From Candidatus Hydrogenedentota bacterium (GTDB taxonomy: Bacteria > Hydrogenedentota > Hydrogenedentia > Hydrogenedentales > SLHB01), in assembly GCA_029552745.1 (NCBI GenBank), contig JAKPDK010000172.1, positions 1-64,000 of the forward strand: DNA of 64,000 bases, read 5' to 3'. The notes below the pieces were generated by a model. That model ran no database searches, was not told the DNA's origin, and saw only the letters and a program-made list of their open reading frames with translations. This document shows positions 1 through 64,000 of the stretch, one piece after another; within the stretch, counting starts at the first letter, position 1; each line of letters begins with the position of its first letter. Made by a program: the position numbers and the translations under genes.

Positions 1-141
1 ATGACAATCTGGGTGTCTCATAGCCCAACGATATCCGATCTGGGCCGCTCGATAAAACCCCCGAATCCGGTATCCCTTATGATGCACCTGCATCTTAGTC
101 TACCTCCTCGATGCAGTGCCAAAGGTTTGTGAGCTTATGCA
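1..141. repeat. Right-hand end of dispersed ~0.5 kb repeat element (partial copy 1)
   Basis: The first bases (ATGACAA) match the point where the two complete elements leave their inner CTCGCAATGAC module. The segment ends with the shared right terminus CTCCTCGATGCAGTGCCAAAG followed by GTGAGCTTATGCA. The same terminus recurs near 16159-16196 and, more diverged, near 35252-35293. The rest of the element would lie left of the window. The middle part (about 8-100) is not obviously shared with the other copies. A minus-strand reading frame (93 to 1) with a purine-rich GAGGAGGT upstream is open to the edge, but it lies inside the repeat and I do not call it a gene. Confidence 0.7.
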
Positions 142-239
142 CTGAACTTCAAAACAACTCACCTATGCCGGAAATAGAACCAAAAAACTCCAAAACACAT
201 TCGCGAGAAGGTTTGAGAAGTCTTTACTCGGTTCGATGA

Positions 240-1799
240 TTATTCTGCCCCAATATGGGCGGGCTGTTGGAAACCATCCCAAGCGCCTTCGTCGCGGCCA
301 TAAAGCTCGACAAGTTCTTTCAATTTACTTGTTAAAGACGAAGTGAGCATGTCTTGCGGCATTCGCCACGCCCAATTGCCACTGGAGATCCCGGGACGAT
401 TCATACGGGCCTCTTTACCCAGACCAAGAAGGTCCTGCATCGGGAAAATAACTACGTCAGCAACAGAAGCCATTAGGGCACGGATACATGACCAGTTAAA
501 ATCTTTGCCAGAAATCGACAGATATTTTTTTATGTAACGACGGGTTGCCCTGCCTGTTTTTGTCGTGTTCAACTCATCCCACCACGCTCTTAACGTTTCG
601 TTATCATGTGTTCCCGTATACGCTACGAGGTCCCGCGTATATTTATGCAATGGAAATGCGGAAGTCTTGGCGTCATGACCAAACCCAAACTGGAAGACCG
701 CCATACCCGGCAGTTGAAATTGTTCCCGAAGCGCCTCAACTTCCTCCGTGATCAGCCCGAGGTTCTCCGCAATAATAGGCAGGCGGTCATTTAGAGACTT
801 TTTGATCGCCTGGAATAACGCCGCCCCGGGACCTTTCACCCATTCGCCACGCTCCGCCGTGGGTTCCCCAGCAGGTACCTCCCAATACGCCTCAAAACCG
901 CGGAAGTGGTCAAGGCGAACCACATCTACTTGCGTCAACGTCTTTTTCACTCGTTCGCACCACCAAGCAAAACCCGAATCTTCCAGCACATCCCACCGGT
1001 ACGTCGGATTTCCCCAAAGTTGTCCTGTCTCGCTGAAATAATCCGGTGGAACACCGGCAACAGCAACGGGATTGCCGGACTTATCCAAGCGAAACAAGTT
1101 CTGATTCGCCCAGACGTCGGCGCTATCATGAGCGACATAAAAAGGAATATCACCAATGATAAGGATCCCCTCTCCTGCCGCTAAGTTGTGCAAAGACTGC
1201 CACTCTCGCGCAAATTCGAACTGAACAAACTTGTGCGATTCAACCAGGGATGCTAGCTTTTCCGCTGCATGAGAAAGCGCCGCCGGGTCACGCTGTATCA
1301 GTTCTGTCTCCCACTCGGTCCAGACCCGGTACCCATGGGTCTCTTTCAACGCCATAAAAAGCGCAAAGTCGTCAAGCCATGACTTTTCCGCCTCACAATA
1401 CGTCAAAAAATCATTCCATAGAGAGGTCGGCTTTCGCTGGAGAAAATTCTGGTGCGCTCGCCGCAATAGAGCGGACTTCCACTGAATGACGGATCCATAA
1501 TCAATCCTATCATCGAGAAAAGAGGGACGATTCTCGAGGTCTTCTTGATCGAGCAACCCTTCTTGGAGCAAAACGTCAGGACTTATGAGGAGCGGGTTTC
1601 CAGCAAATGAAGAATAAGCCTGATAGGGAGAATCTCCATATCCTGTAGGTCCGAGTGGTAACACTTGCCAAAACCTTTGTCCCGCTTCAAGAAGAAACTG
1701 TAGAAACTCTTCGGAATCAGAACCGATATCCCCAATACCATAAGGACCTGGCAGAGAAACAGGGTGAAGAAGGACCCCACTACTCCGTGGCAATTTCAT
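240..1799 (-). CDS. malQ: 4-alpha-glucanotransferase (amylomaltase, GH77)
   Basis: This cytoplasmic enzyme transfers alpha-1,4-glucan segments between maltodextrins in glycogen and maltodextrin metabolism. At 519 aa it has the normal length for bacterial MalQ. The N-terminus has the family signature (SSGVLLHPVSLPG...GIGDIG). The GH77 catalytic regions are all visible: VRLDHFRG with the nucleophile Asp near residue 297, IIAENLG with the acid/base Glu near 345, and TGTHDNET with the stabilising Asp near 399. I start at the ATG at 1799, preceded by GGAG at a 9-nt gap; a TTG five codons upstream is less likely. It is transcribed in the same direction as the next two genes but separated from them by about 70 bases. 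No clear terminator was seen downstream. Confidence 0.95.
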   Translation of the reverse strand: MKLPRSSGVLLHPVSLPGPYGIGDIGSDSEEFLQFLLEAGQRFWQVLPLGPTGYGDSPYQAYSSFAGNPLLISPDVLLQEGLLDQEDLENRPSFLDDRIDYGSVIQWKSALLRRAHQNFLQRKPTSLWNDFLTYCEAEKSWLDDFALFMALKETHGYRVWTEWETELIQRDPAALSHAAEKLASLVESHKFVQFEFAREWQSLHNLAAGEGILIIGDIPFYVAHDSADVWANQNLFRLDKSGNPVAVAGVPPDYFSETGQLWGNPTYRWDVLEDSGFAWWCERVKKTLTQVDVVRLDHFRGFEAYWEVPAGEPTAERGEWVKGPGAALFQAIKKSLNDRLPIIAENLGLITEEVEALREQFQLPGMAVFQFGFGHDAKTSAFPLHKYTRDLVAYTGTHDNETLRAWWDELNTTKTGRATRRYIKKYLSISGKDFNWSCIRALMASVADVVIFPMQDLLGLGKEARMNRPGISSGNWAWRMPQDMLTSSLTSKLKELVELYGRDEGAWDGFQQPAHIGAE

Positions 1800-1867
1800 A
1801 AAAAGAATCTCCAACTCTCAAACACTGTCCAATTAACGCAGAAACACAAACTCAAAACAAGAACGCC

Positions 1868-4800
1868 CTATTCCGCCTTCAATTGCTGCGTCAAACGCGC
1901 CACTTCACGGCGAATTCGGCAAATCTCTGAGTAGTCCATTTCATAATCCCGCAGGAAACGAGTGATGTCACCGCACTCCCACGCACGCTGCGTGGCTTTA
2001 TCGACATCCGTACGCAAAAGGTCTTCCGCTTGACGCACAAGGTCTGGATGGCGCTGCACCGCACGAGGGTCTTGGGCGGTTTCACGCAACAACAAGAACG
2101 CCCGCACATCTTCAATGCCGTCGCGAAAAGCCTCCCAACGTCGGCTGATCACTTCTTTATCATTCACCACGTAATTCGCACCAAACTCCGAGGTTGCCCA
2201 AGAAAGCCACAGGTCATTGTCCTTTTCATTGGCACCTTTGTAAAACTGAGTCCAAAAACCTGTGCCCGAAAGCCCTAGCCGAAAAGCCATCCATGGATTG
2301 GCACGATAATAACCCAAAGGTCTTAACCCCTTTACATCCCCAGGGGCTTCATAACACCACACAGGTTTCCCCGTATTCAGGAAAAACTGCGCGAGCCCAG
2401 GCTGACGTCGTAGCAGACCTTGCTCGGACTGCCAAATGTCGGTTAGCGGCACCATACCCGCCATATTCTCTGGCGTGACAAACCCCGAAGGATTGGCGTA
2501 CATCAAAACGTTTGGCATAGCGCGTTTGAAGTGACCAGCGAGTTGTTCATACAACCGAATTCGAGTGCCACCGAAAAGACCCGGCTCATCAACGGGATAC
2601 AACGCCCACCGCTCCGGTCCCCAACCTTTTTCTTTCAAATGTTGTGCAAGTTCTTGGAGACGGGCGCGTTCGGCCGCTATATGGATATCAGAAAACGGTT
2701 CGACGCCTTCCGGAACTGCCACTGGGTTAAGCGACAGCAAAAGAAACCCGTCATCGCCCATCAGTGGCAGCTGCTCATCCAAAACAGACCAGTCAACTGC
2801 GCCGACCAAGTCGCCTCTGGTGTCGCATTGGCGTTCCGGAGCACTCGTGACAAAGACGTTCATGCCATGTTCTCGTGCTACAGCAATCTGGCTTGGGTCA
2901 ACTCCCGCAACTTTTAACATGTTAGGACACGACCAATTGCACACTCGAAAAATTGGCGCCGTGGCAAGGTCCAGGGATTCAACACTCGCCTCCACAACTA
3001 CCTCCGCTCGCTCCGTGTCTTTACCCAAAGGCAATAACGTAATGGGCAACTCCGTTGATCCTGGTTCAAGCCGTTTGCCGTTTACGGTCGTCCAAAGCCG
3101 TCTTGCCCCACCCCCCGGAATCGTAATCGTTGCCGCGGAGTTAAGTTCCGCAAGTGCATCGGGCACTGTCGAACCATCATTTCGCGGCACATCAATCACT
3201 TCATATAAGAGCAATGCATTGCGCTCTGCCGGATTTACGCGCAACTGAACAACAAGAGGCTCTGCGGTGAGATTCAGTAAATTGACAGCAGCGCTTTCAT
3301 ACTCGTTCTTATACAACCACACGGAAACACGCGTCTTGCGCGCCGGAGTTGCCTCCTCTGACAAGACGGGAGAATCGTCCCAAGGGTTCTTATCTTCCCA
3401 TACCGCCAATACCGCCTTGGGATCTGTTTCCGCCATTTTACCGACATGCCGATTCAATGTTAGGTCCATGCGTACAGCGGTGCGGAAAGATTCTATTTCC
3501 CGAAAGAGTTCGTCCACCTTTTCTTGATCGTTCCAGTCCGTCTTCGCAGCCATCCGCTCAAGGACTGCCAGGGCGTTCACCCGTTGCGCTTTCCTTTCCA
3601 TCAACAACCTCGCCATGTGGGACGCTTCAGCGGGCAAGACGCTCGCACTTCTTTCCATCGATTCCAGGTCTTGCTGCATCTTTTTGGCAAACGTTTGGAA
3701 CGAGCCTAACTTGACTTTCTCGACAACCTCGGCAAGACACGATGTATACTCGCCGAGACGATAGGCACGCACCCGCACAAGATGAGTCCCCCGCCCGACC
3801 AGATCTACCGCAAGAAAGGCCGGTAGTTTACCACCATAGGTATCCACGACCCGAGTGGTTTTGCGTCCGAACGGGTCAATGGTGCTGTACTCAATCACGA
3901 GGTCTTTTGTTTCTTTCGGCCAAGCTTTTATAGAAAGAGCGTTTCTGCCCCAAGTCGGTGGTGCCGCCCATTCCACATTTAGTGAGTCCCTCCTACCTGG
4001 TTTTGTTGGTGCCTGTAGTGTTCGATGGACTGCATTTGAAACGACACAACCCGTGCGAGCGGCATCAAATCTCGGAGATACCCAAAGAAGACGCGCATTC
4101 TGAGATTTACCGCCAAAACTGACGCAGCGCAAAAGACCTGCCTTGGTCCCTGCCAAAACAATTTCCAAAACACCGTCTTTGTTGATATCGCCAATTAACG
4201 GTGTTGCCGGACTGCCGCCCGGTATCGGGTATTCTCGGAGAAATTCTCCCCGGTCACTCAATACAAACCAGGAATTCCCGCGCTCGTTTGTGTCACGAAC
4301 CCCGCCAACAATTTCGCACTTGCCATCTCCATCGATATCCGCAATCGCCGGAGAATAAAAATACGCTTGCCCCCCTGTTATGGTGTGCCACTTTTCTTTA
4401 CCTGTATGGTCAAAACAATAAATGGTATTGGAACGTAAGGCAACTAGCACCTCGTTCTTACCATCGCCGTCCAGATCAGCAATCGCATTGCCGGCATATC
4501 CATGCAAGTTGATGGGTGCTTCCCACACAAGATTACCCGTCGTGGCGTCCAAAGCCAATACACGGCTACGTGGGTTGTTGTAACTCGTATGCGAGACAAC
4601 CTCATAAGTACCGTCACCATCGAGATCGCCCACTACAGGGGTTGATCTGCCATACTGACCTTCATGACGGCTCAACCATGCTAATTCTCCGTTTGAACGC
4701 ACTGCTACAATATGGTCATTTTCCGTACCGTAGATAACAAGCCCAGCACTCGCAGGGTTCGCGGGGATATAAGCTGGAGAAGAAGCTTTTTGGTCGTCGG

Positions 4801-5296
4801 CTTTGAATCGCCAAAGAAGTTTCCCCATGCCGGAAATGCACGACACCCATCCCCTCATGTTCCCAATGATGATCTCAAGGGAACCATCCCCATCAACATC
4901 CGCTAAGCAAGGCGCTTCCCAATCTCGCACATCTCCCCCCAATGGATACCGCCAGAGTTCTTTCCCCTCTGCCGTCAAAACGACTACGATACCGGATGCC
5001 GTCGCTGTGACTATTTCCGGCATGCCATCTTTATTAAGGTCACCCACGGCGGGACTGGCATCCCCCTTTTCGCCGATGGGTTTTTCCCACCTGATTGTGC
5101 CGGCGCCCTCGATCAAAACAATTCTACCGTCTTCCAGCCAAGTCAAGACCCCCTCCGGGTTCTCCGTCGATGGGAAGAAAACCGGGGCTCCCGCTAGCGG
5201 GCTTTGAAAACTACACTCCCAAACCGTGACAGGTTCGGGAAATTCTGTTTGACCAGCAGAAAACCCTAACAAAAGACACAACCCCAACAGGCTCAT
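1868..5296 (-). CDS. Secreted FG-GAP / beta-propeller protein with C-terminal DUF4091 (glycosidase-like) domain
   Basis: This 1142-aa exported protein starts with a hydrophobic signal sequence (MSLLGLCLLLGFSAG). Residues about 30-420 form repeated blades carrying calcium-type DxDxDG loops (DLNKDGMPEI, DVDGDGSLEI, DLDGDGTYEV, DLDGDGKNEV, DIDGDGKCEI, DINKDGVLEI), typical of FG-GAP/VCBS propellers. A central helical, charged region follows. The C-terminal third resembles DUF4091, a TIM-barrel domain found in glycoside-hydrolase-like proteins: it contains YPVDEPG and a late GYYRANPWMAFRLGLSGTGFWTQF block. The start ATG overlaps the stop of the acyl-CoA dehydrogenase gene as ATGA, suggesting translational coupling. 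The substrate is unknown. A role in binding or cutting polysaccharide outside the cytoplasm is inference. Confidence 0.8.
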   Translation of the reverse strand: MSLLGLCLLLGFSAGQTEFPEPVTVWECSFQSPLAGAPVFFPSTENPEGVLTWLEDGRIVLIEGAGTIRWEKPIGEKGDASPAVGDLNKDGMPEIVTATASGIVVVLTAEGKELWRYPLGGDVRDWEAPCLADVDGDGSLEIIIGNMRGWVSCISGMGKLLWRFKADDQKASSPAYIPANPASAGLVIYGTENDHIVAVRSNGELAWLSRHEGQYGRSTPVVGDLDGDGTYEVVSHTSYNNPRSRVLALDATTGNLVWEAPINLHGYAGNAIADLDGDGKNEVLVALRSNTIYCFDHTGKEKWHTITGGQAYFYSPAIADIDGDGKCEIVGGVRDTNERGNSWFVLSDRGEFLREYPIPGGSPATPLIGDINKDGVLEIVLAGTKAGLLRCVSFGGKSQNARLLWVSPRFDAARTGCVVSNAVHRTLQAPTKPGRRDSLNVEWAAPPTWGRNALSIKAWPKETKDLVIEYSTIDPFGRKTTRVVDTYGGKLPAFLAVDLVGRGTHLVRVRAYRLGEYTSCLAEVVEKVKLGSFQTFAKKMQQDLESMERSASVLPAEASHMARLLMERKAQRVNALAVLERMAAKTDWNDQEKVDELFREIESFRTAVRMDLTLNRHVGKMAETDPKAVLAVWEDKNPWDDSPVLSEEATPARKTRVSVWLYKNEYESAAVNLLNLTAEPLVVQLRVNPAERNALLLYEVIDVPRNDGSTVPDALAELNSAATITIPGGGARRLWTTVNGKRLEPGSTELPITLLPLGKDTERAEVVVEASVESLDLATAPIFRVCNWSCPNMLKVAGVDPSQIAVAREHGMNVFVTSAPERQCDTRGDLVGAVDWSVLDEQLPLMGDDGFLLLSLNPVAVPEGVEPFSDIHIAAERARLQELAQHLKEKGWGPERWALYPVDEPGLFGGTRIRLYEQLAGHFKRAMPNVLMYANPSGFVTPENMAGMVPLTDIWQSEQGLLRRQPGLAQFFLNTGKPVWCYEAPGDVKGLRPLGYYRANPWMAFRLGLSGTGFWTQFYKGANEKDNDLWLSWATSEFGANYVVNDKEVISRRWEAFRDGIEDVRAFLLLRETAQDPRAVQRHPDLVRQAEDLLRTDVDKATQRAWECGDITRFLRDYEMDYSEICRIRREVARLTQQLKAE

Positions 5297-7500
5297 GGTT
5301 CTGTTTTATCTCCTTCTGGACCAAGGTCAGTCACGTGTTCCTTCTCATTCTGGAAAGCTGCCTCTTCTTTGTTTGCTTCGGCAGTTGGCAGTTCTTCGCG
5401 AGAAATCAAGTCTGGCTCTTTTGCGGAAGAGACCACCCTTTCCGCACCAACCTCTTCGTACGGCGCAACTTTTTCAGTACCTTTAACGGACAGGTCTGGT
5501 TGAAGACGTACGCTTTCTTTTACTTGCTGCGCAGAAAGAAACTGCGGCGGAAAGTCCGTATAGACGTCTTGCAACAACCATTCATATCCCCCTTCGAGCA
5601 AAGCGGCGGCGACTTGGTTCGCCCCTTTACCATGATGCCGCTTCAACAGTTTGAAATTCTGAGCAATGCGTTGACGAGCCCTCACGCAGCAGTAATGAGC
5701 AAGTTGCTGAACAGCTGCGGAATTATCCGTTTGCTCTGATAGTAAATAATCCGCGCGCGCAAGGACTGCCGCCATCACAAACAGATCCGTGCCTATATCC
5801 ACAATCGAACGCAATAAAATCTGTTCTTTCTCAATCCGTTGCTGGTACTTCGAAACGAGATGAAACAGGGTTCTTGCCAGCTTGCGCGAAGTACGAGCAA
5901 CGAACGCCAAATGGTCACGGTTCTGTACATTCAAATGCGGCGCCTCAAAAACAGAATCCACAGGGGACCATTGTTTTAGATACCAGCGTAAGTAAAACCC
6001 GAGAAGGGGCAGCAATGTTTGACGGTCCGTTTTCCAAAGTACCCACAACGCTGAGGGCAACTCCTTCAGGGAAACGTCCCCAATACGGTCCATGAGCGGT
6101 TTCACCCTTCTCACGTGAAAATCCAATGCCTCGCGGGCGATGAATAAGCGCATAATCTCGCTTGTACCCTCAATAATTCGGGCGATACGCGCATCTCGTA
6201 ACATGCGCTCTGCCGGAATAGGGTCCTCTCCGCGACGTACTAAGGACTCCGCCGTTTCGTAACCCCTGCCACCGCGAATCTGGACCAGGTCATCGGCTAT
6301 GCGCCATGCCCTTTCTGTCGCAAAATATTTGGCGACGGCGGCTTCCAGTCGGATGTCTGCACCACCGCGGTCCACTAGCGCAGCCGTAAACATTTCGATT
6401 GATTCTATCGCAAAGGTGTCAGCAGCGATGTCCGCCAGTTTCTCCGCCACAGCTTGGTGGTTGCCGATCGGTTTACCCCATTGAACCCGTTTCGCACACC
6501 AACCTCGGCTGAAATGCACGGCGAGTTTCCCCAACGCCGCGCCCATCGCAGGCATTGTGAGTCTGCCGGTGTTCAAGGTGGTTAGCGCAATTTTTAATCC
6601 CTCACCGGGGCGTCCCAACATATTTTCCTTCGGCACCTTGACATCACGAAACCGAAGAAGTCCATTTGAAATACCGCGAATCCCCATGAACTCACACCGA
6701 TGAACCACTTCAAAACCCGGTGTGTCGGTTTCAACGATAAAGGCAGTCACTTCAGGCTTTCCCTTGTCTTGTGGAGCGGGTGGGGATGTGAGTGCCATTA
6801 CCACCAGAATCTCAGCACTGGGACCGTTCGTACACCAAAGTTTTTCGCCGTTTAAGAGATACCATTGCCCATCTTCACTCAAAGTCGCCGTCGTACCGAT
6901 TCGGGCAGGGTCAGAGCCGACGTCGGGTTCTGTGAGGGCAAATCCGGATACGGCGCCCTTGGCAAGTCGAGGAAGATACTTCTGTTTTTGTTCAGGAGTA
7001 CCAAAATCCAAAAGAGGTCTGGGAGTGCCTATACTTTGATGAGCGGATAGCCATATCGCAGTGGAATTGCAGTAACTCGAGATGAAGGTTATCACACGAT
7101 TGTAATTTGTCTGCGAAAACCCTAATCCACCGTACTCCTTAGGGATCTTCATGCCAAAACAACCAATTTCGGCAAGTGCCAAAATAGCTTCTTCTGGAAT
7201 CTCTCCCGTGCGATCGACTTCATTCGGGTCAATAAACTCCATTAACACGCGCCGGACTTTCTCAATAAAGTCATCCCCAATGAGTTTGTCTTCCTCGCTC
7301 TGTTGTGGGAAGGGATGTAAAAGGTCCCACCGAAAAGCCCCGCTGAACAATTCAGCCACAAAACTTTGGTGCTTCCATTCTTTCTCGCGGGCTTCCTCAG
7401 CCAGTTCAATAGAACGCTTTGCATCAAAATCGTTTAAACTGTCCATAGCCGCCACCCAACGCTCCAATTTGCCAGGTTCACTCGATCTGTATGGAGTCAT
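5293..7500 (-). CDS. Acyl-CoA dehydrogenase, long form with C-terminal extension
   Basis: This FAD enzyme would carry out alpha,beta-dehydrogenation of acyl-CoA thioesters in fatty-acid oxidation. Family signatures are present: GFALTEPDVGSDPA in the middle domain, YLLNGEKLWCTNG, and RIARIIEGTSEIMRLFIAREAL at the end of the catalytic core. About 250 further residues follow, mostly helical with a charged, Glu-rich tail, a layout like VLCAD/ACAD9 rather than short-chain enzymes. The start is uncertain: the frame is open to an ATG at 7611, but no candidate has a good Shine-Dalgarno sequence. I use the ATG at 7500, which leaves room for a divergent promoter facing the kinase gene. The stop overlaps the start of the downstream FG-GAP gene. 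No electron-transfer flavoprotein genes are nearby. Confidence 0.88.
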   Translation of the reverse strand: MTPYRSSEPGKLERWVAAMDSLNDFDAKRSIELAEEAREKEWKHQSFVAELFSGAFRWDLLHPFPQQSEEDKLIGDDFIEKVRRVLMEFIDPNEVDRTGEIPEEAILALAEIGCFGMKIPKEYGGLGFSQTNYNRVITFISSYCNSTAIWLSAHQSIGTPRPLLDFGTPEQKQKYLPRLAKGAVSGFALTEPDVGSDPARIGTTATLSEDGQWYLLNGEKLWCTNGPSAEILVVMALTSPPAPQDKGKPEVTAFIVETDTPGFEVVHRCEFMGIRGISNGLLRFRDVKVPKENMLGRPGEGLKIALTTLNTGRLTMPAMGAALGKLAVHFSRGWCAKRVQWGKPIGNHQAVAEKLADIAADTFAIESIEMFTAALVDRGGADIRLEAAVAKYFATERAWRIADDLVQIRGGRGYETAESLVRRGEDPIPAERMLRDARIARIIEGTSEIMRLFIAREALDFHVRRVKPLMDRIGDVSLKELPSALWVLWKTDRQTLLPLLGFYLRWYLKQWSPVDSVFEAPHLNVQNRDHLAFVARTSRKLARTLFHLVSKYQQRIEKEQILLRSIVDIGTDLFVMAAVLARADYLLSEQTDNSAAVQQLAHYCCVRARQRIAQNFKLLKRHHGKGANQVAAALLEGGYEWLLQDVYTDFPPQFLSAQQVKESVRLQPDLSVKGTEKVAPYEEVGAERVVSSAKEPDLISREELPTAEANKEEAAFQNEKEHVTDLGPEGDKTEP

Positions 7501-7647
7501 TCTAGGTACAACCCGGGGATTTGTCAAAAAGTGATAGTCTCTTACATCGATTCCAATACAAACCGAAATACTCGACATGTCAATCGGACTTCGGGTAGAC
7601 TTATTGATCATAAGAAATTAACACGAAGGTGCAGAGGTCTTCCTTTT

Positions 7648-8583
7648 GTGATAGAGGAACTATGGATCGCGTTCGAGGGCGGAGGCACAAAAACACGCGT
7701 TTTACTTGCCAAGCCCTCAGGGGAAGTCCTCGCTCGTGAAGTCGGGACCTCAGCAAGTCCCCTCTATATCCACCCTGAAAAATTCACTCAGGATATATCC
7801 CTTTTGTTACAACGCTTACGCGATGTTGCAGACCAGTATCAGGCCTGTGTAACCACCGCCGCGCTCACGGCACCGATGGACGTCACGCTTGTGGAAAGCC
7901 TACTGCGCCAGTTTTTCCCGCAAGTTCATATTTTTCGGTTCCGAGAAGGAGAAGCCGCCTTATCCACATATGACCTTCGTGCCGGCTGCGCCCTGATTGC
8001 GGGAACGGGTTCCTCATGCTATGTGATTGAAGAGAACGGGAACTGCGTGATGAGCGGTGGACTTGGTCCCCAGTTTGGTGATGAGGGAAGTGCCTATTGG
8101 ATAAGCCGCGAGGCGATTGCTTACGCCTTGCGCACCGCATTGAATAAGAGAACTCCAACACGCCTGGAACAAAGGCTCCTTAACTACTTTGAAATAGATG
8201 TTCCTTACGAAGTTTTTGGGCTTTGCCGCGGAAACGGGTTCATACCTGCGCCGCGTGTAGCCGGTTTTGCAAAAGAAGTCTTTGACCTGGCAGAAATGGG
8301 CGACGAGGTCGCTTGCGACATCTGCCGTCGCGCTGGTATTGCCCTCGGCAATTTGGTAAGCGACGCCGTTAGCCGCTCCAATTTTGTGGGCCGTCCATTC
8401 CCGTTGGTCTTGGCGGGCGGCGTGTTCCACGCAGGGAAATGGGTTATTCAACCTTTAGAGAATACGTTGCAGAAAAATGCTACCATCTACAGTCTGTACC
8501 CGCCCGTAACCGAACCGGCGGAAGGACTCATCAAAGCACTGCGATATAAGCTATTACACGAAGGAGGTGCCCGTGTATCTTGA
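7648..8583 (+). CDS. BadF/BadG/BcrA-type N-acetylhexosamine kinase family protein
   Basis: This is an ATP-dependent sugar kinase of the ASKHA fold, in the family that includes eukaryotic GlcNAc kinase and clostridial MurK (MurNAc/GlcNAc kinase). The phosphate-1 loop reads FEGGGTKT, with Glu where Asp is usual. AGTGSSCYVI and GGLGPQFGDEGSAYWISREAI follow, then LVLAGGVF near the C-terminus. The GTG at 7648 is the best start (311 aa); upstream in-frame codons have no family similarity. It overlaps the SIS-domain gene by 11 bases, and an alpha-mannosidase gene follows. The context suggests phosphorylation of an amino sugar released from a glycan. The exact substrate cannot be read from the sequence. 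Confidence 0.8.
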   Translation: MIEELWIAFEGGGTKTRVLLAKPSGEVLAREVGTSASPLYIHPEKFTQDISLLLQRLRDVADQYQACVTTAALTAPMDVTLVESLLRQFFPQVHIFRFREGEAALSTYDLRAGCALIAGTGSSCYVIEENGNCVMSGGLGPQFGDEGSAYWISREAIAYALRTALNKRTPTRLEQRLLNYFEIDVPYEVFGLCRGNGFIPAPRVAGFAKEVFDLAEMGDEVACDICRRAGIALGNLVSDAVSRSNFVGRPFPLVLAGGVFHAGKWVIQPLENTLQKNATIYSLYPPVTEPAEGLIKALRYKLLHEGGARVS

Positions 8584-9307
8584 CCGTTACTTTGAAAAGA
8601 TGGAAGAAGTGTTGGCTGCTATACGTACAACGCAACGCAAACAAATTGAGAGGGCGGGAGAGGCAGTCGCGGAAGCGTTGGCCCATGGTGGCGCCTTGTT
8701 GATCATGGATACAGGACACATGCTGCGCCACGAGGCGTTTGTACGAGCCGGCGGGTTAATCGCCTGGACACCTTTCTCGTACAACCTTCATGTCGAAAAC
8801 CCCTTGGACTGGCGTTCTATCGAGCGTACCTCAAAAGAATCTGCCGCTTTAGAAGCTCGACTTGTTGCTCTTGCGTTGGATTCCAGCAAATTAAAACGAG
8901 GAGACATTCTTATTATAAATTCCAACTCGGGCAGAACGACCAATGTCGTAGAAACTGCTTTGCAATGTGGCAAACGAGGGATCACGACCATCGCTATTTG
9001 CTCGTCCGAACAAATGAAGAAATGCGATCCCGTTCATCCCAGTGGTAAGAAACTCGCAGATGTTGCTGATATATTTATCGACAATTGTACGCCTCACGGC
9101 GACGCGCTAGTCGAGGTCCGGGACAATGAAAAAATGTGCCCGGGCAGTGGTATCGCTTCGGTTTATGTTTTGTGGGCGATCCAAGCAGAAGCCGTCGAAC
9201 GTCTGCAAGCCCGAGGCTTAAACCCCAGTATTTACCGCAGTGTGCACTTGGGCGGTTACGCATTTATCGAAAAACAAAAGAAGAAATTCCTTAAAAAAGG
9301 TTTCTAA
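8573..9307 (+). CDS. SIS-domain protein (UPF0309-like, phosphosugar binding)
   Basis: This 244-aa protein has a single SIS (sugar isomerase) fold. The phosphosugar-binding motif NSNSGRTTNVVE lies mid-protein, and IDNCTPHGDALVE and GSGIASVYVLWAIQAEA follow, as in UPF0309-type proteins. The true start is the GTG at 8573, because a strong AAGGAGG lies at 8561-8567; an in-frame GTG two codons upstream overlaps that site. The gene overlaps the kinase gene by 11 bases and precedes the mannosidase by 52 bases. SIS proteins beside amino-sugar kinases include MurQ-type etherases and deaminases, but this one is shorter than MurQ. Its reaction (isomerase, deaminase or sensor) is undetermined. Confidence 0.75.
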   Translation: MYLDRYFEKMEEVLAAIRTTQRKQIERAGEAVAEALAHGGALLIMDTGHMLRHEAFVRAGGLIAWTPFSYNLHVENPLDWRSIERTSKESAALEARLVALALDSSKLKRGDILIINSNSGRTTNVVETALQCGKRGITTIAICSSEQMKKCDPVHPSGKKLADVADIFIDNCTPHGDALVEVRDNEKMCPGSGIASVYVLWAIQAEAVERLQARGLNPSIYRSVHLGGYAFIEKQKKKFLKKGF

Positions 9308-9359
9308 ACGTCAAGGTGTTTACCCTTTACTCTGTGCCGTCACGAATAGGAGTATAAAA

Positions 9360-11789
9360 ATGAGCCCCAAAGCTTACACGATCCATCTTATCGGCCATGG
9401 TCACATCGATCCCACCTGGTTATGGCGATGGACAGAGGGATATGAAGAAGTGCGTGCCACTTTCCGCAGTGCACTGGAACGCATGAAAGAGACTCGTGAC
9501 TTCAAGTTCACAGCGAGTAGTGCCTGCTTTTATTCGTGGGTTAAGGCTGTCGACCCTGAAATGTTCGAGCAGATCCGAATGAGAGTAAAACAGGGACGCT
9601 GGGAACTCGCCGGGGGCTGGTGGGTCGAGCCAGACTGCAATATCCCTTCGGGTGAATCTTTTGTCCGACATGGTCTCTATGCCCAAAGATTCTTCGAAAA
9701 GGAGTTCGGTACCCGGGCTAAAGTTGGCTTTAATCCAGATAGTTTTGGCCATGCTGGCACTTTGCCCCAAATCCTAAAAAAACTGGGCATTGAATACTAC
9801 GCTTATATGAGACCGAGCCCCCCGCATGAAAAAGAATATCCCAACGGCAGGTTGTTCTGGTGGCGGGCAAACGACGGCAGCGAGGTACTCGCGTGTCAAA
9901 TTCCCGATTACGGCGGCGATGGGGAACGCGTCATTCAACGCTTGAGACAATTGCCCAATTCGCGGTATCTAAACCCAGGACAACGGCATCTGATTGATTT
10001 TTACGGAGTAGGAAACCACGGAGGCGGTCCCACCCGCCATACCATCGAACTCATTCTGAAAGCCCAGCAGGATTCTTCCATGCCCCAGCTGGTTTTCTCA
10101 ACACTGACAGAGTTTTTTGAGTCGGTCGTAAGTCCAAAAGAAAAAACATCTATCTCAACGATTTGCGAAGATCTCCAGCATCATGCCCGCGGGTGTTATA
10201 GTGTCCACGCAGAAATCAAAGAACTAAACCGTGCTGCCGAACACAGTCTGATGACCGCAGAACGATTTGCCGCTGCCCTCTGGCTTTTGGAGGGTCGCCC
10301 CTTTCCGAAAGAAAGGATTCAGCGCGCGTGGCAGCTCGTCCTCTACAACCAGTTCCATGACATTCTGGCAGGCACAAGTATTCAAGCCGCTTATGAGGAC
10401 TCACGGGACCAACTAGGAGAAGCACGTAATATTGCTTTGGAAATTCGCAACGAGGCAGTCCAGCGCTTAGCACGCAATGTGAAAACCCTTTCCAAGGGGA
10501 ATACCATCCTTGTATTCAATCCATTGCCATGGACCGTGCGCCAAACTGTGAAGGTGGGCTTTATTGTTGCCCGACACTTGGGATGGGCACTACACATCAA
10601 AGACGATAAGAACCAAGTCGTCGCTTCTCAAGCCATCCAGGGAGAACGTATCGGTCACAACAATTATCTTTTTAATGCGGAAGTACCGGCTCTGGGTTAC
10701 CGCTGCTACTATGCCGAAGCCGAAGAAAAACAACCCAAGAAAATCCGTCCTCTTCATATTTCGCAAGATCATATCGAAAACACATGGTGGCGCATCGAGT
10801 TTGACCGGTACACGGGGGGAATATCCAGCTTGTACGACAAAAAACACGACCTTCAGGTACTACGGGAAGGAAACATCTTGTCGTGCTTGGTAGACCAATC
10901 GGACACCTGGAGCCACGGCTATGACGAATGGCGCGTGGAATCGGGCAGATTTGCAAACGCCGTCATCACAGTCCATGAAAAAGGTCCTGTCCGCGCCACA
11001 CTCCGCATCACCCAACAGTACAACAAGTCTACTGCCGAGCAGTACGTCTCTTTGTACAGCGACCACCCGGACATTGACGTGCTGATTAAACTAAACTGGC
11101 AGGAGCGGTACACCATGCTCAAGCTAGCTTACGAAACATGTATTCAGAACGGCACGACAACGTGCGACACGGCATACGGATGCCAGATCCGCAACACGGA
11201 CGGCTGGGAAGAGCCATGCCAAAAGTGGGTTGATTTGACGGGGACAATTGAGGGAAAACCCTATGGGTTTGCTGTCATTAACGATTCAAAATACGCGTTT
11301 GACATACGAGATAATATTGTTCGTATGACCCTGTTACGTAGCCCCGCTTATGCCTTTCATGACCGCTCGCGACATGACGCTTCCGAACCTTGGCCTATTA
11401 TGGACCAGGGTTGGCATACGATTCGGGTAAGTCTGGTGCCTCATAAAGGTTCTTGGGAGGAAACCAACCTCGTGCGGAAATCATGGGAGTTCAATGAACC
11501 CGCGTTTGCTCACGTTGAATCGCCTCACAAAGGAACCCTGCCCACAAAAAGTTCCTTCTTGAAGTGCGACACCGAAAACATCGTTCTCTCTGTCCTCAAA
11601 CAAAGTGAGGAGAATGAAAGCATCGTTATCCGAGGCTACGAGACCACAGGGAAAAAGACAAAGACCGTGATCGAATGCCCTGCGATGAACAAAAAGTTTA
11701 ACGTGATCTTCCACCCCCACGAAATCAAAACGCTGAGTATTGATCCCAAAACGTGGAAAATGAGAGAAACCAATCTGCTGGAGGAATAG
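9360..11789 (+). CDS. Alpha-mannosidase, glycoside hydrolase family 38
   Basis: This 809-aa retaining mannosidase would release alpha-linked mannose from oligosaccharides. The zinc-binding HGHIDPTWLW motif is at the N-terminus, the nucleophile region NPDSFGHAGTLPQIL near residue 120, and FHDILAGTS in the helical domain, followed by a long beta-sandwich half. The ATG at 9360 is chosen because AGGAG sits 7 bases upstream and the family similarity begins there; the open frame extends 40 codons further without similarity. No signal peptide is seen, so it probably acts in the cytoplasm on imported glycans. It is the last gene of the kinase-SIS-mannosidase operon. Confidence 0.93.
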   Translation: MSPKAYTIHLIGHGHIDPTWLWRWTEGYEEVRATFRSALERMKETRDFKFTASSACFYSWVKAVDPEMFEQIRMRVKQGRWELAGGWWVEPDCNIPSGESFVRHGLYAQRFFEKEFGTRAKVGFNPDSFGHAGTLPQILKKLGIEYYAYMRPSPPHEKEYPNGRLFWWRANDGSEVLACQIPDYGGDGERVIQRLRQLPNSRYLNPGQRHLIDFYGVGNHGGGPTRHTIELILKAQQDSSMPQLVFSTLTEFFESVVSPKEKTSISTICEDLQHHARGCYSVHAEIKELNRAAEHSLMTAERFAAALWLLEGRPFPKERIQRAWQLVLYNQFHDILAGTSIQAAYEDSRDQLGEARNIALEIRNEAVQRLARNVKTLSKGNTILVFNPLPWTVRQTVKVGFIVARHLGWALHIKDDKNQVVASQAIQGERIGHNNYLFNAEVPALGYRCYYAEAEEKQPKKIRPLHISQDHIENTWWRIEFDRYTGGISSLYDKKHDLQVLREGNILSCLVDQSDTWSHGYDEWRVESGRFANAVITVHEKGPVRATLRITQQYNKSTAEQYVSLYSDHPDIDVLIKLNWQERYTMLKLAYETCIQNGTTTCDTAYGCQIRNTDGWEEPCQKWVDLTGTIEGKPYGFAVINDSKYAFDIRDNIVRMTLLRSPAYAFHDRSRHDASEPWPIMDQGWHTIRVSLVPHKGSWEETNLVRKSWEFNEPAFAHVESPHKGTLPTKSSFLKCDTENIVLSVLKQSEENESIVIRGYETTGKKTKTVIECPAMNKKFNVIFHPHEIKTLSIDPKTWKMRETNLLEE

Positions 11790-11821
11790 CAGTCTCTTAA
11801 AAACAAAATGAATTCCCGGAA

Positions 11822-12967
11822 TCAGAGCGGGGGAACATCCATCCAGGCGCGACGTTTCCAAGACTCATAGCCCAGTTCCGCAAGTTGAACGCCCTTGGCA
11901 CCCTCTCGTATGTCCCACGGGAATGGTTCGTCTTTCACGACGTGCCTCAAAAACAGTTCCCACTCCGCCTTAAAAGCATTGTCATATGGGACATTGTTGG
12001 GCATTTCCTGCCAGTGTTCATGATAATCAATCGGGCTGTCTACGTCCGGATTCCATACAGGCTTTGGAGTAAATGCATCACTCTGGACCCAACATTTTCT
12101 GAGACCTGCCACTGCCGACCCGTTTGTACCATCTACCTGAATCGTCAGCAAATCGTCCCTCCGAACCCGAGTACACCAAGAAGAGTTAAAGTGACAGACA
12201 ATTCCCCTGTCCGTCAGAAAGGTCGCATAAGCCGCATCCTCTGCAGTCGCCGCATAGGACTTGCCTGACTCATCCCAGCGCGTCGGAAGATGGGTTGCAC
12301 CCAAGCAAGAAACAGCGGTGACATTCCCAAAAAGATTATCTATTACGTATCGCCAGTGACACAGCATGTCTAGAATGATGCCCCCACCCGCCTCTTTCCT
12401 ATAATTCCACGATGGACGCTGTGCCGCCTGATGTTCACCGGAGAAAACCCAATACCCAAATTCCCCGCGCACAGCAAGAATGTTACCGAAAAAACCTGTG
12501 TCGATGAGATACTTGAGTTTCCGAATTCCGGGCAGCCAGAGCTTATCTTGAACCACCCCTGTTTTTACTCCCGATTCCTTCGCTAAACGATACAACTCCA
12601 TCGCCTGCAATGTCGACGATGCTACCGGTTTCTCGCAATAGACGTGCTTGCCTGCTGCAATCGCCTTCTTCACAGATTCAAAACGCAAGTCTGTAGTTTG
12701 AGCATCAAAATAGATGCTGTACTCCGTGTGAGACAATGCCTCTTCAAGAGATGTACAAAAAGGCACTCCCCCAGCTCGTTCTGCCAACCGCTCCAGCTTG
12801 TTCCTATTTCGCCCCACTAACAAAGGCTCGGGCATAATAATCTCACTATCTGTCAGTCGAACGCCCCCTTGTTCTCGAATGGCAAGGATAGAACGAACTA
12901 AATGTTGATTCGTCCCCATTCTTCCTGTCACGCCGTTCATAATGATTCCGACAGTATGTACATTCAT
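11822..12967 (-). CDS. Gfo/Idh/MocA family NAD(P)-dependent oxidoreductase
   Basis: This is a 381-aa dehydrogenase of the glucose-fructose oxidoreductase / inositol dehydrogenase family. It has an N-terminal Rossmann segment (VGIIMNGVTGRMG), the hallmark GKHVYCEKPVA near residue 110, and a C-terminal alpha/beta substrate domain. The nucleotide loop reads NGVTGRMG rather than the usual GxGxxG, so cofactor binding may be unusual. The ATG at 12967 has an AGGGG about 9 bases upstream. It converges on the mannosidase gene with 32 bases between. Members of this family oxidise sugars or cyclitols; the substrate here is unknown. Confidence 0.88.
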   Translation of the reverse strand: MNVHTVGIIMNGVTGRMGTNQHLVRSILAIREQGGVRLTDSEIIMPEPLLVGRNRNKLERLAERAGGVPFCTSLEEALSHTEYSIYFDAQTTDLRFESVKKAIAAGKHVYCEKPVASSTLQAMELYRLAKESGVKTGVVQDKLWLPGIRKLKYLIDTGFFGNILAVRGEFGYWVFSGEHQAAQRPSWNYRKEAGGGIILDMLCHWRYVIDNLFGNVTAVSCLGATHLPTRWDESGKSYAATAEDAAYATFLTDRGIVCHFNSSWCTRVRRDDLLTIQVDGTNGSAVAGLRKCWVQSDAFTPKPVWNPDVDSPIDYHEHWQEMPNNVPYDNAFKAEWELFLRHVVKDEPFPWDIREGAKGVQLAELGYESWKRRAWMDVPPL

Positions 12968-13068
12968 GTGCTTTGCCCCTTTTCTAGCCGTACCTTAACA
13001 AAAATACATCTTAAAACCTACTCATCACCGCCACATCGCCCACTCCGAAAAGACATTGTCTCTCGGTT

Positions 13069-15186
13069 TCAGCGACCACGCCTGCGAAAATACTCCAACA
13101 AGCCGGCATATATTTTGGCTGCATCGCTTTGGCGTCCTTCCACTTTTCCACTGGAAGAGGAAATCGACCCATCCGAACTGAATTCGAACGGTTGAATCAC
13201 CACCGAAGGACAGGAGCTCTGCTGCACAAGATAAGCCACAGAAGAGACCTTTTCAACATGAGGAAATTGTCTTGCAAGACATTCGGCAAGCAACGCACCA
13301 CTACTGCTGTTTGGATAATGTCCAACAAAAGCAGTCAAACCGGACTTCAAATATCCTCGCTCGTCTAACACGCGGGCTTCTTCCGCCGTCATCCCGTAGG
13401 AAAGAACCAAAAGAACATCTGGACGAAGCTCCTCCACCCTGCGCAGTCTCTGCAAGTCTGACAGCTCGGAATCGTCGCTCCTCGTAAGTTCCACTTCCGC
13501 ACCCGCCATCCGCAAAAGAGCTGCTGCACGCAAGGCAACGTCCAATGAAACATCCGAAGCACGAAGCCCGGACTTGTCAATGCCACCAGAAATCCGTCCC
13601 CCATGTGCCGGATCAATCACGATGCGTTTGGCATGAAATACTCCATCTTCGATAGGACATAGCGCCACGGTAGTTTGTTTGGATAATTGTACATATAGGT
13701 TTTGGTAACCAGGTGCGACAACGGTGATGTCTTCGAGTCTGTCTGGCACATAGCCCACACCTTCCGGGGAGACATGCGTAACAAAAGCATCTTTCAAGAG
13801 CATGGCTACGGGTACCGGTTTGTGTGTGTTTTTGTCAATACAAACAATCTGCCGCCATTTCTGTCCGCCGTATTTCAGAACATATACAGTACGATAATCT
13901 CCCGCCTCTGCCGTAAGCCTTGCCGGGATTTGTCCACTAGGTACATAAAACCTTGCCTTTCCGTCTAACGTGGATAGTCGGTAATTTAAAGGGGATAATT
14001 GTACATACGTGCCATCCTTAATGGGTAAACCAAAAGCATCAAGAACTGTCACTTCCAATTGCACATCAATACCGCTGTTCGAAGATATTTCTTCCGGCTC
14101 TTGACGCACATAAATACGCGCCGGAGGACGATCAATTGGAATTTGAAACGCCGCGCTCCCAGCTGCACCTTGGCTATTGCGTATATTGACTAGAAAGACA
14201 TTTACACCGTTTTGTAAAGGCTCTCTGCTTCCGAACACGACAAACCGACCCCGTTGCCGAACGGGCACGAACCTGTCTTTTCCATTTATTTTGAGGGAAA
14301 AGGTAGACACGTCAAGGTCAAAGTCGCTCAGAAAATCCAATGAAACCCACCAAGAAGGGCCAACCTCGTCACGGGTGACCCTTGCCGAAAGAAAGCGAGG
14401 AGGCGACATACGAATATATCTCATTAGACCCTCGGCGATGCCTTCGGCTTCTTGGTGTATTCCGTCAGGAGAAGACAACGACGTCGCATTTGCATCGCAT
14501 GTCATGTATGAAGATTCCAGCAAAACCGCCGGCAACTGGCTGAGCCGCAAGACTTTATAATTTCCTGGCAAGATTTGGGGTGGAGTGTTATAGAGGTGCG
14601 ATAAGTTTTTTACCAGCGGCGGCACCAAACATTGCGCAAGATCTAGGCTCGCACCCGCGTCATGAAGTTTGTAATAGACTTCGAGACCATTTTTCTGTGA
14701 ATTCGGCACGATGTCAGCATTGTGATGTAAACTTACAAAAAGGTCTGCCCCTGTTTGCTCTGCTATGGCAGGACGTTGAGACAAGTCATCTGACGGATTC
14801 TCAGACAGAGATTTGTCCACATCGCGTGTCAGGGTGACCAAGACTCCCTGTTGTTCCAATATTTGGCGAACTTCAAGTGCAACGCGGAGATTCACGTCGC
14901 TCTCACGCAATCCGTTCACAGGGGCAATGGCTCCCGCTGCACTTCCCCCATGTCCCGGGTCAAGACAAATATGCCATCCTGTGAAGGTCTTTGACTTTCC
15001 GGAGACCTGAAAAGTCTGCTTTTCTTCGGTGGGAGTTGAGATAGGTTTGACGGGCTCTAATGGGAAGTGATGGCACGAGAGAAGCAAACAAAAGACTGCC
15101 AACACCAAGATTTGTCGGTACTGAAAATAAATCCTCGGGCAAGCGATATACTGAAAAGGGGATTTCCCCCGCTTGTCTGCCTGCAT
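13069..15186 (-). CDS. N-acetylmuramoyl-L-alanine amidase lipoprotein with a second, degenerate amidase domain
   Basis: This 705-aa protein has a basic N-terminus, a hydrophobic stretch and a lipobox (LLSC), so it is probably anchored in an envelope membrane. The first Amidase_3 domain (about residues 70-260) keeps the zinc ligands (LDPGHGG, GLRESD, SLHHNAD) and the catalytic Glu (LLESSYMT). A beta-rich linker of about 250 residues follows. A second domain (about 520-700) aligns with the first but has IDPAHGG, GLRASD, LSYGMT and VIQPFEF in the matching places. The first His is therefore kept, while the Glu, the second His and the catalytic Glu are lost. Domain one should cleave peptidoglycan cross-bridges; domain two may only bind or regulate. 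A small zinc-ribbon gene lies 33 bases upstream. Confidence 0.85.
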   Translation of the reverse strand: MQADKRGKSPFQYIACPRIYFQYRQILVLAVFCLLLSCHHFPLEPVKPISTPTEEKQTFQVSGKSKTFTGWHICLDPGHGGSAAGAIAPVNGLRESDVNLRVALEVRQILEQQGVLVTLTRDVDKSLSENPSDDLSQRPAIAEQTGADLFVSLHHNADIVPNSQKNGLEVYYKLHDAGASLDLAQCLVPPLVKNLSHLYNTPPQILPGNYKVLRLSQLPAVLLESSYMTCDANATSLSSPDGIHQEAEGIAEGLMRYIRMSPPRFLSARVTRDEVGPSWWVSLDFLSDFDLDVSTFSLKINGKDRFVPVRQRGRFVVFGSREPLQNGVNVFLVNIRNSQGAAGSAAFQIPIDRPPARIYVRQEPEEISSNSGIDVQLEVTVLDAFGLPIKDGTYVQLSPLNYRLSTLDGKARFYVPSGQIPARLTAEAGDYRTVYVLKYGGQKWRQIVCIDKNTHKPVPVAMLLKDAFVTHVSPEGVGYVPDRLEDITVVAPGYQNLYVQLSKQTTVALCPIEDGVFHAKRIVIDPAHGGRISGGIDKSGLRASDVSLDVALRAAALLRMAGAEVELTRSDDSELSDLQRLRRVEELRPDVLLVLSYGMTAEEARVLDERGYLKSGLTAFVGHYPNSSSGALLAECLARQFPHVEKVSSVAYLVQQSSCPSVVIQPFEFSSDGSISSSSGKVEGRQSDAAKIYAGLLEYFRRRGR

Positions 15187-15219
15187 GCGTTTTCTTCTAC
15201 AGAGACCCCGAGATAGAAA

Positions 15220-15645
15220 TTAGCCGAAATACTTCTTAAAATAGGCTGGGTCGTCCAATTTCTGCAATTCGAAACGAACCCAGTTTTCAAATTCCTCTTG
15301 CGAGATCGGCGTGTTATTGGAAACATCTGCCTCACGCCCGTCTTTGCCATCCGACTCGTCCGAATCGTCCTCTATTCCTTCCAAAGGATTCGCCATAAAG
15401 GGACTTAAACCGACCGAGAAGAAATTTGCATCGAGAAACTCGGCAACGATATCCGCAATGTGTGCTTTGCGCTGTTCGGGTGTCCCATGCTCCAAAATCT
15501 CTCGGTTGATGGGAATCACTTTATTCCGGAAGAGGACCACAAAGCCTTGACAATTGGGACAAGGCCAAACCACAACAACATCCCTGGGTATTTTTGTGGT
15601 TATCACACCATGATTACCACAATGGGGGCACGCAACAACTCTCAT
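15220..15645 (-). CDS. Small zinc-ribbon protein with acidic tail
   Basis: I do not recognise a specific family. The 141-aa protein has an N-terminal treble-clef or ribbon pattern: CPHCGNHG, then CPNC about 25 residues later. A helical part follows (EQRKAHIADIVAEFL), then an Asp/Glu-rich stretch (GIEDDSDESDGKDGRE), and it ends with a short helix (QEEFENWVRFELQKL). The ATG at 15645 is preceded by AAGGTG; an open frame upstream adds 24 codons without support. It lies directly upstream of the amidase on the same strand. CxxC ribbons plus a CpXC-like layout suggest zinc binding; a nucleic-acid or partner-protein role would be a guess. Confidence 0.75.
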   Translation of the reverse strand: MRVVACPHCGNHGVITTKIPRDVVVVWPCPNCQGFVVLFRNKVIPINREILEHGTPEQRKAHIADIVAEFLDANFFSVGLSPFMANPLEGIEDDSDESDGKDGREADVSNNTPISQEEFENWVRFELQKLDDPAYFKKYFG

Positions 15646-15723
15646 GTTATTCACCTTAGCGTCCTTTTTTAGGATACGCCTGTAGTAATTGTAATCAAGA
15701 AAGGGCAAAAAGGTCAAATGAAT

Positions 15724-16196
15724 GTATATGTCCAGTACCTTTGGTACTTTTTTATGCTCGATGAGGAATTGAACTGAGGATTTTCCATGAAGGTTCTTAA
15801 GAGAGAGGCACCGACGCGTAACGTCATAGGTGGGTTTAATCTATCTATGACCCCCTTAGTCCCCGCACACGCGGGGGGTGCCTCCCCGCCGTGTTGTTCT
15901 TCTGTCATCCCTTCTTAGGCCCCCGCATACGGGGGACAGACGGGGGCTGAACCGTGCGCAGGAGATAGAAAGCCGTCCCCCGTTGTCATTGCGAGGAGTG
16001 CCGCAGGGCACGCCGTGGCAATCCCCTCGGGAAGTCGGGGGAAACCCGGGACGGGAAGGGCGCAACATGTTGCGCCCCTACAAAAAGGGAGTGGATTGCT
16101 TCGTCGCTTCGGAGACTCGCTCCTCGCAATGACAACCGAGCGTATGAGCTTGGCCGGTCTCCTCGATGCAGTGCCAAAGGTTCGTGAACTTATGCT
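15724..16196. repeat. Dispersed ~0.5 kb non-coding element, complete copy 2
   Basis: The left terminus begins TGTATATGTCCAGTACC and contains ACCTTTGGTACT. The right terminus, read on the other strand, is GCATAAGTTCACGAACC followed by TTTGGCACTGC. The two ends therefore form imperfect inverted repeats of about 26 bp around ACCTTTGGCACT, each followed by a CGATGAGG/CGAGGAG block. Inside lie GC-rich hairpins (CCCCGC-ACAC-GCGGGG at 15861-15876), an inverted GTCATTGCGAGGAG module and a perfect 20-bp palindrome. No transposase or other plausible ORF is present. No target-site duplication was evident. The element fills almost all of the gap between the zinc-ribbon gene and the kinase gene. Confidence 0.75.
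15985..16135. repeat. Nested inverted GTCATTGCGAGGAG module (potential large hairpin)
   Basis: GTCATTGCGAGGAG at 15985-15998 is the exact reverse complement of CTCCTCGCAATGAC at 16121-16134. Just inside, GGCAATCCC and GGATTGC can pair as well. The arms enclose about 120 bases that include a perfect 20-bp palindrome at 16058-16077 (GGGCGCAACA and its complement). Similar short palindromic families are widespread in bacterial genomes. Here they sit inside a larger element. Confidence 0.7.
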
Positions 16197-16286
16197 GAGA
16201 ACAAAGAAGTGAATCATTGGGTAAGACTGTTAGATGAGATTGGGGCAATCTCTTCTGTGAATCAACTTTTGGGCAGGACCAGTATA

Positions 16287-18191
16287 TCAGAATATCGACG
16301 CCAACTGCTCAACGGTGTCTGGAATTTCAAAAACAATACGGAAGGAGACGTCCCCAGGTCCCGCTTCGAAGGCGACGGGAAGTCTAATCCTTCCGGTACC
16401 CGAAGGCGCCATGCCGCATACGGTCATGTTTGTCCCGAAAAAAGGTTCCGTGGCTGCATCCGAATTCGTAGCTGAGAGATAGGGATCCTGGGAATAAACA
16501 GTGCGTGTCCACTCACGAATACCATTCTCAGGGGCTTGAACGTCGAAGTGCTCTTTCGATGCTATGAATACCCTTGTCCACTGGGCTTCTGTGGGTAGTT
16601 TCGCATGTTTCCACGACGCATAAGCCAGGGCAGAATAATAGGGTATCCCCACCACTGGTTTGCTGAGTAGAGTATCATCGAGATTACCTTGTGCCAGATA
16701 GGCAGGAGCCACCCACCCCCCGGAAACATTGCGAACAAAGTCTAAAAAGTCTCGGTTTGTTACAAGTGTCCGCGAAATAAAAAAACCCGACAAACGTACC
16801 GATTTAGGATTACCAGCGGAGTCCTGAAGCACGACTTCCCCGGGCGGAATGAAACAAAATGATGGGTCCGCAGCCCACAAGATTACACCTGCAAAACACT
16901 GCAACGCAGAAACGAACAAAGCCCTTCTCTGCACGCTGTCAACCGCCTCGGTATCCGCCTGTCTTAGAAAATCCTCCCCGAGCGCCAACACATTCCGACA
17001 CTCCTGCGAAGTACGAGCGGCTTCTCGGGCTTTTTCATGGGCTTTTGCCAGCAAATCATCAATGTGTAGTGCGTAAGAGGCTGGGTTTTCTTCCGCAAGT
17101 GGAGACCTGGAATCGCTTCGGACAGAAGTCAAAATTCCCAATCTCCAAACCAAAAAACTTCCTACCGCCACAATCACTACTATGGCTAAGACCTTCCCAA
17201 TATTCTTCTTGGTAGTAGGCGCCGCCCGCTTGACGACAGGCTCCGCTGCTACCCCTTGTTCATTAGCAGCATCTAGAGACTTAATAACCTCTCGGATTGC
17301 TGCACGCAACTCATGCGCTGTTTGGTAACGGTTCTTGGGGTCCGCCGCCAGACATTTGGCCACAATTGCATCCATAGCTTTTGGAACGTCAGGTGCCTGT
17401 TCCGAAAGAGGAGCAGCAACGGCCGTGGGCAACTCACCCGTAAACAACTCATAAAGCAACACGCCAAGACTATAGATGTCTGCACGTGCGTCCACAGCGC
17501 CACTATCACGAAACTGTTCGGGTGACATATACTGCGGCGTACCCATAACAATTGAAGTCATAGTAAGGCGAGTATGCGCTACCAATTTGGAGATACCGAA
17601 ATCCATCAATTTCACTGTCCCGTCGGAAGTGATCATGATGTTTTCCGGTTTAATGTCTCGGTGTACCGTGTACCGGTGCGCATACTCAAGAGCCGCGCAT
17701 ATTTGGTCGACAATCATCAACTTCTGACGGAGTGTCAGCGCTTTTTGAGGGTCCCGTTCCTCCAAATAGGTTCTCAAAGAACGGCCGTCAAGATACTCCA
17801 TGGAGATATACATCACGGGTCCAGCCATTCCGATATCGTGAACCCTTACGATGTTGGGGTGCGACAGTTGGCGTGCAATTCGGGCTTCATTATAAAACCG
17901 TTCCACCACGGTTTTGTCTTGAGCAAATTGGGGCAACAACGTCTTTAACGCCACCTGCTCCTTTAATACGTCATCATGTACGCGGTAAATAGCCCCCATC
18001 CCTCCCCGTCCAACCAAACCCAATACACGGTACCGGTTGGCAACAACCTGGCCTGGCTTCAAGGTGAAAAGATCTTTTTGCAGGCCCGCAGCCTGGGGTG
18101 GTGCTGATTGAATAGGCGTGCCACAATGAGCACACACGGTGGCATCGGGACTATTTTCCCGTCCACATGACGGACACGTATTTGCGCTCAT
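16287..18191 (-). CDS. Membrane Ser/Thr protein kinase with zinc ribbon and SUMF1-like extracytoplasmic domain
   Basis: A zinc ribbon comes first (CPSCG...CAHCG, residues 6-24). A Hanks-type kinase domain (about 53-300) follows, with GRGGMG, VALK, HRDIKPEN, DFG and SPE motifs. A single membrane helix lies near 332-352, and the roughly 280 residues after it should be outside the cytoplasm. The last 190 residues resemble the FGE-sulfatase/SUMF1 fold (FIPPGEV, TNRDFLDFV, PVVGIPYYSALAYASW, KLPTEAQW, IREWTR), with a diverged end. This part may be a ligand-binding sensor rather than an enzyme. The start is ambiguous between the ATG at 18191 and GTG codons at 18197 and 18200. It faces away from the M28 peptidase gene. 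Confidence 0.88.
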   Translation of the reverse strand: MSANTCPSCGRENSPDATVCAHCGTPIQSAPPQAAGLQKDLFTLKPGQVVANRYRVLGLVGRGGMGAIYRVHDDVLKEQVALKTLLPQFAQDKTVVERFYNEARIARQLSHPNIVRVHDIGMAGPVMYISMEYLDGRSLRTYLEERDPQKALTLRQKLMIVDQICAALEYAHRYTVHRDIKPENIMITSDGTVKLMDFGISKLVAHTRLTMTSIVMGTPQYMSPEQFRDSGAVDARADIYSLGVLLYELFTGELPTAVAAPLSEQAPDVPKAMDAIVAKCLAADPKNRYQTAHELRAAIREVIKSLDAANEQGVAAEPVVKRAAPTTKKNIGKVLAIVVIVAVGSFLVWRLGILTSVRSDSRSPLAEENPASYALHIDDLLAKAHEKAREAARTSQECRNVLALGEDFLRQADTEAVDSVQRRALFVSALQCFAGVILWAADPSFCFIPPGEVVLQDSAGNPKSVRLSGFFISRTLVTNRDFLDFVRNVSGGWVAPAYLAQGNLDDTLLSKPVVGIPYYSALAYASWKHAKLPTEAQWTRVFIASKEHFDVQAPENGIREWTRTVYSQDPYLSATNSDAATEPFFGTNMTVCGMAPSGTGRIRLPVAFEAGPGDVSFRIVFEIPDTVEQLASIF

Positions 18192-18276
18192 TGCCACCAC
18201 TTCAGTCTACCCTCGAATGCCTTTTCCACTAGGGTACATACATCGTACCTAGAAAAGACAATCTCACGCAAAAACA

Positions 18277-18374
18277 TGTATAAGTTCAATACCTTTGACA
18301 CTTTTTATGTTAGATGAGGAATTATTGAAGAAAGGGTTTTCCATGAAAATCCTTGACGGAAAGACACCCCTCAC
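18277..18374 (+). repeat. Solitary left terminus of the dispersed element (copy 4)
   Basis: About 100 bases starting TGTATAAGTTCAATACC match the left ends of the elements at 15724 and 34786. The match runs through GATGAGGAATT and GGGTTTTCCATGAAA to AAGACACCCCTC. No hairpin modules and no right terminus follow. It sits in the 240-bp spacer between the divergent kinase and peptidase genes. The copies stay alignable in one reading frame (LDEEL...GFSMK...KTP), but the copy at 15724 has an in-frame TGA, so coding is doubtful. Confidence 0.65.
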
Positions 18375-18439
18375 ATTGTATTTTTCAGCCAACCTACTCA
18401 TAATGAACGAAAACGGAACAGTAGACTCGGATAGTGACC

Positions 18440-19450
18440 ATGAAATTCAGAATACCTTCAGAACATCAAGATGGACACATTGCGATGAAAATCATCCTTA
18501 TCGGCGGCATCCTGGTCTTTATTTTTCTATTTTTCTCAGCGTTAACGATGAAACGTGCCTTAAAACCTGACGAAACCCAACGCGTCACCGTCGGCAAGCA
18601 TCAAACGCCCTTTGACGGAACAAGAGCCTTTCAAGACTTGGAAAGAATCGTGGCGTTCGGTCCCCGACCCAGCGGTTCTGAGGCACTAGAAAAGACCAGA
18701 GATTTCATTGTACGTCAACTGGAAGCGGCAGGGTTAAGTGTGCGCCGATTCCCGTTCGAAGCGGCAACCCCCATCGGGAAAGTCAACATGGTGAACCTGG
18801 TCGGCATTATTAAAGGCACGTCGCCTGACATCATCCTGATCGGAAACCATTATGAAACAAAACTTTTTACGGACTTCACATTCGTGGGTGCGAACGACGG
18901 TGGCTCTACCACAGCATGGATGTTGGAAATGGCAAGAGCCATTGGTCCCACCCGCCAAGGGCGAACCATATGGCTGTGCTTTTTTGACGGCGAAGAGGCC
19001 TTCAAAACCTGGTCACGAGAAGACAGCCTCTACGGCAGCAGACATCTCGTTGAGACATTAAAAAAGTCCGGAGAGCTCTCATCGGTAAAGACTATGATTA
19101 ACGTCGATATGATCGGCGATGCCTATTTGGGCATCCATCGGGACCCGGATGCCCCCAAATGGCTGCATTCCATTATCTGGGACACGGCGGAACGAATGGG
19201 ATACGGCAAACACTTCTCACGGCGCGGCATGACAATTGAAGACGATCATATCCCCTTTCGTGAAGCAGGCATACCAACTATCGAACTCATAGACTTTATG
19301 TACGGTGGGTCTGTGATAGACCACCAACGGACATGGCATACGCCCAACGATACCCTGGACAAAGTCAGTGCAGCCAGTCTTCAAGCCGTCGGCGATGTGA
19401 TCTATAATGCGCTCTTCGACATCGACGCATATTTAGACACCATAAAATAG
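18440..19450 (+). CDS. M28-family zinc peptidase, glutaminyl cyclase-like, membrane anchored
   Basis: The protein has an N-terminal membrane segment (IILIGGILVFIFLFFSAL) followed by an M28 metallopeptidase domain. Its motifs resemble glutaminyl-peptide cyclotransferases more than ordinary aminopeptidases: GANDGGSTTAWMLEMAR with a zinc Asp, FFDGEEAF with the catalytic/zinc Glu pair, DSLYGSRHL, EDDHIPFREAGIPTIELIDF and a late WHTPNDT with a zinc His. It may therefore cyclise N-terminal Gln or remove N-terminal residues of exported peptides. Starts at 18440 (ATG, used here) and 18485 (ATG just before the hydrophobic segment) are both possible, and neither has a strong ribosome-binding site. The solitary repeat end lies upstream. 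Confidence 0.85.
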   Translation: MKFRIPSEHQDGHIAMKIILIGGILVFIFLFFSALTMKRALKPDETQRVTVGKHQTPFDGTRAFQDLERIVAFGPRPSGSEALEKTRDFIVRQLEAAGLSVRRFPFEAATPIGKVNMVNLVGIIKGTSPDIILIGNHYETKLFTDFTFVGANDGGSTTAWMLEMARAIGPTRQGRTIWLCFFDGEEAFKTWSREDSLYGSRHLVETLKKSGELSSVKTMINVDMIGDAYLGIHRDPDAPKWLHSIIWDTAERMGYGKHFSRRGMTIEDDHIPFREAGIPTIELIDFMYGGSVIDHQRTWHTPNDTLDKVSAASLQAVGDVIYNALFDIDAYLDTIK

Positions 19451-19585
19451 GTCACCAACCGCAGCAAATTCCCCATTCACCACAAAAATCGCAGTAGCGC
19501 ACTATTTGATGGAAAAGGGTTGTCTCAGATAATATGAAATGACTCTTTATTGAAAACGGCGGTCATACAACGAGAGGTACATGCC

Positions 19586-20617
19586 ATGAGTGTGCGAGTG
19601 GGCTTTATTGGCGCGGGTGGAAACGCGGTCTGGCATATGGGGTTCTTGAAAGACATTCCTGACGCCCAGATTGTTGCCGTAACGGATATTGCATTTGAAA
19701 AGGCACAGGCCGCTGCCGAGAAATTCGGGGCACGTGCTTATGCAAGTCACAAACAAATGTTGGACGCCGAGGAACTTGATTGTTGCTATATCAGCATTCC
19801 TCCCCATCAACACGGCGAACCGGAAATTGACGTTATTCATCGCGGTCTGCCTTTCTTTGTGGAAAAACCGTTGGCGTTGAACATGGCGCTTGCGGAAGAT
19901 ATTTTAGAGCGAGTCGAAAAACGTAAAATTGGCACGTGCGTGGGTTACCAAATTCGCTATGTGGACGTTATGGACAAGGCACGCGAAATGCTAAAAAAGA
20001 CGTTTGTGAATGCGGTAAATGCCCACTATGTTTGCGGCGCTATCGGCGGGTGGTATACCCGCATTGCTCTTTCCGGCGGTCAAATTGTGGAACAAGCCAC
20101 TCATTTGGTCGACTTAATGCGCTATATCTTCGGCGAGATAGATTGGGTAATGGGTACTAAAAGGACGGGCGCCCGCGTGGATTCGACCACGCTGGATGGA
20201 ACCGCACTCGGCAAAGGTTCCATATCCGGCGCCGCCGCAGGCCTAGAGCTCCACGAATATAACATTTGGGATGCAACGACGCTTCTCATGCAGTTCCGAT
20301 CGGGCATTCCCGCAACCTTCTTGTGCTCTTGCCAAGTACCTTATATGTGGGATGTTTTGTTAGATATTTTTGCCACAGACTTTCGGCTGAAAATTACGTT
20401 CAGCAAAATGGAAATCCTTCGAAAAGTTGACGGGCAACTTAAGTCCGAAATCGTTCAAGGTGACGAGACCCCGAAAATTGACGCCACCTTCATTGAAGCC
20501 GTCAAAACGGGCGACTTCTCAAAAATACGCAGTACGTACCAAGACGCAGTAAAAACGTTGCGCGTCACGTTAGCGGCCGTGGAAGCTGCTCGGGAGGGCG
20601 CCGTCGTAAAACTCTAG
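19586..20617 (+). CDS. Gfo/Idh/MocA family NAD(P)-dependent oxidoreductase
   Basis: This is a 343-aa sugar or cyclitol dehydrogenase-like enzyme. It has a classical Rossmann start (VRVGFIGAGGNAVWHM), CYISIPPHQHGE and the family hallmark FFVEKPLALN near residue 95. A central alpha/beta domain contains GGQIVEQATHLVDLMRY, where the His is the usual catalytic candidate. The ATG at 19586 has GAGAGG 8 bases upstream; an earlier in-frame start lacks one. It follows the M28 peptidase on the same strand after about 135 bases and precedes metH. The substrate is unknown. It differs clearly from the Gfo/Idh/MocA gene at 11.8 kb, so the two are not recent duplicates. Confidence 0.88.
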   Translation: MSVRVGFIGAGGNAVWHMGFLKDIPDAQIVAVTDIAFEKAQAAAEKFGARAYASHKQMLDAEELDCCYISIPPHQHGEPEIDVIHRGLPFFVEKPLALNMALAEDILERVEKRKIGTCVGYQIRYVDVMDKAREMLKKTFVNAVNAHYVCGAIGGWYTRIALSGGQIVEQATHLVDLMRYIFGEIDWVMGTKRTGARVDSTTLDGTALGKGSISGAAAGLELHEYNIWDATTLLMQFRSGIPATFLCSCQVPYMWDVLLDIFATDFRLKITFSKMEILRKVDGQLKSEIVQGDETPKIDATFIEAVKTGDFSKIRSTYQDAVKTLRVTLAAVEAAREGAVVKL

Positions 20618-20694
20618 AAAGAATCCTTTGAGCCATGCCGAGCCGGCATCGCTGCGGTGCCTAACACAAACTGGTTTGATTAAAACACTGGTTC

Positions 20695-23600
20695 ATGAAC
20701 CTAAAAGAATATATAGCACAAGGAGTTCTTATTCTTGACGGAGCCATGGGCACGCAAGTCCAAAGCCTTGGCCTTACTGACGAGGACTTTGGCGGCACGC
20801 CCTTCCGCATGCTGACAGATATCGTCACGCTTTCCCATCCGGAACTAGTCAAAGAGATACACTTGAGCTACTTGCGTGCGGGCGCGCAGGCGCTAGAAAC
20901 AAACTCGTTCGGTTCCTCGCCGCTGCGGCTTTCCGAGTACGATTTCCGTGAAATCGACCTATCGCGTTTCCCTTCAGAAAACCGCACTCCCGATCTGCGC
21001 ACGCTCTCGTACGAAGAAATTGCTTTTTTGCTTAGCAAGAAAGCGGCAGAAGTGGCATGTGAAGCCAGAGATACCTACCTTAAAGAGAACGCCAGCGGCG
21101 GGAAAGACATTTTTGTAATTGGTTCCATTGGCCCCTCGAATCGAGTTGTCTCCAGTACAGATGCCAACCTACAACCCGCATCGTTTGATGAAATTGTCGC
21201 CAACTTTTACTGCCAAGTCCGCGGCCTACTGGAAGGCGGCGTGGACGCGGTCCTGTTTGAAACGCAACAGGATATCCTCGAAACAAAGGCGGCGATTCTG
21301 GGAGCCCAGAAAGCCATTCGAGAAAGCAGACACAGCATACCCATTTTGTGTAACGTTTCCGTCGACGCGTTTGCCCGCATGCCCATTTTCAACACCGACA
21401 TTCATGCAGCGCTCGTTGCTGTCCAGCCGCTGGGCATTGCAGCATTTGGGATCAATTGCAGCATCGGCCCAGACCTCATGGCAAAGACAGTTCAAGTGTT
21501 GTCTCGGGTAAGCCCCGTACCGATATCGGTGGTTCCCAATGCGGGGCTCCCGGTATCAGAAAAAGGAAAGACGGTGTTCAAATTCCCACCCGATCGATTC
21601 GCAGCCTGTTTACGGGACTATGTGACGGAATATGGCGTGAGTCTAGTGGGTGGGTGTTGTGGTACAACCCCGGAACACATCGCCGCTCTCAGCGAATTAT
21701 TGTCCGGTTGCACTCCTGCCCATCGAAATCCGGATAGACGCACCTATATTTCGGGTCCTCAACAAGCCGTCCTCGTAGACAGCAGCAAAGGCTTGTTCAT
21801 GATAGGCGAACGGCTGAATGTTCGCGGTTCCAAAAAAGTACGTGAAGCGGTCGAAAGCGGCAAAGAAATTGACCACGGGGCGCTTGAAGAGGTCGTCCAC
21901 CACCAAGTCCATGAGCTGGGGTTGAACGTCATTGACGTGTGCATGGATAGCAATGTCGTGGACACCACCTGCACTTTGAAAGAGGTCGTCTACCGGCAAA
22001 CCACGGATTTTAGCGGGGCGATGTGCTTGGACTCGTTTTCCGTTGAGGCGTTGGTAGAGGCAATCAAGGTGTACCCCGGCCGACCCATTTTGAACTCCAT
22101 TTCATTGGAAGAAGTCTCTCCAGGAGTTACAAAACTCGACGCCCTGTTACAAGCCACAGCCATGCATGGTCCCATGTATATTGCGCTGGTTACAGGTCCC
22201 GAAGGGCCGGCCGCTTTAGTTGAAGAAAAAGTGCGACTTGCTAGGCAAATTGTCGAAAAGGCATCCGCATACGGCGTCACCGCAGACCAACTTTTCATTG
22301 ACGTAAACATCTTCCCTATCGGTTCCGAATCGGTGGAGGGAATGAATTTCGCCGTTGAATCGTTAAATGCCCTTTCTGAGATAAAAGCCATTCATCCCGA
22401 CTTGCGTACGATCTGTGGCATCGGCAACCTCACAAACGGCCTCGCCCAGAAACCATATATGCGTACCGTGCTCACTTCAGTCTGGCTGGATGAAGCCCGC
22501 AAGCAAGGATTGGATGCAGCCATCATCAATCCGAATCACTATGTATTCGTAGACAATCTTGATCCGCGTGACTACGAATTAGGGCGACGCGTTATTATTC
22601 AGCATGATATGGAGGCATTTGCCGACCTCGAAGCTATCGCCCAAGAGAAAAAGGGCGAAGTCGCCTCACGCAGAAGCAATTACGACGATTTACCTGCAGA
22701 AGTCGCCATCTGCGAAAAGATTAAGGACGGTTTCAAACAACGGGAACATGGCACCGTAGAAGTGTCGGGACACGTGTACCGTTACGCCGACCGTATCGTG
22801 CTTCAAGTAGCCGAAATCATAAAGCATCACGACCCGTTAACGTTTATTAACACCTATTTAATGGCTGCTATGAACGAACTGGGAGACCGTTTTGCCCGAG
22901 GGGAAGTATCCTTACCCCATCTTCTCAAGTCTGCGGACGTCATGAAGCAGGTCATGGGGTTTCTGGAAGCTTACATGCGGACTTCGTCAGGCGCAGATCT
23001 TCATGAGCAGATCTCTTACAAGGGAACGGTCGTACTAGGCACGGTCTATCAAGATGTACACAGCATTGGAAAAGACCTTGCCAAAACGCTGCTCGAGAAT
23101 TATGGCTATCGCGTCATAGACTTGGGCGTTATGACCCCATTACAAAAGTTTTTGGACGCCGCACGTGAGTATTCTGCGCATGCCATTGGTATGTCGGCGC
23201 TATTGGTTCAAACATCCAATCACATGATCACCGTGTCGCAAATGATGGAGGAACAAGGCCTCGCCCATCTGCCCCTATTGATTGGCGGCGCCCCGGTGAA
23301 TCTGCGTCACGCGGCTTATGTCGCAATGGCGGGTAAGAATGACCCCAGCCATATGCGGAAAAATGTATTTTACTGCGCCACCGCCATGGACGGTGTCAAT
23401 GTGATGAACACGCTACTGAGTGGCCAACCGATAGAGCCGTTTTTAGAAGAAAACCACGCACGGCTTCTGAAACACTTGGAACGCGCCGAAAAGAAAGTCG
23501 CCGAAGAAGAAACGCTGTTGCGTACGCTGCCTCGCCGTGTAGTGGCTTTTGACCGTCATAAACTACCTCAACATCCTTGGGTATCCTACCAGACTGTAAA

Positions 23601-24315
23601 GTACTCCCTAAAAGAATTCGCACCATTCATTGACCGCAAAACCCTTTTTGGTCTGAATTGGAAATTTGGCGGAACGGGAACTCGTTCACGGAGAGGAGAG
23701 ACCGAATCGGAACTGAACGCATTGCTTCAAGAGTGGATCGAACATGCCGATCACGACAACTGGATTCAACCTATGGGTGTTTGGGGAATTTTCCCGTGCT
23801 TCTCTGACGGGGATGAAGTCGTCATCCTTGATCCATTTGATCTACGAACAGAGCTCTCTCGGTTTCAATTTACCGTCGTAATAGGGGGAGAACGCAAAGA
23901 TACCGTCTCCGGGGCGCAGTACTTCTTGCCGAGGGGGGCAGAGACTCTCGATGCGGTAGGGCTGCAAATCGCCACAAGCGGACCCCAAGTCGATCATTAC
24001 ATCAACAAGTTTCGAGAAGAAGGCGACTCGGAGTCTTGCCTGCTCCTTCAAGGCCTTTCTGATCGCATCGCCGAAGACATGGCAGACCACATTCACAAAT
24101 TGATGCGCGCCCACATCGGTGTATCTCCCAAACAAGGAATTCGCTGGTCGCCCGGATACCCTGCCATTTCCAATACGATCTATAATCGGCAAATCTTTGA
24201 GATTCTGCATGCAGACACGCTCCTCGGTATTCAGGTAACAACTGCGGGTGAATTCTCACCAACAGGAACTACGGCGGCGATTGTTTGTTTCCATCCAGAT
24301 GCTCGCTACACCTGA
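20695..24315 (+). CDS. metH: Cobalamin-dependent methionine synthase
   Basis: The product transfers a methyl group from methyltetrahydrofolate via cobalamin to homocysteine, making methionine. All four modules are present in 1206 aa, close to the E. coli length. They are a homocysteine-binding barrel (1-340, zinc motif GGCCGTTPEH and a matching Cys in FGINCS), a pterin-binding barrel (360-620, IGERLNVRGS), a cap plus B12 domain (650-890, DVHSIGK supplying the cobalt His near 789) and the AdoMet activation domain (900-1206, RWSPGYP). The enzyme needs a B12 supply; no B12 riboswitch could be recognised in the 77-base leader. A small hairpin (ATGCCG-AGC-CGGCAT, 20635-20649) lies upstream. Confidence 0.97.
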   Translation: MNLKEYIAQGVLILDGAMGTQVQSLGLTDEDFGGTPFRMLTDIVTLSHPELVKEIHLSYLRAGAQALETNSFGSSPLRLSEYDFREIDLSRFPSENRTPDLRTLSYEEIAFLLSKKAAEVACEARDTYLKENASGGKDIFVIGSIGPSNRVVSSTDANLQPASFDEIVANFYCQVRGLLEGGVDAVLFETQQDILETKAAILGAQKAIRESRHSIPILCNVSVDAFARMPIFNTDIHAALVAVQPLGIAAFGINCSIGPDLMAKTVQVLSRVSPVPISVVPNAGLPVSEKGKTVFKFPPDRFAACLRDYVTEYGVSLVGGCCGTTPEHIAALSELLSGCTPAHRNPDRRTYISGPQQAVLVDSSKGLFMIGERLNVRGSKKVREAVESGKEIDHGALEEVVHHQVHELGLNVIDVCMDSNVVDTTCTLKEVVYRQTTDFSGAMCLDSFSVEALVEAIKVYPGRPILNSISLEEVSPGVTKLDALLQATAMHGPMYIALVTGPEGPAALVEEKVRLARQIVEKASAYGVTADQLFIDVNIFPIGSESVEGMNFAVESLNALSEIKAIHPDLRTICGIGNLTNGLAQKPYMRTVLTSVWLDEARKQGLDAAIINPNHYVFVDNLDPRDYELGRRVIIQHDMEAFADLEAIAQEKKGEVASRRSNYDDLPAEVAICEKIKDGFKQREHGTVEVSGHVYRYADRIVLQVAEIIKHHDPLTFINTYLMAAMNELGDRFARGEVSLPHLLKSADVMKQVMGFLEAYMRTSSGADLHEQISYKGTVVLGTVYQDVHSIGKDLAKTLLENYGYRVIDLGVMTPLQKFLDAAREYSAHAIGMSALLVQTSNHMITVSQMMEEQGLAHLPLLIGGAPVNLRHAAYVAMAGKNDPSHMRKNVFYCATAMDGVNVMNTLLSGQPIEPFLEENHARLLKHLERAEKKVAEEETLLRTLPRRVVAFDRHKLPQHPWVSYQTVKYSLKEFAPFIDRKTLFGLNWKFGGTGTRSRRGETESELNALLQEWIEHADHDNWIQPMGVWGIFPCFSDGDEVVILDPFDLRTELSRFQFTVVIGGERKDTVSGAQYFLPRGAETLDAVGLQIATSGPQVDHYINKFREEGDSESCLLLQGLSDRIAEDMADHIHKLMRAHIGVSPKQGIRWSPGYPAISNTIYNRQIFEILHADTLLGIQVTTAGEFSPTGTTAAIVCFHPDARYT

Positions 24316-24332
24316 CCTCCTAAACCGGTCTT

Positions 24333-25220
24333 TTACCGAGATACCGTCGCAATTGGTGCGAGTCTCAACGCGTTACGCCAGTAAATCTTTTCTAATACGC
24401 TGTCAGGTAAACCAAGCCCATTGAGAAACTCTTGGTGCTTATTGTCAAAATAGTCCCGCCCATACAGTGTCCTGTCCTGAAATTCGATCAGGAACTCTTT
24501 GGCAAAAAGAGGGTCGCGGGACAAGGCGTTCAACCCCGACCCAGCTGAAATGTCCAAGTAGAGGTTTGGGCATTCTCTCAGCAAGGTGAGGAGCCTGCCG
24601 CCAGGAACAATCGGCCCTTTTGGGTAAGCCTCTTTGTCATACAAGTCGTCGCCGGATATATGAGCCCAAAACCCTGGAGCATGTCCAAGAAAAATCGTTT
24701 GGGGACAAGCTCGCACCGCGCGTTCAAAAGCAGCGAACCCTCCCCCATACCAGTAATTGGGACGCGGGTATTTTTGACCTCGGTCGAACTCATAATCAAT
24801 ATGGACCGTGACAGGGATTTTCTTTTCCCCACAAAAACGAAACATGCGCAGCGCATCGGGATTGTCATAACACATCCGTAGTTTCAACTCGCCGTAAACT
24901 TGAACCCCAAATACGGAGATCGCGCCATCCAAAAGGTCTATCGCCTCCGGACGACGCGGATCGGGGGCATAGCCGAGTACAAATTTATCTGGAGCTCGTT
25001 CTTTATACGACAGACAACGCGCAAAAGGAATGGGTCCCGTGGGGGAGTTACGCGGGACGTCATGCGGGCAAATCCGAGCGTGTATCGGGTCGTATTCGTC
25101 GTACGGTGCTTCCCACGACAAGAGCCACGCTACATCAATATTGTATTGCGCCATATTTTCCAAGAACTTCTCGAGATTATGACCCCACCAGTCCGGATGA
25201 TTGTGTGCATCGATGATCAT
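24333..25220 (-). CDS. Amidohydrolase-2 family metal-dependent hydrolase
   Basis: This is a 295-aa TIM-barrel hydrolase. The opening MIIDAHNHPDWWG carries the HxH-type metal site, PVTVHIDYEF a further His in mid-barrel, TIFLGHAPGF another, and LYGRDYFD the late Asp, the layout of the amidohydrolase-related (ACMSD-like) family. The ATG at 25220 starts the conserved sequence; GGAGAA lies upstream at a long spacing. It converges on metH with 17 bases between and diverges from the GH2 gene. Family members act as decarboxylases, lactonases or hydrolases, so no precise reaction is assigned. Confidence 0.8.
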   Translation of the reverse strand: MIIDAHNHPDWWGHNLEKFLENMAQYNIDVAWLLSWEAPYDEYDPIHARICPHDVPRNSPTGPIPFARCLSYKERAPDKFVLGYAPDPRRPEAIDLLDGAISVFGVQVYGELKLRMCYDNPDALRMFRFCGEKKIPVTVHIDYEFDRGQKYPRPNYWYGGGFAAFERAVRACPQTIFLGHAPGFWAHISGDDLYDKEAYPKGPIVPGGRLLTLLRECPNLYLDISAGSGLNALSRDPLFAKEFLIEFQDRTLYGRDYFDNKHQEFLNGLGLPDSVLEKIYWRNALRLAPIATVSR

Positions 25221-25306
25221 AAGCCACTGTTCTCCACCGCTTCTCAATTAGCAAAACTTTCGTGATGTAAGATAAACTTTACAGCAAAACAACCGGGAGA
25301 AACCAC

Positions 25307-27466
25307 ATGATCGAAATAATACGTCTCAATCAAGATTGGCTGTTCTGTCCCAAGAATCTCCGCAACGGGCAACACACCTCCTGCAATGAAAAACTGTTCA
25401 CGCGTGTGACCCTGCCTCACATGAATCCGCTGTTGCCTTGGCACGACTTTGACGAGAAGACCTACCAATCCGTCTCCTGGTATCGTCGTTGGTTTCGGCC
25501 TTCGCCCCGCTGGAAAGGCAATCGAGTTCGCCTCGCTTTTGATGGGGTCATGATTGCCGCCCAAGTATGGATAAACAACCAGTACATCGGAGAACATAAA
25601 GGCGGGTACACACCTTTTACGTTTGATATCACAGACCACTTGGCTTGGAACAAGAACAACTTGATAGCGGTATGTGTCGACTCGCGGGAACGTCCGGACA
25701 TTCCTCCCTGTGGAGGGCTCATCGACTATCTCTTGTTCGCGGGGATTTATCGGGATGTGCGCCTCGAGATTCTTCCCTCGGTCTACATTGCCGACGTTTT
25801 TGCAAAACCCCGCCTGAACAACCTTGAGACAGATATCCTCATTACCAACACCACGGCCGACACCGTTTGCACTTCCGTCTCGATCCGACTTGGGGGAAAC
25901 GCGGTTCGAGAAAACGTGGAAGTGGCTGCTCACTCCAGCAGAACAGTTTCCTTGAACCTTGATCATCTCGACGTGAAACCGTGGTCTCTGGATGCCCCCC
26001 AGCTCTATACGCTGCAAACTGCGCTGCGTTCCTGTGACAAAGTATCAACAAGAATCGGCTTTCGTGAAGCACGATTTGAAAAAGATGGCAGATTCTACCT
26101 CAACGGCACGCCCGTGAAGCTAATAGGCCTTGATCGCCATCAGACTTTCCCATACGTGGGAGGTGCCATGCCAGACCGCGTTCAAGCGCGCGATGCCGAT
26201 ATATTAAAATACGAGTTAGGTCTCAACATCGTTCGAACCTCTCATTACCCACAATCACCTGCGTTTCTTAATCGCTGCGATGAAATTGGCTTGCTCGTAT
26301 TTGAGGAACTACCGGGATGGCAGCACATCGGCGACGAAGCGTGGAAAGAGATTTCAAAACAAGAGTTGCGGGAGATGATCCTGCGTGATCGCAATCACCC
26401 TTCCATCGTACTCTGGGGTGTCCGCATCAACGAATCTCGCGACGATCATGACTTTTACACGGAGACCAACCGTATAGCCCATGAATTAGACCCCACCAGA
26501 CAAACCGGCGGCGTTCGCTATTTTCAAGAGAGCGAGTTTCTGGAGGACGTTTTTACCTTCAACGATTTTTCAAACGACGTTCAGATCCCCAAAAATCGTC
26601 CTCATTTGATCACCGAATTCAATGGCCACATGTTTCCAACAAAATCATTCGATCAAGAAGAGCGCCTCATAGAACACGCTCTTCGACATGCACGTATCCA
26701 GAACAAGCAAATGGGTATGGACGAGGTCGCAGGGGCTATCGGCTGGTGCGCTTTTGACTACAACACGCACGCCGAATTCGGGAGCGGTGATCGTATATGT
26801 TACCACGGCGTGATGGATATCTTTCGCTTTCCAAAATTCGCCGCTCATTTCTACAAGAGTCAGCGAAACCCGAAGTACGGATATGTACTGGAACCAGCGT
26901 CTCATCTCAAAATCGGTGAACGCAGCGGCGGCGGTTTTGATCCCCTGTACGTTTTCAGTAACTGCGAGACTGTCGAGATTTGGGTCGATAACAAATGTTA
27001 TGGTTCTTACGAACCAGACCGAGAGAATTTCCCCCATCTCCCCCATCCCCCGTTTCGCTGCAGTGGTTTTGCGACCTGGGGTCATCGTTGTGCTGACATT
27101 GAGTTCAGAGGAAAAGTCAACGGCAAGGTGGTTATCAAAAAACTCATCGCGGGAGATGGCGTTTCTCAAAAACTGTACCTCGCGGCGGATGACTACGTAT
27201 TGAACGCGGACGGATCGGACTGTACTCGGGTCGTTTTCGGATTGACAGATCCCTTCGGAAATTTTCTCCCGTACGCGACGGGCAGTGTTTTCTTTTCCTT
27301 AATCGGTCCGGCGGAGATCATCGGGGAAAACCCATTTGCCCTGGTCGCAGGGCGGGGCGCCGTGTGGATGAAAGCAGGAACCCGCCCGGGTGAGGCTATC
27401 CTGCGCGCTGAGAAGAAGGGTTTACCCCCGAAAGAAATTAAAGTACGCATCCGCAAGAAAGATTAA
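25307..27466 (+). CDS. Glycoside hydrolase family 2 protein (beta-galactosidase/glucuronidase-like)
   Basis: The 719-aa protein has the GH2 order. A jelly-roll sugar-binding domain comes first (FDGVMIAAQVWINNQYIGEHKGGYTPF, residues about 80-110, split by normal loops). An immunoglobulin-like domain and a TIM barrel follow (GLDRHQTFPYVGGAM; NIVRTSHYPQSP). The acid/base Glu lies in WGVRINES, where most relatives have NE after G, and the nucleophile is probably the Glu in LITEFNGH. A C-terminal beta domain follows. No signal peptide is seen. The ATG at 25307 has GGGAG 7 bases upstream. It probably cleaves terminal beta-linked sugars in the cytoplasm; galactose, glucuronic acid or mannose specificity cannot be told apart here. 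Confidence 0.87.
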   Translation: MIEIIRLNQDWLFCPKNLRNGQHTSCNEKLFTRVTLPHMNPLLPWHDFDEKTYQSVSWYRRWFRPSPRWKGNRVRLAFDGVMIAAQVWINNQYIGEHKGGYTPFTFDITDHLAWNKNNLIAVCVDSRERPDIPPCGGLIDYLLFAGIYRDVRLEILPSVYIADVFAKPRLNNLETDILITNTTADTVCTSVSIRLGGNAVRENVEVAAHSSRTVSLNLDHLDVKPWSLDAPQLYTLQTALRSCDKVSTRIGFREARFEKDGRFYLNGTPVKLIGLDRHQTFPYVGGAMPDRVQARDADILKYELGLNIVRTSHYPQSPAFLNRCDEIGLLVFEELPGWQHIGDEAWKEISKQELREMILRDRNHPSIVLWGVRINESRDDHDFYTETNRIAHELDPTRQTGGVRYFQESEFLEDVFTFNDFSNDVQIPKNRPHLITEFNGHMFPTKSFDQEERLIEHALRHARIQNKQMGMDEVAGAIGWCAFDYNTHAEFGSGDRICYHGVMDIFRFPKFAAHFYKSQRNPKYGYVLEPASHLKIGERSGGGFDPLYVFSNCETVEIWVDNKCYGSYEPDRENFPHLPHPPFRCSGFATWGHRCADIEFRGKVNGKVVIKKLIAGDGVSQKLYLAADDYVLNADGSDCTRVVFGLTDPFGNFLPYATGSVFFSLIGPAEIIGENPFALVAGRGAVWMKAGTRPGEAILRAEKKGLPPKEIKVRIRKKD

Positions 27467-27469
27467 AAG

Positions 27470-28435
27470 TTAGAAAAGAAGCCCTGTTCCGCCGAGGTTC
27501 TTTGTTGAATTTCGTTGCTGCCAAATTGCCTTGGCAATACGTGAAACCGTAGTGGCGTCCGGTTCAACAACAAGTCGCGCACCGGCACGAACCAGTACGT
27601 CTGCCATTTCCGAGCTTTCCTCGGATGAAATGACGACAACTTGTTTGTTCTGTTCGAGGGCGCACTGTGCGGTGCGCGCGCTTCCATGCAAACGCCCCGG
27701 TTCCACAACAAAAACGACAGATGACAAAGCGGCAATAGTGGCGTTCCGCGTGACAGCCGCATAGGTTTCCCATGCCGCATCTGGCACAAACTCGCTAACC
27801 AGAACAGCATTGCCCTGCGCGAGGGATTGTTCCAGCCAACGAGGCAACTTGGCGGTTAGTAGTCCCTGTGGCAAAACGACAATGGTCTTCCCGCCCGCAT
27901 CCAGCACGGCGCGGTGAGCGGCAAGGTCTACACCGATTGCTCCGCCGCTGACTAATGGGGCATGCTCTGAGGCAAGCGCACACGCTATGGTTTCCGCGCA
28001 AATTCTTCCAGTAAAAGACGGTTTCGTTCTGCCCACAACAGCTGCGCCGTCCTCTTTCAAAAGTGATAAACTACCGAACGTCCAAAGCAAGGGAGCCACG
28101 TATTTTCCCAAATGATTCTTCAAAGAACTGGGGTAGTCGGTTCGGTCACAGACAAGTACATAACCACCCGAGCGGATGACTCTCTCGACCAGCTGCTTTG
28201 CTCGTCTTTTTTCGCGCTCACCACACTGAGCAATCAGTGACAACGCAGAAGGACTCAGATGTTCGAAAAGTCGAGTCGATTGTTGTAATGGGACAACGAG
28301 TACGTCAGGGAACTCTATAGACTTTCGGCGACACGCATTTATGATTTCGTTGACCCTCACCCGACCACCCCCTGGGGTCATCATTAGGGCGAGAATTGCG
28401 GCTGCTTTTTCTTTAATATCCTCTTCGTCTGACAT
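27470..28435 (-). CDS. dprA: DprA/Smf-like DNA-processing protein, divergent
   Basis: This 321-aa protein has a Rossmann-like DprA core. DprA protects incoming single-stranded DNA and loads RecA during transformation. Recognisable segments are LVSGGAIGVDLAAHRAVLDAGGKTIVVLPQGL, in place of the usual SGxARGID...AHxGAL block, and VSEFVP and SVVFVVEPGRLHGSA. The nucleotide-type motif reads VVGRTKPS instead of the common VGSRxPT. The C-terminus has a short helical part. No good ribosome-binding site precedes the ATG at 28435. It is the last gene of the minus-strand housekeeping block and stops 3 bases from the GH2 gene. Competence function is likely but not proven by this sequence. Confidence 0.78.
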   Translation of the reverse strand: MSDEEDIKEKAAAILALMMTPGGGRVRVNEIINACRRKSIEFPDVLVVPLQQSTRLFEHLSPSALSLIAQCGEREKRRAKQLVERVIRSGGYVLVCDRTDYPSSLKNHLGKYVAPLLWTFGSLSLLKEDGAAVVGRTKPSFTGRICAETIACALASEHAPLVSGGAIGVDLAAHRAVLDAGGKTIVVLPQGLLTAKLPRWLEQSLAQGNAVLVSEFVPDAAWETYAAVTRNATIAALSSVVFVVEPGRLHGSARTAQCALEQNKQVVVISSEESSEMADVLVRAGARLVVEPDATTVSRIAKAIWQQRNSTKNLGGTGLLF

Positions 28436-28480
28436 GGAATGAAAAGTATTAAAACTCTCAGACTCCCTACTACCAATCCC

Positions 28481-29749
28481 TCAAAACTGCAAAGGCTTTG
28501 CACCATAACGTTCTATCAAAAGACGCCTTGCTTCGCCGGCGAGGAAAATCGAACCGGTTATCACCAAAGGCAAGTCTTTGCTGGCTAGCCGCATTCCGAG
28601 GTCCAACGCGTCGGCTAATTGAAGAGTCCGATGATACCGGAGCGGCCCCGCTGCCTCACACAAGCGATCGATCGGTAACGCCCTCGGGCCCGTAAACTGA
28701 GTCAAAATGATCTCTCTCGCCTTTGGCGCTAAAACTTGTATCATTTGGTCTGCCGCTTTGTCCGATGAGACGCCCAAAAGCAGTACACATTCTTCTAATT
28801 CTTGCGCCAAACGCACTGCCCCGGCGGTATTGTGAGCCACATCAATAATCACGGGTGGGTTTTCCAGCACCCTTTCCAAACGACAGGGCCACTTGGCTTC
28901 AGCAAGCCCTTTTGTAATTGCAGACATTCCAATGTTGGAAAAACGCTCCATCAATACTTCGCATAGCGCTGCAGACGCCGCCGCATTGTCCCCCTGGTGG
29001 GCTCCCCCTAAACCTAGACGTACCGGAGGAAGATTGATGTTCATCCCGTGATATTCAAAGAGCCTGTGCAACGCCTGGCCATGAAATACATAGTCAAAAT
29101 CCCGATCAAGCAAAAAGGCCGGACTTTGCATCAACTCCGCCCGCTTCCGTATAACTTCCAGCGGCTCGGTTTTTTTCTCCGTAACCACGACAGGCACTCG
29201 ACTTTTAATAATACCTGCTTTTTCGAAAGCTATTTTCCCGAGCGTATCACCCAAATACTTCGTATGCTCTAAATCTATATTGGTTATAGCAGTAGCCTCT
29301 GGGCAAATAACGTTGGTGGCATCAAATCTTCCCCCCATTCCCACTTCAATCAGAGCAACATCCACGCGTTTCTCTGCAAACCATCGGAAAGCAACGGCGG
29401 TCAAGAACTCAAAAAAGGTGGGCAAGGTCTCCATTTTTTCGGCAACGGCACGAACAACTCCCAATTGGTCTTCTAATTCGTCATCGGAGATTGGAACGCC
29501 GTTAAAAAGCATCCTTTCATTCAACGCGATCAAATGGGGACTGGTGTATCGACCTGTGGTATAACCGGCATTTCGTAACACGGCATCGACCATTGCCAAG
29601 ACACTCCCCTTGCCGTTTGTGCCGGCAACATGGATACTGGGAAAACATTGGTGGGGCTTGCCAAGAACTTCCAAGAGATGGGAGATATTTTCCAGCCCGA
29701 GTTTGATGCCGAATCGTTCTAAGTGAAACAAAAACTCACGGTGCGTCAC
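28481..29749 (-). CDS. folC: Folylpolyglutamate synthase / dihydrofolate synthase
   Basis: The product adds glutamate to dihydropteroate or reduced folates in an ATP-dependent ligase reaction. The P-loop HVAGTNGKGSV is near residue 40, followed by GRYTSPHL, the magnesium/ligand region ITNIDLEHTKYLGDT with EKAGIIK, and the Mur-ligase-type DVAHNTAGA. I choose the GTG at 29749 (422 aa) because GAGG lies about 9 bases upstream; a TTG 12 codons earlier has no support. It lies between accD and dprA on the minus strand, a pairing with accD that is common in bacteria. Confidence 0.94.
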   Translation of the reverse strand: MTHREFLFHLERFGIKLGLENISHLLEVLGKPHQCFPSIHVAGTNGKGSVLAMVDAVLRNAGYTTGRYTSPHLIALNERMLFNGVPISDDELEDQLGVVRAVAEKMETLPTFFEFLTAVAFRWFAEKRVDVALIEVGMGGRFDATNVICPEATAITNIDLEHTKYLGDTLGKIAFEKAGIIKSRVPVVVTEKKTEPLEVIRKRAELMQSPAFLLDRDFDYVFHGQALHRLFEYHGMNINLPPVRLGLGGAHQGDNAAASAALCEVLMERFSNIGMSAITKGLAEAKWPCRLERVLENPPVIIDVAHNTAGAVRLAQELEECVLLLGVSSDKAADQMIQVLAPKAREIILTQFTGPRALPIDRLCEAAGPLRYHRTLQLADALDLGMRLASKDLPLVITGSIFLAGEARRLLIERYGAKPLQF

Positions 29750-29824
29750 ACGAAGGAACCTCTTTCGCGGAATCGGTTCGCGCAAAAAACTGCTGACAGT
29801 TCACAGCGATCTCTAACAAGTCCA

Positions 29825-30724
29825 CTAAACGGACACAGGAGCAGAGGCAGTTGCCTGAGGATATTCCACGCGCGTTTCTGGAGTAAGGTATCTCAGGAGT
29901 TTTCCCAATACCGAGCGCAGCTTGGTGCGCGGCACGATTATGTCGACAAAACCGTTTTCAAATTGATACTCGGCAGATTGAAACCCCTCCGGTAGCTTCA
30001 CTTTGAGAGCACCCTCAATCAGCCGGGGGCCTGCAAACCCAATATGGGCGCCGGGTTCCGCAATCGTTATATCCGCAAGGCTTGCAAAAGACGCGTAAAC
30101 ACCGCCTGTTGTCGGATTAGTCAGTACACAAATGTAAGGAACGCCGGCGTCGTTCATCTCATGCACTGCGTCTGCCGTCTTTGCCATTTGCATCAGGCTT
30201 AAGATGCCTTCTTCCATGCGCGCGCCTCCGGACGCTGCCAACACGACGAGCGGCAAATTATGCTCCACAGCATCTTTTGCGGCACGGCAAAACTTCTCGC
30301 CCAAAGCAGAACCCATGCTCCCCCCTCGGAAAGAAAAATCCATGGCGCCCAGAACCGTACGCGTTCCCTCAATTTGTGCGAAACCGGTTATCATGGCCTC
30401 GTTCATACCGGCTTTCTGCCGAGCCTGAGCCAGTTTTTCCGGATACGAAAATCCAACTTCCGGAATGACAAAACCTAAAGGATCCACGCTCTGCAAACCC
30501 GCATGCGTCTCCTGAAAGGTATCCATGTCAACAAGCCACAATATGCGTTTTCTTGCTTTTACACGATAATGATACCCACAAAGTGTACAAACCATTTGGT
30601 TCTGCTGGACATCTTTGTGGTAAACGACCTTTTGACAGCCGTGGCACTTCATCCACAAGCCTGCAGGCAACTCGCTCTTACGCCCGATAACCGATACAAA
30701 TCTTCTGCGCTTCAAAAAGGCCAT
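29825..30724 (-). CDS. accD: Acetyl-CoA carboxylase carboxyltransferase beta subunit
   Basis: This 299-aa subunit transfers the carboxyl group from biotin to acetyl-CoA in the first step of fatty-acid synthesis. It has the N-terminal four-Cys zinc finger (CHGCQ...CTLCG, residues about 28-50) and a crotonase-fold core with GARMEEGILSLMQMAKT and FAGPRLIEGALK. The start ATG at 30724 has GAGGGG about 8 bases upstream. The zinc-ribbon gene ends 3 bases before it, implying co-transcription. The alpha subunit (accA) is not in the window. Confidence 0.96.
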   Translation of the reverse strand: MAFLKRRRFVSVIGRKSELPAGLWMKCHGCQKVVYHKDVQQNQMVCTLCGYHYRVKARKRILWLVDMDTFQETHAGLQSVDPLGFVIPEVGFSYPEKLAQARQKAGMNEAMITGFAQIEGTRTVLGAMDFSFRGGSMGSALGEKFCRAAKDAVEHNLPLVVLAASGGARMEEGILSLMQMAKTADAVHEMNDAGVPYICVLTNPTTGGVYASFASLADITIAEPGAHIGFAGPRLIEGALKVKLPEGFQSAEYQFENGFVDIIVPRTKLRSVLGKLLRYLTPETRVEYPQATASAPVSV

Positions 30725-30727
30725 CGT

Positions 30728-31465
30728 CTATCCCCTCATCTCACCAGTCACCGGTGCAATATTCCGCTCTACTTTATCCAATGAGTACAAAATGCGTCCG
30801 CAATGATTACAAGCGCGTACTTTTCCTGCCAACACCTCATTCACCAATTGGGGAGGAACCGCCATGTTACATCCCGAGCAGTGTTCTCCCCGCAAGGGTA
30901 CCACACCCAACGCCGACTTTTTTCGGCTCCGGAACCGCTCGTATTGAGCCAATAAGTCAGGCTCCACCAAGGCGGCTTGAGGGGAACGTTGCGCCTCTTT
31001 TTCTTTGCGCACACGCACCGCTTTAGCCAACTCTTCATCAATAACGGAAAACTCTTTTTCAATACCTTTTATCTCATTTTGAATGCGTTTTTCATCCTCC
31101 GCCAGACTCACTTTTGCTTCGTCGATTTCCATCATCACTGATATAATTCGTTCTTCCTTAAGGCTTATCTGTTTTTTCAACGTTTCTATCTCATGCAAAA
31201 GAGCTTGATACTCTTCGTTCTTTTTTACACTCAATAGTTGTTGTTGATATTTCTGAATTTGATTCTGTACCTGTTCGATATCCTTCTCGAGTGTTCGTTG
31301 CTCCAACTGAAGGTCTTTCAGTTTCTTATGCCTTTCTTCGAGTTCCGCGCGAAGCCGTTGAATCTGCACCTCCAACTTGGTCTTGCGTTTGGGGATCTCT
31401 TTTTCACGCTCTAAACACTTTTCGATTTCCAAATCCAACTCTTGTAGTTTCAAGAGATTTTTCAA
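30728..31465 (-). CDS. C4-type zinc-ribbon coiled-coil protein (CT398/DUF164-like)
   Basis: The product is a long N-terminal coiled coil (about residues 1-175) rich in Lys, Glu and Leu heptads, followed by a C-terminal ribbon: CSGCNMAVPPQLVNEV and CNHCGRILY. This is the architecture of the bacterial DUF164/CT398 family, whose structure is a helical hairpin with a zinc knuckle and whose role is still unclear. The start is a TTG at 31465, well supported by AGGAGG 5 bases upstream (245 aa). It opens the zinc-ribbon-accD-folC-dprA operon just after a strong terminator. Confidence 0.85.
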   Translation of the reverse strand: MKNLLKLQELDLEIEKCLEREKEIPKRKTKLEVQIQRLRAELEERHKKLKDLQLEQRTLEKDIEQVQNQIQKYQQQLLSVKKNEEYQALLHEIETLKKQISLKEERIISVMMEIDEAKVSLAEDEKRIQNEIKGIEKEFSVIDEELAKAVRVRKEKEAQRSPQAALVEPDLLAQYERFRSRKKSALGVVPLRGEHCSGCNMAVPPQLVNEVLAGKVRACNHCGRILYSLDKVERNIAPVTGEMRG

Positions 31466-31518
31466 GGCTACCTCCTGCCGACGCGCGGTACTGCGCACGC
31501 CACATCGTAAAAACCAAC

Positions 31519-31546
31519 AAAAAAGGCCGCAGAAAAGTCTGCGGCC
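31519..31546 (-). terminator. Intrinsic terminator between ilvN and the zinc-ribbon gene
   Basis: On the minus strand a perfect 9-bp stem (GGCCGCAGA / TCTGCGGCC) with a 4-base loop is followed directly by TTTTTT. It would end transcription from the prs-rplY-pth-ilvN operon, about 140 bases after the ilvN stop codon. Confidence 0.88.
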
Positions 31547-31688
31547 TGGACATCGCCCACCGATCCCCTTGGATCACACCAAGCGAGCCGTCCCTGCTCT
31601 TCCCGTCGTTCCACCCATGTGGAACAAAGGCAACCTCGAACTAAGATGTTATCTCTTTCGTTTTCAGACAAGGACGACTCTTCTTTTC
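31519..31688 (-). ncRNA. Possible structured 3' UTR or small RNA downstream of ilvN
   Basis: The 140 bases between the ilvN stop and the terminator contain further strong hairpins: GTTCCAC-N4-GTGGAAC (31608-31625) and CTTGG-N6-CCAAG (31568-31583). A 74-codon frame overlapping the ilvN stop as ATGA crosses the terminator stem and resembles nothing known, so RNA structure is the better reading. I do not recognise RNase P RNA, tmRNA, SRP RNA or 6S RNA here. Confidence 0.3.
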
Positions 31689-32168
31689 TCATTTGGGAGA
31701 CCTCGCAATGGCGATCTTCCCTGTTCGCACTAATTCTTGTATCCCAAAAGGCCTCATCATGTCAACAAAGGCCTCAATCTTGCCTTCCGAACCTGTCACC
31801 TCGACGGTCATTGCCTCTTTGCCGATGTCAATCACCTTGGCACGGAATATCGTTGCTATTTCCACAATCTCACTGCGAATCTTGTTATCTGCCGCCACCT
31901 TGACCATGACAAGCTCGCGTTCCACATGATCTTCTTGAGTCAAATCTTTGACTTCAATGGTCTCCACTAGCTTATTGAGCTGTTTCATGATCTGTTCCAA
32001 AACACGGTCGTCACCTCGGACAACCACGGTCATACGTGACACGGCGGGGTCCAAGGTTTCTGCCACGCACAGGCTGTCAATGTTGTAGCCCCGTGCGCTA
32101 AAGAGCCCAGAAACTCGCGCCAAAACACCAAACTGGTTTTCCACTAAGATCGTGATAGTATGTCTCAT
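31689..32168 (-). CDS. ilvN: Acetolactate synthase small (regulatory) subunit
   Basis: This 159-aa regulatory subunit mediates feedback inhibition by valine and stabilises the catalytic subunit in branched-chain amino-acid synthesis. The N-terminal ACT domain is clear (ITILVENQFGVLARVSGLFSARGYNI), followed by the typical second half (LVMVKVAADNKIRSEI...RPFGIQELVRTGKIA). The ATG overlaps the pth stop as ATGA, so translation is probably coupled. The catalytic subunit gene ilvB, normally adjacent, is absent from the window, so this is an unlinked ilvN. Confidence 0.95.
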   Translation of the reverse strand: MRHTITILVENQFGVLARVSGLFSARGYNIDSLCVAETLDPAVSRMTVVVRGDDRVLEQIMKQLNKLVETIEVKDLTQEDHVERELVMVKVAADNKIRSEIVEIATIFRAKVIDIGKEAMTVEVTGSEGKIEAFVDMMRPFGIQELVRTGKIAIARSPK

Positions 32169-32827
32169 ACCTTCTCCTGTCTTGCGCTGCCGTCTTGCGC
32201 CTCTTGAGAGCCCTTTTCTTCAGGAGTCTGCCGCGCATTGAAACGATCCATCGCCGCTTGCAATCCATATTGAGCGTACACTAGCACGGCATCTACACCT
32301 TTCGAAACGGCTCGTTCAACGACCGCATTCTCTTCCGGCGTAAACCGCCCCAGCACATGCCGGGTCAGATCACCATCATCCTTACCTATACCCACTCCTA
32401 TGCGCAGTCTGGGAAAGGCGTTTGTGCCCAGGTGGTCAATTATGGACTTTAAACCGTTATGGCCGCCCGCACTCCCCGAAGCACGTAACCGCAATCGCCC
32501 CAAGGGCAGGTTGACGTCGTCTGTCACTACCAGCAAGTTTTCTAACCCACTGATACAATATCGAACCGCTTGGCGAACAGACTCACCGCTGCGGTTCATG
32601 TACGTCATGGGTTTCAAAAGGGCAATCCGTGCGTCCGCCGCGCGGCCTTCGGCAAATAGTCCCGCGTACTTTTCCCGGGCAAAAGCCACCCCGAGGCGAG
32701 CAGCCAGTTCGTCCAGTACTCGAAAGCCAAGATTATGTCGCGTATCTCTGTATTCCGGACCGGGGTTCCCCAATCCTACTATCAGAACCCGTCTTTCAGG
32801 CGGCTTCGCATCGGAGGCCAAATCCAT
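32165..32827 (-). CDS. pth: Peptidyl-tRNA hydrolase
   Basis: The enzyme releases tRNA from prematurely dropped peptidyl-tRNAs. The family signatures GLGNPGPEYRDTRHNLGF (containing the catalytic His) and KPMTYMNRSGESV are present, together with DDVNLPLGRLRLRASGSAGGHNGLKSI, the substrate-binding block. At 220 aa it is slightly longer than usual because of a charged C-terminal tail (EEKGSQEAQDGSARQ). It lies between rplY and ilvN in a tight minus-strand operon, the classic prs-rplY-pth order. Confidence 0.96.
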   Translation of the reverse strand: MDLASDAKPPERRVLIVGLGNPGPEYRDTRHNLGFRVLDELAARLGVAFAREKYAGLFAEGRAADARIALLKPMTYMNRSGESVRQAVRYCISGLENLLVVTDDVNLPLGRLRLRASGSAGGHNGLKSIIDHLGTNAFPRLRIGVGIGKDDGDLTRHVLGRFTPEENAVVERAVSKGVDAVLVYAQYGLQAAMDRFNARQTPEEKGSQEAQDGSARQEKV

Positions 32828-32847
32828 ACTCTTTGCCTAGGGGCGTT

Positions 32848-33513
32848 TTATTCCTTTTCCTCACCTTCGGTTTCACCGCCTTGCTCCGCTTCCTCACCAA
32901 CAAGGGCAGGCTCACCGGCAGTCTCGGCAGCAGCAGCGGCTTCCTTAACGATTCGCGGCGTATGCACAGCAACCACAGTGCGCTCAGGCTCTGTTACGAT
33001 AGTCACATTGGGAGGTGGCTGAATGTCAGAAACGTGTAGACTATCACCCATGGACAATTCCGTGACGTCAACGACGATCTCATCGGGCACTTCCAGCGCA
33101 AGACACTCCACCTCAAGCTCCCGAAGTTGATGGTCGAGCACGCCCCCCTCAACAACACCTTTGGCTTGCCCGCGTAAAACTATCGGGACAAACGTCGTGA
33201 TTCGTTCATCCAACCGTATCCGCAAAAAATCCGCGTGAATGATCTCCCCCCGAACAGGGTGGTGCTGCACGTCTTTCACCAACGCGGGCGAGCTCCACTC
33301 TTGATTATCCTCCACGACCAATTGTACCACCGCATGTTCTCCCCCTTTGCCGTGCAAGACTTTCTCAAACTCTTTGCGGTTCAAAACAAGAGCAACCGTA
33401 TCTTTATCCCCGCCGTAAAGCACGGCAGGCACATCCCCGGCGCGTCGGATTCGCCGAGCTGGTCCCTTACCATTTGGGTGTCTCATTTTGACGTTCAATG
33501 TATGCAGTTCCAT
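32848..33513 (-). CDS. rplY: 50S ribosomal protein L25 (CTC form)
   Basis: This is a 5S-rRNA-binding ribosomal protein of the long CTC type. The N-terminal L25 domain covers about residues 1-90 (ARRIRRAGDVPAVLYGG; HADFLRIRLDE). The TL5-like C-terminal beta domain covers about 95-185 (PIVLRGQAKGVVEGGVLDHQLRELEVECL, in parts). A disordered Ala/Glu-rich tail ends the protein. The ATG at 33513 is chosen because GGAGG lies just upstream. It sits 24 bases after prs and 20 before pth. Confidence 0.95.
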   Translation of the reverse strand: MELHTLNVKMRHPNGKGPARRIRRAGDVPAVLYGGDKDTVALVLNRKEFEKVLHGKGGEHAVVQLVVEDNQEWSSPALVKDVQHHPVRGEIIHADFLRIRLDERITTFVPIVLRGQAKGVVEGGVLDHQLRELEVECLALEVPDEIVVDVTELSMGDSLHVSDIQPPPNVTIVTEPERTVVAVHTPRIVKEAAAAAETAGEPALVGEEAEQGGETEGEEKE

Positions 33514-33537
33514 ATTTCCTCCATTCGTGCTTGTCAA

Positions 33538-34485
33538 TTACCGAAATAACGCACTGACCGACTCTTCCTCATGAATTCGCCGAATGGCTTCCGCCACTAA
33601 CGGCGCTATCGTTAATACTTTAATCTTGGAACAAGAACGAGCCCGCTCCGAAAGCGGAATCGAATCGCTGACTAAAACCTGGTCCAACACCGACTGTTCT
33701 ATTAGGTCAATGGCATTCCCGCTAAACACCGCATGGGTAGCACAGGCCGATACGTCCGTCGCTCCGCGTTCTTTCACTGCTCGAGCCGCTTTTACGAGAG
33801 TGCCCCCCGTATCAATGATGTCATCAAAGATCAGCGCATGTTTTCCTTCTACTTCGCCGATGACATTAACTACCTCGCATTCGTTATGTTGCGAACGACG
33901 CTTATCAATGATAACCAAAGGTGCATCCAGCCGTCTTGCAAAATCCCGAATTCGGTGAACACTTCCCGTATCCGGACTGACCACAACGGGCTTGGAAATT
34001 CCTTGTCCTGCAAAATGTTCCGCAAATACGATGTCACCACTCAGATGGTCTACCGGAATATCAAAAAAACCTTGAATTTGGCCACAATGTAAATCGACCG
34101 TCAAAACTCGGTGCGCTCCGGCAGCCACAATCAGATTGGAAACCAATTTCGCGGTAATAGGAACACGCGGACGATCTTTTCGGTCCTGCCGCGCATAGCC
34201 AAAATAGGGCAATACCGCTGTGATCCGTTTAGCGGACGCCCTTTTCGCCGCATCAATTAGTACCAGCAGCTCCATCAAGTGGTCGTTGACCGGCGGCGAT
34301 GTCCCGTTGATAATAAAGACATCACAGCCACGAACGTTCTCCCCAATTTGGACACAAAGCTCGCCGTCGCTGAACCGAAACGTGTTTAGTGCCCCCAGTT
34401 CCATCCCGAGGCACCGGCACACCTGCTCACCAAAAGCACGGGAAGCAGAACCACAGAATATCTTTTTCTCTTTGCTGAAAGCCAC
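33538..34485 (-). CDS. prs: Ribose-phosphate pyrophosphokinase
   Basis: The enzyme makes PRPP from ribose 5-phosphate and ATP for nucleotide, His and Trp synthesis. At 315 aa it is a typical class I enzyme. Visible motifs are YFGYARQDRK, VDLHCGQIQGFFDIPVDHL, VSPDTGSVHR and the PRPP-binding loop FDDIIDTGGTLVKAA. The start codon is a GTG at 34485, with AAGGG about 8 bases upstream. It follows the tRNA-Gln gene on the same strand by 85 bases and leads the rplY-pth-ilvN operon. Confidence 0.97.
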   Translation of the reverse strand: MAFSKEKKIFCGSASRAFGEQVCRCLGMELGALNTFRFSDGELCVQIGENVRGCDVFIINGTSPPVNDHLMELLVLIDAAKRASAKRITAVLPYFGYARQDRKDRPRVPITAKLVSNLIVAAGAHRVLTVDLHCGQIQGFFDIPVDHLSGDIVFAEHFAGQGISKPVVVSPDTGSVHRIRDFARRLDAPLVIIDKRRSQHNECEVVNVIGEVEGKHALIFDDIIDTGGTLVKAARAVKERGATDVSACATHAVFSGNAIDLIEQSVLDQVLVSDSIPLSERARSCSKIKVLTIAPLVAEAIRRIHEEESVSALFR

Positions 34486-34570
34486 AACTCGCCCTTATTC
34501 TCAAAACCAGCCGTCACCCAACGGAATACGGCGATAACACGCCCGAGCTACACCGCCTGAAATGAGAAAG

Positions 34571-34645
34571 TGGCTGGGGCGGGAGGATTCGAACCTACGA
34601 ATGCCGGGACCAAAACCCGGTGCCTTACCACTTGGCTACGCCCCA
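34571..34645 (-). tRNA. tRNA-Gln (UUG anticodon), CCA encoded
   Basis: On the minus strand the acceptor arm TGGGGCG pairs with CGCCCCA, followed by an encoded GCCA end. The anticodon stem CCGGG/CCCGG encloses a TTTTGGT loop, giving anticodon UUG. The T arm contains GGTTCGAATCC. The sequence closely matches the bacterial tRNA-Gln pattern (AGCCAAGTGGTAAGGC D-arm). Confidence 0.95.
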
Positions 34646-34785
34646 GCGTAAACTCCAGCACGAGCGGCCTATGTCCCCATTACCCTTTGAATAAGGAACC
34701 GGGACAAACGCTTACGCCGTGCAAATGGTTCAAGCCTGGACAAGGACTATTTTATACCAATTTCTAGGGAAAGGATTCAACTTCT

Positions 34786-35293
34786 TGTATAAGTGCAGTA
34801 CCTTTGGCACTTTCTGTTACGTTGAATGATGAATTGAAAAGGGGATTTTCCATAAAGGGCATTAAGGAAAAGACGCCGACGCGTGGTCCCCGAAGTATGT
34901 TTGAGCCATTTACAAAGCCCTCGAGCATTTGGGATTATTCTTTTTTCCGTGCCACGTTCCATTGCACTATAGCCCCGCCGCTGTCATTGCGAGGAGCCCC
35001 GAGAGGATAACGTGGCAATCCCCTTGGATACCCGTAAATTGCCCCGAGTTCTTCCCGTTGCCTCTTGTGCTGCGTCCCCCACTGCTGTCATTGCGAGGAG
35101 CCCTGAAAGGGCGACGTGGCAATCCCCTTGGTTATGCGGAGATTACCCCTTCCCCTGCCCCACATGCTCTTGCGCTGCACGGACAAGGGGATTGCTTCGG
35201 CGCTTCGGGAATTCGCCCCTCGCAATGACAACCATGCGCAGAAGCCAAGGTCTATCTCCTCGATGTGCTACCACATGTTTATGAGCTTATGCG
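34786..35293. repeat. Dispersed ~0.5 kb non-coding element, complete copy 3
   Basis: The left terminus TGTATAAGTGCAGTACC followed by TTTGGCACT matches the elements at 15724 and 18277 for about 100 bases. The right terminus (CTCCTCGATGTGCTACC to GAGCTTATGC) is a more diverged version of those ending at 141 and 16196. Inside, GTCATTGCGAGGAG-type modules occur twice in direct orientation and once inverted. No ORF in it looks real. It fills most of the 780-base gap between the tRNA and the helicase gene; the remainder holds the helicase promoter. Confidence 0.75.
34981..35232. repeat. Two direct and one inverted copy of the GTCATTGCGAGGAG module
   Basis: Copy a (34981-35027) and copy b (35085-35131) are nearly identical 47-base units, CTGTCATTGCGAGGAGCCC to GTGGCAATCCCCTTGG, spaced 104 bases apart. 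A reverse copy (35185-35232) ends CCCTCGCAATGACAA. Either direct copy can pair with the inverted one, through GTCATTGCGAG and the inner GGCAATCCC/GGGGATTGC. The arrangement differs from copy 2, which has only one direct module. Confidence 0.75.
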
Positions 35294-35356
35294 CTTTCCC
35301 AATAAGTCGCCTAGAATGCAAGGCCCAGAAAAGAGGACGGATACTTTGGGTATAGT

Positions 35357-35385
35357 TTGAAACCCATATTATCCTACTATAAAAT
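35357..35385 (+). promoter_or_regulatory. Sigma-70 type promoter for the uvrD-like/pheA operon
   Basis: TTGAAA (35357-35362) and TAAAAT (35380-35385) are separated by 17 bases and lie 45-70 bases before the helicase start. A tandem 10-mer (TTCTTACCAT twice, 35391-35410) covers the predicted start of transcription. Confidence 0.55.
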
Positions 35386-35427
35386 AGCAATTCTTACCAT
35401 TTCTTACCATTAGGAAATGCCTTAAAA

Positions 35428-37626
35428 TTGTCGGAATCTCGTGTGATTAATCTTAACAACTCCCAAAAAAGTGCTGTTACTACAACCGGACATCCTACCC
35501 TCGTGCTGGCCGGCGCAGGAACCGGAAAGACGATGGTAATTGTCGAGAGAATTGCTTGGTTGATCCTGGAAAAGGGAGTTGACCCCCGCAACATTCTTGC
35601 CTTAACTTTCACCAACAAAGCTGCAAATGAGATGCGTGAACGGGTGGCACAGCGCCTCGGGGAAAACAGAGTAGGCGCTTGGCTGGGCACCTTTCATTCA
35701 TTTGGTTTGATGGTATTGCGGCGCCATATGGAGACTTTAGGGCGAACCAATGATTTCTCCGTTTTCGATGAAGCTGACCAGCTCGCCCTCATGCGAAAGA
35801 TCGTCGCGGACTTACCACCCAATCTAGCTCGAGTTAGCCACCGAGACGCCCTTGCATGGATAAGCCTTCAAAAACAACGACTTACAACCCCGGAACAAAT
35901 CCACGTGGAAGAAGCCACGGAGGAGGAATCATTTCTGGAGGCATGGAGGCGTTACCGCAGCGCATTGGTAACCTCCAATGGTGTTGATTTCGATGACCTT
36001 CTGGTTTTAACCGTGGAACTCTTTCAAAATCATAAGGACATTCTTGACCGATACCGCCGACGATATACTCACATCCACGTGGATGAATACCAAGACACCA
36101 ACCATGCACAATATGTTATTCTGAAACTTTTAGCAGCCGAGAATCCCAATCTCTTTGTGGTCGGCGACGAGGATCAAAGCATCTACAGTTGGCGGGGCGC
36201 CGAATTAAACAACATCCTGGATTTTTCTAAGGAGTTTCCGCATGCCCAGGTTGTCCGATTGGAACAGAATTATCGAAGTACGGGAAACATCCTGAAAGCC
36301 TCAAATAGCCTTGTTGCCCACAATCAGAAACGCCTCGGGAAAACACTCTGGACCGCTGCGGAAGATGGGGAACCCGTTCTTTTCAAAGAAACGGAAGATA
36401 GCGAAGCCGAAGCCGCGTATGTTGCCGAAGAAATAAGCCGCACTCGTGACCAATTCGGAAGCACGGCGGTCTTGTTCCGCACCAATGGGCAGTCGCGTCT
36501 TGTGGAAGAAGCCCTGAGAACACACAATATTCCCTATGTCGTTATTGGCGGCATACAATTTTACGCCCGAAAAGAGATCAAAGACATTACCGCTTACCTA
36601 CGTCTGATCACCAACCCTCATGATGACGTCGCTTTACGAAGAATCATAAATGTTCCCCCGCGAGGTATTGGAGAAATCACTTTAACCCGACTCGAAGAAT
36701 ATGCGCGAGAAAGAAATTTGTCGTTGCTCGCTGTGTTGCGAGAAGCCGAATCCGATCAGACGTTCAGTTCACGCATGCGGGAAAACTTCACCAATTTCGT
36801 CCACCTCATTGATGACCTGGCGCTCATGGCACGCAATGAACAGAAGGTTAGCCCCATTGTAAAGACGTTATTGGAACGAATCGGGTACCGGGAATACGTG
36901 ATGCGGACAGAAGGTTCTGGCGAACAATCGCGGGTGGATATCGTTGACGAATTTTTCTCGTCATGCGTTCAGAGGGACGATAAAAACCCAAACGGAGGGT
37001 TGGCTTCGTTTCTCCAAGATTTGGCGCTCATGTCCGACTTCGATACTTGGGACACGCAAACGCCTGCTGTAGCGCTCCTCACCTGCCACGCCGCCAAAGG
37101 CCTTGAGTTCGACCAGGTATTCTTGATAGGTTTGGAAGAGGGTTTGTTGCCTCATGCTGCCTCGGCGGATTGCGGCGAGGCGCTGGAGGAAGAGCGCCGG
37201 CTGTGTTATGTTGCCATGACGCGCGCCCGAAAACGCCTTGTCCTCACTGCAGCGCGCAGACGACTTCAATATGGCGATTGGCGCGATTCCGTTAGGTCAC
37301 GATTTGTCCATGAAATTGCGACATGCGGACTACTGAAACAGATTGACGACACTCATGAAACAAGAGACGCTCAGAACCAAGAACCTACAACGGCAAAGCC
37401 ATTCGCTCCCCACCAGGCGCGGAGCGACCGCTTGGCGACGGATATTTGCTCTCAGTTACGGACCGGAGTGCGTGTGCGCCACGCAAAGTTTGGAATGGGG
37501 GTCGTCATGTTCACCAGTGGATCCGGTAAAAACCTCAAGGCGAGAATAAAGTTTGTAAACGGGAAAAGCCGCGATTTCATGGTGAGTTATGCTCCCATCG
37601 ACGTCATTGAAGGAGACGGGCAGTGA
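35428..37626 (+). CDS. UvrD/PcrA-type ATP-dependent DNA helicase
   Basis: This is a superfamily 1A 3'-5' helicase used in repair and in clearing replication or transcription conflicts. Motif I (AGAGTGKT) is near residue 30, with Ia (ALTFTNKAANEMRERV), II (VDEYQDTN), III (GDEDQSIYSWRGA), IV (LEQNYRS), V (THHAAKGLEF-like TCHAAKGLEFDQVFL) and VI (YVAMTRARKRL) all in order. The last 60 residues (TGVRVRHAKFGMGVVM...) match the PcrA C-terminal Tudor-like domain that contacts RNA polymerase. The start is a TTG at 35428, with AGGAA 11 bases upstream; a GTG at 35443 is the alternative. Its stop overlaps the pheA start as GTGA. Confidence 0.94.
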   Translation: MSESRVINLNNSQKSAVTTTGHPTLVLAGAGTGKTMVIVERIAWLILEKGVDPRNILALTFTNKAANEMRERVAQRLGENRVGAWLGTFHSFGLMVLRRHMETLGRTNDFSVFDEADQLALMRKIVADLPPNLARVSHRDALAWISLQKQRLTTPEQIHVEEATEEESFLEAWRRYRSALVTSNGVDFDDLLVLTVELFQNHKDILDRYRRRYTHIHVDEYQDTNHAQYVILKLLAAENPNLFVVGDEDQSIYSWRGAELNNILDFSKEFPHAQVVRLEQNYRSTGNILKASNSLVAHNQKRLGKTLWTAAEDGEPVLFKETEDSEAEAAYVAEEISRTRDQFGSTAVLFRTNGQSRLVEEALRTHNIPYVVIGGIQFYARKEIKDITAYLRLITNPHDDVALRRIINVPPRGIGEITLTRLEEYARERNLSLLAVLREAESDQTFSSRMRENFTNFVHLIDDLALMARNEQKVSPIVKTLLERIGYREYVMRTEGSGEQSRVDIVDEFFSSCVQRDDKNPNGGLASFLQDLALMSDFDTWDTQTPAVALLTCHAAKGLEFDQVFLIGLEEGLLPHAASADCGEALEEERRLCYVAMTRARKRLVLTAARRRLQYGDWRDSVRSRFVHEIATCGLLKQIDDTHETRDAQNQEPTTAKPFAPHQARSDRLATDICSQLRTGVRVRHAKFGMGVVMFTSGSGKNLKARIKFVNGKSRDFMVSYAPIDVIEGDGQ

Positions 37627-38693
37627 ACCTGGATGATCTACGTAAGCGTATCGACGAGTGTGACTTGGAAATTCTCCGTCTGCTCAACGAACGAGCACGT
37701 TGCGCGCTGGAAATTGCCGAGATCAAACGCGTCCAGAATACGGCTTTTTATGTGCCAGAACGTGAAAAGGCTATCTTCGACCGATTACGCAAGTTTAACG
37801 CAGGACCTCTTCCTGATGCCGCCGTGAAAGGAATCTACCGCGAGATCATCAGCGCCGTGCGCGCGTTGGAGCGCCCCGTCAGCATTGCTTTTTTCGGAGC
37901 AAAAGCCACCTTCACCCACATGGCTGCCTTGCGACTTTTCGGTTCTCATGCCGAGTACCACCCGATGCCGACGATTGACGATGTGTTTACAGAAGTCGAG
38001 CGAAAACGCTGCGACTATGGGGTTGTACCCGTAGAAACCGCCAGCGGCGGAGGGGTGAGCGACACGCTCGACCGATTTATTGTCTCCGACTTACACATCG
38101 TGAATGAAATTATGATGCATATTAAGCAGAATCTTCTTTCTAACACCCCGTTCGAGTTGATCAAAAGGGTGTATTCGAAAAGCCAAGGGTTTGTTCAGTG
38201 CAGAAACTGGTTAAAGGCGAATCTTCCAAACGCCGACCAGATTGAAACCAGTAGCACGGCAGAAGCCGCGCAAATTGCCGCAAATGAAGAAGGCGCCGCG
38301 GCGATCGCAAGTGAATTGGCGGCAGAACTGTATAATATTAAAATCTTGGTGCCGGGCATAGAAGATGCCGCAAACAATTTTACGAGGTTTTTCGTAATCG
38401 GACACCAGATGTCGAAACGAACCGGACAAGACAAGACATCTATCCTTTGTGCCATAAAGGATCGACCGGGAGCGTTGTACTCATTACTTAACCCGTTAGC
38501 TTCCCGAGGAATAAACCTGACAAAAATAGAGTCAAGGCCTTCACAAAGAAAGGCTTGGGAATATGTGTTCTTCATTGACATGCTGGGACATGTTGAAGAC
38601 CCTAATCTCAGGGAAGGACTGGAGGAAGTGGCTGCCTTCTGTAAAGAAGTAAAAATATTGGGTTCCTATCCGCGGGGCGAACTGGAAGAGTAA
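37623..38693 (+). CDS. pheA: Bifunctional chorismate mutase / prephenate dehydratase (P-protein)
   Basis: The product converts chorismate through prephenate to phenylpyruvate for Phe synthesis. An AroQ-type chorismate mutase helix bundle comes first (residues 1-85, LRKRIDECDLEILRLLNERA). A prephenate dehydratase domain follows (about 90-270, including VPVETASGGGVSDTLD and NNFTRFFVIG with the conserved Thr-Arg-Phe). The C-terminal ACT domain is regulatory and Phe-sensing (CAIKDRPGALYSLLNPLASRGINLTKIESRP, in parts). It starts with a GTG overlapping the helicase stop, so the two are translationally coupled. Confidence 0.96.
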   Translation: MNLDDLRKRIDECDLEILRLLNERARCALEIAEIKRVQNTAFYVPEREKAIFDRLRKFNAGPLPDAAVKGIYREIISAVRALERPVSIAFFGAKATFTHMAALRLFGSHAEYHPMPTIDDVFTEVERKRCDYGVVPVETASGGGVSDTLDRFIVSDLHIVNEIMMHIKQNLLSNTPFELIKRVYSKSQGFVQCRNWLKANLPNADQIETSSTAEAAQIAANEEGAAAIASELAAELYNIKILVPGIEDAANNFTRFFVIGHQMSKRTGQDKTSILCAIKDRPGALYSLLNPLASRGINLTKIESRPSQRKAWEYVFFIDMLGHVEDPNLREGLEEVAAFCKEVKILGSYPRGELEE

Positions 38694-38747
38694 TTCTCCT
38701 TATGTTCACCCGGAAAACGCACTTTAGTCAATGGAATGGAGGTTACT

Positions 38748-40412
38748 GTGAGTAAGAAAACGGCTGTGATTATAGTGTTTGTTTTGGCCATTGCGGCTGT
38801 TGCCTTCGGTTTCTGGTATCAGTTCATGCCTGCTCGTCTCACCAACGAGACTATCCGCGAGGCCCTTTCGGCGACGGAACGTCTGGAAAAAGAACCTACG
38901 GCGAATCCTCAAGAAGAAGAAAAAGAAGAGGTTCCAACCCCGGGGCCGAATGAAGAAGTGAAGTATTTCCGCGAATTATCCGAACCTCCTACGGACCCCG
39001 CCGGGGGAGTACCGGAAAAGTTCTTAGTCCGTTACCATTGTTCCAATGGCGATTTTGTTGCGGCTTTCTATCGGGATTGGGCGCCCCACGGTGTTGCGCG
39101 ACTATACGAACTAGTCAAAGAAGGCGTTCATAATGAGGCGAGGTTTTATCGTGTGTTGCCTGGATTTGCCGTGCAATGGGGTATCCCAGCAAAACCTAGC
39201 CAGATTGCTAAATGGAAAGAGGCTTTCATCGAGGATGACCCACCGAACAATCAATCCAATGTCCGAGGCAAAATTACATTTGCACAATCCGGCCCCAAGA
39301 CCCGAACTATGCAGCTGTTTGTTAACTTGGGAGACAACTCCAAATCACTGGATTCTAACGGCTTTGTCCCGATCGGCGAGGTAATTCACGGAATATCAAC
39401 GTTGGATTCTATGAACGCCGAATATGCCGAGGAACCCATTAAAAAACTGAAAGAGATCATGACGATGGGCAATCTGTTCCTCGAACAGCAGTATCCAAAC
39501 ATGGACTTCATCAAAAAAGCCTCGTTTGTTGTGGAGTCCGATGCTTCTGACCCACAAGCAAAACCCATTATTGCAAAAAAAGAGACCGTCAAAGCGGGGG
39601 TGTTCGGTGACGCTGTTGTTTCCGCGGATTCCCAAGATGCAGACAAAGAAATCCTCTACTTCCGCGAACGTACAGAGCCTCCAACGGATGCGAAAGGCAA
39701 TCCGCCGGACGTATTCATGGTTCGGTTCAAGACATCAAAAGGTGATTTCGTCGCCAGCTTCACCAAACGTTGGGCACCCCATGGTCACGAACGCATGTAT
39801 CAATTGGTACGAGACAAAGTATTTAATGGTGCCAAGTTCTTCCGAGTTGTGCCCAATTTCGTCGTTCAATTTGGAATACCGGCGAAACCCGATATCGGAG
39901 CTGAGTATCGCGAAGCGCCCATCAAAGATGACCCCGTAATCGAATCAAATACACGCGGCACAATCTCCTTTGCGGCTGCCGGTCCAAATACGCGAACGAT
40001 GCAAATCTTCATTAACTACGGCAACAACTCCCGTCTCGATAACATGGGGTTTTCTCCAATTGGCAAAGTGAATTATGGGATGGAAGTTGTGGATGCGCTA
40101 AATTCGCAATATGGTGAACAGCCCGCGCGGTATCAGCGAGAAATCATGATGCGAGGAAATGAATTCCTGGACGAACGTTTCCCCGGCCTTGACTACATTA
40201 AGGAAGCAGTTTTCGTCGATTTGTCTACACCCAAAGATCCCGAAGCAAAACCGTTGGTATTTAAGTCTTCCGTCGCTCTGGAAGTGCTGACTCCCAAAGA
40301 AAAGGAAGCGAAGGAACAGGCTGAAAAGGATGCCGAGTCTCAGAAACAGACCGAAAGCACGAATAATCAAGAGCCGCAGAATCAACAGCAGGGATCAGAG
40401 ACAACACCCTAG
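38748..40412 (+). CDS. Exported protein with two cyclophilin-type peptidyl-prolyl isomerase domains
   Basis: An N-terminal membrane or signal segment (TAVIIVFVLAIAAVAFGFWY) and a Glu/Pro-rich linker precede two cyclophilin domains (about 85-255 and 305-475). Both keep the active-site region: ARFYRVLPGFAVQWG and AKFFRVVPNFVVQFG, then RTMQLFVN / RTMQIFIN, and GFVPIGEV / GFSPIGKV. Each is followed by the same NLFLEQQYP/NEFLDERFP helix, which shows an internal duplication. A Gln/Asn/Glu-rich tail ends the protein. The GTG at 38748 is chosen for GGAGG 5 bases upstream; an ATG four codons earlier overlaps that site. It probably folds exported proteins in the periplasm. Confidence 0.9.
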   Translation: MSKKTAVIIVFVLAIAAVAFGFWYQFMPARLTNETIREALSATERLEKEPTANPQEEEKEEVPTPGPNEEVKYFRELSEPPTDPAGGVPEKFLVRYHCSNGDFVAAFYRDWAPHGVARLYELVKEGVHNEARFYRVLPGFAVQWGIPAKPSQIAKWKEAFIEDDPPNNQSNVRGKITFAQSGPKTRTMQLFVNLGDNSKSLDSNGFVPIGEVIHGISTLDSMNAEYAEEPIKKLKEIMTMGNLFLEQQYPNMDFIKKASFVVESDASDPQAKPIIAKKETVKAGVFGDAVVSADSQDADKEILYFRERTEPPTDAKGNPPDVFMVRFKTSKGDFVASFTKRWAPHGHERMYQLVRDKVFNGAKFFRVVPNFVVQFGIPAKPDIGAEYREAPIKDDPVIESNTRGTISFAAAGPNTRTMQIFINYGNNSRLDNMGFSPIGKVNYGMEVVDALNSQYGEQPARYQREIMMRGNEFLDERFPGLDYIKEAVFVDLSTPKDPEAKPLVFKSSVALEVLTPKEKEAKEQAEKDAESQKQTESTNNQEPQNQQQGSETTP

Positions 40413-40441
40413 CTACAGGTAGCGGCAAGAAACACGCCCGC

Positions 40442-42253
40442 TTAACGTAACGCCGCGGGAATCAGGCTGCGGAAATAGGAAATCGGCTTTTCGCCTTTCT
40501 CTGGTTCAAAAGCGATTCCAAGCTCGTTCAAAAGCACACCTTCGGCAAGGCGAAGGTCGACTAGAGCTTTTTCGTATGCAATGATTGACTGGGTCTCTTG
40601 TACTTGCGCCACGGTTAAGTCGCTTTGCACCCGCAGTACTTCGAAACTAGACGTCATTCCCAGCTTGAGCCGCTGCTCTTCCGCCGCCACATTTGTTTCC
40701 TGAAGGGCACGCGCTTGACGGTTGCTCTCCACGAGGATGCGTGTGGTAGCCACATTTCGCAAAGCGACACGAAGGCTCAACATGATGTCCTGTTTCACTT
40801 TCTCCAGCCGTTGCTCTGCCTCCCTCTTTTCCAGCAACGCACGATGATACGCACCCCGCGCCGCACGGTTCCCAATGGGAACCGAGCCTTGAACACCAAC
40901 CGTATATGAGTTATCTCGTCGCTCTTGGACCCCCTCGAAGACATCGGAGGGATAATGTCCTCGCCCTCCCTGACTAACGCTACCCTGAACATCCAACCGC
41001 GGCAAAAGATTGTTTTCTGCCCGTGCTAGTTCAATTTCCGCCTGTTGGATGGCCAATTGCGCTGAATGTATCTCGGGACGGTTTTCCAAAGCCAACGCAA
41101 GGCTCTTTTCCTCGTCTAATTCCACATCCCGAAGCGTCGGCTGATCCGTAGGGATGATGTTCACCGGAGAAAGCACGTCTTGGGCGCGCAAATTCATGAG
41201 ATTTTTCAAGGCATCCGCCGCGTTACGGGCTTGGGTCCGCGCTGAAATGAGGTCGCTTTGTCTGGAGGCAACCCCAGCTTTGGCTTGCGTCACATCAAGT
41301 GCCGAAGCCATTTGCAACGCATACCGCTTCTCGTTTACATCCAGCAAACGCTCTGCACTGGCGAGGGCTTCTTCACGCACCCGCACCCCTTCTACAGCGC
41401 CGACCAGGTCCCAGTATGCCTTGATAACATCTGCCAAGGTGGTCATCACTTGGCCGCGCAACTGGTCTTCGGCTTGCAAGCGTGCCGTTTTCGCCCGCCG
41501 AATATAAGCCAGATTCGCCGAGGGACCCATGCCCCGCAACAACGGTTGGGAAAGAGTCAATGTTAACCCACCGCTCCATTCTTCAATGAATCGGTTGTAG
41601 GTCGTTTCCTCTTTACTCATGTTCAGAGTGACGTTGTAGACAGTCCCCCAGCCTAGTTTTCCGCTAATAGAGGTATCTCCCGACGTACGGTACAAGTCCA
41701 GTGTACTCACACCGCCGTACGTTCTTATTTCAGAAGAGGTCTGCTGCTGGGCTCGGATGTAGGTGGCACTGCCCGACAAAACAGGGTCAAATTCCCCGCG
41801 AGCCGTCATGATGTCCGCTTCTGCCTTCTGCGGGAGAAACTGGGCGATCTCGATGTCTTGGTTACGCTCAAGAGCCAAATCAATGCACTCGCGTAACGAC
41901 ATGCGCAACGTTTCACGTTTTTCTTCTTGTCGAACGGCTTCGTAAAGCTTCTCCAGGTGCACCGTGTCAAAGCGCAAGCGCAATTGAGTGTCTTCGTCTC
42001 TTTCGGGCAGAACGCTTTTTGACGGGTCGGCTTGTTCTGTAACAGAGGAAACTTCCGGCGAAGCCGGCTCCTGAAGTGTCTCCTGACTTGTTGCCTCCGG
42101 CGAAGGTTGAGACGAAAGCGGTACCTGTTCTGAAACAGACTCCGCAGGTGACAGCACCTTTTTGTCTTCTGAAAAAACGAGTCCGCTCGCGCAGAGAATC
42201 AGCCAACCCCAAAAGAGCACTCCTTTTAAACACCTGTTAGCGGATAAAGTCAC
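40442..42253 (-). CDS. TolC-family outer-membrane channel protein
   Basis: This 603-aa protein has a signal peptide (GVLFWGWLILCASGLVFS) and a Ser/Pro/Glu-rich spacer of about 90 residues. The outer-membrane efflux protein fold is repeated twice: helix pairs rich in Ala, Glu and Arg (RRAKTARLQAEDQLRG; RPEIHSAQLAIQQAEIELARAENNLLPRLDVQGSVSQGG in parts) with beta segments such as LSQPLLRGMGPSANLAY. The start is the GTG at 42253, with AAGGA 8 bases upstream. No inner-membrane pump or adaptor genes are next to it, so the transported substrate is unknown. It supports a double-membrane cell. Confidence 0.92.
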   Translation of the reverse strand: MTLSANRCLKGVLFWGWLILCASGLVFSEDKKVLSPAESVSEQVPLSSQPSPEATSQETLQEPASPEVSSVTEQADPSKSVLPERDEDTQLRLRFDTVHLEKLYEAVRQEEKRETLRMSLRECIDLALERNQDIEIAQFLPQKAEADIMTARGEFDPVLSGSATYIRAQQQTSSEIRTYGGVSTLDLYRTSGDTSISGKLGWGTVYNVTLNMSKEETTYNRFIEEWSGGLTLTLSQPLLRGMGPSANLAYIRRAKTARLQAEDQLRGQVMTTLADVIKAYWDLVGAVEGVRVREEALASAERLLDVNEKRYALQMASALDVTQAKAGVASRQSDLISARTQARNAADALKNLMNLRAQDVLSPVNIIPTDQPTLRDVELDEEKSLALALENRPEIHSAQLAIQQAEIELARAENNLLPRLDVQGSVSQGGRGHYPSDVFEGVQERRDNSYTVGVQGSVPIGNRAARGAYHRALLEKREAEQRLEKVKQDIMLSLRVALRNVATTRILVESNRQARALQETNVAAEEQRLKLGMTSSFEVLRVQSDLTVAQVQETQSIIAYEKALVDLRLAEGVLLNELGIAFEPEKGEKPISYFRSLIPAALR

Positions 42254-42422
42254 TGATGTGTTCCTTATATTGAAACCCTGTAAACAGAATTACCGACCTC
42301 AAACACCCAAGAAAGAAGATAGGTTTTCTAAGACAATGGTCAGTCATGTGAGTGTACTACCGTGCTCAAAACGAGTCAAACCGAGCTACTCCACCTTACA
42401 TATTCTGCCGAAAAAGGTCCTG

Positions 42423-42450
42423 TTGCCCCTTACGAAATTAGGCGTATAAT
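42423..42450 (+). promoter_or_regulatory. Sigma-70 type promoter upstream of the URO-D-like gene
   Basis: TTGCCC (42423-42428) and a perfect TATAAT (42445-42450) are 16 bases apart. Transcription would start near 42457, leaving about 70 bases of leader. Confidence 0.6.
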
Positions 42451-42527
42451 AAAGACATCAAATCGTCTTCTCTAAGACATGTCGGGGAGAAAAACTAGAA
42501 AACAACCAAAGCGACAAAGGATTCAAC

Positions 42528-43625
42528 ATGACATCAAAGGAACGGGTGACCAGAGCCTTGCGCCGGTTGCCGGTAGACCGCGTGCCCGTATTCATGTGGT
42601 TTCATCCCTCGACCACACGCCGACTTGCCCAATTGCTCCAAATCCCGCCAACCTATGTTGGTGAAGCTGTAGGAAATGACATTCGTCAGACCTGGGTGAA
42701 CAACAACTATGCCATGGAAGGCATCGTCCACGAAAATGAGGGTGATACTCACACCGATTTCTGGGGCATACGGTGGGTGAAAGAAGGCGAATTCAATCAG
42801 ATAGCTTCCTTCCCTTTAGCTGAAATCAGTCCAGAGGAATTGCTCCACTATAGCTTTCCCACAGATCGCGTCGATTTTCTCGTACGACTTATGGAACCCG
42901 TTGTTACCGCAGCAAGAGACTACTTCATCGGGGTCGACGTCTCGCCGTGCGTTTTCGAAATGTACTGGCGACTACGCGGAATGGATCGAGCCTTGCTCGA
43001 CATGGCGGAATACCCCGAAATTGCCGCCGCCTTCTTCGAACGCTGTGCGGATTTCGCGGCAACACTAGCAGACGAAACTATTAAAAGGTACCCGATAGAC
43101 TGGCTATGGACCGGCGACGATGTTGCCGGACAACGAGGGCTTATTATGAGTCCGCAACAATGGCGAGACCTTATCAAACCGCACTTACAGCGCGTAGTAC
43201 AAGAAGGCAAACGACGCGGGCTACCCGTCGCTTATCATTGTTGTGGCGCACTGCGTGAGATCATTCCTGACCTCATCGAAATCGGTGTTGACGTTTTGAA
43301 CCCCGTTCAATGTCTATGCCCGGGCATGGATCCGGTGGAACTGAAACGCGAGTTTGGCAAGCAACTCACTTTCATGGGAGGCGTTGACACCCAACGACTT
43401 CTACCCGAAGCCACAGCCGAAGAAGTCCGCCGCGCCACAATGGAACTTGTCGAAAAAATGACCTCGGACGGCGGCGGATATATCCTGGCTGCAACACACA
43501 CGGTGCCACCCGAAACACCTGATTCGAATATCTTCGCCCTTTTTGAGGGAGCTGGAATAAGCCAAGAGGAAATCTTTGATAAGGCAGCACAGATTCGCCA
43601 AAAGCTTTCAAGAACGGATTGCTAG
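42528..43625 (+). CDS. Uroporphyrinogen decarboxylase (URO-D) family protein, probably a methyltransferase-type paralogue
   Basis: This 365-aa URO-D fold protein opens MTSKERVTRALRRLPVDRVPV, with Val-Pro-Val and Met-Trp-Phe in the region where true HemE has its conserved Arg-Gln-Ala-Gly-Arg substrate motif. Later blocks include VAYHCCGALREIIPDLIEIGVDVLNPVQ and TFMGGVDTQRLLP. The Cys-Cys and His positions fit zinc-dependent methyltransferases (MtaA/CmuA-like) better than the decarboxylase. It stands alone behind its own promoter, 8 kb from the hem operon. The ATG at 42528 has AAGGA upstream. The methyl donor and acceptor are unknown. Confidence 0.8.
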   Translation: MTSKERVTRALRRLPVDRVPVFMWFHPSTTRRLAQLLQIPPTYVGEAVGNDIRQTWVNNNYAMEGIVHENEGDTHTDFWGIRWVKEGEFNQIASFPLAEISPEELLHYSFPTDRVDFLVRLMEPVVTAARDYFIGVDVSPCVFEMYWRLRGMDRALLDMAEYPEIAAAFFERCADFAATLADETIKRYPIDWLWTGDDVAGQRGLIMSPQQWRDLIKPHLQRVVQEGKRRGLPVAYHCCGALREIIPDLIEIGVDVLNPVQCLCPGMDPVELKREFGKQLTFMGGVDTQRLLPEATAEEVRRATMELVEKMTSDGGGYILAATHTVPPETPDSNIFALFEGAGISQEEIFDKAAQIRQKLSRTDC

Positions 43626-43659
43626 ACGTTCGTGCATAAGTTCCCAAATGACCCCATAG

Positions 43660-43688
43660 TGCACATCTGTCTTCCATCGTGATAAAAT
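43660..43688 (+). promoter_or_regulatory. Possible extended -10 promoter for relA/spoT-uvrB
   Basis: TGATAAAAT (extended -10, with TAAAAT at 43683-43688) is preceded at 17 bases by TGCACA, a 4-of-6 match to the -35 consensus. Transcription would start about 45 bases before the ATG. Confidence 0.4.
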
Positions 43689-43739
43689 TACAAAAAGGGG
43701 TTTCGTCGTTTCCGACCGCTAAGGGCGGAGGCGAATATC

Positions 43740-45761
43740 ATGCGTACAGAATTTGCAAAGTTACTGAAACTCATCCGCAAACAATTCCCAAATGCGGATC
43801 TCGATATAGTGCGCCGGGCGTACCGTGTCGCCAACGAAGCGCACCGCGGGCAAATGCGCCTTTCGGGCGACCCTTATGTTCTCCATTGCATCGAAGTCAC
43901 TCGGATTCTGGCCCAACTTGGCCTGGATTTGACCACCTTGGCTGCCGCCTTGCTCCACGACGTTCTTGAAGACACCGCCGTCACGCGGGAACAACTCCGC
44001 GAACAATTTGGCGACGAAGTGGCCAACCTGGTGGAGGGCGTCACCAAGATCGGAGCATTGAACTTCCCCTCCGAAATAACCAGTCAAGAACAAAAACAAG
44101 CCATCAATTTACGCAAAATGCTGGTTGCCACCGCGCAAGATGTCCGCGTTATTCTCATAAAACTTGCCGACCGGTTACATAACATGCGGACTATTGAGTA
44201 TCTCCCTCGTGAGAATATCATCCGCATCTCCCGTGAGACGCTTGATATCTATGCTCCGCTGGCGCACCGGTTGGGTATTGCCCGGTGGAAATGGGAACTC
44301 GAAGACCATGCTTTTCACCAACTTCACCCGGCAGAGTATAAAGAAATGGCGGCGCTTGTTGCGATGAAACGGCGAGAACGTGAGGCCTGGTTAGAAGAAA
44401 CTTGCCGTTTCCTCGAAGAACGTCTTGCAGAAGCCGAAGTGAACGCCAGAGTAATCGGACGTCCCAAACACCTTTACAGTATCTATCAAAAAATGGTGCA
44501 GCAAGGGCGCGATTTCGACCAAGTCATGGACGTTCTGGCGGTACGGATCATTACCCAAACAGTCAATGAATGTTATAACGCGCTTGGCGTTGTTCATCAT
44601 TTGTGGCCCCCGGTGCCGGGTAGATTCAAAGATTACATCGCGATGCCCAAAGTGAATATGTATCAATCGATTCACACGACGGTGATGCGGGAGAACGGCA
44701 GGCCGCTCGAGGTCCAAATACGTACAGAGGAAATGGACCGAACAGCGCGAGAAGGTATCGCAGCTCATTGGCTTTACAAGGAAGGCGCCGGAAAACAAGA
44801 TCCCAAACTGGAAACGCAGCTCAAATGGTTGCGCCAAATGTTTGAATGGCTTAAGGATGCACAGAATCCTGAGGACTTGGTAGACAGTGTACGCCGGGAC
44901 ATGCACGATGCCGACGTCTACGTGTTCACACCGAAAGGCGAGGTGAAAGAATTGCCAAACGGGGCAACGCCGCTCGATTTCGCTTATGCTATCCATTCCG
45001 ATATAGGACATCACTGCATCGGCGCCCGAGTCAATGGGAGGATGGTGCCCCTGCGGTACAACCTGCAGACGGGCGATGTCGTCGAGATTCTCACATCCAA
45101 AAACCAACACCCGCATCTGGATTGGCTCGAAATCGTCGTCACAGGAAAGGCACGCACACGCATACGACAAAAACTGCGCGAGATCGGCGAACTGGAGCCA
45201 CTGGACAGCCAAATCAGAAGACACGTTGCGGACCTCGTACAACCCCAGCCCAAACCTCAGGTGTTCCACGAAGTTGACGACGCTACCCGATTAAAAATGA
45301 TTCGCGTCGACGGCAAGAAAGGAATCGCCGTGGCGTTTGCAAAGTGCTGCAATCCTATGCCTGGACATCCCATCCTCGGATATGCTACGAAAGCTACCGG
45401 TATTACCATTCATCGCGCGGACTGCCGAAATTTTTCGAGTTCCAAACGCAATCCTGATCGCATCCTAGGTGCCACGTGGGCAGGTGATGACCATCTCGAG
45501 TTTGGCATGCGGGTTACTGCCGCTCAACGTCCCAATATGCTGGCGGATATCACAAATTCTCTCCGACCCATGAATATCAGCATTACACGGGCACAGTACC
45601 TGCCTGGAGAGAACGGAGACTGTCATTTCGAATTCGTGTTCGAAACCGCGGACAAGGAGAGCGTAGAACACGTCCGGCGAACGATTCGAACGGTCGTGGG
45701 TGTCAAAAACGCCGTCGTGGTGCCTCCCGACCGATTGTCTGAAAGCTCTACAAAGACATGA
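43740..45761 (+). CDS. Bifunctional (p)ppGpp synthetase/hydrolase, RelA/SpoT family
   Basis: This 673-aa stringent-response enzyme makes and breaks (p)ppGpp. The N-terminal HD hydrolase domain keeps its metal residues ([30 protein letters not shown]), so hydrolysis is expected. The synthetase domain follows ([28 protein letters not shown]). A TGS domain ([27 protein letters not shown], in parts), a zinc-finger/helical linker with the conserved AKCCNPMPG, and a C-terminal ACT domain complete it. It appears to be a single Rel-type enzyme. Its stop overlaps the uvrB start as ATGA, an unusual partner and probable co-translation. Confidence 0.95.
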
Positions 45762-47755
45762 ACGGATTTGAACTTGTCAGTTCGTTTCGCCCTGAAGGTG
45801 ACCAACCCCACGCTATCCAACAGCTGGTATCCGGTATCAACGAAGGACACCCGCACCAGGTATTACTCGGGGTGACAGGCAGTGGCAAGACATTCACGAT
45901 CGCCAACGTGGTCGCTCAAGTAAACCGCCCTACCCTAGTCATCGCCCCCAACAAAATTCTTGCGGCGCAGCTATACGGTGAGTTTAAAAGCCTTTTCCCA
46001 AACAACGCTGTTGAGTATTTTGTCAGCTACTACGATTATTACCAGCCCGAAGCCTATGTTCCCCAAACCGACACGTATATTGAAAAAGAAGCTTCTATCA
46101 ACGATGAAATTGACAAAATGCGACACTCGGCAACCCAGTCCGTAATCACGCGTCGCGACGTGCTCGTTGTCGCGAGTGTTTCATGCATCTACGGCATCGG
46201 TTCGCCGGAAACATACCGTGCCATGCGCCTCGACCTATTCGCCCAACAGGCTATGCCCCGGCAGGAACTGTTGACTTCGCTGATTGCCATGCAATACGCA
46301 CGCAATGATATTGACTTTCATCGGGGTACTTTTAGAGTTCGCGGAGATGTGGTAGATATATTTCCTGCGCACGAGAGCGAAACGGCAATTCGTATCGAGT
46401 TTTTCGGGGACGAAATTGACGGTCTTTATGAGATAGACCCGTTGCGCGGCATCGTGAAACGGCGGCTACGACGTATAACCATTTTCCCTGGAACTCACTA
46501 TGCCACGACCCATGAAGGACTGCAAAAAGCCATCAAAGGCATCGAGTTCGAACTCGAAGAACGCCTAAAAGAACTTCGCGCCGCGGGCAAACTGTTAGAG
46601 GCACAGCGGTTGGAGCAACGCACACGATTCGATATCGAAATGCTCCGCGAGCTAGGTTATTGCAGCGGCATTGAGAACTATTCCAGACATTTGGACGGGC
46701 GTATGCCAGGAGAACCGCCTTTCACCCTGCTGGATTATTTTCCGGACGATTTTCTGACCGTAATAGACGAAAGCCATATCTCTGTGCCGCAACTCGAAGG
46801 AATGTATAAGGGAGACAAATCAAGAAAAGACAAACTAGTCGAGTATGGTTTTCGTTTGCCATGTGCTCGCGACAACCGCCCCCTGAAATTCAGCGAATTC
46901 GAAAAACGCGTCAAACAGTGTATTTACGTAAGCGCTACCCCAGGACCTTATGAACTCGAAAAAGCCGAAGGTCTCGTTATCGAACAAGTGGTTCGCCCCA
47001 CGGGCTTGGTAGACCCAGAGGTAGAAGTCCGCCCAGCCGCCCATCAAGTAGATGACCTCATCCACGAGATTCGCAAGGTCGTCGAAAAAGGAGAGCGCGT
47101 GCTTGTAACCACGTTGACCAAACGAATGGCGGAAGACCTGACGGCTTATCTACAAGACATTCACATCAAGGTTCGTTATATGCACTCCGATGTCGAGACC
47201 CTCGAGCGTATAGAAATCGTGCGGAAGTTACGAGAAGGCGAGTTCGATGTACTCGTCGGCATCAATTTACTGCGCGAAGGACTAGATATCCCCGAAGTAG
47301 CGTTGGTCGCCATCCTCGATGCAGACAAAGAAGGATATCTGCGTTCGGAGCGCAGCCTCATCCAGACGTGCGGACGGGCAGCGCGCAACGTGCATGGAAG
47401 GGTGATTATGTATGCCGACACCATGACTGACTCCATGCGCCGCGCCATCGAAGAAATGAATCGCCGCAGGAAAAAACAACTCGCCTATAACAAGAAGCAC
47501 AAGATTACGCCCCGTTCCGTAGAGAAACAGATCACCCACGTCATGCAAAGTATCCACGAGCGGGATTATGTAACTGTGCCAAAAGCCGCTGAGGCTGCCG
47601 AGCTATACGTACCCTCGTTCAACATAAAAAAGACCATTCAAGACCTGCGCCGAAAAATGAAAGAAGCCGCTGACCGTATGGATTTCGAACGAGCCGCACA
47701 ATACCGTGATCGTATCCTTGAACTCGAGCGCCGCCAAATTGAAGAAGGCCTCTAA
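45758..47755 (+). CDS. uvrB: Excinuclease ABC subunit B
   Basis: UvrB verifies DNA damage with UvrA and positions UvrC in nucleotide excision repair. The Walker A motif GVTGSGKT is near residue 40. The beta-hairpin that probes the damage is recognisable ([15 protein letters not shown]...[10 protein letters not shown]), and the helicase motifs ([28 protein letters not shown]) follow. The C-terminal UVR domain (about 625-660, [16 protein letters not shown]) binds UvrC. At 665 aa it has the usual length. The ATG overlaps the upstream relA/spoT stop. uvrA and uvrC are not in the window. Confidence 0.97.
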
Positions 47756-47758
47756 CGT

Positions 47759-50401
47759 CTATGGTGCGTGCCCTGCCTCTTTCTTCATCAACCAAACTTC
47801 GGAAACCAAGGTACCCCAACCACCACAGTTCCGCCATATCTCCACATCGACTCGAGACCCTTCAGCTACCCCTGCGGATTTTTCCAAACGGATAGTCAGC
47901 TCGCCGTCTTGTGTCGCTTCTCGTGGAATGTCATATTCAAAAAAATCGCTCATTTGCAAAGGCAACTCCACATCTTTAGCAAGAAGAAAGTCATCTGCAT
48001 AGATAGATTGACTCTTTTGGTTCATCCGACCGGCGTACCTCTCTTGGAACCAAGGACGAACAAAAGTGAAGCGCACTCGGTAGGACGCATTAGGGTCAAG
48101 TCCTCGATACTGGAATGTCACTCCTTGTTCTTCGTTCTGCGTGTAATGCATAGAACGCTGGCTTGGCCGGTTCCCTTCTGAAAGCATCCCCTGAACATAA
48201 GGCTGGCCGTGGTCATAGGGATATCCAAACACTACATGCGGAGCTGGGTTAAAGGTACCACAATTGTCATAAAACCCACCTTCCCCAGGATCTTCATACG
48301 CCACGATCATGCGCAAGAGTTCTCTTTTTTTTGTTTCAGAATCGGCGGCGCGTGCCCGCTCCAACTGCCGCTTGAGCCAGCCCAGCCCAACAAAGTCGTG
48401 ATCGAGAAGATTGTAATAACCCTCGCTCCTCACGCCATACAGATCGTTGCTCTCGTCCCCCAGTCTGCCCGCCTCTTCTCGCAGGGCTTTCATCGATCCA
48501 TCTTCGTAGGGTTGTTCGAACCACGGGAGCATCCCCTCGATCCCTTCATCATATCCTCCTGAATCCAAAACCTCCTGAACACGTGACTCGATCCGTTTCT
48601 GGAGAGCGAGTTGCCGACGAACCGCCAGCTGAATGTACTTGTCCAGCGCCGCCTTCTGCATAAACTCGCGCCACAACCAATTTCGTTTCATCAGATGATC
48701 GGGTATTTTGAGTCCCGCTTCCTTCACGAGTGCATAATATCGGTCGATGCCGTCTTTTTGTGGAAGAGGACAGTCCGGTTTCTCCTCAAGGTTCTCCTCC
48801 AACTGAAAAATCGCCTGAGCCATTAGAGGTGCGGCATCAGGACCAAACCACGTTTTGCAGTACTCCATAACCACATCTTCGATGGAAGTTTGCGGGGCCC
48901 ACAACAGTCTTTGCCACATCCACTGGTTGAAATGGTCGTGAGTCCCACTCGAATGAGTAACATCTCCTATGCCATAGCGCAACGTTTCCCCAAACACCCA
49001 CCGGTAATAGCGTGGCCACGCGTAAAATGTGAGCCGGTCATAAACCATGGTCAAGTACTGGTCAGGTCGCCGTTCGTAGATGAAATGATTCCAATGTGGC
49101 GGTTGATCCCCGTTCCGGTCTGCTCGCGGATACATTTGCACGTAACCATATTGGGAATAGCGCCAATGGGTGACTTCGTTGAAAAACACAATGTCCTGTT
49201 GCGGAGGCAGCTGGTGCAAAATCTCTTTTAAGTAACGGTCAAAAGGACCAAAACCAGGATAACGGAAAAGATCCATGCGGTGCGTTTGGCGATGGCCAGG
49301 CTGCCACGACATGGCATCAGACCCAGGGCCGTAACAAAACGCACGCAACCAAGGTCTGGGCTTTTCTTGTAGATACTGAAAAATCGCGATGTCGTCATCA
49401 TTGTCAAACTTTTGATTGGTCACAAATATCTGAGCATCCGGAATGTACCGATGCACAATCTCGGCCATGTCTTCACAAAGATGAATATACGTTTTCCCGT
49501 ACGGGTCACAGGCGTCACATTCACACCCCCCACCATCTCCCCCAACAAAGCGCACATAATCGTAAGGGATCGATGCTCGAAAATGTTCTTCGCATTTCTT
49601 CAGCAAGGCTTCACGAGCAGCAGGGACAGAGGGACACAAATACCCCGTACGTCCTATCGATTCTTTCGCTTGCCATTCGGGAGGTCCATCTCCGGCATTG
49701 GGGCAATAATGCACCAAGGTTTTTAGATCAAACGATTTAATGTAGACATAAAGTGCGTCATCACGGGGCAGAGTGCTTACTTCAAATGTGTTAGCCCCTG
49801 CCAAAGCGCTGTCCATAATATCCCGTTTCGTCTCTTCTTTCGTCCATGGACGCACCTTGGCTTTCGTCAGCGCAACGCCGCTTTGTCCAAACTGCGTTCC
49901 ACGAATCTCAAAGGCAGGTGCCGTTCGAACATGCAGTGAGGAAGGAATCCTTACCATCCACTCTCCAAACGTCATTCTACGCAACAGTTCCCCCGCAGCA
50001 TACAGCACGCCCCGCAAGTCTACTCCTGCAGCGACAACGCGGTTCCTCCCCATCCCCGGATCAACAAGAATCAAAAAGCCTTCGGGACCCGGATCACGTT
50101 CGTCCAACGGCTTTACTCGCTTGGTTTCTAGTAGCTTAGCAATCTCGGTGTGATGATCAGGAATGCCGAGGTAAATAGCCAAATCCGTCTCCCTTATTTC
50201 TGACAGTTCTGAAATAGGTGCCACGTGAACATCCACAGAACTCGCCTCAACAATACGCTCTCTAAGAAGATCAGCGACGTTCTTTTCTACCGGCGTTGCG
50301 TCATCACCCAAACAGATCCGAATGTTTGAAAAACCGGCACCAGGAGGATCTGAACTTCCCGATAACAGAACATGGAGGAGGACCGGAAATACGAGCAACA
50401 T
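47759..50401 (-). CDS. Exported glycosidase-fold protein with GH67/GH20-like architecture
   Basis: This 880-aa protein has a short hydrophobic N-terminus (MLLVFPVLLHVLL). The first 150 residues resemble the domain preceding the barrel in alpha-glucuronidases and hexosaminidases (AIYLGIPDH; GRNRVVAAGVDLRGVLYAAGELLRR). A TIM-barrel-like centre follows, with SALAGANTFEVSTL, CPSVPAAREALLKKCEEHF, a GGDGGGCECDAC cluster and DIVFFNEVTHW. The C-terminal part is beta-rich and may bind carbohydrate (EIWRNCGGWGTLVSEVWL). AAGGAG precedes the ATG. The family is usually labelled alpha-glucuronidase-like or DUF4838-like. Catalytic residues and substrate are not assigned. Confidence 0.72.
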   Translation of the reverse strand: MLLVFPVLLHVLLSGSSDPPGAGFSNIRICLGDDATPVEKNVADLLRERIVEASSVDVHVAPISELSEIRETDLAIYLGIPDHHTEIAKLLETKRVKPLDERDPGPEGFLILVDPGMGRNRVVAAGVDLRGVLYAAGELLRRMTFGEWMVRIPSSLHVRTAPAFEIRGTQFGQSGVALTKAKVRPWTKEETKRDIMDSALAGANTFEVSTLPRDDALYVYIKSFDLKTLVHYCPNAGDGPPEWQAKESIGRTGYLCPSVPAAREALLKKCEEHFRASIPYDYVRFVGGDGGGCECDACDPYGKTYIHLCEDMAEIVHRYIPDAQIFVTNQKFDNDDDIAIFQYLQEKPRPWLRAFCYGPGSDAMSWQPGHRQTHRMDLFRYPGFGPFDRYLKEILHQLPPQQDIVFFNEVTHWRYSQYGYVQMYPRADRNGDQPPHWNHFIYERRPDQYLTMVYDRLTFYAWPRYYRWVFGETLRYGIGDVTHSSGTHDHFNQWMWQRLLWAPQTSIEDVVMEYCKTWFGPDAAPLMAQAIFQLEENLEEKPDCPLPQKDGIDRYYALVKEAGLKIPDHLMKRNWLWREFMQKAALDKYIQLAVRRQLALQKRIESRVQEVLDSGGYDEGIEGMLPWFEQPYEDGSMKALREEAGRLGDESNDLYGVRSEGYYNLLDHDFVGLGWLKRQLERARAADSETKKRELLRMIVAYEDPGEGGFYDNCGTFNPAPHVVFGYPYDHGQPYVQGMLSEGNRPSQRSMHYTQNEEQGVTFQYRGLDPNASYRVRFTFVRPWFQERYAGRMNQKSQSIYADDFLLAKDVELPLQMSDFFEYDIPREATQDGELTIRLEKSAGVAEGSRVDVEIWRNCGGWGTLVSEVWLMKKEAGHAP

Positions 50402-50507
50402 AGAGACTTCTCCTTTTTCTCACAGCATATCCGCAAACGCACCGAATCCATGTTATAGCAAAAACACGAGCAGCAGAACATATATTGTTCCCCGCCAGCC
50501 GCATAAC

Positions 50508-50516
50508 TGGTATGCT
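50508..50516 (+). promoter_or_regulatory. Possible extended -10 element before hemC
   Basis: TGGTATGCT fits the TGnTATAAT pattern in the spacer between the divergent glycosidase-like gene and hemC, about 50 bases before the hemC start. No good -35 box is visible. Confidence 0.3.
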
Positions 50517-50565
50517 ATTGTAGCGGACATCGTCCAGAGTAAAAGAAGAAACAAAAGGTTCCAAA

Positions 50566-51489
50566 ATGGATTTAACTATTGGTACACGAGGCAGTCGGTT
50601 AGCGCTGGCGCAGAGCGAATGGGTGAAGACTCGGTTAGAAGAAATGTTTCCCGACATTCGCATCACGTTGTGTCTTGTCGAAACTTCGGGTGATAAAGAT
50701 AGTACATCGCCGCTGGCACAAATCCCCGTTTTAGGTGCATTCACGAAAGAACTCGACCGGGGACTCCTCCAAGGGGTATTTGATTTGGCAGTACACAGCC
50801 TGAAAGATGTGCCTTGCACTTGCCCCGAAGGTATCTTAATGGGCGCGATTCCTGAACGGGAGGATCCTTCGGATGCCTTTTGTAGTCGCACAGGTATGCC
50901 CTTTTCTGCTATGCCCAAGGGTTCCGTCATCGGGACAAGCAGCCCGCGACGACAGGCTCTGCTACGGCTAGCCCGTTCTGATATTTATGTGCAAGACATG
51001 CGTGGGAATGTCGATACGCGGCTCCGAAAGCTTTATGAACTGAAATCTTGTGACGCCCTCGTCCTCGCATCGGCGGGATTAAGACGTCTGAAGTTGAGTC
51101 ATCACATTACGGAGTGTTTTCCTCCCCAATCATGGCCTGGAGCACCCGGACAAGGCGCTTTGGCGGTTGCGGTCCGCTCCGATAACTGGGATGCGCTCTC
51201 GGTAGTGCAGATGCTTGAACATCCGCCTACGCGATGTTGCACGACAGCGGAAAGGGCGGTTCTTGCCGCCTTAGGCGGTGGATGCAAGTTGCCGCTAGGG
51301 GTGTTCGCCCAAACAAACAACGAGACCATCGAAGTCTATGCGGTCTTGATCGATCAGGATGGCAAAAGAGCCATTCGTGTCCAAGGACATGGAAAAGTGG
51401 GCGACCCGGTTGGAACAGGCAAGCGTGTTGCGGATAAGATACTGGCTGAAGGTGGTTCCGCGTTGCTAGATGAACTATTTGCAGAATGA
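50566..51489 (+). CDS. hemC: Porphobilinogen deaminase (hydroxymethylbilane synthase)
   Basis: The enzyme joins four porphobilinogens into hydroxymethylbilane. Its 307 aa include the start LTIGTRGSRLALAQSEWV, the active-site region HSLKDVPC, GTSSPRRQALL, DMRGNVDTRLRKL and GAPGQGALAV. The Cys that carries the dipyrromethane cofactor lies in GGGCKLPLG near residue 243. It leads a five-gene plus-strand tetrapyrrole operon with gaps of only about 10 bases to the next gene. Confidence 0.97.
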   Translation: MDLTIGTRGSRLALAQSEWVKTRLEEMFPDIRITLCLVETSGDKDSTSPLAQIPVLGAFTKELDRGLLQGVFDLAVHSLKDVPCTCPEGILMGAIPEREDPSDAFCSRTGMPFSAMPKGSVIGTSSPRRQALLRLARSDIYVQDMRGNVDTRLRKLYELKSCDALVLASAGLRRLKLSHHITECFPPQSWPGAPGQGALAVAVRSDNWDALSVVQMLEHPPTRCCTTAERAVLAALGGGCKLPLGVFAQTNNETIEVYAVLIDQDGKRAIRVQGHGKVGDPVGTGKRVADKILAEGGSALLDELFAE

Positions 51490-51499
51490 CAAGTAGCCC

Positions 51500-53077
51500 A
51501 TGACATCAAAACCTACAGAACATACTTCAACATCTTGCGGTATCGTTTGGCTCGTAGGCGCGGGCCCCGGCGATCCAGGGCTAATCACGGTTCGAGCGTT
51601 GCGCTGCATCGCTGAAGCCGACGTGATTGTCCATGATTTTTTAGCAAACCCTATATTGTTAGAACATGGCCGACCTGACGTTCCACGTATATGTGCCGGA
51701 AAACGTGCGGGCAGTCACGCCATGCCCCAAGAAGAAATCAACGAGCTACTCGTACGCCTTGCATCCGAAGGCAAGCGGGTATGTCGCTTAAAAGGAGGAG
51801 ATCCCTTCCTCTTTGGTCGAGGCGGCGAAGAAGCCCTGTATCTCGTACAACATGGCATTCCCTTTGAAGTCGTGCCCGGGGTCACCTCAGCCCTGGCGGT
51901 TCCTGCCTATGCCGGCATTCCGGTAACACACCGTGGCATAGCCCCGTCGGTACATATCGTCACAGGGCACGAAGACCCTTCCAAACAGGAAGGCAGTGTT
52001 GATTGGGACGCGTTGGCCGCTTCGACATCTAGCACGCTGGTTTTCCTGATGGCACGGCGCCAGGTCCGAACAATAGCCGACCGACTGATTGCCGGCGCCT
52101 GGCCCCCTGAGACCCCCACCGCCGTGATCGCGAATGGAACCTTACCAACTCAAAAGGTGGTCTTGGCTACTTTGGCTACCATTGCCGATCTCGTCGAATC
52201 AGAGATAAATGATTCCCCCGCGCTGCTGGTTGTGGGAAAGAGTGTCGCACTCTCCAAGCAGCTCCGCTGGGTAGAAAAAAAACCTCTGTTTGGTAAACGC
52301 ATCGTCGTTACCCGTGCGAGAAAACAGGTCTCCGAGTTGGCGGCTCGATTAGAGGCTCTGGGAGCAGATGTTATCCAATGTCCCGCAATACAAATTGAAA
52401 GCATGGCACACACGAAAGAAATGAGTGACGCTGTCCGCGCCCTAGCAGAAATGGATTGGGTTGTTTTCACGAGCGTCAACGGCGTCGAAACGTTTTTTAG
52501 CGCGCTAGCGAACAACGATCTGGATGCGAGGGCTCTTGCCAACTGTTGCGTCGCTGCAATCGGCCCATCGACTGCGGAACGACTGCAAGACTTCGGCATC
52601 CGTGCTGACCTGACACCCAAAGAGTTTGTAGCAGAATCCCTTCTTCGGAGTTTAGAAGAGCGCGGCTCTCTAAAAGGACGCCGTTTTTTGTTACCCCGTT
52701 CCGATCTCTCACGACCGGAGTTGTCTGATGGCTTGCATGCCGCAGGAGCAAAGGTTTGTGAGGTGACCGCCTACCGAACCATCGAAAAGGCTTTCATCTC
52801 TGACACATTGCTCAACCAATATCGACAAGAAGAAATTGATCTCACGGTTTTCACAAGTTCCTCGACCGTTCGTGGGTTCGTGCTGTCAATACCCGAAGAA
52901 GATCGACCAGCCATCCTAGCCAAGATGAGAGCCGCGAGCATTGGCCCCATAACCTCGGCAACCTTGCATAAGTTCAACGTGCCTGTTGTAGTAACGGCAA
53001 ATCCCTATACAATTCCGGCACTTGTCGATGCAATCACCCAATATTTCCAAGAGTCTGATCAGGGAGGTTCAGTCTAA
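51500..53077 (+). CDS. Fused uroporphyrinogen-III C-methyltransferase and uroporphyrinogen-III synthase
   Basis: This is a 525-aa fusion. The N-terminal half (about 1-250) is the SAM-dependent CobA/SUMT enzyme that makes precorrin-2 ([54 protein letters not shown], in parts). The C-terminal half (about 265-525) is HemD, which cyclises hydroxymethylbilane ([45 protein letters not shown]). Such fusions are known in clostridia and several other phyla. It puts the branch-point synthase and the first siroheme/B12 step in one chain, and the downstream precorrin-2 dehydrogenase continues that branch. Confidence 0.95.
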
Positions 53078-54075
53078 TGGGTTTCCCTCAAATACGAATG
53101 AGAAGGCTTCGTTCCCGTGTCGCTCTGCGCCAAATGGTACAAGAAACCAGACTCTCACCCACCGACTTCGTCATGCCTCTTTTTGTTTGCCCAGGTCAAG
53201 ACGTTCGGAGAGAAATCTCGTCCATGCCCGAACAATACCAGTGGTCCGTTGACCGCATAGCCGAAAAAGCCCAAGAAATTGCAGAAGTCGGCGTGCCTGC
53301 TGTTCTCTTATTTGGAATTCCTGAGAGTAAGGACGCCCTCGGAACACGTGCCTACGCAGAAGACGCAGTCGTCTGCCGCACTGTGGAGAAAATCAAAACC
53401 CGATGCCCCTCACTGATCGTTATTACCGACGTCTGTCTGTGTGAGTACACGGATCACGGACATTGCGGCGTCATAAAAACAGATCCGTCTGGACGTCCCT
53501 ATGTAGACAATGACGCCACGTTAGAACTGTTGGCACGCGAAGCATTGGCATATGCTCGCGCCGGCGCTGACATCGTCGCCCCGTCCGATATGATGGATGG
53601 ACGAGTAGGAGTTATAAGAAAACAACTCGACGAAAACGGCTTTCATCACGTCGCTATCATGGCATACAGTGCCAAATATGCCTCCGCTTTTTATGGACCT
53701 TTTCGAGAGGCAGCGGACTCTGCTCCCCAGTTCGGCGATAGAACCCAGTACCAGATGGATCCCCCTAACCTCCGGGAAGCACTCCGCGAAATCGCGCTTG
53801 ATATTGAAGAAGGCGCTGATATCGTTATGGTGAAGCCTGCCCTTGCCTACTTAGATGTGATACGCGCGGCGTCGGATCGCTTTGATATACCCCTTGCCGC
53901 TTATCAAGTCTCGGGAGAATATGCCATGGTAAAAGCAGCCGCCGCACGCGGATGGTTAGACGAAAAGCGCGTAGGACTTGAAATCTTAACAGCGATACGA
54001 CGTGCCGGTGCCAAAATCATTATTACCTATTGGGCGGAAAAAGCAACAGAATGGCTCAACACAAATTCTGGGTAA
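53077..54075 (+). CDS. hemB: Delta-aminolevulinic acid dehydratase (porphobilinogen synthase)
   Basis: The enzyme condenses two 5-aminolevulinates to porphobilinogen. Both Schiff-base lysines are visible, in [16 protein letters not shown] and in [11 protein letters not shown]. The Cys-rich loop [13 protein letters not shown] marks the zinc-dependent class rather than the magnesium-only class. The ATG shares its first base with the TAA stop of the fusion gene (TAATG), and AGGGAGG lies upstream. At 332 aa it has the normal length. Confidence 0.97.
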
Positions 54076-54093
54076 TTGGAAAAGGACGACCAG

Positions 54094-55380
54094 ATGAATT
54101 TCCAAAAATCAGAAGAACTGTATAAACGCGCAAACAAGGTCTTAGTAGGTGGAGTGAACAGCCCCGTCCGCGCTTTTAAGGCGGTGGGCGGATATCCTTT
54201 CTTTGTTGCTTCGGGCAATGGCGCTTATATCACCGACGTAGATGGCAATCGTTTCATCGATTATGTCCTCTCTTGGGGCCCTCTTATTTTGGGGCACGCC
54301 CATCCCGATGTAGTCGCCGCAATTCAAGAGGCATTGAAAAGAGGGTCGAGCTTTGGAATCCCTACAGAAGCGGAAATTCTTTTAGCGGAAAAGATCCGCC
54401 GCCACTTTCCCTCCATTGAAAAACTCAGGCTGGTCAATAGCGGCACAGAAGCCGCCATGAGCGCCATCCGTCTAGCGCGGGGTTACACCGGCAGAAACCT
54501 GGTCGTGAAGATCGAAGGTTGCTATCATGGTCATGTCGATGCCTTGCTGGTAAAGGCGGGAAGTGGATTAACCACTTTCGGCGTCCCGACCAGTCCGGGA
54601 ATTCCCACGGAACATGCTCGTTCCACCCTGACAATACCCTATAATGACTTGGCCGCCGCTCAGATGTTAGTTGAGTCGGCACCAAAAGACATTGCTTGTT
54701 TTATTCTAGAGCCTGTGCCTGGAAACATGGGTGTCGTCCTTCCCCAACCGAATTATCTGCAAGAACTGCGTGCTTTGACCGAGAAACATGGAATCCTCCT
54801 CATCTTCGACGAGGTCATGAGCGGTTTCCGCGTATCCCTCGGGGGTGCCCAACAACGGTACGGCGTCGTCCCTGATATCACGATTTTGGGCAAAGTGATT
54901 GGCGGCGGGTTACCCGTAGGTGCCTATGGCGGTAGAGCGCCTATCATGGATATGCTTGCCCCTGTGGGTCCCGTTTACCAAGCCGGCACGCTTTCTGGAA
55001 ACCCCCTAGCGACAGCAGCGGGCATTGCTACGATTTCGATTTTAGAATCACCCGGTGTCTTCGAGTCCATAGAAGCGCGCATGACCACGCTTTTCCGAGA
55101 ATTGGAGGGGATCGTGCGTAAAACAGGGATCCCTGTTTACACGACGCAATCGGGTACCATGGGTTGCATGTTCTTTCACGATGGTCCCGTACGGAATTAC
55201 ACTGACGCTGTTGAATCAGATACGGCACGGTATGCAAGTTTCTTTTGGAAAATGCTCGAGGCGGGAGTCTATTTGGCACCGTCACAGTTTGAAGCCATGT
55301 TCATGAGTCTCTGCCATACGGAACTAGAGATTGAAAAGACCTTAGAGGCTTCTGAAAAGGCTTTTGCAGAACTGTCATAG
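54094..55380 (+). CDS. hemL: Glutamate-1-semialdehyde 2,1-aminomutase
   Basis: This PLP enzyme produces 5-aminolevulinate in the C5 pathway. Family blocks are present: VNSPVRAFKAVGGYPFF, IDYVLSWGPLILGHAHP, RLVNSGTEAAMSAIRLARGYTGR (in parts), FDEVMSGFRV, and the PLP Lys in ILGKVIGGGLPVGAYGG. The ATG at 54094 is used because AAGGA lies 8 bases upstream; a TTG six codons earlier directly follows the hemB stop. The partner glutamyl-tRNA reductase (hemA) is not found in the window. Confidence 0.96.
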   Translation: MNFQKSEELYKRANKVLVGGVNSPVRAFKAVGGYPFFVASGNGAYITDVDGNRFIDYVLSWGPLILGHAHPDVVAAIQEALKRGSSFGIPTEAEILLAEKIRRHFPSIEKLRLVNSGTEAAMSAIRLARGYTGRNLVVKIEGCYHGHVDALLVKAGSGLTTFGVPTSPGIPTEHARSTLTIPYNDLAAAQMLVESAPKDIACFILEPVPGNMGVVLPQPNYLQELRALTEKHGILLIFDEVMSGFRVSLGGAQQRYGVVPDITILGKVIGGGLPVGAYGGRAPIMDMLAPVGPVYQAGTLSGNPLATAAGIATISILESPGVFESIEARMTTLFRELEGIVRKTGIPVYTTQSGTMGCMFFHDGPVRNYTDAVESDTARYASFFWKMLEAGVYLAPSQFEAMFMSLCHTELEIEKTLEASEKAFAELS

Positions 55381-55424
55381 TACTGCGGTTGTTGTAAACC
55401 CACCCACGACGAAAGGAAACATCC

Positions 55425-56075
55425 ATGGGCTGGTTTCCTATGTTTTTGAAAATAACCGATGCGCGGTGCCTCGTAGTGGGAGGCGGCAAAGTGGCCTACC
55501 GAAAAGTCGAATCACTCTTGCACGCCGGGGCATCTATCGAAGTGTTGAGCGCCGACTTTTGCAAAGAGTTGGTGCAGATTGCTGAAGCAAATCCGTCGCG
55601 GATCCAAATGGAGCGTGGCACGTATACATCCCGTGACTTGTCTATCTATCAACTTGTGATCGCAGCGACGGATGACCCGCAAACCAACCGTCTCGTTTAT
55701 GAAGACGCTCAGCGCGCACGGGTACTCGTAAACGTAGTTGATGTCCCTGAATTGTGCACAGCACAAGCCGCAGCCGTAGTTCGGCGTGGCCCTTTACAGA
55801 TAGCCATACACACCGGTGGAGAGTGCCCCGCGCTTGCCGCGGCAATTCGGCAAGAACTAGAAAAGCTCTATCCCACTTGGCTGGGAGATTTTGCGGAAGC
55901 ACTTGGCGAGATACGACAAGAACTTTTAACCCTCTGTCCGGATTCCCAACATCGTAAACGTATTCTTCAGACATTGGCTGACACAAATGTACGAGATAAC
56001 TGTCGACACCTCTCTCGCCCACAGATGATGAACTATTTGTCTGCGGAAATGCACCGGTTGCTTAAAAATACGTAA
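55425..56075 (+). CDS. Precorrin-2 dehydrogenase / sirohydrochlorin ferrochelatase-like protein
   Basis: This 216-aa protein resembles the N-terminal half of CysG and Met8. It is an NAD-dependent oxidation module that turns precorrin-2 into sirohydrochlorin. The Rossmann motif CLVVGGGKVAYRKVESLL opens it, followed by VIAATDDPQTNRLVYEDA, VNVVDVPELCTAQAAAVVRRGPL and HTGGECPALAAAIRQELE. The Asp in NVVD is the expected catalytic acid. The usual CNF after ELC is CTA here. It closes the hem operon 44 bases after hemL, and AAAGGA precedes its ATG. Together with the CobA domain upstream it completes the entry to siroheme or anaerobic B12. Confidence 0.9.
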   Translation: MGWFPMFLKITDARCLVVGGGKVAYRKVESLLHAGASIEVLSADFCKELVQIAEANPSRIQMERGTYTSRDLSIYQLVIAATDDPQTNRLVYEDAQRARVLVNVVDVPELCTAQAAAVVRRGPLQIAIHTGGECPALAAAIRQELEKLYPTWLGDFAEALGEIRQELLTLCPDSQHRKRILQTLADTNVRDNCRHLSRPQMMNYLSAEMHRLLKNT

Positions 56076-56148
56076 GAAGCAGCCACTTTAAACCAAATGC
56101 CGTGGCATAGAGACAACAGCCCGCATCATTGAAGCAACCTAAAGAAGA

Positions 56149-57291
56149 TCATGCAGCTGGCAATGTCTGCCAATCGGGCAGTTCCACCAGCAAAATGTCG
56201 TTACTTCCCCAGTAACTTGAATTAAAAACGACTGCCTTGCTATCCGGAGTAAACGATGGGTGCAAATGGGTATCAAATCCCGGTTTGCGGTGTCCTTGAG
56301 AAAGAAGTCTTCGTTCGCCGTCTTGAATACAGATGAGCCATAAGTTCCCATCAAAGTCATCTGCCACTGCCCAACGGCCATCGGGACTGCCGTGAGTATG
56401 CCATGCCGGAAATTGACCGTGAACTTTCGGAGTCCCCGTTTCCAGATCGGCACTTACAACACCGTGTGGAAGATTGCGGTGCACTTCGTCATAGGGCCAC
56501 ACCGTAAAAATTGCTCGGTCTGCTCCCCACCACACCTCATGCGTAACCCATTCGTCATACGTCTCCTTGTAAAAAGGTTTGAGGCCAGAGCCATTGCGGT
56601 TGACCACCCACATGCGTTGCGGGGCGTCTCCACCTGTTTCATGACAAAACATGACCAAACCAGGACGAACAGGATTTGCCTGCACATGTCCCACTTTGAA
56701 ATCAACTTCAACAAACACCTCAAGTTTAGGAGCAAGCAAATCGAGGTACACAATTCCCCAACGTCTGTCCGGCTCTACGACAACTCCCGTGTAGAGTGAC
56801 TTTTCGTCGGCATCCAGCGACATACTAATTGGATGAAGACCTGCCCAATCTGACAATTCCGCCACCAGATTCTCTTCACAGTCTCTGCTCGAAATATCTT
56901 TAGAGAACAACGTCGAACCCCGCCTGAAATACAAGGTGTTATCTTTTCGCGACAATGTCCAATCGTCCGCACCTGTCGGCGTAGCGCACCAAATCTGACC
57001 GCTGGAAACTTCCAACACATGAGGAAGCGGTTTTCCAACGGTACGATCAGAAACGAACAAAAGGTGCCGCATTTGGAGACCCCACATGGGGTGCGTTTGA
57101 TACACAACCTGATTATTCCCCTGCCCACTTACCAGTCGCCGAAGCACCGCACCTGTGCGCTCATCTTTGTAAGTATTAGTTTTTGACATGGATGATTTAC
57201 CCTGTTGCCGCGACGACGCACAACCCACAACGATTGCACCCGCCGTCATCATAAAAGCCCGTCGGCTGACTTCTCGACCAAAATTAACCAC
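56149..57291 (-). CDS. Oligogalacturonate lyase-like (PL22-type) beta-propeller, Tat lipoprotein
   Basis: This 380-aa protein begins with a twin-arginine signal (SRRAFMMTAGAIVVGC) whose end also fits a lipobox, so it is probably exported folded and lipid-anchored. The mature part is a seven-bladed propeller with features of oligogalacturonate lyases: GHVQANPVRPGLVMFCHE, VTHEVWWGADRAIFTVWPY, HTHGSPDGRWAVADDFDGN (in parts) and HLHPSFTPDSKAVVFNSS. His-rich loops in these positions bind manganese in the known enzyme. A GTG at 57291 with GGAGG upstream is the start. It lies 27 bases after a dehydrogenase gene. Activity on pectin fragments is possible but not shown. Confidence 0.78.
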   Translation of the reverse strand: MVNFGREVSRRAFMMTAGAIVVGCASSRQQGKSSMSKTNTYKDERTGAVLRRLVSGQGNNQVVYQTHPMWGLQMRHLLFVSDRTVGKPLPHVLEVSSGQIWCATPTGADDWTLSRKDNTLYFRRGSTLFSKDISSRDCEENLVAELSDWAGLHPISMSLDADEKSLYTGVVVEPDRRWGIVYLDLLAPKLEVFVEVDFKVGHVQANPVRPGLVMFCHETGGDAPQRMWVVNRNGSGLKPFYKETYDEWVTHEVWWGADRAIFTVWPYDEVHRNLPHGVVSADLETGTPKVHGQFPAWHTHGSPDGRWAVADDFDGNLWLICIQDGERRLLSQGHRKPGFDTHLHPSFTPDSKAVVFNSSYWGSNDILLVELPDWQTLPAA

Positions 57292-57318
57292 GGACTGCCT
57301 CCGCAAAAACTACTTACT

Positions 57319-58338
57319 CTAGAACCCAGCTTCAAGATCACCCAGATTGATAAACGATTCTCCCTTGGACAATCTCGTCAGATTCTCTCCTACAGTCTGC
57401 AGAGCCCGTACTCTTGCTTCGTAGGTAGAGCCGGAGTAATGCGGCGTCATAATTACATTAAAATGATGTATGGGATACGAAAAAGGATAGCCACTTTGTG
57501 GCCGGTTGGAATCACTTCGGTAGACATCCAGCGCAGCCCCCGCCAACTTGCCGCTTTGCAGCGCTTCGAACAAAGCCTCCTCCACTATTAAAGAACCGCG
57601 CGCTACATTTACCAAATAGGAGCCGTCTTTCATCGCGTCAAACCTGTCTTTGTTCATCAGGTCATAGGTAGCGGGTGTGCCTGGAATACACAGAACCACA
57701 TAATCGCATTCGGCCAAAAACGGATTCATGTCTTGCAACGTCGCCGTAAAAGATATTCCGAAACGTTGTCGGTCGATTCGCTCGGGGTGTCGAGCGATTG
57801 CCCCGATCTTCATTCCAAAAGCACGCGCACGAATCGCTATCTCTTTACCAATGTTACCAAAGCCAACCAACCCCAACGTGCTACCAAACAATTCACCCCC
57901 TATCGCGTGCTGCATACGCTTTGCCCTCAGTGCCTCGTTTCGATCCGCATGATAGGCGAGTTTTTCATGAAACTGGAACGCACGCCTTGTCAATGCAATC
58001 ATGCACATGATGGTGTATTCAGCGATTGCAATGCTCATCGGATTCGCCCGCGCAACTGCGATGCCTCGCTCGATCAAAAGTTCGCGCAATCCCTCCCGCA
58101 ATGTGGATTCGATGCCATGCCCTAACATATGGACCAGTTTGAGACGAGGCGCCGCTTCAACCACTTCTTTGCTGACAAAGCCGACCACAGCATCCACCTC
58201 GGCAAGCATGGCACGTAGGTCATCTATGTTATTTGATTGATCAAAATGCAGCGTCGCATTCGGTGGCCAAAGAGAAGACATGAGCGCCTTCTCCTCAGGA
58301 GTAGGAGAATAGCTCACCCAAACATGAATCCGTTCCAT
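57319..58338 (-). CDS. D-2-hydroxyacid dehydrogenase family protein
   Basis: This is a 339-aa NAD-dependent dehydrogenase of the phosphoglycerate dehydrogenase type. The cofactor fold GSTLGLVGFGNIGKEIAIRA lies near residue 145, and the catalytic Arg in VNVARGSLIVEEAL. The catalytic His is in TPHYSGST. The Glu normally present a few residues after the ALDVY block is Asp (YRSDSN). The ATG at 58338 has GGAGGAG upstream. It is 49 bases after agmatinase and 27 before the PL22-like gene, so the four minus-strand genes may be one operon. The substrate is not assigned. Confidence 0.87.
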   Translation of the reverse strand: MERIHVWVSYSPTPEEKALMSSLWPPNATLHFDQSNNIDDLRAMLAEVDAVVGFVSKEVVEAAPRLKLVHMLGHGIESTLREGLRELLIERGIAVARANPMSIAIAEYTIMCMIALTRRAFQFHEKLAYHADRNEALRAKRMQHAIGGELFGSTLGLVGFGNIGKEIAIRARAFGMKIGAIARHPERIDRQRFGISFTATLQDMNPFLAECDYVVLCIPGTPATYDLMNKDRFDAMKDGSYLVNVARGSLIVEEALFEALQSGKLAGAALDVYRSDSNRPQSGYPFSYPIHHFNVIMTPHYSGSTYEARVRALQTVGENLTRLSKGESFINLGDLEAGF

Positions 58339-58387
58339 CGCAACTCCTCCGACAGATCTCAAAGGTTATAGCCCGCGAGCAAAAGTA

Positions 58388-59296
58388 TCAAGCTTCCTCG
58401 TGACAAGAAAACGCATAACCTATCATTCGATAAATCAGTTTGGCGATAGTAAATTCCGAATGATGTTGCCCGGGAATCGGAGAGAGTTCGCTGACATCCA
58501 CCCCGACAACCCTTCTTTTTTTACATAACGCCGCTAAAAAATGATCAAGCTGATACCATGTCAAGCCGCCGGGCTCCGGCGTTCCCGTCCCAGGCACCAC
58601 GGAAGGATCAAGCACATCACAATCAAAAGTTATGTACACGTTCGGTCTTAAAGACGAAATGATTTCTTCCGCCCAGTCCTCTTTTTGGGTGTCCTTTCGA
58701 AAAATCTCGTGGGCATAAAAAATGGGGATCCGCCTTTGAGTAGCCACTTGGCTGTCCTCAACAGACTGGCTACGAATACCCACCTGAACCAAATGATCGT
58801 GAAAATCAAGAATGCGCGTAGCCGCACAAGCGTGATTCCACGGGTTATCCAGGTAGTCCGGACGGAGATCACTGTGAGCATCAAATTGAAGAACGGACAC
58901 GTCCTGAAAGTAGCGGCAATGCGCCTTCACATTCCCGACCACGGAAGTGTGTTCCCCCCCGAGCAAAACGACCTTCTTTCCTCTTTTCAACAACGAATAG
59001 GTAATCTCGTAGACACGTGCGGCCACCGCCTCCCCGTCCATGTCACTGAAGTCAAACGGGGCTATCGTGCCAATTCCCTTTACAGCAAGATATGTTTCCT
59101 TTGCCAACACGGCATCATACAATTCGACCTCGTGCGACGCGGCAATAATTGCTTGTGGCCCTAAATACGACCCGCGTCCGTACGTAGACGTACTCTCATA
59201 GGGCACAGCAACGACGACAACACGTGCATCTTCGCCGGAATATTCTGCAGGAAGTCCAAGAAAATTCTGTTCTGTAGGCAAGAATGACAAAAGCAT
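58388..59296 (-). CDS. Agmatinase (ureohydrolase family)
   Basis: The product hydrolyses agmatine to putrescine and urea. The manganese-binding motifs of the arginase superfamily are all present in 302 aa: LLGGEHTSVVG, LQFDAHSDLR, and ITFDCDVLDPSVVPGTGTPEPGG (in parts). The ATG at 59296 has AAGGA upstream; the open frame extends 29 codons further without similarity. The arginine decarboxylase gene immediately upstream makes agmatinase the most likely activity, over arginase or formiminoglutamase. Confidence 0.9.
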   Translation of the reverse strand: MLLSFLPTEQNFLGLPAEYSGEDARVVVVAVPYESTSTYGRGSYLGPQAIIAASHEVELYDAVLAKETYLAVKGIGTIAPFDFSDMDGEAVAARVYEITYSLLKRGKKVVLLGGEHTSVVGNVKAHCRYFQDVSVLQFDAHSDLRPDYLDNPWNHACAATRILDFHDHLVQVGIRSQSVEDSQVATQRRIPIFYAHEIFRKDTQKEDWAEEIISSLRPNVYITFDCDVLDPSVVPGTGTPEPGGLTWYQLDHFLAALCKKRRVVGVDVSELSPIPGQHHSEFTIAKLIYRMIGYAFSCHEEA

Positions 59297-59384
59297 GCAA
59301 CGATTCCTTAAAGGCACCTGTGCAGAATGCGGTCTTAATCTTCGAGACTTTTGAATGTGAAGAAAACATCTGCAGGCGGACAAT

Positions 59385-59930
59385 TCATGGGATCAAGACC
59401 GCGACCGCTAACGCGGTAGTCCAAAGTCCCTTCTTGTTGCTTAGGGCGCTCTGAGTAATCTGGCGCGTTTTGAACAAAATACCACTGACCCGCCAGATCT
59501 CTCGTTTCTCATCCCAGCTTTTGTCCAAATCAAACTTGACGCCCATAACCGTCGCAAACATCTCTGCAGCCAGATCTTCTGCGTACTCTCCCGCCTTCCT
59601 GTGGGTTACGCCGAAGCCGTGGAATTCAGACAGATAACCAAACTGGTCGGGGTCTTTCGGGATAGCAACTCCGATACTTGCCGCTATCAAACGCCTTGGT
59701 TCATTCGTGGAAGCTTCCGCCATCACCACGTGCGTGACTTGACCGGGCTTGAGAAGTTTCAAGCCGGCATCTTTACTGACAATTTTACACTGGGGAGGCA
59801 AAATGCTGGAGACACGCACGAGATTCAAATGCGCAATGCCACAAGCACGCAACGCCATCTCGAAGCTCGTCAACTTTTCTGTATGCAGCCCTACACCTCT
59901 GGTAAAGAAAAGTTTTGTTGGCACATACAT
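59385..59930 (-). CDS. Pyruvoyl-dependent arginine decarboxylase
   Basis: This enzyme decarboxylates arginine to agmatine using a pyruvoyl group made by self-cleavage. Of its 181 aa, the cleavage site lies in RVSSILPP, where the second Ser becomes the pyruvoyl group. YLSEFHGFGVTHRKAGEYAEDLA supplies the conserved acidic residue region. This enzyme type is best known from archaea and Chlamydiae and occurs in scattered bacteria. It has a strong AGGAGAGGG ribosome-binding site. With agmatinase downstream it forms a two-step arginine-to-putrescine route. Confidence 0.93.
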   Translation of the reverse strand: MYVPTKLFFTRGVGLHTEKLTSFEMALRACGIAHLNLVRVSSILPPQCKIVSKDAGLKLLKPGQVTHVVMAEASTNEPRRLIAASIGVAIPKDPDQFGYLSEFHGFGVTHRKAGEYAEDLAAEMFATVMGVKFDLDKSWDEKREIWRVSGILFKTRQITQSALSNKKGLWTTALAVAVLIP

Positions 59931-60145
59931 CTTTCACCCTCTCCTTTTCTGTGCGGTATAAAACCATGTCCCGAGAGACACTTCAACCCGCATGTCTATC
60001 CTGTAAATCCAACCCCTAACCTAACAACAACACAAAACCCATGCAATTTTGCAAATTAGAAAGGCATTTGTCAACGGATTTTTTTGGGGTGGCCACCAAC
60101 CTGTTTGGGGCAGATTCGACGAACTTTTAAAAAAGGGTTCTGCAA

Positions 60146-62020
60146 TCAGCTTTGCTGATAAGATTTCATGGTCTTTTCCACATAAATCCGCAACACCGCC
60201 ATGTCGACAGGACGGATTCCTGATATCCGAGACGCCTGTCCAAAACTAGTCGGTCTAATTAATGACAATTTTTCTTTCGTTTCTCTAGGCAGCCCTGGCA
60301 CCTTGAAGAAATCAAGTTCCTCGGGCAGCGGCATATTCTCCAGCGCGACGAATTGTTCTATTTCGCGTTGTTGGCGCTCAATATAGCCCTTGTATTTGAC
60401 TTCAATCTCCACCTGTTCCCGCTCTTCCCAATGCAGCATTTCCGGCGGTGGTGACAACTGATGGATATGTTCCAGGGTCATTTGTGGACGGCGAAGTAAT
60501 TGTGCCGCACTCTGAGGCTCCGCCAAAGGAAACTGTCCGATCGATTTCAAGAATTCATTAGTGTCTTGCGTAGGATTTATTCGGGTTTGTTCTAAACGAG
60601 CAATTTCCGAACGGATGCGTTCCAACTTGCGCCGGGTCCTTTCCACAAAACTATCCCCGGCGATTCCGTAGTGCGCCAGGCGCAAGTCCGCATTGTCATG
60701 TCTAAGAAGAAGTCGATATTCCGCCCTTGAAGTAAACAGCCGGTAAGGTTCGGTCACGCCACGCGTCACCAGATCGTCAATCATGACACCTATGTAAGCT
60801 TCATGCCTGCCTAAAACCAGTGGTGCTTCTCCTCTCAAAAAACGTACCACATTCAAGCCCGCGACGAGACCTTGTCCCGCCGCCTCTTCATAGCCCGACG
60901 TGCCATTAATCTGTCCCGCATGAAACAGTCCTCGAATGCGCTTGGTTTCCAGGCTAGGTTTCAGTTGCGTCGGGGGCACAAAATCATACTCCACCGCATA
61001 CCCGGGCCGAATCATTTCCGCGCGCTCCAAGCCAGGAATAGAATGAAGCATCTGTTCCTGGACATCTTCCGGTAAACTGGTTGAAAGGCCATTTACATAC
61101 ACTTCAGCTGTTTGAAGCCCTTCAGGCTCCAAAAAGATGCGGTGGCTCTTTTTGTCGGAAAAACGAAAGACCTTGTCCTCAATGCTCGGACAATATCGTG
61201 TGCCTGTTCCGACAATTTTGCGCGAAAACAACGGGGAACGGTCCAGATTCCGTCGAATGATTTCATGCGTTTTTTCCGTTGTCGTCGTCAACCAACAACA
61301 AACCTTGTTCGGGGAAAAATTTTCACGCGGCGTCCGAAAGGAAAACGGACGGGGATTTTCGTCGCCCGGCTGCGGCTTCAGTTGCGAATAGTCGATACTT
61401 CGCGCATGAATACGTGCGCACGTACCCGTCTTGAGTCGCCCCACCTCAAAACCTAGTCGACGATAGGAATCAGAAAGCCCAAGAGCGGGCATGTCCCCTG
61501 CTCTGCCGCCAGGACAGTCCACCATCCCAAAATGGAGTTTGCCCCCCAGAAAAGTACCCGCGCAGACGACTACCGCTTTGCAAGTGATTTCGGTGCCCAG
61601 AGCCGTACGAACACCGATGACATAGTCACCATCAATCAAAAAATCTTCTACCAAAGCTTGACGCAGCGACAAGTTCTCCTGCAGTTCGCAAACCCGCTTC
61701 ATGTCATATTGATAGGCAGTACGATCAACCTGCGCCCTCGGGGAGTGAACAGCGGGACCTTTGGAACTGTTTAGCATTTTGAAATGGATTCCCGTGCGGT
61801 CTGTGCACAGAGCCATCTCCCCGCCCAAGGCATCAATTTCTCGGACAACTTGACCCTTTGCCACCCCGCCTATCGCGGGATTACAAGACATCTTCGCGAT
61901 GGAATCCACTTGAGATGTGACAAGCAAGGCGCGAAACCCGGAACGTGCGACAACCAACGCCGCTTCCACGCCCGCGTGCCCTGCGCCTACAACTATCACA
62001 TCAAAATCACATGCGGTCAT
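60146..62020 (-). CDS. mnmG: tRNA uridine-5-carboxymethylaminomethyl modification enzyme
   Basis: With MnmE, this FAD protein modifies the wobble uridine of several tRNAs. The dinucleotide-binding motif [21 protein letters not shown] is at the N-terminus. [23 protein letters not shown] and [22 protein letters not shown] (both in parts) are GidA signatures. The C-terminal helical domain that binds MnmE and tRNA ends in [14 protein letters not shown] start at the ATG at 62020, with AAAGGA upstream (624 aa, normal length), rather than at the ATG 35 codons earlier, which would overlap the divergent gene. mnmE is not in the window. Confidence 0.96.
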
Positions 62021-62124
62021 AGGTCCTTTGTCAAAACCTTTTTTGTACGTCGTGATCCAAACCTTGGTTCGTGCTATTCTGATTCGGTAGAGATCTATTT
62101 TCACATAACAGAAAGGAGTCTTCA

Positions 62125-62544
62125 ATGGGCGTCAAGAAAAGGCAGATCATAGCGGTTGCTCTTTTAGCAGCGTTAATCGTCTTCGGAAGCACGCGGTTCC
62201 TGCTACTCAAGGCTGGTTATCGCGACGAAGAAGCTTCACTGAAAGAACGGGTAAAAGAATACGAGCAGCAATTAGCCGCTATTCTCACGGAGCATGGTAT
62301 AAATGCGAACGACTTCAGTATTACAACTCGATTCTTCATTTATCCCGAGTTTTACGTTTACGGCGACCCAGTGGGGTTACAAAAGACCACGGTGAAATTC
62401 AAAGACAAATCAGGCAAGGAACACGTCCTCAGCGAAACCCGAAAAGGTTGGTACCATGACGGAACTTGGACGGGGGTTCTACCTCCCCGGCTAGATTATA
62501 AATCCCTCGAAGAGCAACTCCGTGACGCGGTGTCATCGTCGTAG
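62125..62544 (+). CDS. Small membrane-anchored protein of unknown function
   Basis: I do not recognise this 139-aa protein. It has a basic start, one hydrophobic segment ([21 protein letters not shown], in parts), a short coiled-coil helix ([20 protein letters not shown]) and a C-terminal beta-rich part with aromatic residues ([26 protein letters not shown]). It is probably anchored in the inner membrane with its tail outside. A strong AAAGGAG precedes the ATG. It diverges from mnmG with about 100 bases between and converges on the prepilin gene. Confidence 0.75.
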
Positions 62545-62593
62545 AACGTGTGCTAGCCGTTGGGAATGCGGTGCCGTCTCCGGCCACATTACT

Positions 62594-62634
62594 CAAAAAG
62601 ACCAGCGCTACGGGGGTCTTTTCCCCGTAGCGCT
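62594..62634 (-). terminator. Intrinsic terminator after the prepilin gene
   Basis: A perfect 12-bp stem (AGCGCTACGGGG and complement) with a 7-base loop lies at 62604-62634. On the minus strand it is followed by GGTCTTTTTG. On the plus strand there is no T-run, so it serves the prepilin gene. Confidence 0.85.
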
Positions 62635-62665
62635 GATCGACCCTACGTGAGGCGATTCGATCGCG

Positions 62666-63143
62666 TTAGTTCAGTGGCGGCGAGCTTGCCGTAGGCGCTG
62701 AACCATCAGCGGTGAAACGAATCACACCCGACTCGTCCACGAAGTACTGCCGATAACCCGTTCTACCAACAGCCTGCGGGATGCCCGTGCACGTGTAAGC
62801 CGGCAATGTGGTCGCGCTACCCAGAGTCACAGTAACTGTGAAGTTGTAACCGTGTTTCGCGCCAGCGCCCAAAACCGCATCGATAAACGGCGGGGTGGTA
62901 CCGGCACCGTCCGGGTTCGCTAACTGCGCCATAGTCACCTACCCCATCAGCGTCAGCGTCAACAAAGCCCGCTGTCTGGAAACCTACCTCACCGGTAGAA
63001 ATGATGCGCATAGCGCCGGCCGCATTTGCCTCATTCGCACTCATGCGAGAACGAAGCAAGTTCGGTATTGCGATTGCCGCAATAATCGCGATAATCGCTA
63101 CCACAATCATCAGCTCAATCAACGTGAAACCTTTAGTTTTCAT
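62666..63143 (-). pseudogene. Type IV prepilin / pseudopilin gene with internal frameshift
   Basis: The N-terminus is a textbook class III prepilin: MKTKG then FTLIELMIVVAII, with cleavage after Gly and Glu at mature position 5, followed by IPNLLRSRMSANEANAAGAMR. The frame leaves the pilin sequence after DADADGVGDYG (near 62935). The rest (QLANPDGAGTTPPFIDAVLGAG... to a stop at 62666) continues in another frame. Deleting one base in GGCGCAG would join the halves into about 158 residues. The second frame has a TAG just upstream of this point, so the shift must fall within about 25 bases. A real mutation, an assembly error or phase variation are all possible. AGGAGG precedes the ATG at 63143. 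Confidence 0.85.
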
Positions 63144-63238
63144 ACTCAAACCCTCCTAGTTGCTTCCTTTGAAACAATCCGACTGGCAAACCTTTATTGC
63201 TGCCGGACACGTTCGTTCAACTTTCTGTTTTAGATGAG

Positions 63239-63254
63239 AGCAACCCGCGTGCCG
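63239..63254 (-). promoter_or_regulatory. Sigma-54 (RpoN) promoter of the prepilin gene
   Basis: On the minus strand CGGCAC-N5-TTGCT matches the -24/-12 consensus (TGGCAC-N5-TTGCW), with GG and GC correctly spaced. Transcription would begin near 63228, about 85 bases before the prepilin ATG. RpoN control of pilin genes is well known in Pseudomonas, Geobacter and others. Confidence 0.75.
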
Positions 63255-63288
63255 AATGATTAATAAAAACATAAACCATTATTTTACA

Positions 63289-63302
63289 ATGACTTACGTC
63301 AT
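63289..63302. promoter_or_regulatory. Inverted repeat upstream of the sigma-54 promoter
   Basis: ATGAC-TTAC-GTCAT lies about 40 bases upstream of the -24 box. It may be a binding site for a regulator or for a DNA-bending protein. Confidence 0.3.
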
Positions 63303-63362
63303 TTTCTCCGTTTCGACTCTTACGGAAACTGAAGGAAACGTGACGACACGCACGATACCCAA

Positions 63363-63379
63363 GTGACAATTTTTGTCAC
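63363..63379. promoter_or_regulatory. Candidate enhancer site for a sigma-54 activator
   Basis: A perfect palindrome GTGACA-N5-TGTCAC lies about 110 bases upstream of the RpoN promoter, a normal distance for NtrC/PilR-type activators. PilR sites contain TGTC elements, which this half-site carries. Confidence 0.45.
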
Positions 63380-63441
63380 CTACCTAGCCTCTCAAAAGGG
63401 AGCAATGAGAAAACGAGAAACAGGTTGCCTGGCACGCAGGA

Positions 63442-64000
63442 CTATTTGATGGGGATTTCAGAACGGGTTCGCGCGTTCAAAATACGAATGTCACGAATAT
63501 GAAAATCGGAAACAGACTCCACCTCGATGTTTCGCTCGAATTGGCGCGAAACGGCGTCCAGAAGGTCTTTGTTCTCCGTCTTGAGTCTACGGGCAACATC
63601 CGGATGAACCTGTAGAATGACGTGTTTCTCGCGCGTCTCTGAGAAGAGGCTACGCAGACGCCTCAACACAGAAAAAGTCACCGTCGTGACGGAACGGACC
63701 ATCCCGCTGCCATCGCAATAGGGACACGGTTGAGAAAGGGCTTTCAATAAGTTGTGCCGGACACGTTTGCGGGTCATTTCTATCATGCCCAGCTCGCTGA
63801 TTTCCGAAATCGTTGTCTGGGCACGATCTTTTTTCAGGCATTCACTCAACTTTCGAATGAGTTCTTTGCGATTTCGTTCCAACTGCATATCAATAAAGTC
63901 AATAACGATGATACCGCCGAGGTCGCGCAAACGTACCTGCCTCGCTATTTCTTCCGCGGCTTCGATGTTCGTGCGAAATGCTGTTTCCTCCAAATGAGTT
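63442..64000 (-). CDS. Ribonuclease G/E family protein, C-terminal part (runs off the window)
   Basis: Only the last 185 or so codons are present; the start lies beyond 64000. The fragment carries the end of the catalytic core (RQVRLRDLGGIIVIDFIDM, with the magnesium-binding Asp residues), EMTRKRVRHNLLK and the zinc-link CPYCDGSG. These features identify RNase E/G, which cuts AU-rich single-stranded RNA in rRNA maturation and mRNA decay. There is no long disordered tail after the catalytic part, so it is RNase G-like in architecture. About 290 bases separate it from the prepilin gene. Confidence 0.92.
   Translation of the reverse strand, partial: THLEETAFRTNIEAAEEIARQVRLRDLGGIIVIDFIDMQLERNRKELIRKLSECLKKDRAQTTISEISELGMIEMTRKRVRHNLLKALSQPCPYCDGSGMVRSVTTVTFSVLRRLRSLFSETREKHVILQVHPDVARRLKTENKDLLDAVSRQFERNIEVESVSDFHIRDIRILNARTRSEIPIK

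Follow-up and report, generated by a model that had tools for sequence, protein, structure and literature searches.

What kind of element are the gene-less repeats of about 0.5 kb that recur in the window (the whole 64,000-nucleotide stretch of DNA analysed here), and what decides where they come to rest? The earlier note on this DNA had described two complete copies and a solitary left end with common, inverted-repeat-like termini, and all of these proved to be real, with the limits listed in the table. In fact, the elements of the window match one another at imperfect terminal repeats (TGTATAAGTCCAGTACCTTTGGCACT / TGCATAAGTTCACAAACCTTTGGCAC), and the 23-base terminal motif gave 84 matches in the genome versus one with a reversed control pattern. 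The interior had been called free of open reading frames, which holds insofar as no meaningful frame is found there, an unsupported one of 100 codons overlapping copy 1, but a pair of REP-like GTCATTGCGAGGAG modules had been missed. Similarly, the stretch at the very start of the window had been taken for the right end of a third gene-less copy; its terminus is indeed of the right-end type, but it is the 5' end of an autonomous insertion sequence (IS), complete with the transposase start codon.

Table. Repeat elements, predicted promoters and adjoining genes in the window
Feature	Position	Strand	Remarks
Autonomous IS481-like IS, 5' end	1-141	-	cut by contig end; boundary at 141
Transposase codons 1-31 (MQVHHKGYRIRGFYRAAQIGYRWAMRHPDCH)	1-93	-	start codon at 93
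Target duplication of this IS	142-146		CTGAA; identical to the 5-mer ending contig C29
141-aa gene	15220-15645	-	downstream of promoter at MITE copy 1
Predicted -10 box, MITE copy 1	15688-15693	-	TACAAT; 18-bp spacer; gene 15220-15645 downstream
Predicted -35 box, MITE copy 1	15712-15717	-	TTGACC; first base 6 nt out from element end
Target sequence, MITE copy 1	15718-15722		5 bp, ATGAA; right-hand duplicate decayed, 3/5
MITE copy 1	15723-16196	+	474 bp; begins at 15723 with the left end, of the IS 3'-end type
Inverted pair of REP-like GTCATTGCGAGGAG modules	15985-16133		within MITE copy 1
Protein kinase / FGE-sulfatase-domain gene	16287-18191	-	downstream of solitary-left-end promoter
Predicted -10 box, solitary left end	18242-18247	-	TACGAT
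Predicted -35 box, solitary left end	18266-18271	-	TTGCGT
Solitary left end	18277-18374	+	right end not found
tRNA-Gln (TTG) gene	34574-34645	-	downstream of MITE copy 2 promoter
Predicted -10 box, MITE copy 2	34751-34756	-	TATAAA; 18-bp spacer
Predicted -35 box, MITE copy 2	34775-34780	-	TTGAAT; N5 = 34781-34785
MITE copy 2	34786-35293	+	508 bp
Paired REP-like GTCATTGCGAGGAG modules	34983-35229		within MITE copy 2

Searched over the whole genome (4.36 Mb, 188 contigs), the MITE query gave 74 BLAST matches, and relaxed matching returned at least 91 distinct left ends and at least 50 distinct right ends, so the scarcity of copies that the earlier note would have held against a mobile element is not what the genome displays. 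Our collection of copies was anchored on left ends; for 55 of the 91, a recognisable right end is present, mostly 300-740 bp away, and the complete copies have their interior in common, beyond the ends. The flanks of the left ends are mutually unrelated, with no pair among the 91 reaching 60% identity over 60 nt. Moreover, in 59 relatives of the same family or order, the end motif occurs only at the level of the control and the transposases are distant ones only, and conserved orthologous positions, which had also been named as counting against mobility, are not seen among them. For an orthologous or empty-site comparison, no genome of the same genus was found. Many copies, including the solitary one in the window, are left ends lacking a right end, and these may be remnants or else retained promoter-upstream sites. 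At L010 (G000:C3:3052-3115), the end of one element has come to rest beside that of another, giving two left ends in head-to-tail order with 41 bp between them.

The autonomous IS was pieced together from contig ends, several of which fall within one identical stretch that opens with the same left end as the MITEs. This stretch is prolonged by contig C95, whose opposite strand codes for an integrase-core transposase; its C-terminus (...NKKCQRYWTYTM) is read from the left-end terminal repeat itself, and its start codon lies just within the right end of the IS. Contig C106 provides the 5' half, overlapping the C95 half by 141 identical bases. The assembled IS, a composite with halves from two different copies, is thus about 1.09 kb long, with a 348-codon transposase frame and imperfect terminal repeats of 26 bp. 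Pfam domains identified in the transposase are rve, rve_3, and HTH, and its best NCBIfam model is IS481 (NF033577) at 174.9 bits, which is under the model's cut-off of 224, though ISKpn28 of the same clade exceeds it (236.8 bits). Only rve/IS481/IS3-like and HTH models were matched in Pfam and NCBIfam, with Mutator-type models absent, and Asp185, Asp243, and Glu278 are invariant in an alignment with 14 homologues. Hence, a transposase with matching ends, which the earlier note had proposed as something to look for, does exist, and of the two enzyme types suggested there, it is the DDE and not the Y1. In one decayed IS copy (L145:2531-6460, G000:C25 end), we noticed an insert of about 3.2 kb that splits the element, carries a 785-codon ORF (L145:3600-5957, minus strand), and is flanked on either side by a short IS-derived repeat.

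Although no clear target duplication had been seen before, duplications of 5 bp do exist. Among the 55 paired copies, the 5-mers beside both ends agree at 2.67 of five positions on average, versus 1.30 ± 0.13 when permuted (5,000 permutations, maximum 1.84); the duplication is exact in nine copies and 4/5 in twelve (together 21/55), and decayed (3/5) in both window MITEs. Where the assembly has broken an IS copy in two, the 5-mer at the left end recurs at one right end and no other in six of seven cases (contigs C29-C26, C7-C25, C23-C24, C35-C162, C36-C27, and C37-C106). One of these, C29, holds the other half of the IS at positions 1-141, with the exact duplication CTGAA; it pairs with C26, the window's own contig, and so adjoins its start. 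As a side benefit, such identical 5-mers at contig ends reveal which contigs adjoin one another across a collapsed IS copy. Altogether, the idea of a non-autonomous mobile element amplified in trans is upheld by the autonomous IS of this genome, which shares both ends, by the 5-bp duplications, by the unrelated flanks, and by the absence from 59 relatives.

What had escaped attention is that the left ends adjoin predicted promoters. Those faced by the window's three left ends belong to the 141-codon gene, the tRNA-Gln gene, and the protein kinase gene. The 141-aa product has no Pfam match, though zinc-ribbon-like cysteines can be made out by eye, and the tRNA is the sole match in an Rfam scan. 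A model-free profile of all 91 left ends, read outward, shows no base preference at +1 to +5, then T (96%), T (83%), G (80%), A (63%), C (38%), and A (42%) at +6 to +11, and a TATAAT-like smear at +29 to +35, whereas the outward profile of the right ends is flat, with nothing comparable. When scored with an approximate sigma70 matrix (the profile being independent of it), a predicted promoter with its -35 starting exactly at +6 is found at 84 of the 91 left ends, as against a shuffled mean of 3.9 (maximum 8) and a background-like 6% of right ends; the other seven left ends have no recognisable promoter. The spacer between -35 and -10 is 17 bp in 41 copies and 18 bp in 42, and the N5 between left end and -35 is the target duplication. 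The preference goes beyond a bare TTG: of the left ends with TTG at +6, 76% have a -10 scoring 3 bits or more at 16-18 bp, compared with 6-8% of other TTG/TTGAC sites in sampled DNA (TTGAC: 8%). Moreover, at 80 of 86 decidable left ends (80:6), the longest frame on the outward side is read in the direction leading off from the element, with a median start 78 nt out, while gene orientation at right ends is 24:24. Among the recent, near-identical IS copies, six of seven show the promoter pattern, the exception being C23/C24. Insertion is therefore targeted to promoters, as these are predicted in this organism, with spacing and orientation fixed. We consider it very probable that the repeats of the window are MITEs of a resident IS481-like IS, mobilised in trans, whose 3' (left) end is placed 5 bp upstream of the -35 of an outward sigma70-type promoter. 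With respect to the genes concerned, tRNA genes lie directly downstream of eight of the 91 left ends (L002, L017, L037, L041, L042, L062, L083, and L161), so that strong promoters seem to be overrepresented among the targets.

Promoter-adjacent homologues also occur in the Patescibacteria, Gammaproteobacteria, and Campylobacterota. At 39-50% identity and with differing end sequences, these elements from other phyla show the same order of ...ATACA, N5, a TTGACA-like box, N16-18, and a TATAAT-like box. A promoter score of 4 bits or more at +6 is reached in 29 of the 36 homologue rows whose 3' end is clear. In a single homologue (L234), what reads by eye as a tRNA gene lies downstream, and no clear promoter was seen at five others (L216, L217, L296, L243, and L341). 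A promoter register is found as well in a more distant group from the Patescibacteria with the terminal core TACATCGGTAACA, where, with ends set by eye, the best promoter offset clusters at 17-21 from the inner core. The transposase tree holds this group, the closer homologues, and ISKpn28, with promoter-adjacent copies on either side of its deepest fork, and a single clean gain of promoter adjacency is not seen on it. A multi-copy element in a Ruthturnera genome (L300-L309; 27% identity) has flanks without the register, though as its sequence looks IS3-like, it serves as a loose control only.

The nearest named element is ISKpn28 (IS481 family), known from plasmids and chromosomes of Klebsiella and E. 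coli, whose transposase is about 42% identical. At 1,096 bp and with the ends TGTGTAAG...CCATACA, it resembles the IS described here, and likewise has its 5-bp duplication directly beside -35 boxes. We found ISKpn28 with exact 5-bp duplications before promoter-like sites in Klebsiella, Serratia, and E. coli. Beside hok genes, the duplication is followed by TTGCCT-N17-TAACCT or TATCCT, which we take to be Sok promoters, and beside ldr genes by TTGTAA-N17-TATTCT, presumably those of Rdl; dinQ has TTGCAA, and on a ColE1-like plasmid the sequence is TTGACT-N17-TTAATC, which we assume to be the RNA I promoter. The copies at hok, ldr, and dinQ thus recur at apparent antisense-RNA promoters (L361, L363, L365-L369, L373, and L376), and at these type I toxin loci the insertion displaces the upstream DNA and leaves the core promoter. 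As there is no same-genus genome and no terminal repeat above chance in the 59 relatives, the empty site is presented for ISKpn28: at the hok/sok locus of NC_020893.1, TTCTTCTCC-TTGCCTTGCGGC is one uninterrupted sequence (empty L359 versus occupied L353), with one additional base separating the ISKpn28 end from the duplication in L353. At four copies (L364, L371, L372, and L375), a clear promoter is lacking, and several of the promoterless copies, of ISKpn28 or of the homologues, are without a matching duplication, as after rearrangement. The passages available from the ISKpn28 literature make no mention of promoter targeting.

As for the mechanism, the left end, which is the 3' end of the IS, comes to lie 5 bp before the -35 hexamer with the promoter pointing outward, and the staggered cut of the transposase would cover about promoter positions -40 to -36. 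The core promoter would stay intact, and its being spared would explain why some 90 copies are tolerable. Rather than the hexamer alone, the transpososome would read a promoter occupied by the RNA polymerase holoenzyme, docking on the side of sigma region 4 and the alpha C-terminal domain, where the DNA near -40 would be bent. The asymmetry of the two ends would set the orientation of insertion, as proposed for TnGBS (PMC3942029). Taken alone, recognition of a polymerase-bound promoter is somewhat more likely than not, and the polarity, the requirement for a -10 at promoter spacing, and the recurrence at strong promoters all point to it. At a rough probability of 0.55, we favour the reading that a wide IS481-like clade, from the Patescibacteria to ISKpn28, lands on the holoenzyme at sigma70 promoters, which would make this a second, independent case of promoter-guided transposition, with a geometry tighter than that of TnGBS.

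Alternatively, the transposase itself might read a -35-like TTGAC 5 bp from its cut without RNA polymerase, the -10 then arising through site bias or survival. It is indeed the -35 that stays fixed, with 96% T at +6, while the spacing to the -10 varies between 17 and 18 bp, and the HTH domains could contact the hexamer. However, TTGAC sites lacking a -10 are far commoner in the sampled DNA (8% have one), yet 76% of the targeted TTG sites do, insertions would then also be expected at neutral TTGAC sites between genes, and ISKpn28 recurs at apparently strong small-RNA promoters; we therefore regard direct reading as unlikely, if worth entertaining. Copies that land within genes do harm and seldom persist, and random insertion followed by purifying selection could in principle have left just the least harmful copies upstream of promoters. 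Yet selection could not set a single-base spacing and a fixed orientation, the right-end flanks are featureless (24:24 gene orientation), copies near terminators or elsewhere between genes would do equally little harm, and recent near-identical IS copies already show the pattern in six of seven cases, all of which makes this account very improbable. Just as implausible is a regulatory origin, in which the left end would be a conserved upstream activator element of many promoters that was captured by the IS: while left ends without a partner abound (of 91, 55 have a recognisable right end), there are the 5-bp duplications, the absence from 59 relatives, the interior common to complete copies, and homologous IS elsewhere that keep the same spacing with other terminal sequences. 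Some left ends may nevertheless have been put to later use by the host. Amplification by a Y1 REP-associated transposase, prompted by the paired REP-like modules and a Y1_Tnp protein encoded in the genome (G000:C118, L343), deserves next to no credence, since both the termini and the 5-bp duplications are those of the DDE IS, Y1 enzymes are not known to produce target duplications, and REP-region matches occur, passenger-like, without element ends as well.

Within the window, these paired modules occur inside the two MITEs only; elsewhere in the genome they match on their own, as partial matches (about query 253-414). They look like passengers, or like another repeat family lodged within that of the MITEs; the limits of the element are set by the IS terminal repeats with 5-bp duplications, and the modules are internal, unlike the arrangement of a REPIN/RAYT system, where REP hairpins mark the limits and there is no duplication.

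That a transposase lineage unrelated to the Mutator type targets promoters with single-base precision bears on the old question of how transposons land safely. With ISKpn28 being clinically common and also common in laboratory-tractable enterobacteria, the host factor is directly testable. Left ends, moreover, are natural markers of likely promoters and could serve to map these in uncultured genomes, and the insertions push away the control DNA upstream, among others at genes for toxin-silencing antisense RNAs and for those that set plasmid copy number.

Among known systems, classical IS481 from Bordetella shares the DDE/rve transposase family and the TG...CA ends with the IS described here, though its target is of the CTAG type and not a promoter. 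Most IS481 members make duplications of 6 bp rather than 5, but the family ranges from 2 to 15 bp and 6 bp is no strict criterion (PMC10045372). As far as we could find, fixed-distance promoter targeting was previously known in bacteria only for Mutator-type elements; for IS481-like elements no report was found in the literature searched, which took in few subscription papers and no IS database, and an earlier notice may exist. The Mutator-type elements in question, TnGBS, ISLre2, and ISKra4 (p-MULT 3 and 4), insert 15-17 bp upstream of sigmaA promoters (PMC3942029). Like the present IS, these have a DDE enzyme, a fixed distance upstream of the promoter, and an orientation given by asymmetric inverted repeats, but their transposase is from another superfamily and the distance to the -35 is 15-17 bp instead of exactly 5. 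A comparable geometry is that of the ISAjo2 group of the IS1202 family, which inserts 5 bp from a XerC site with a 5-bp duplication and fixed orientation (PMC10132070), and the IS1202 group is nested within IS481 in one phylogeny (PMC10045372). Here, the 5-bp duplication, fixed orientation, imperfect terminal repeats of 24-26 bp, and 5-bp distance from the site of a host protein are all shared, while the dif/pdif target, the transposase of 441-457 aa, and the IS length of 1.5 kb are not; the flanks in our genome are predicted -35/-10 promoters in 84 of 91 cases and not the XerC site of dif. By analogy, this common placement at 5 bp from a bound protein suggests that the transposase group repeatedly evolves docking to DNA-binding proteins of the host.
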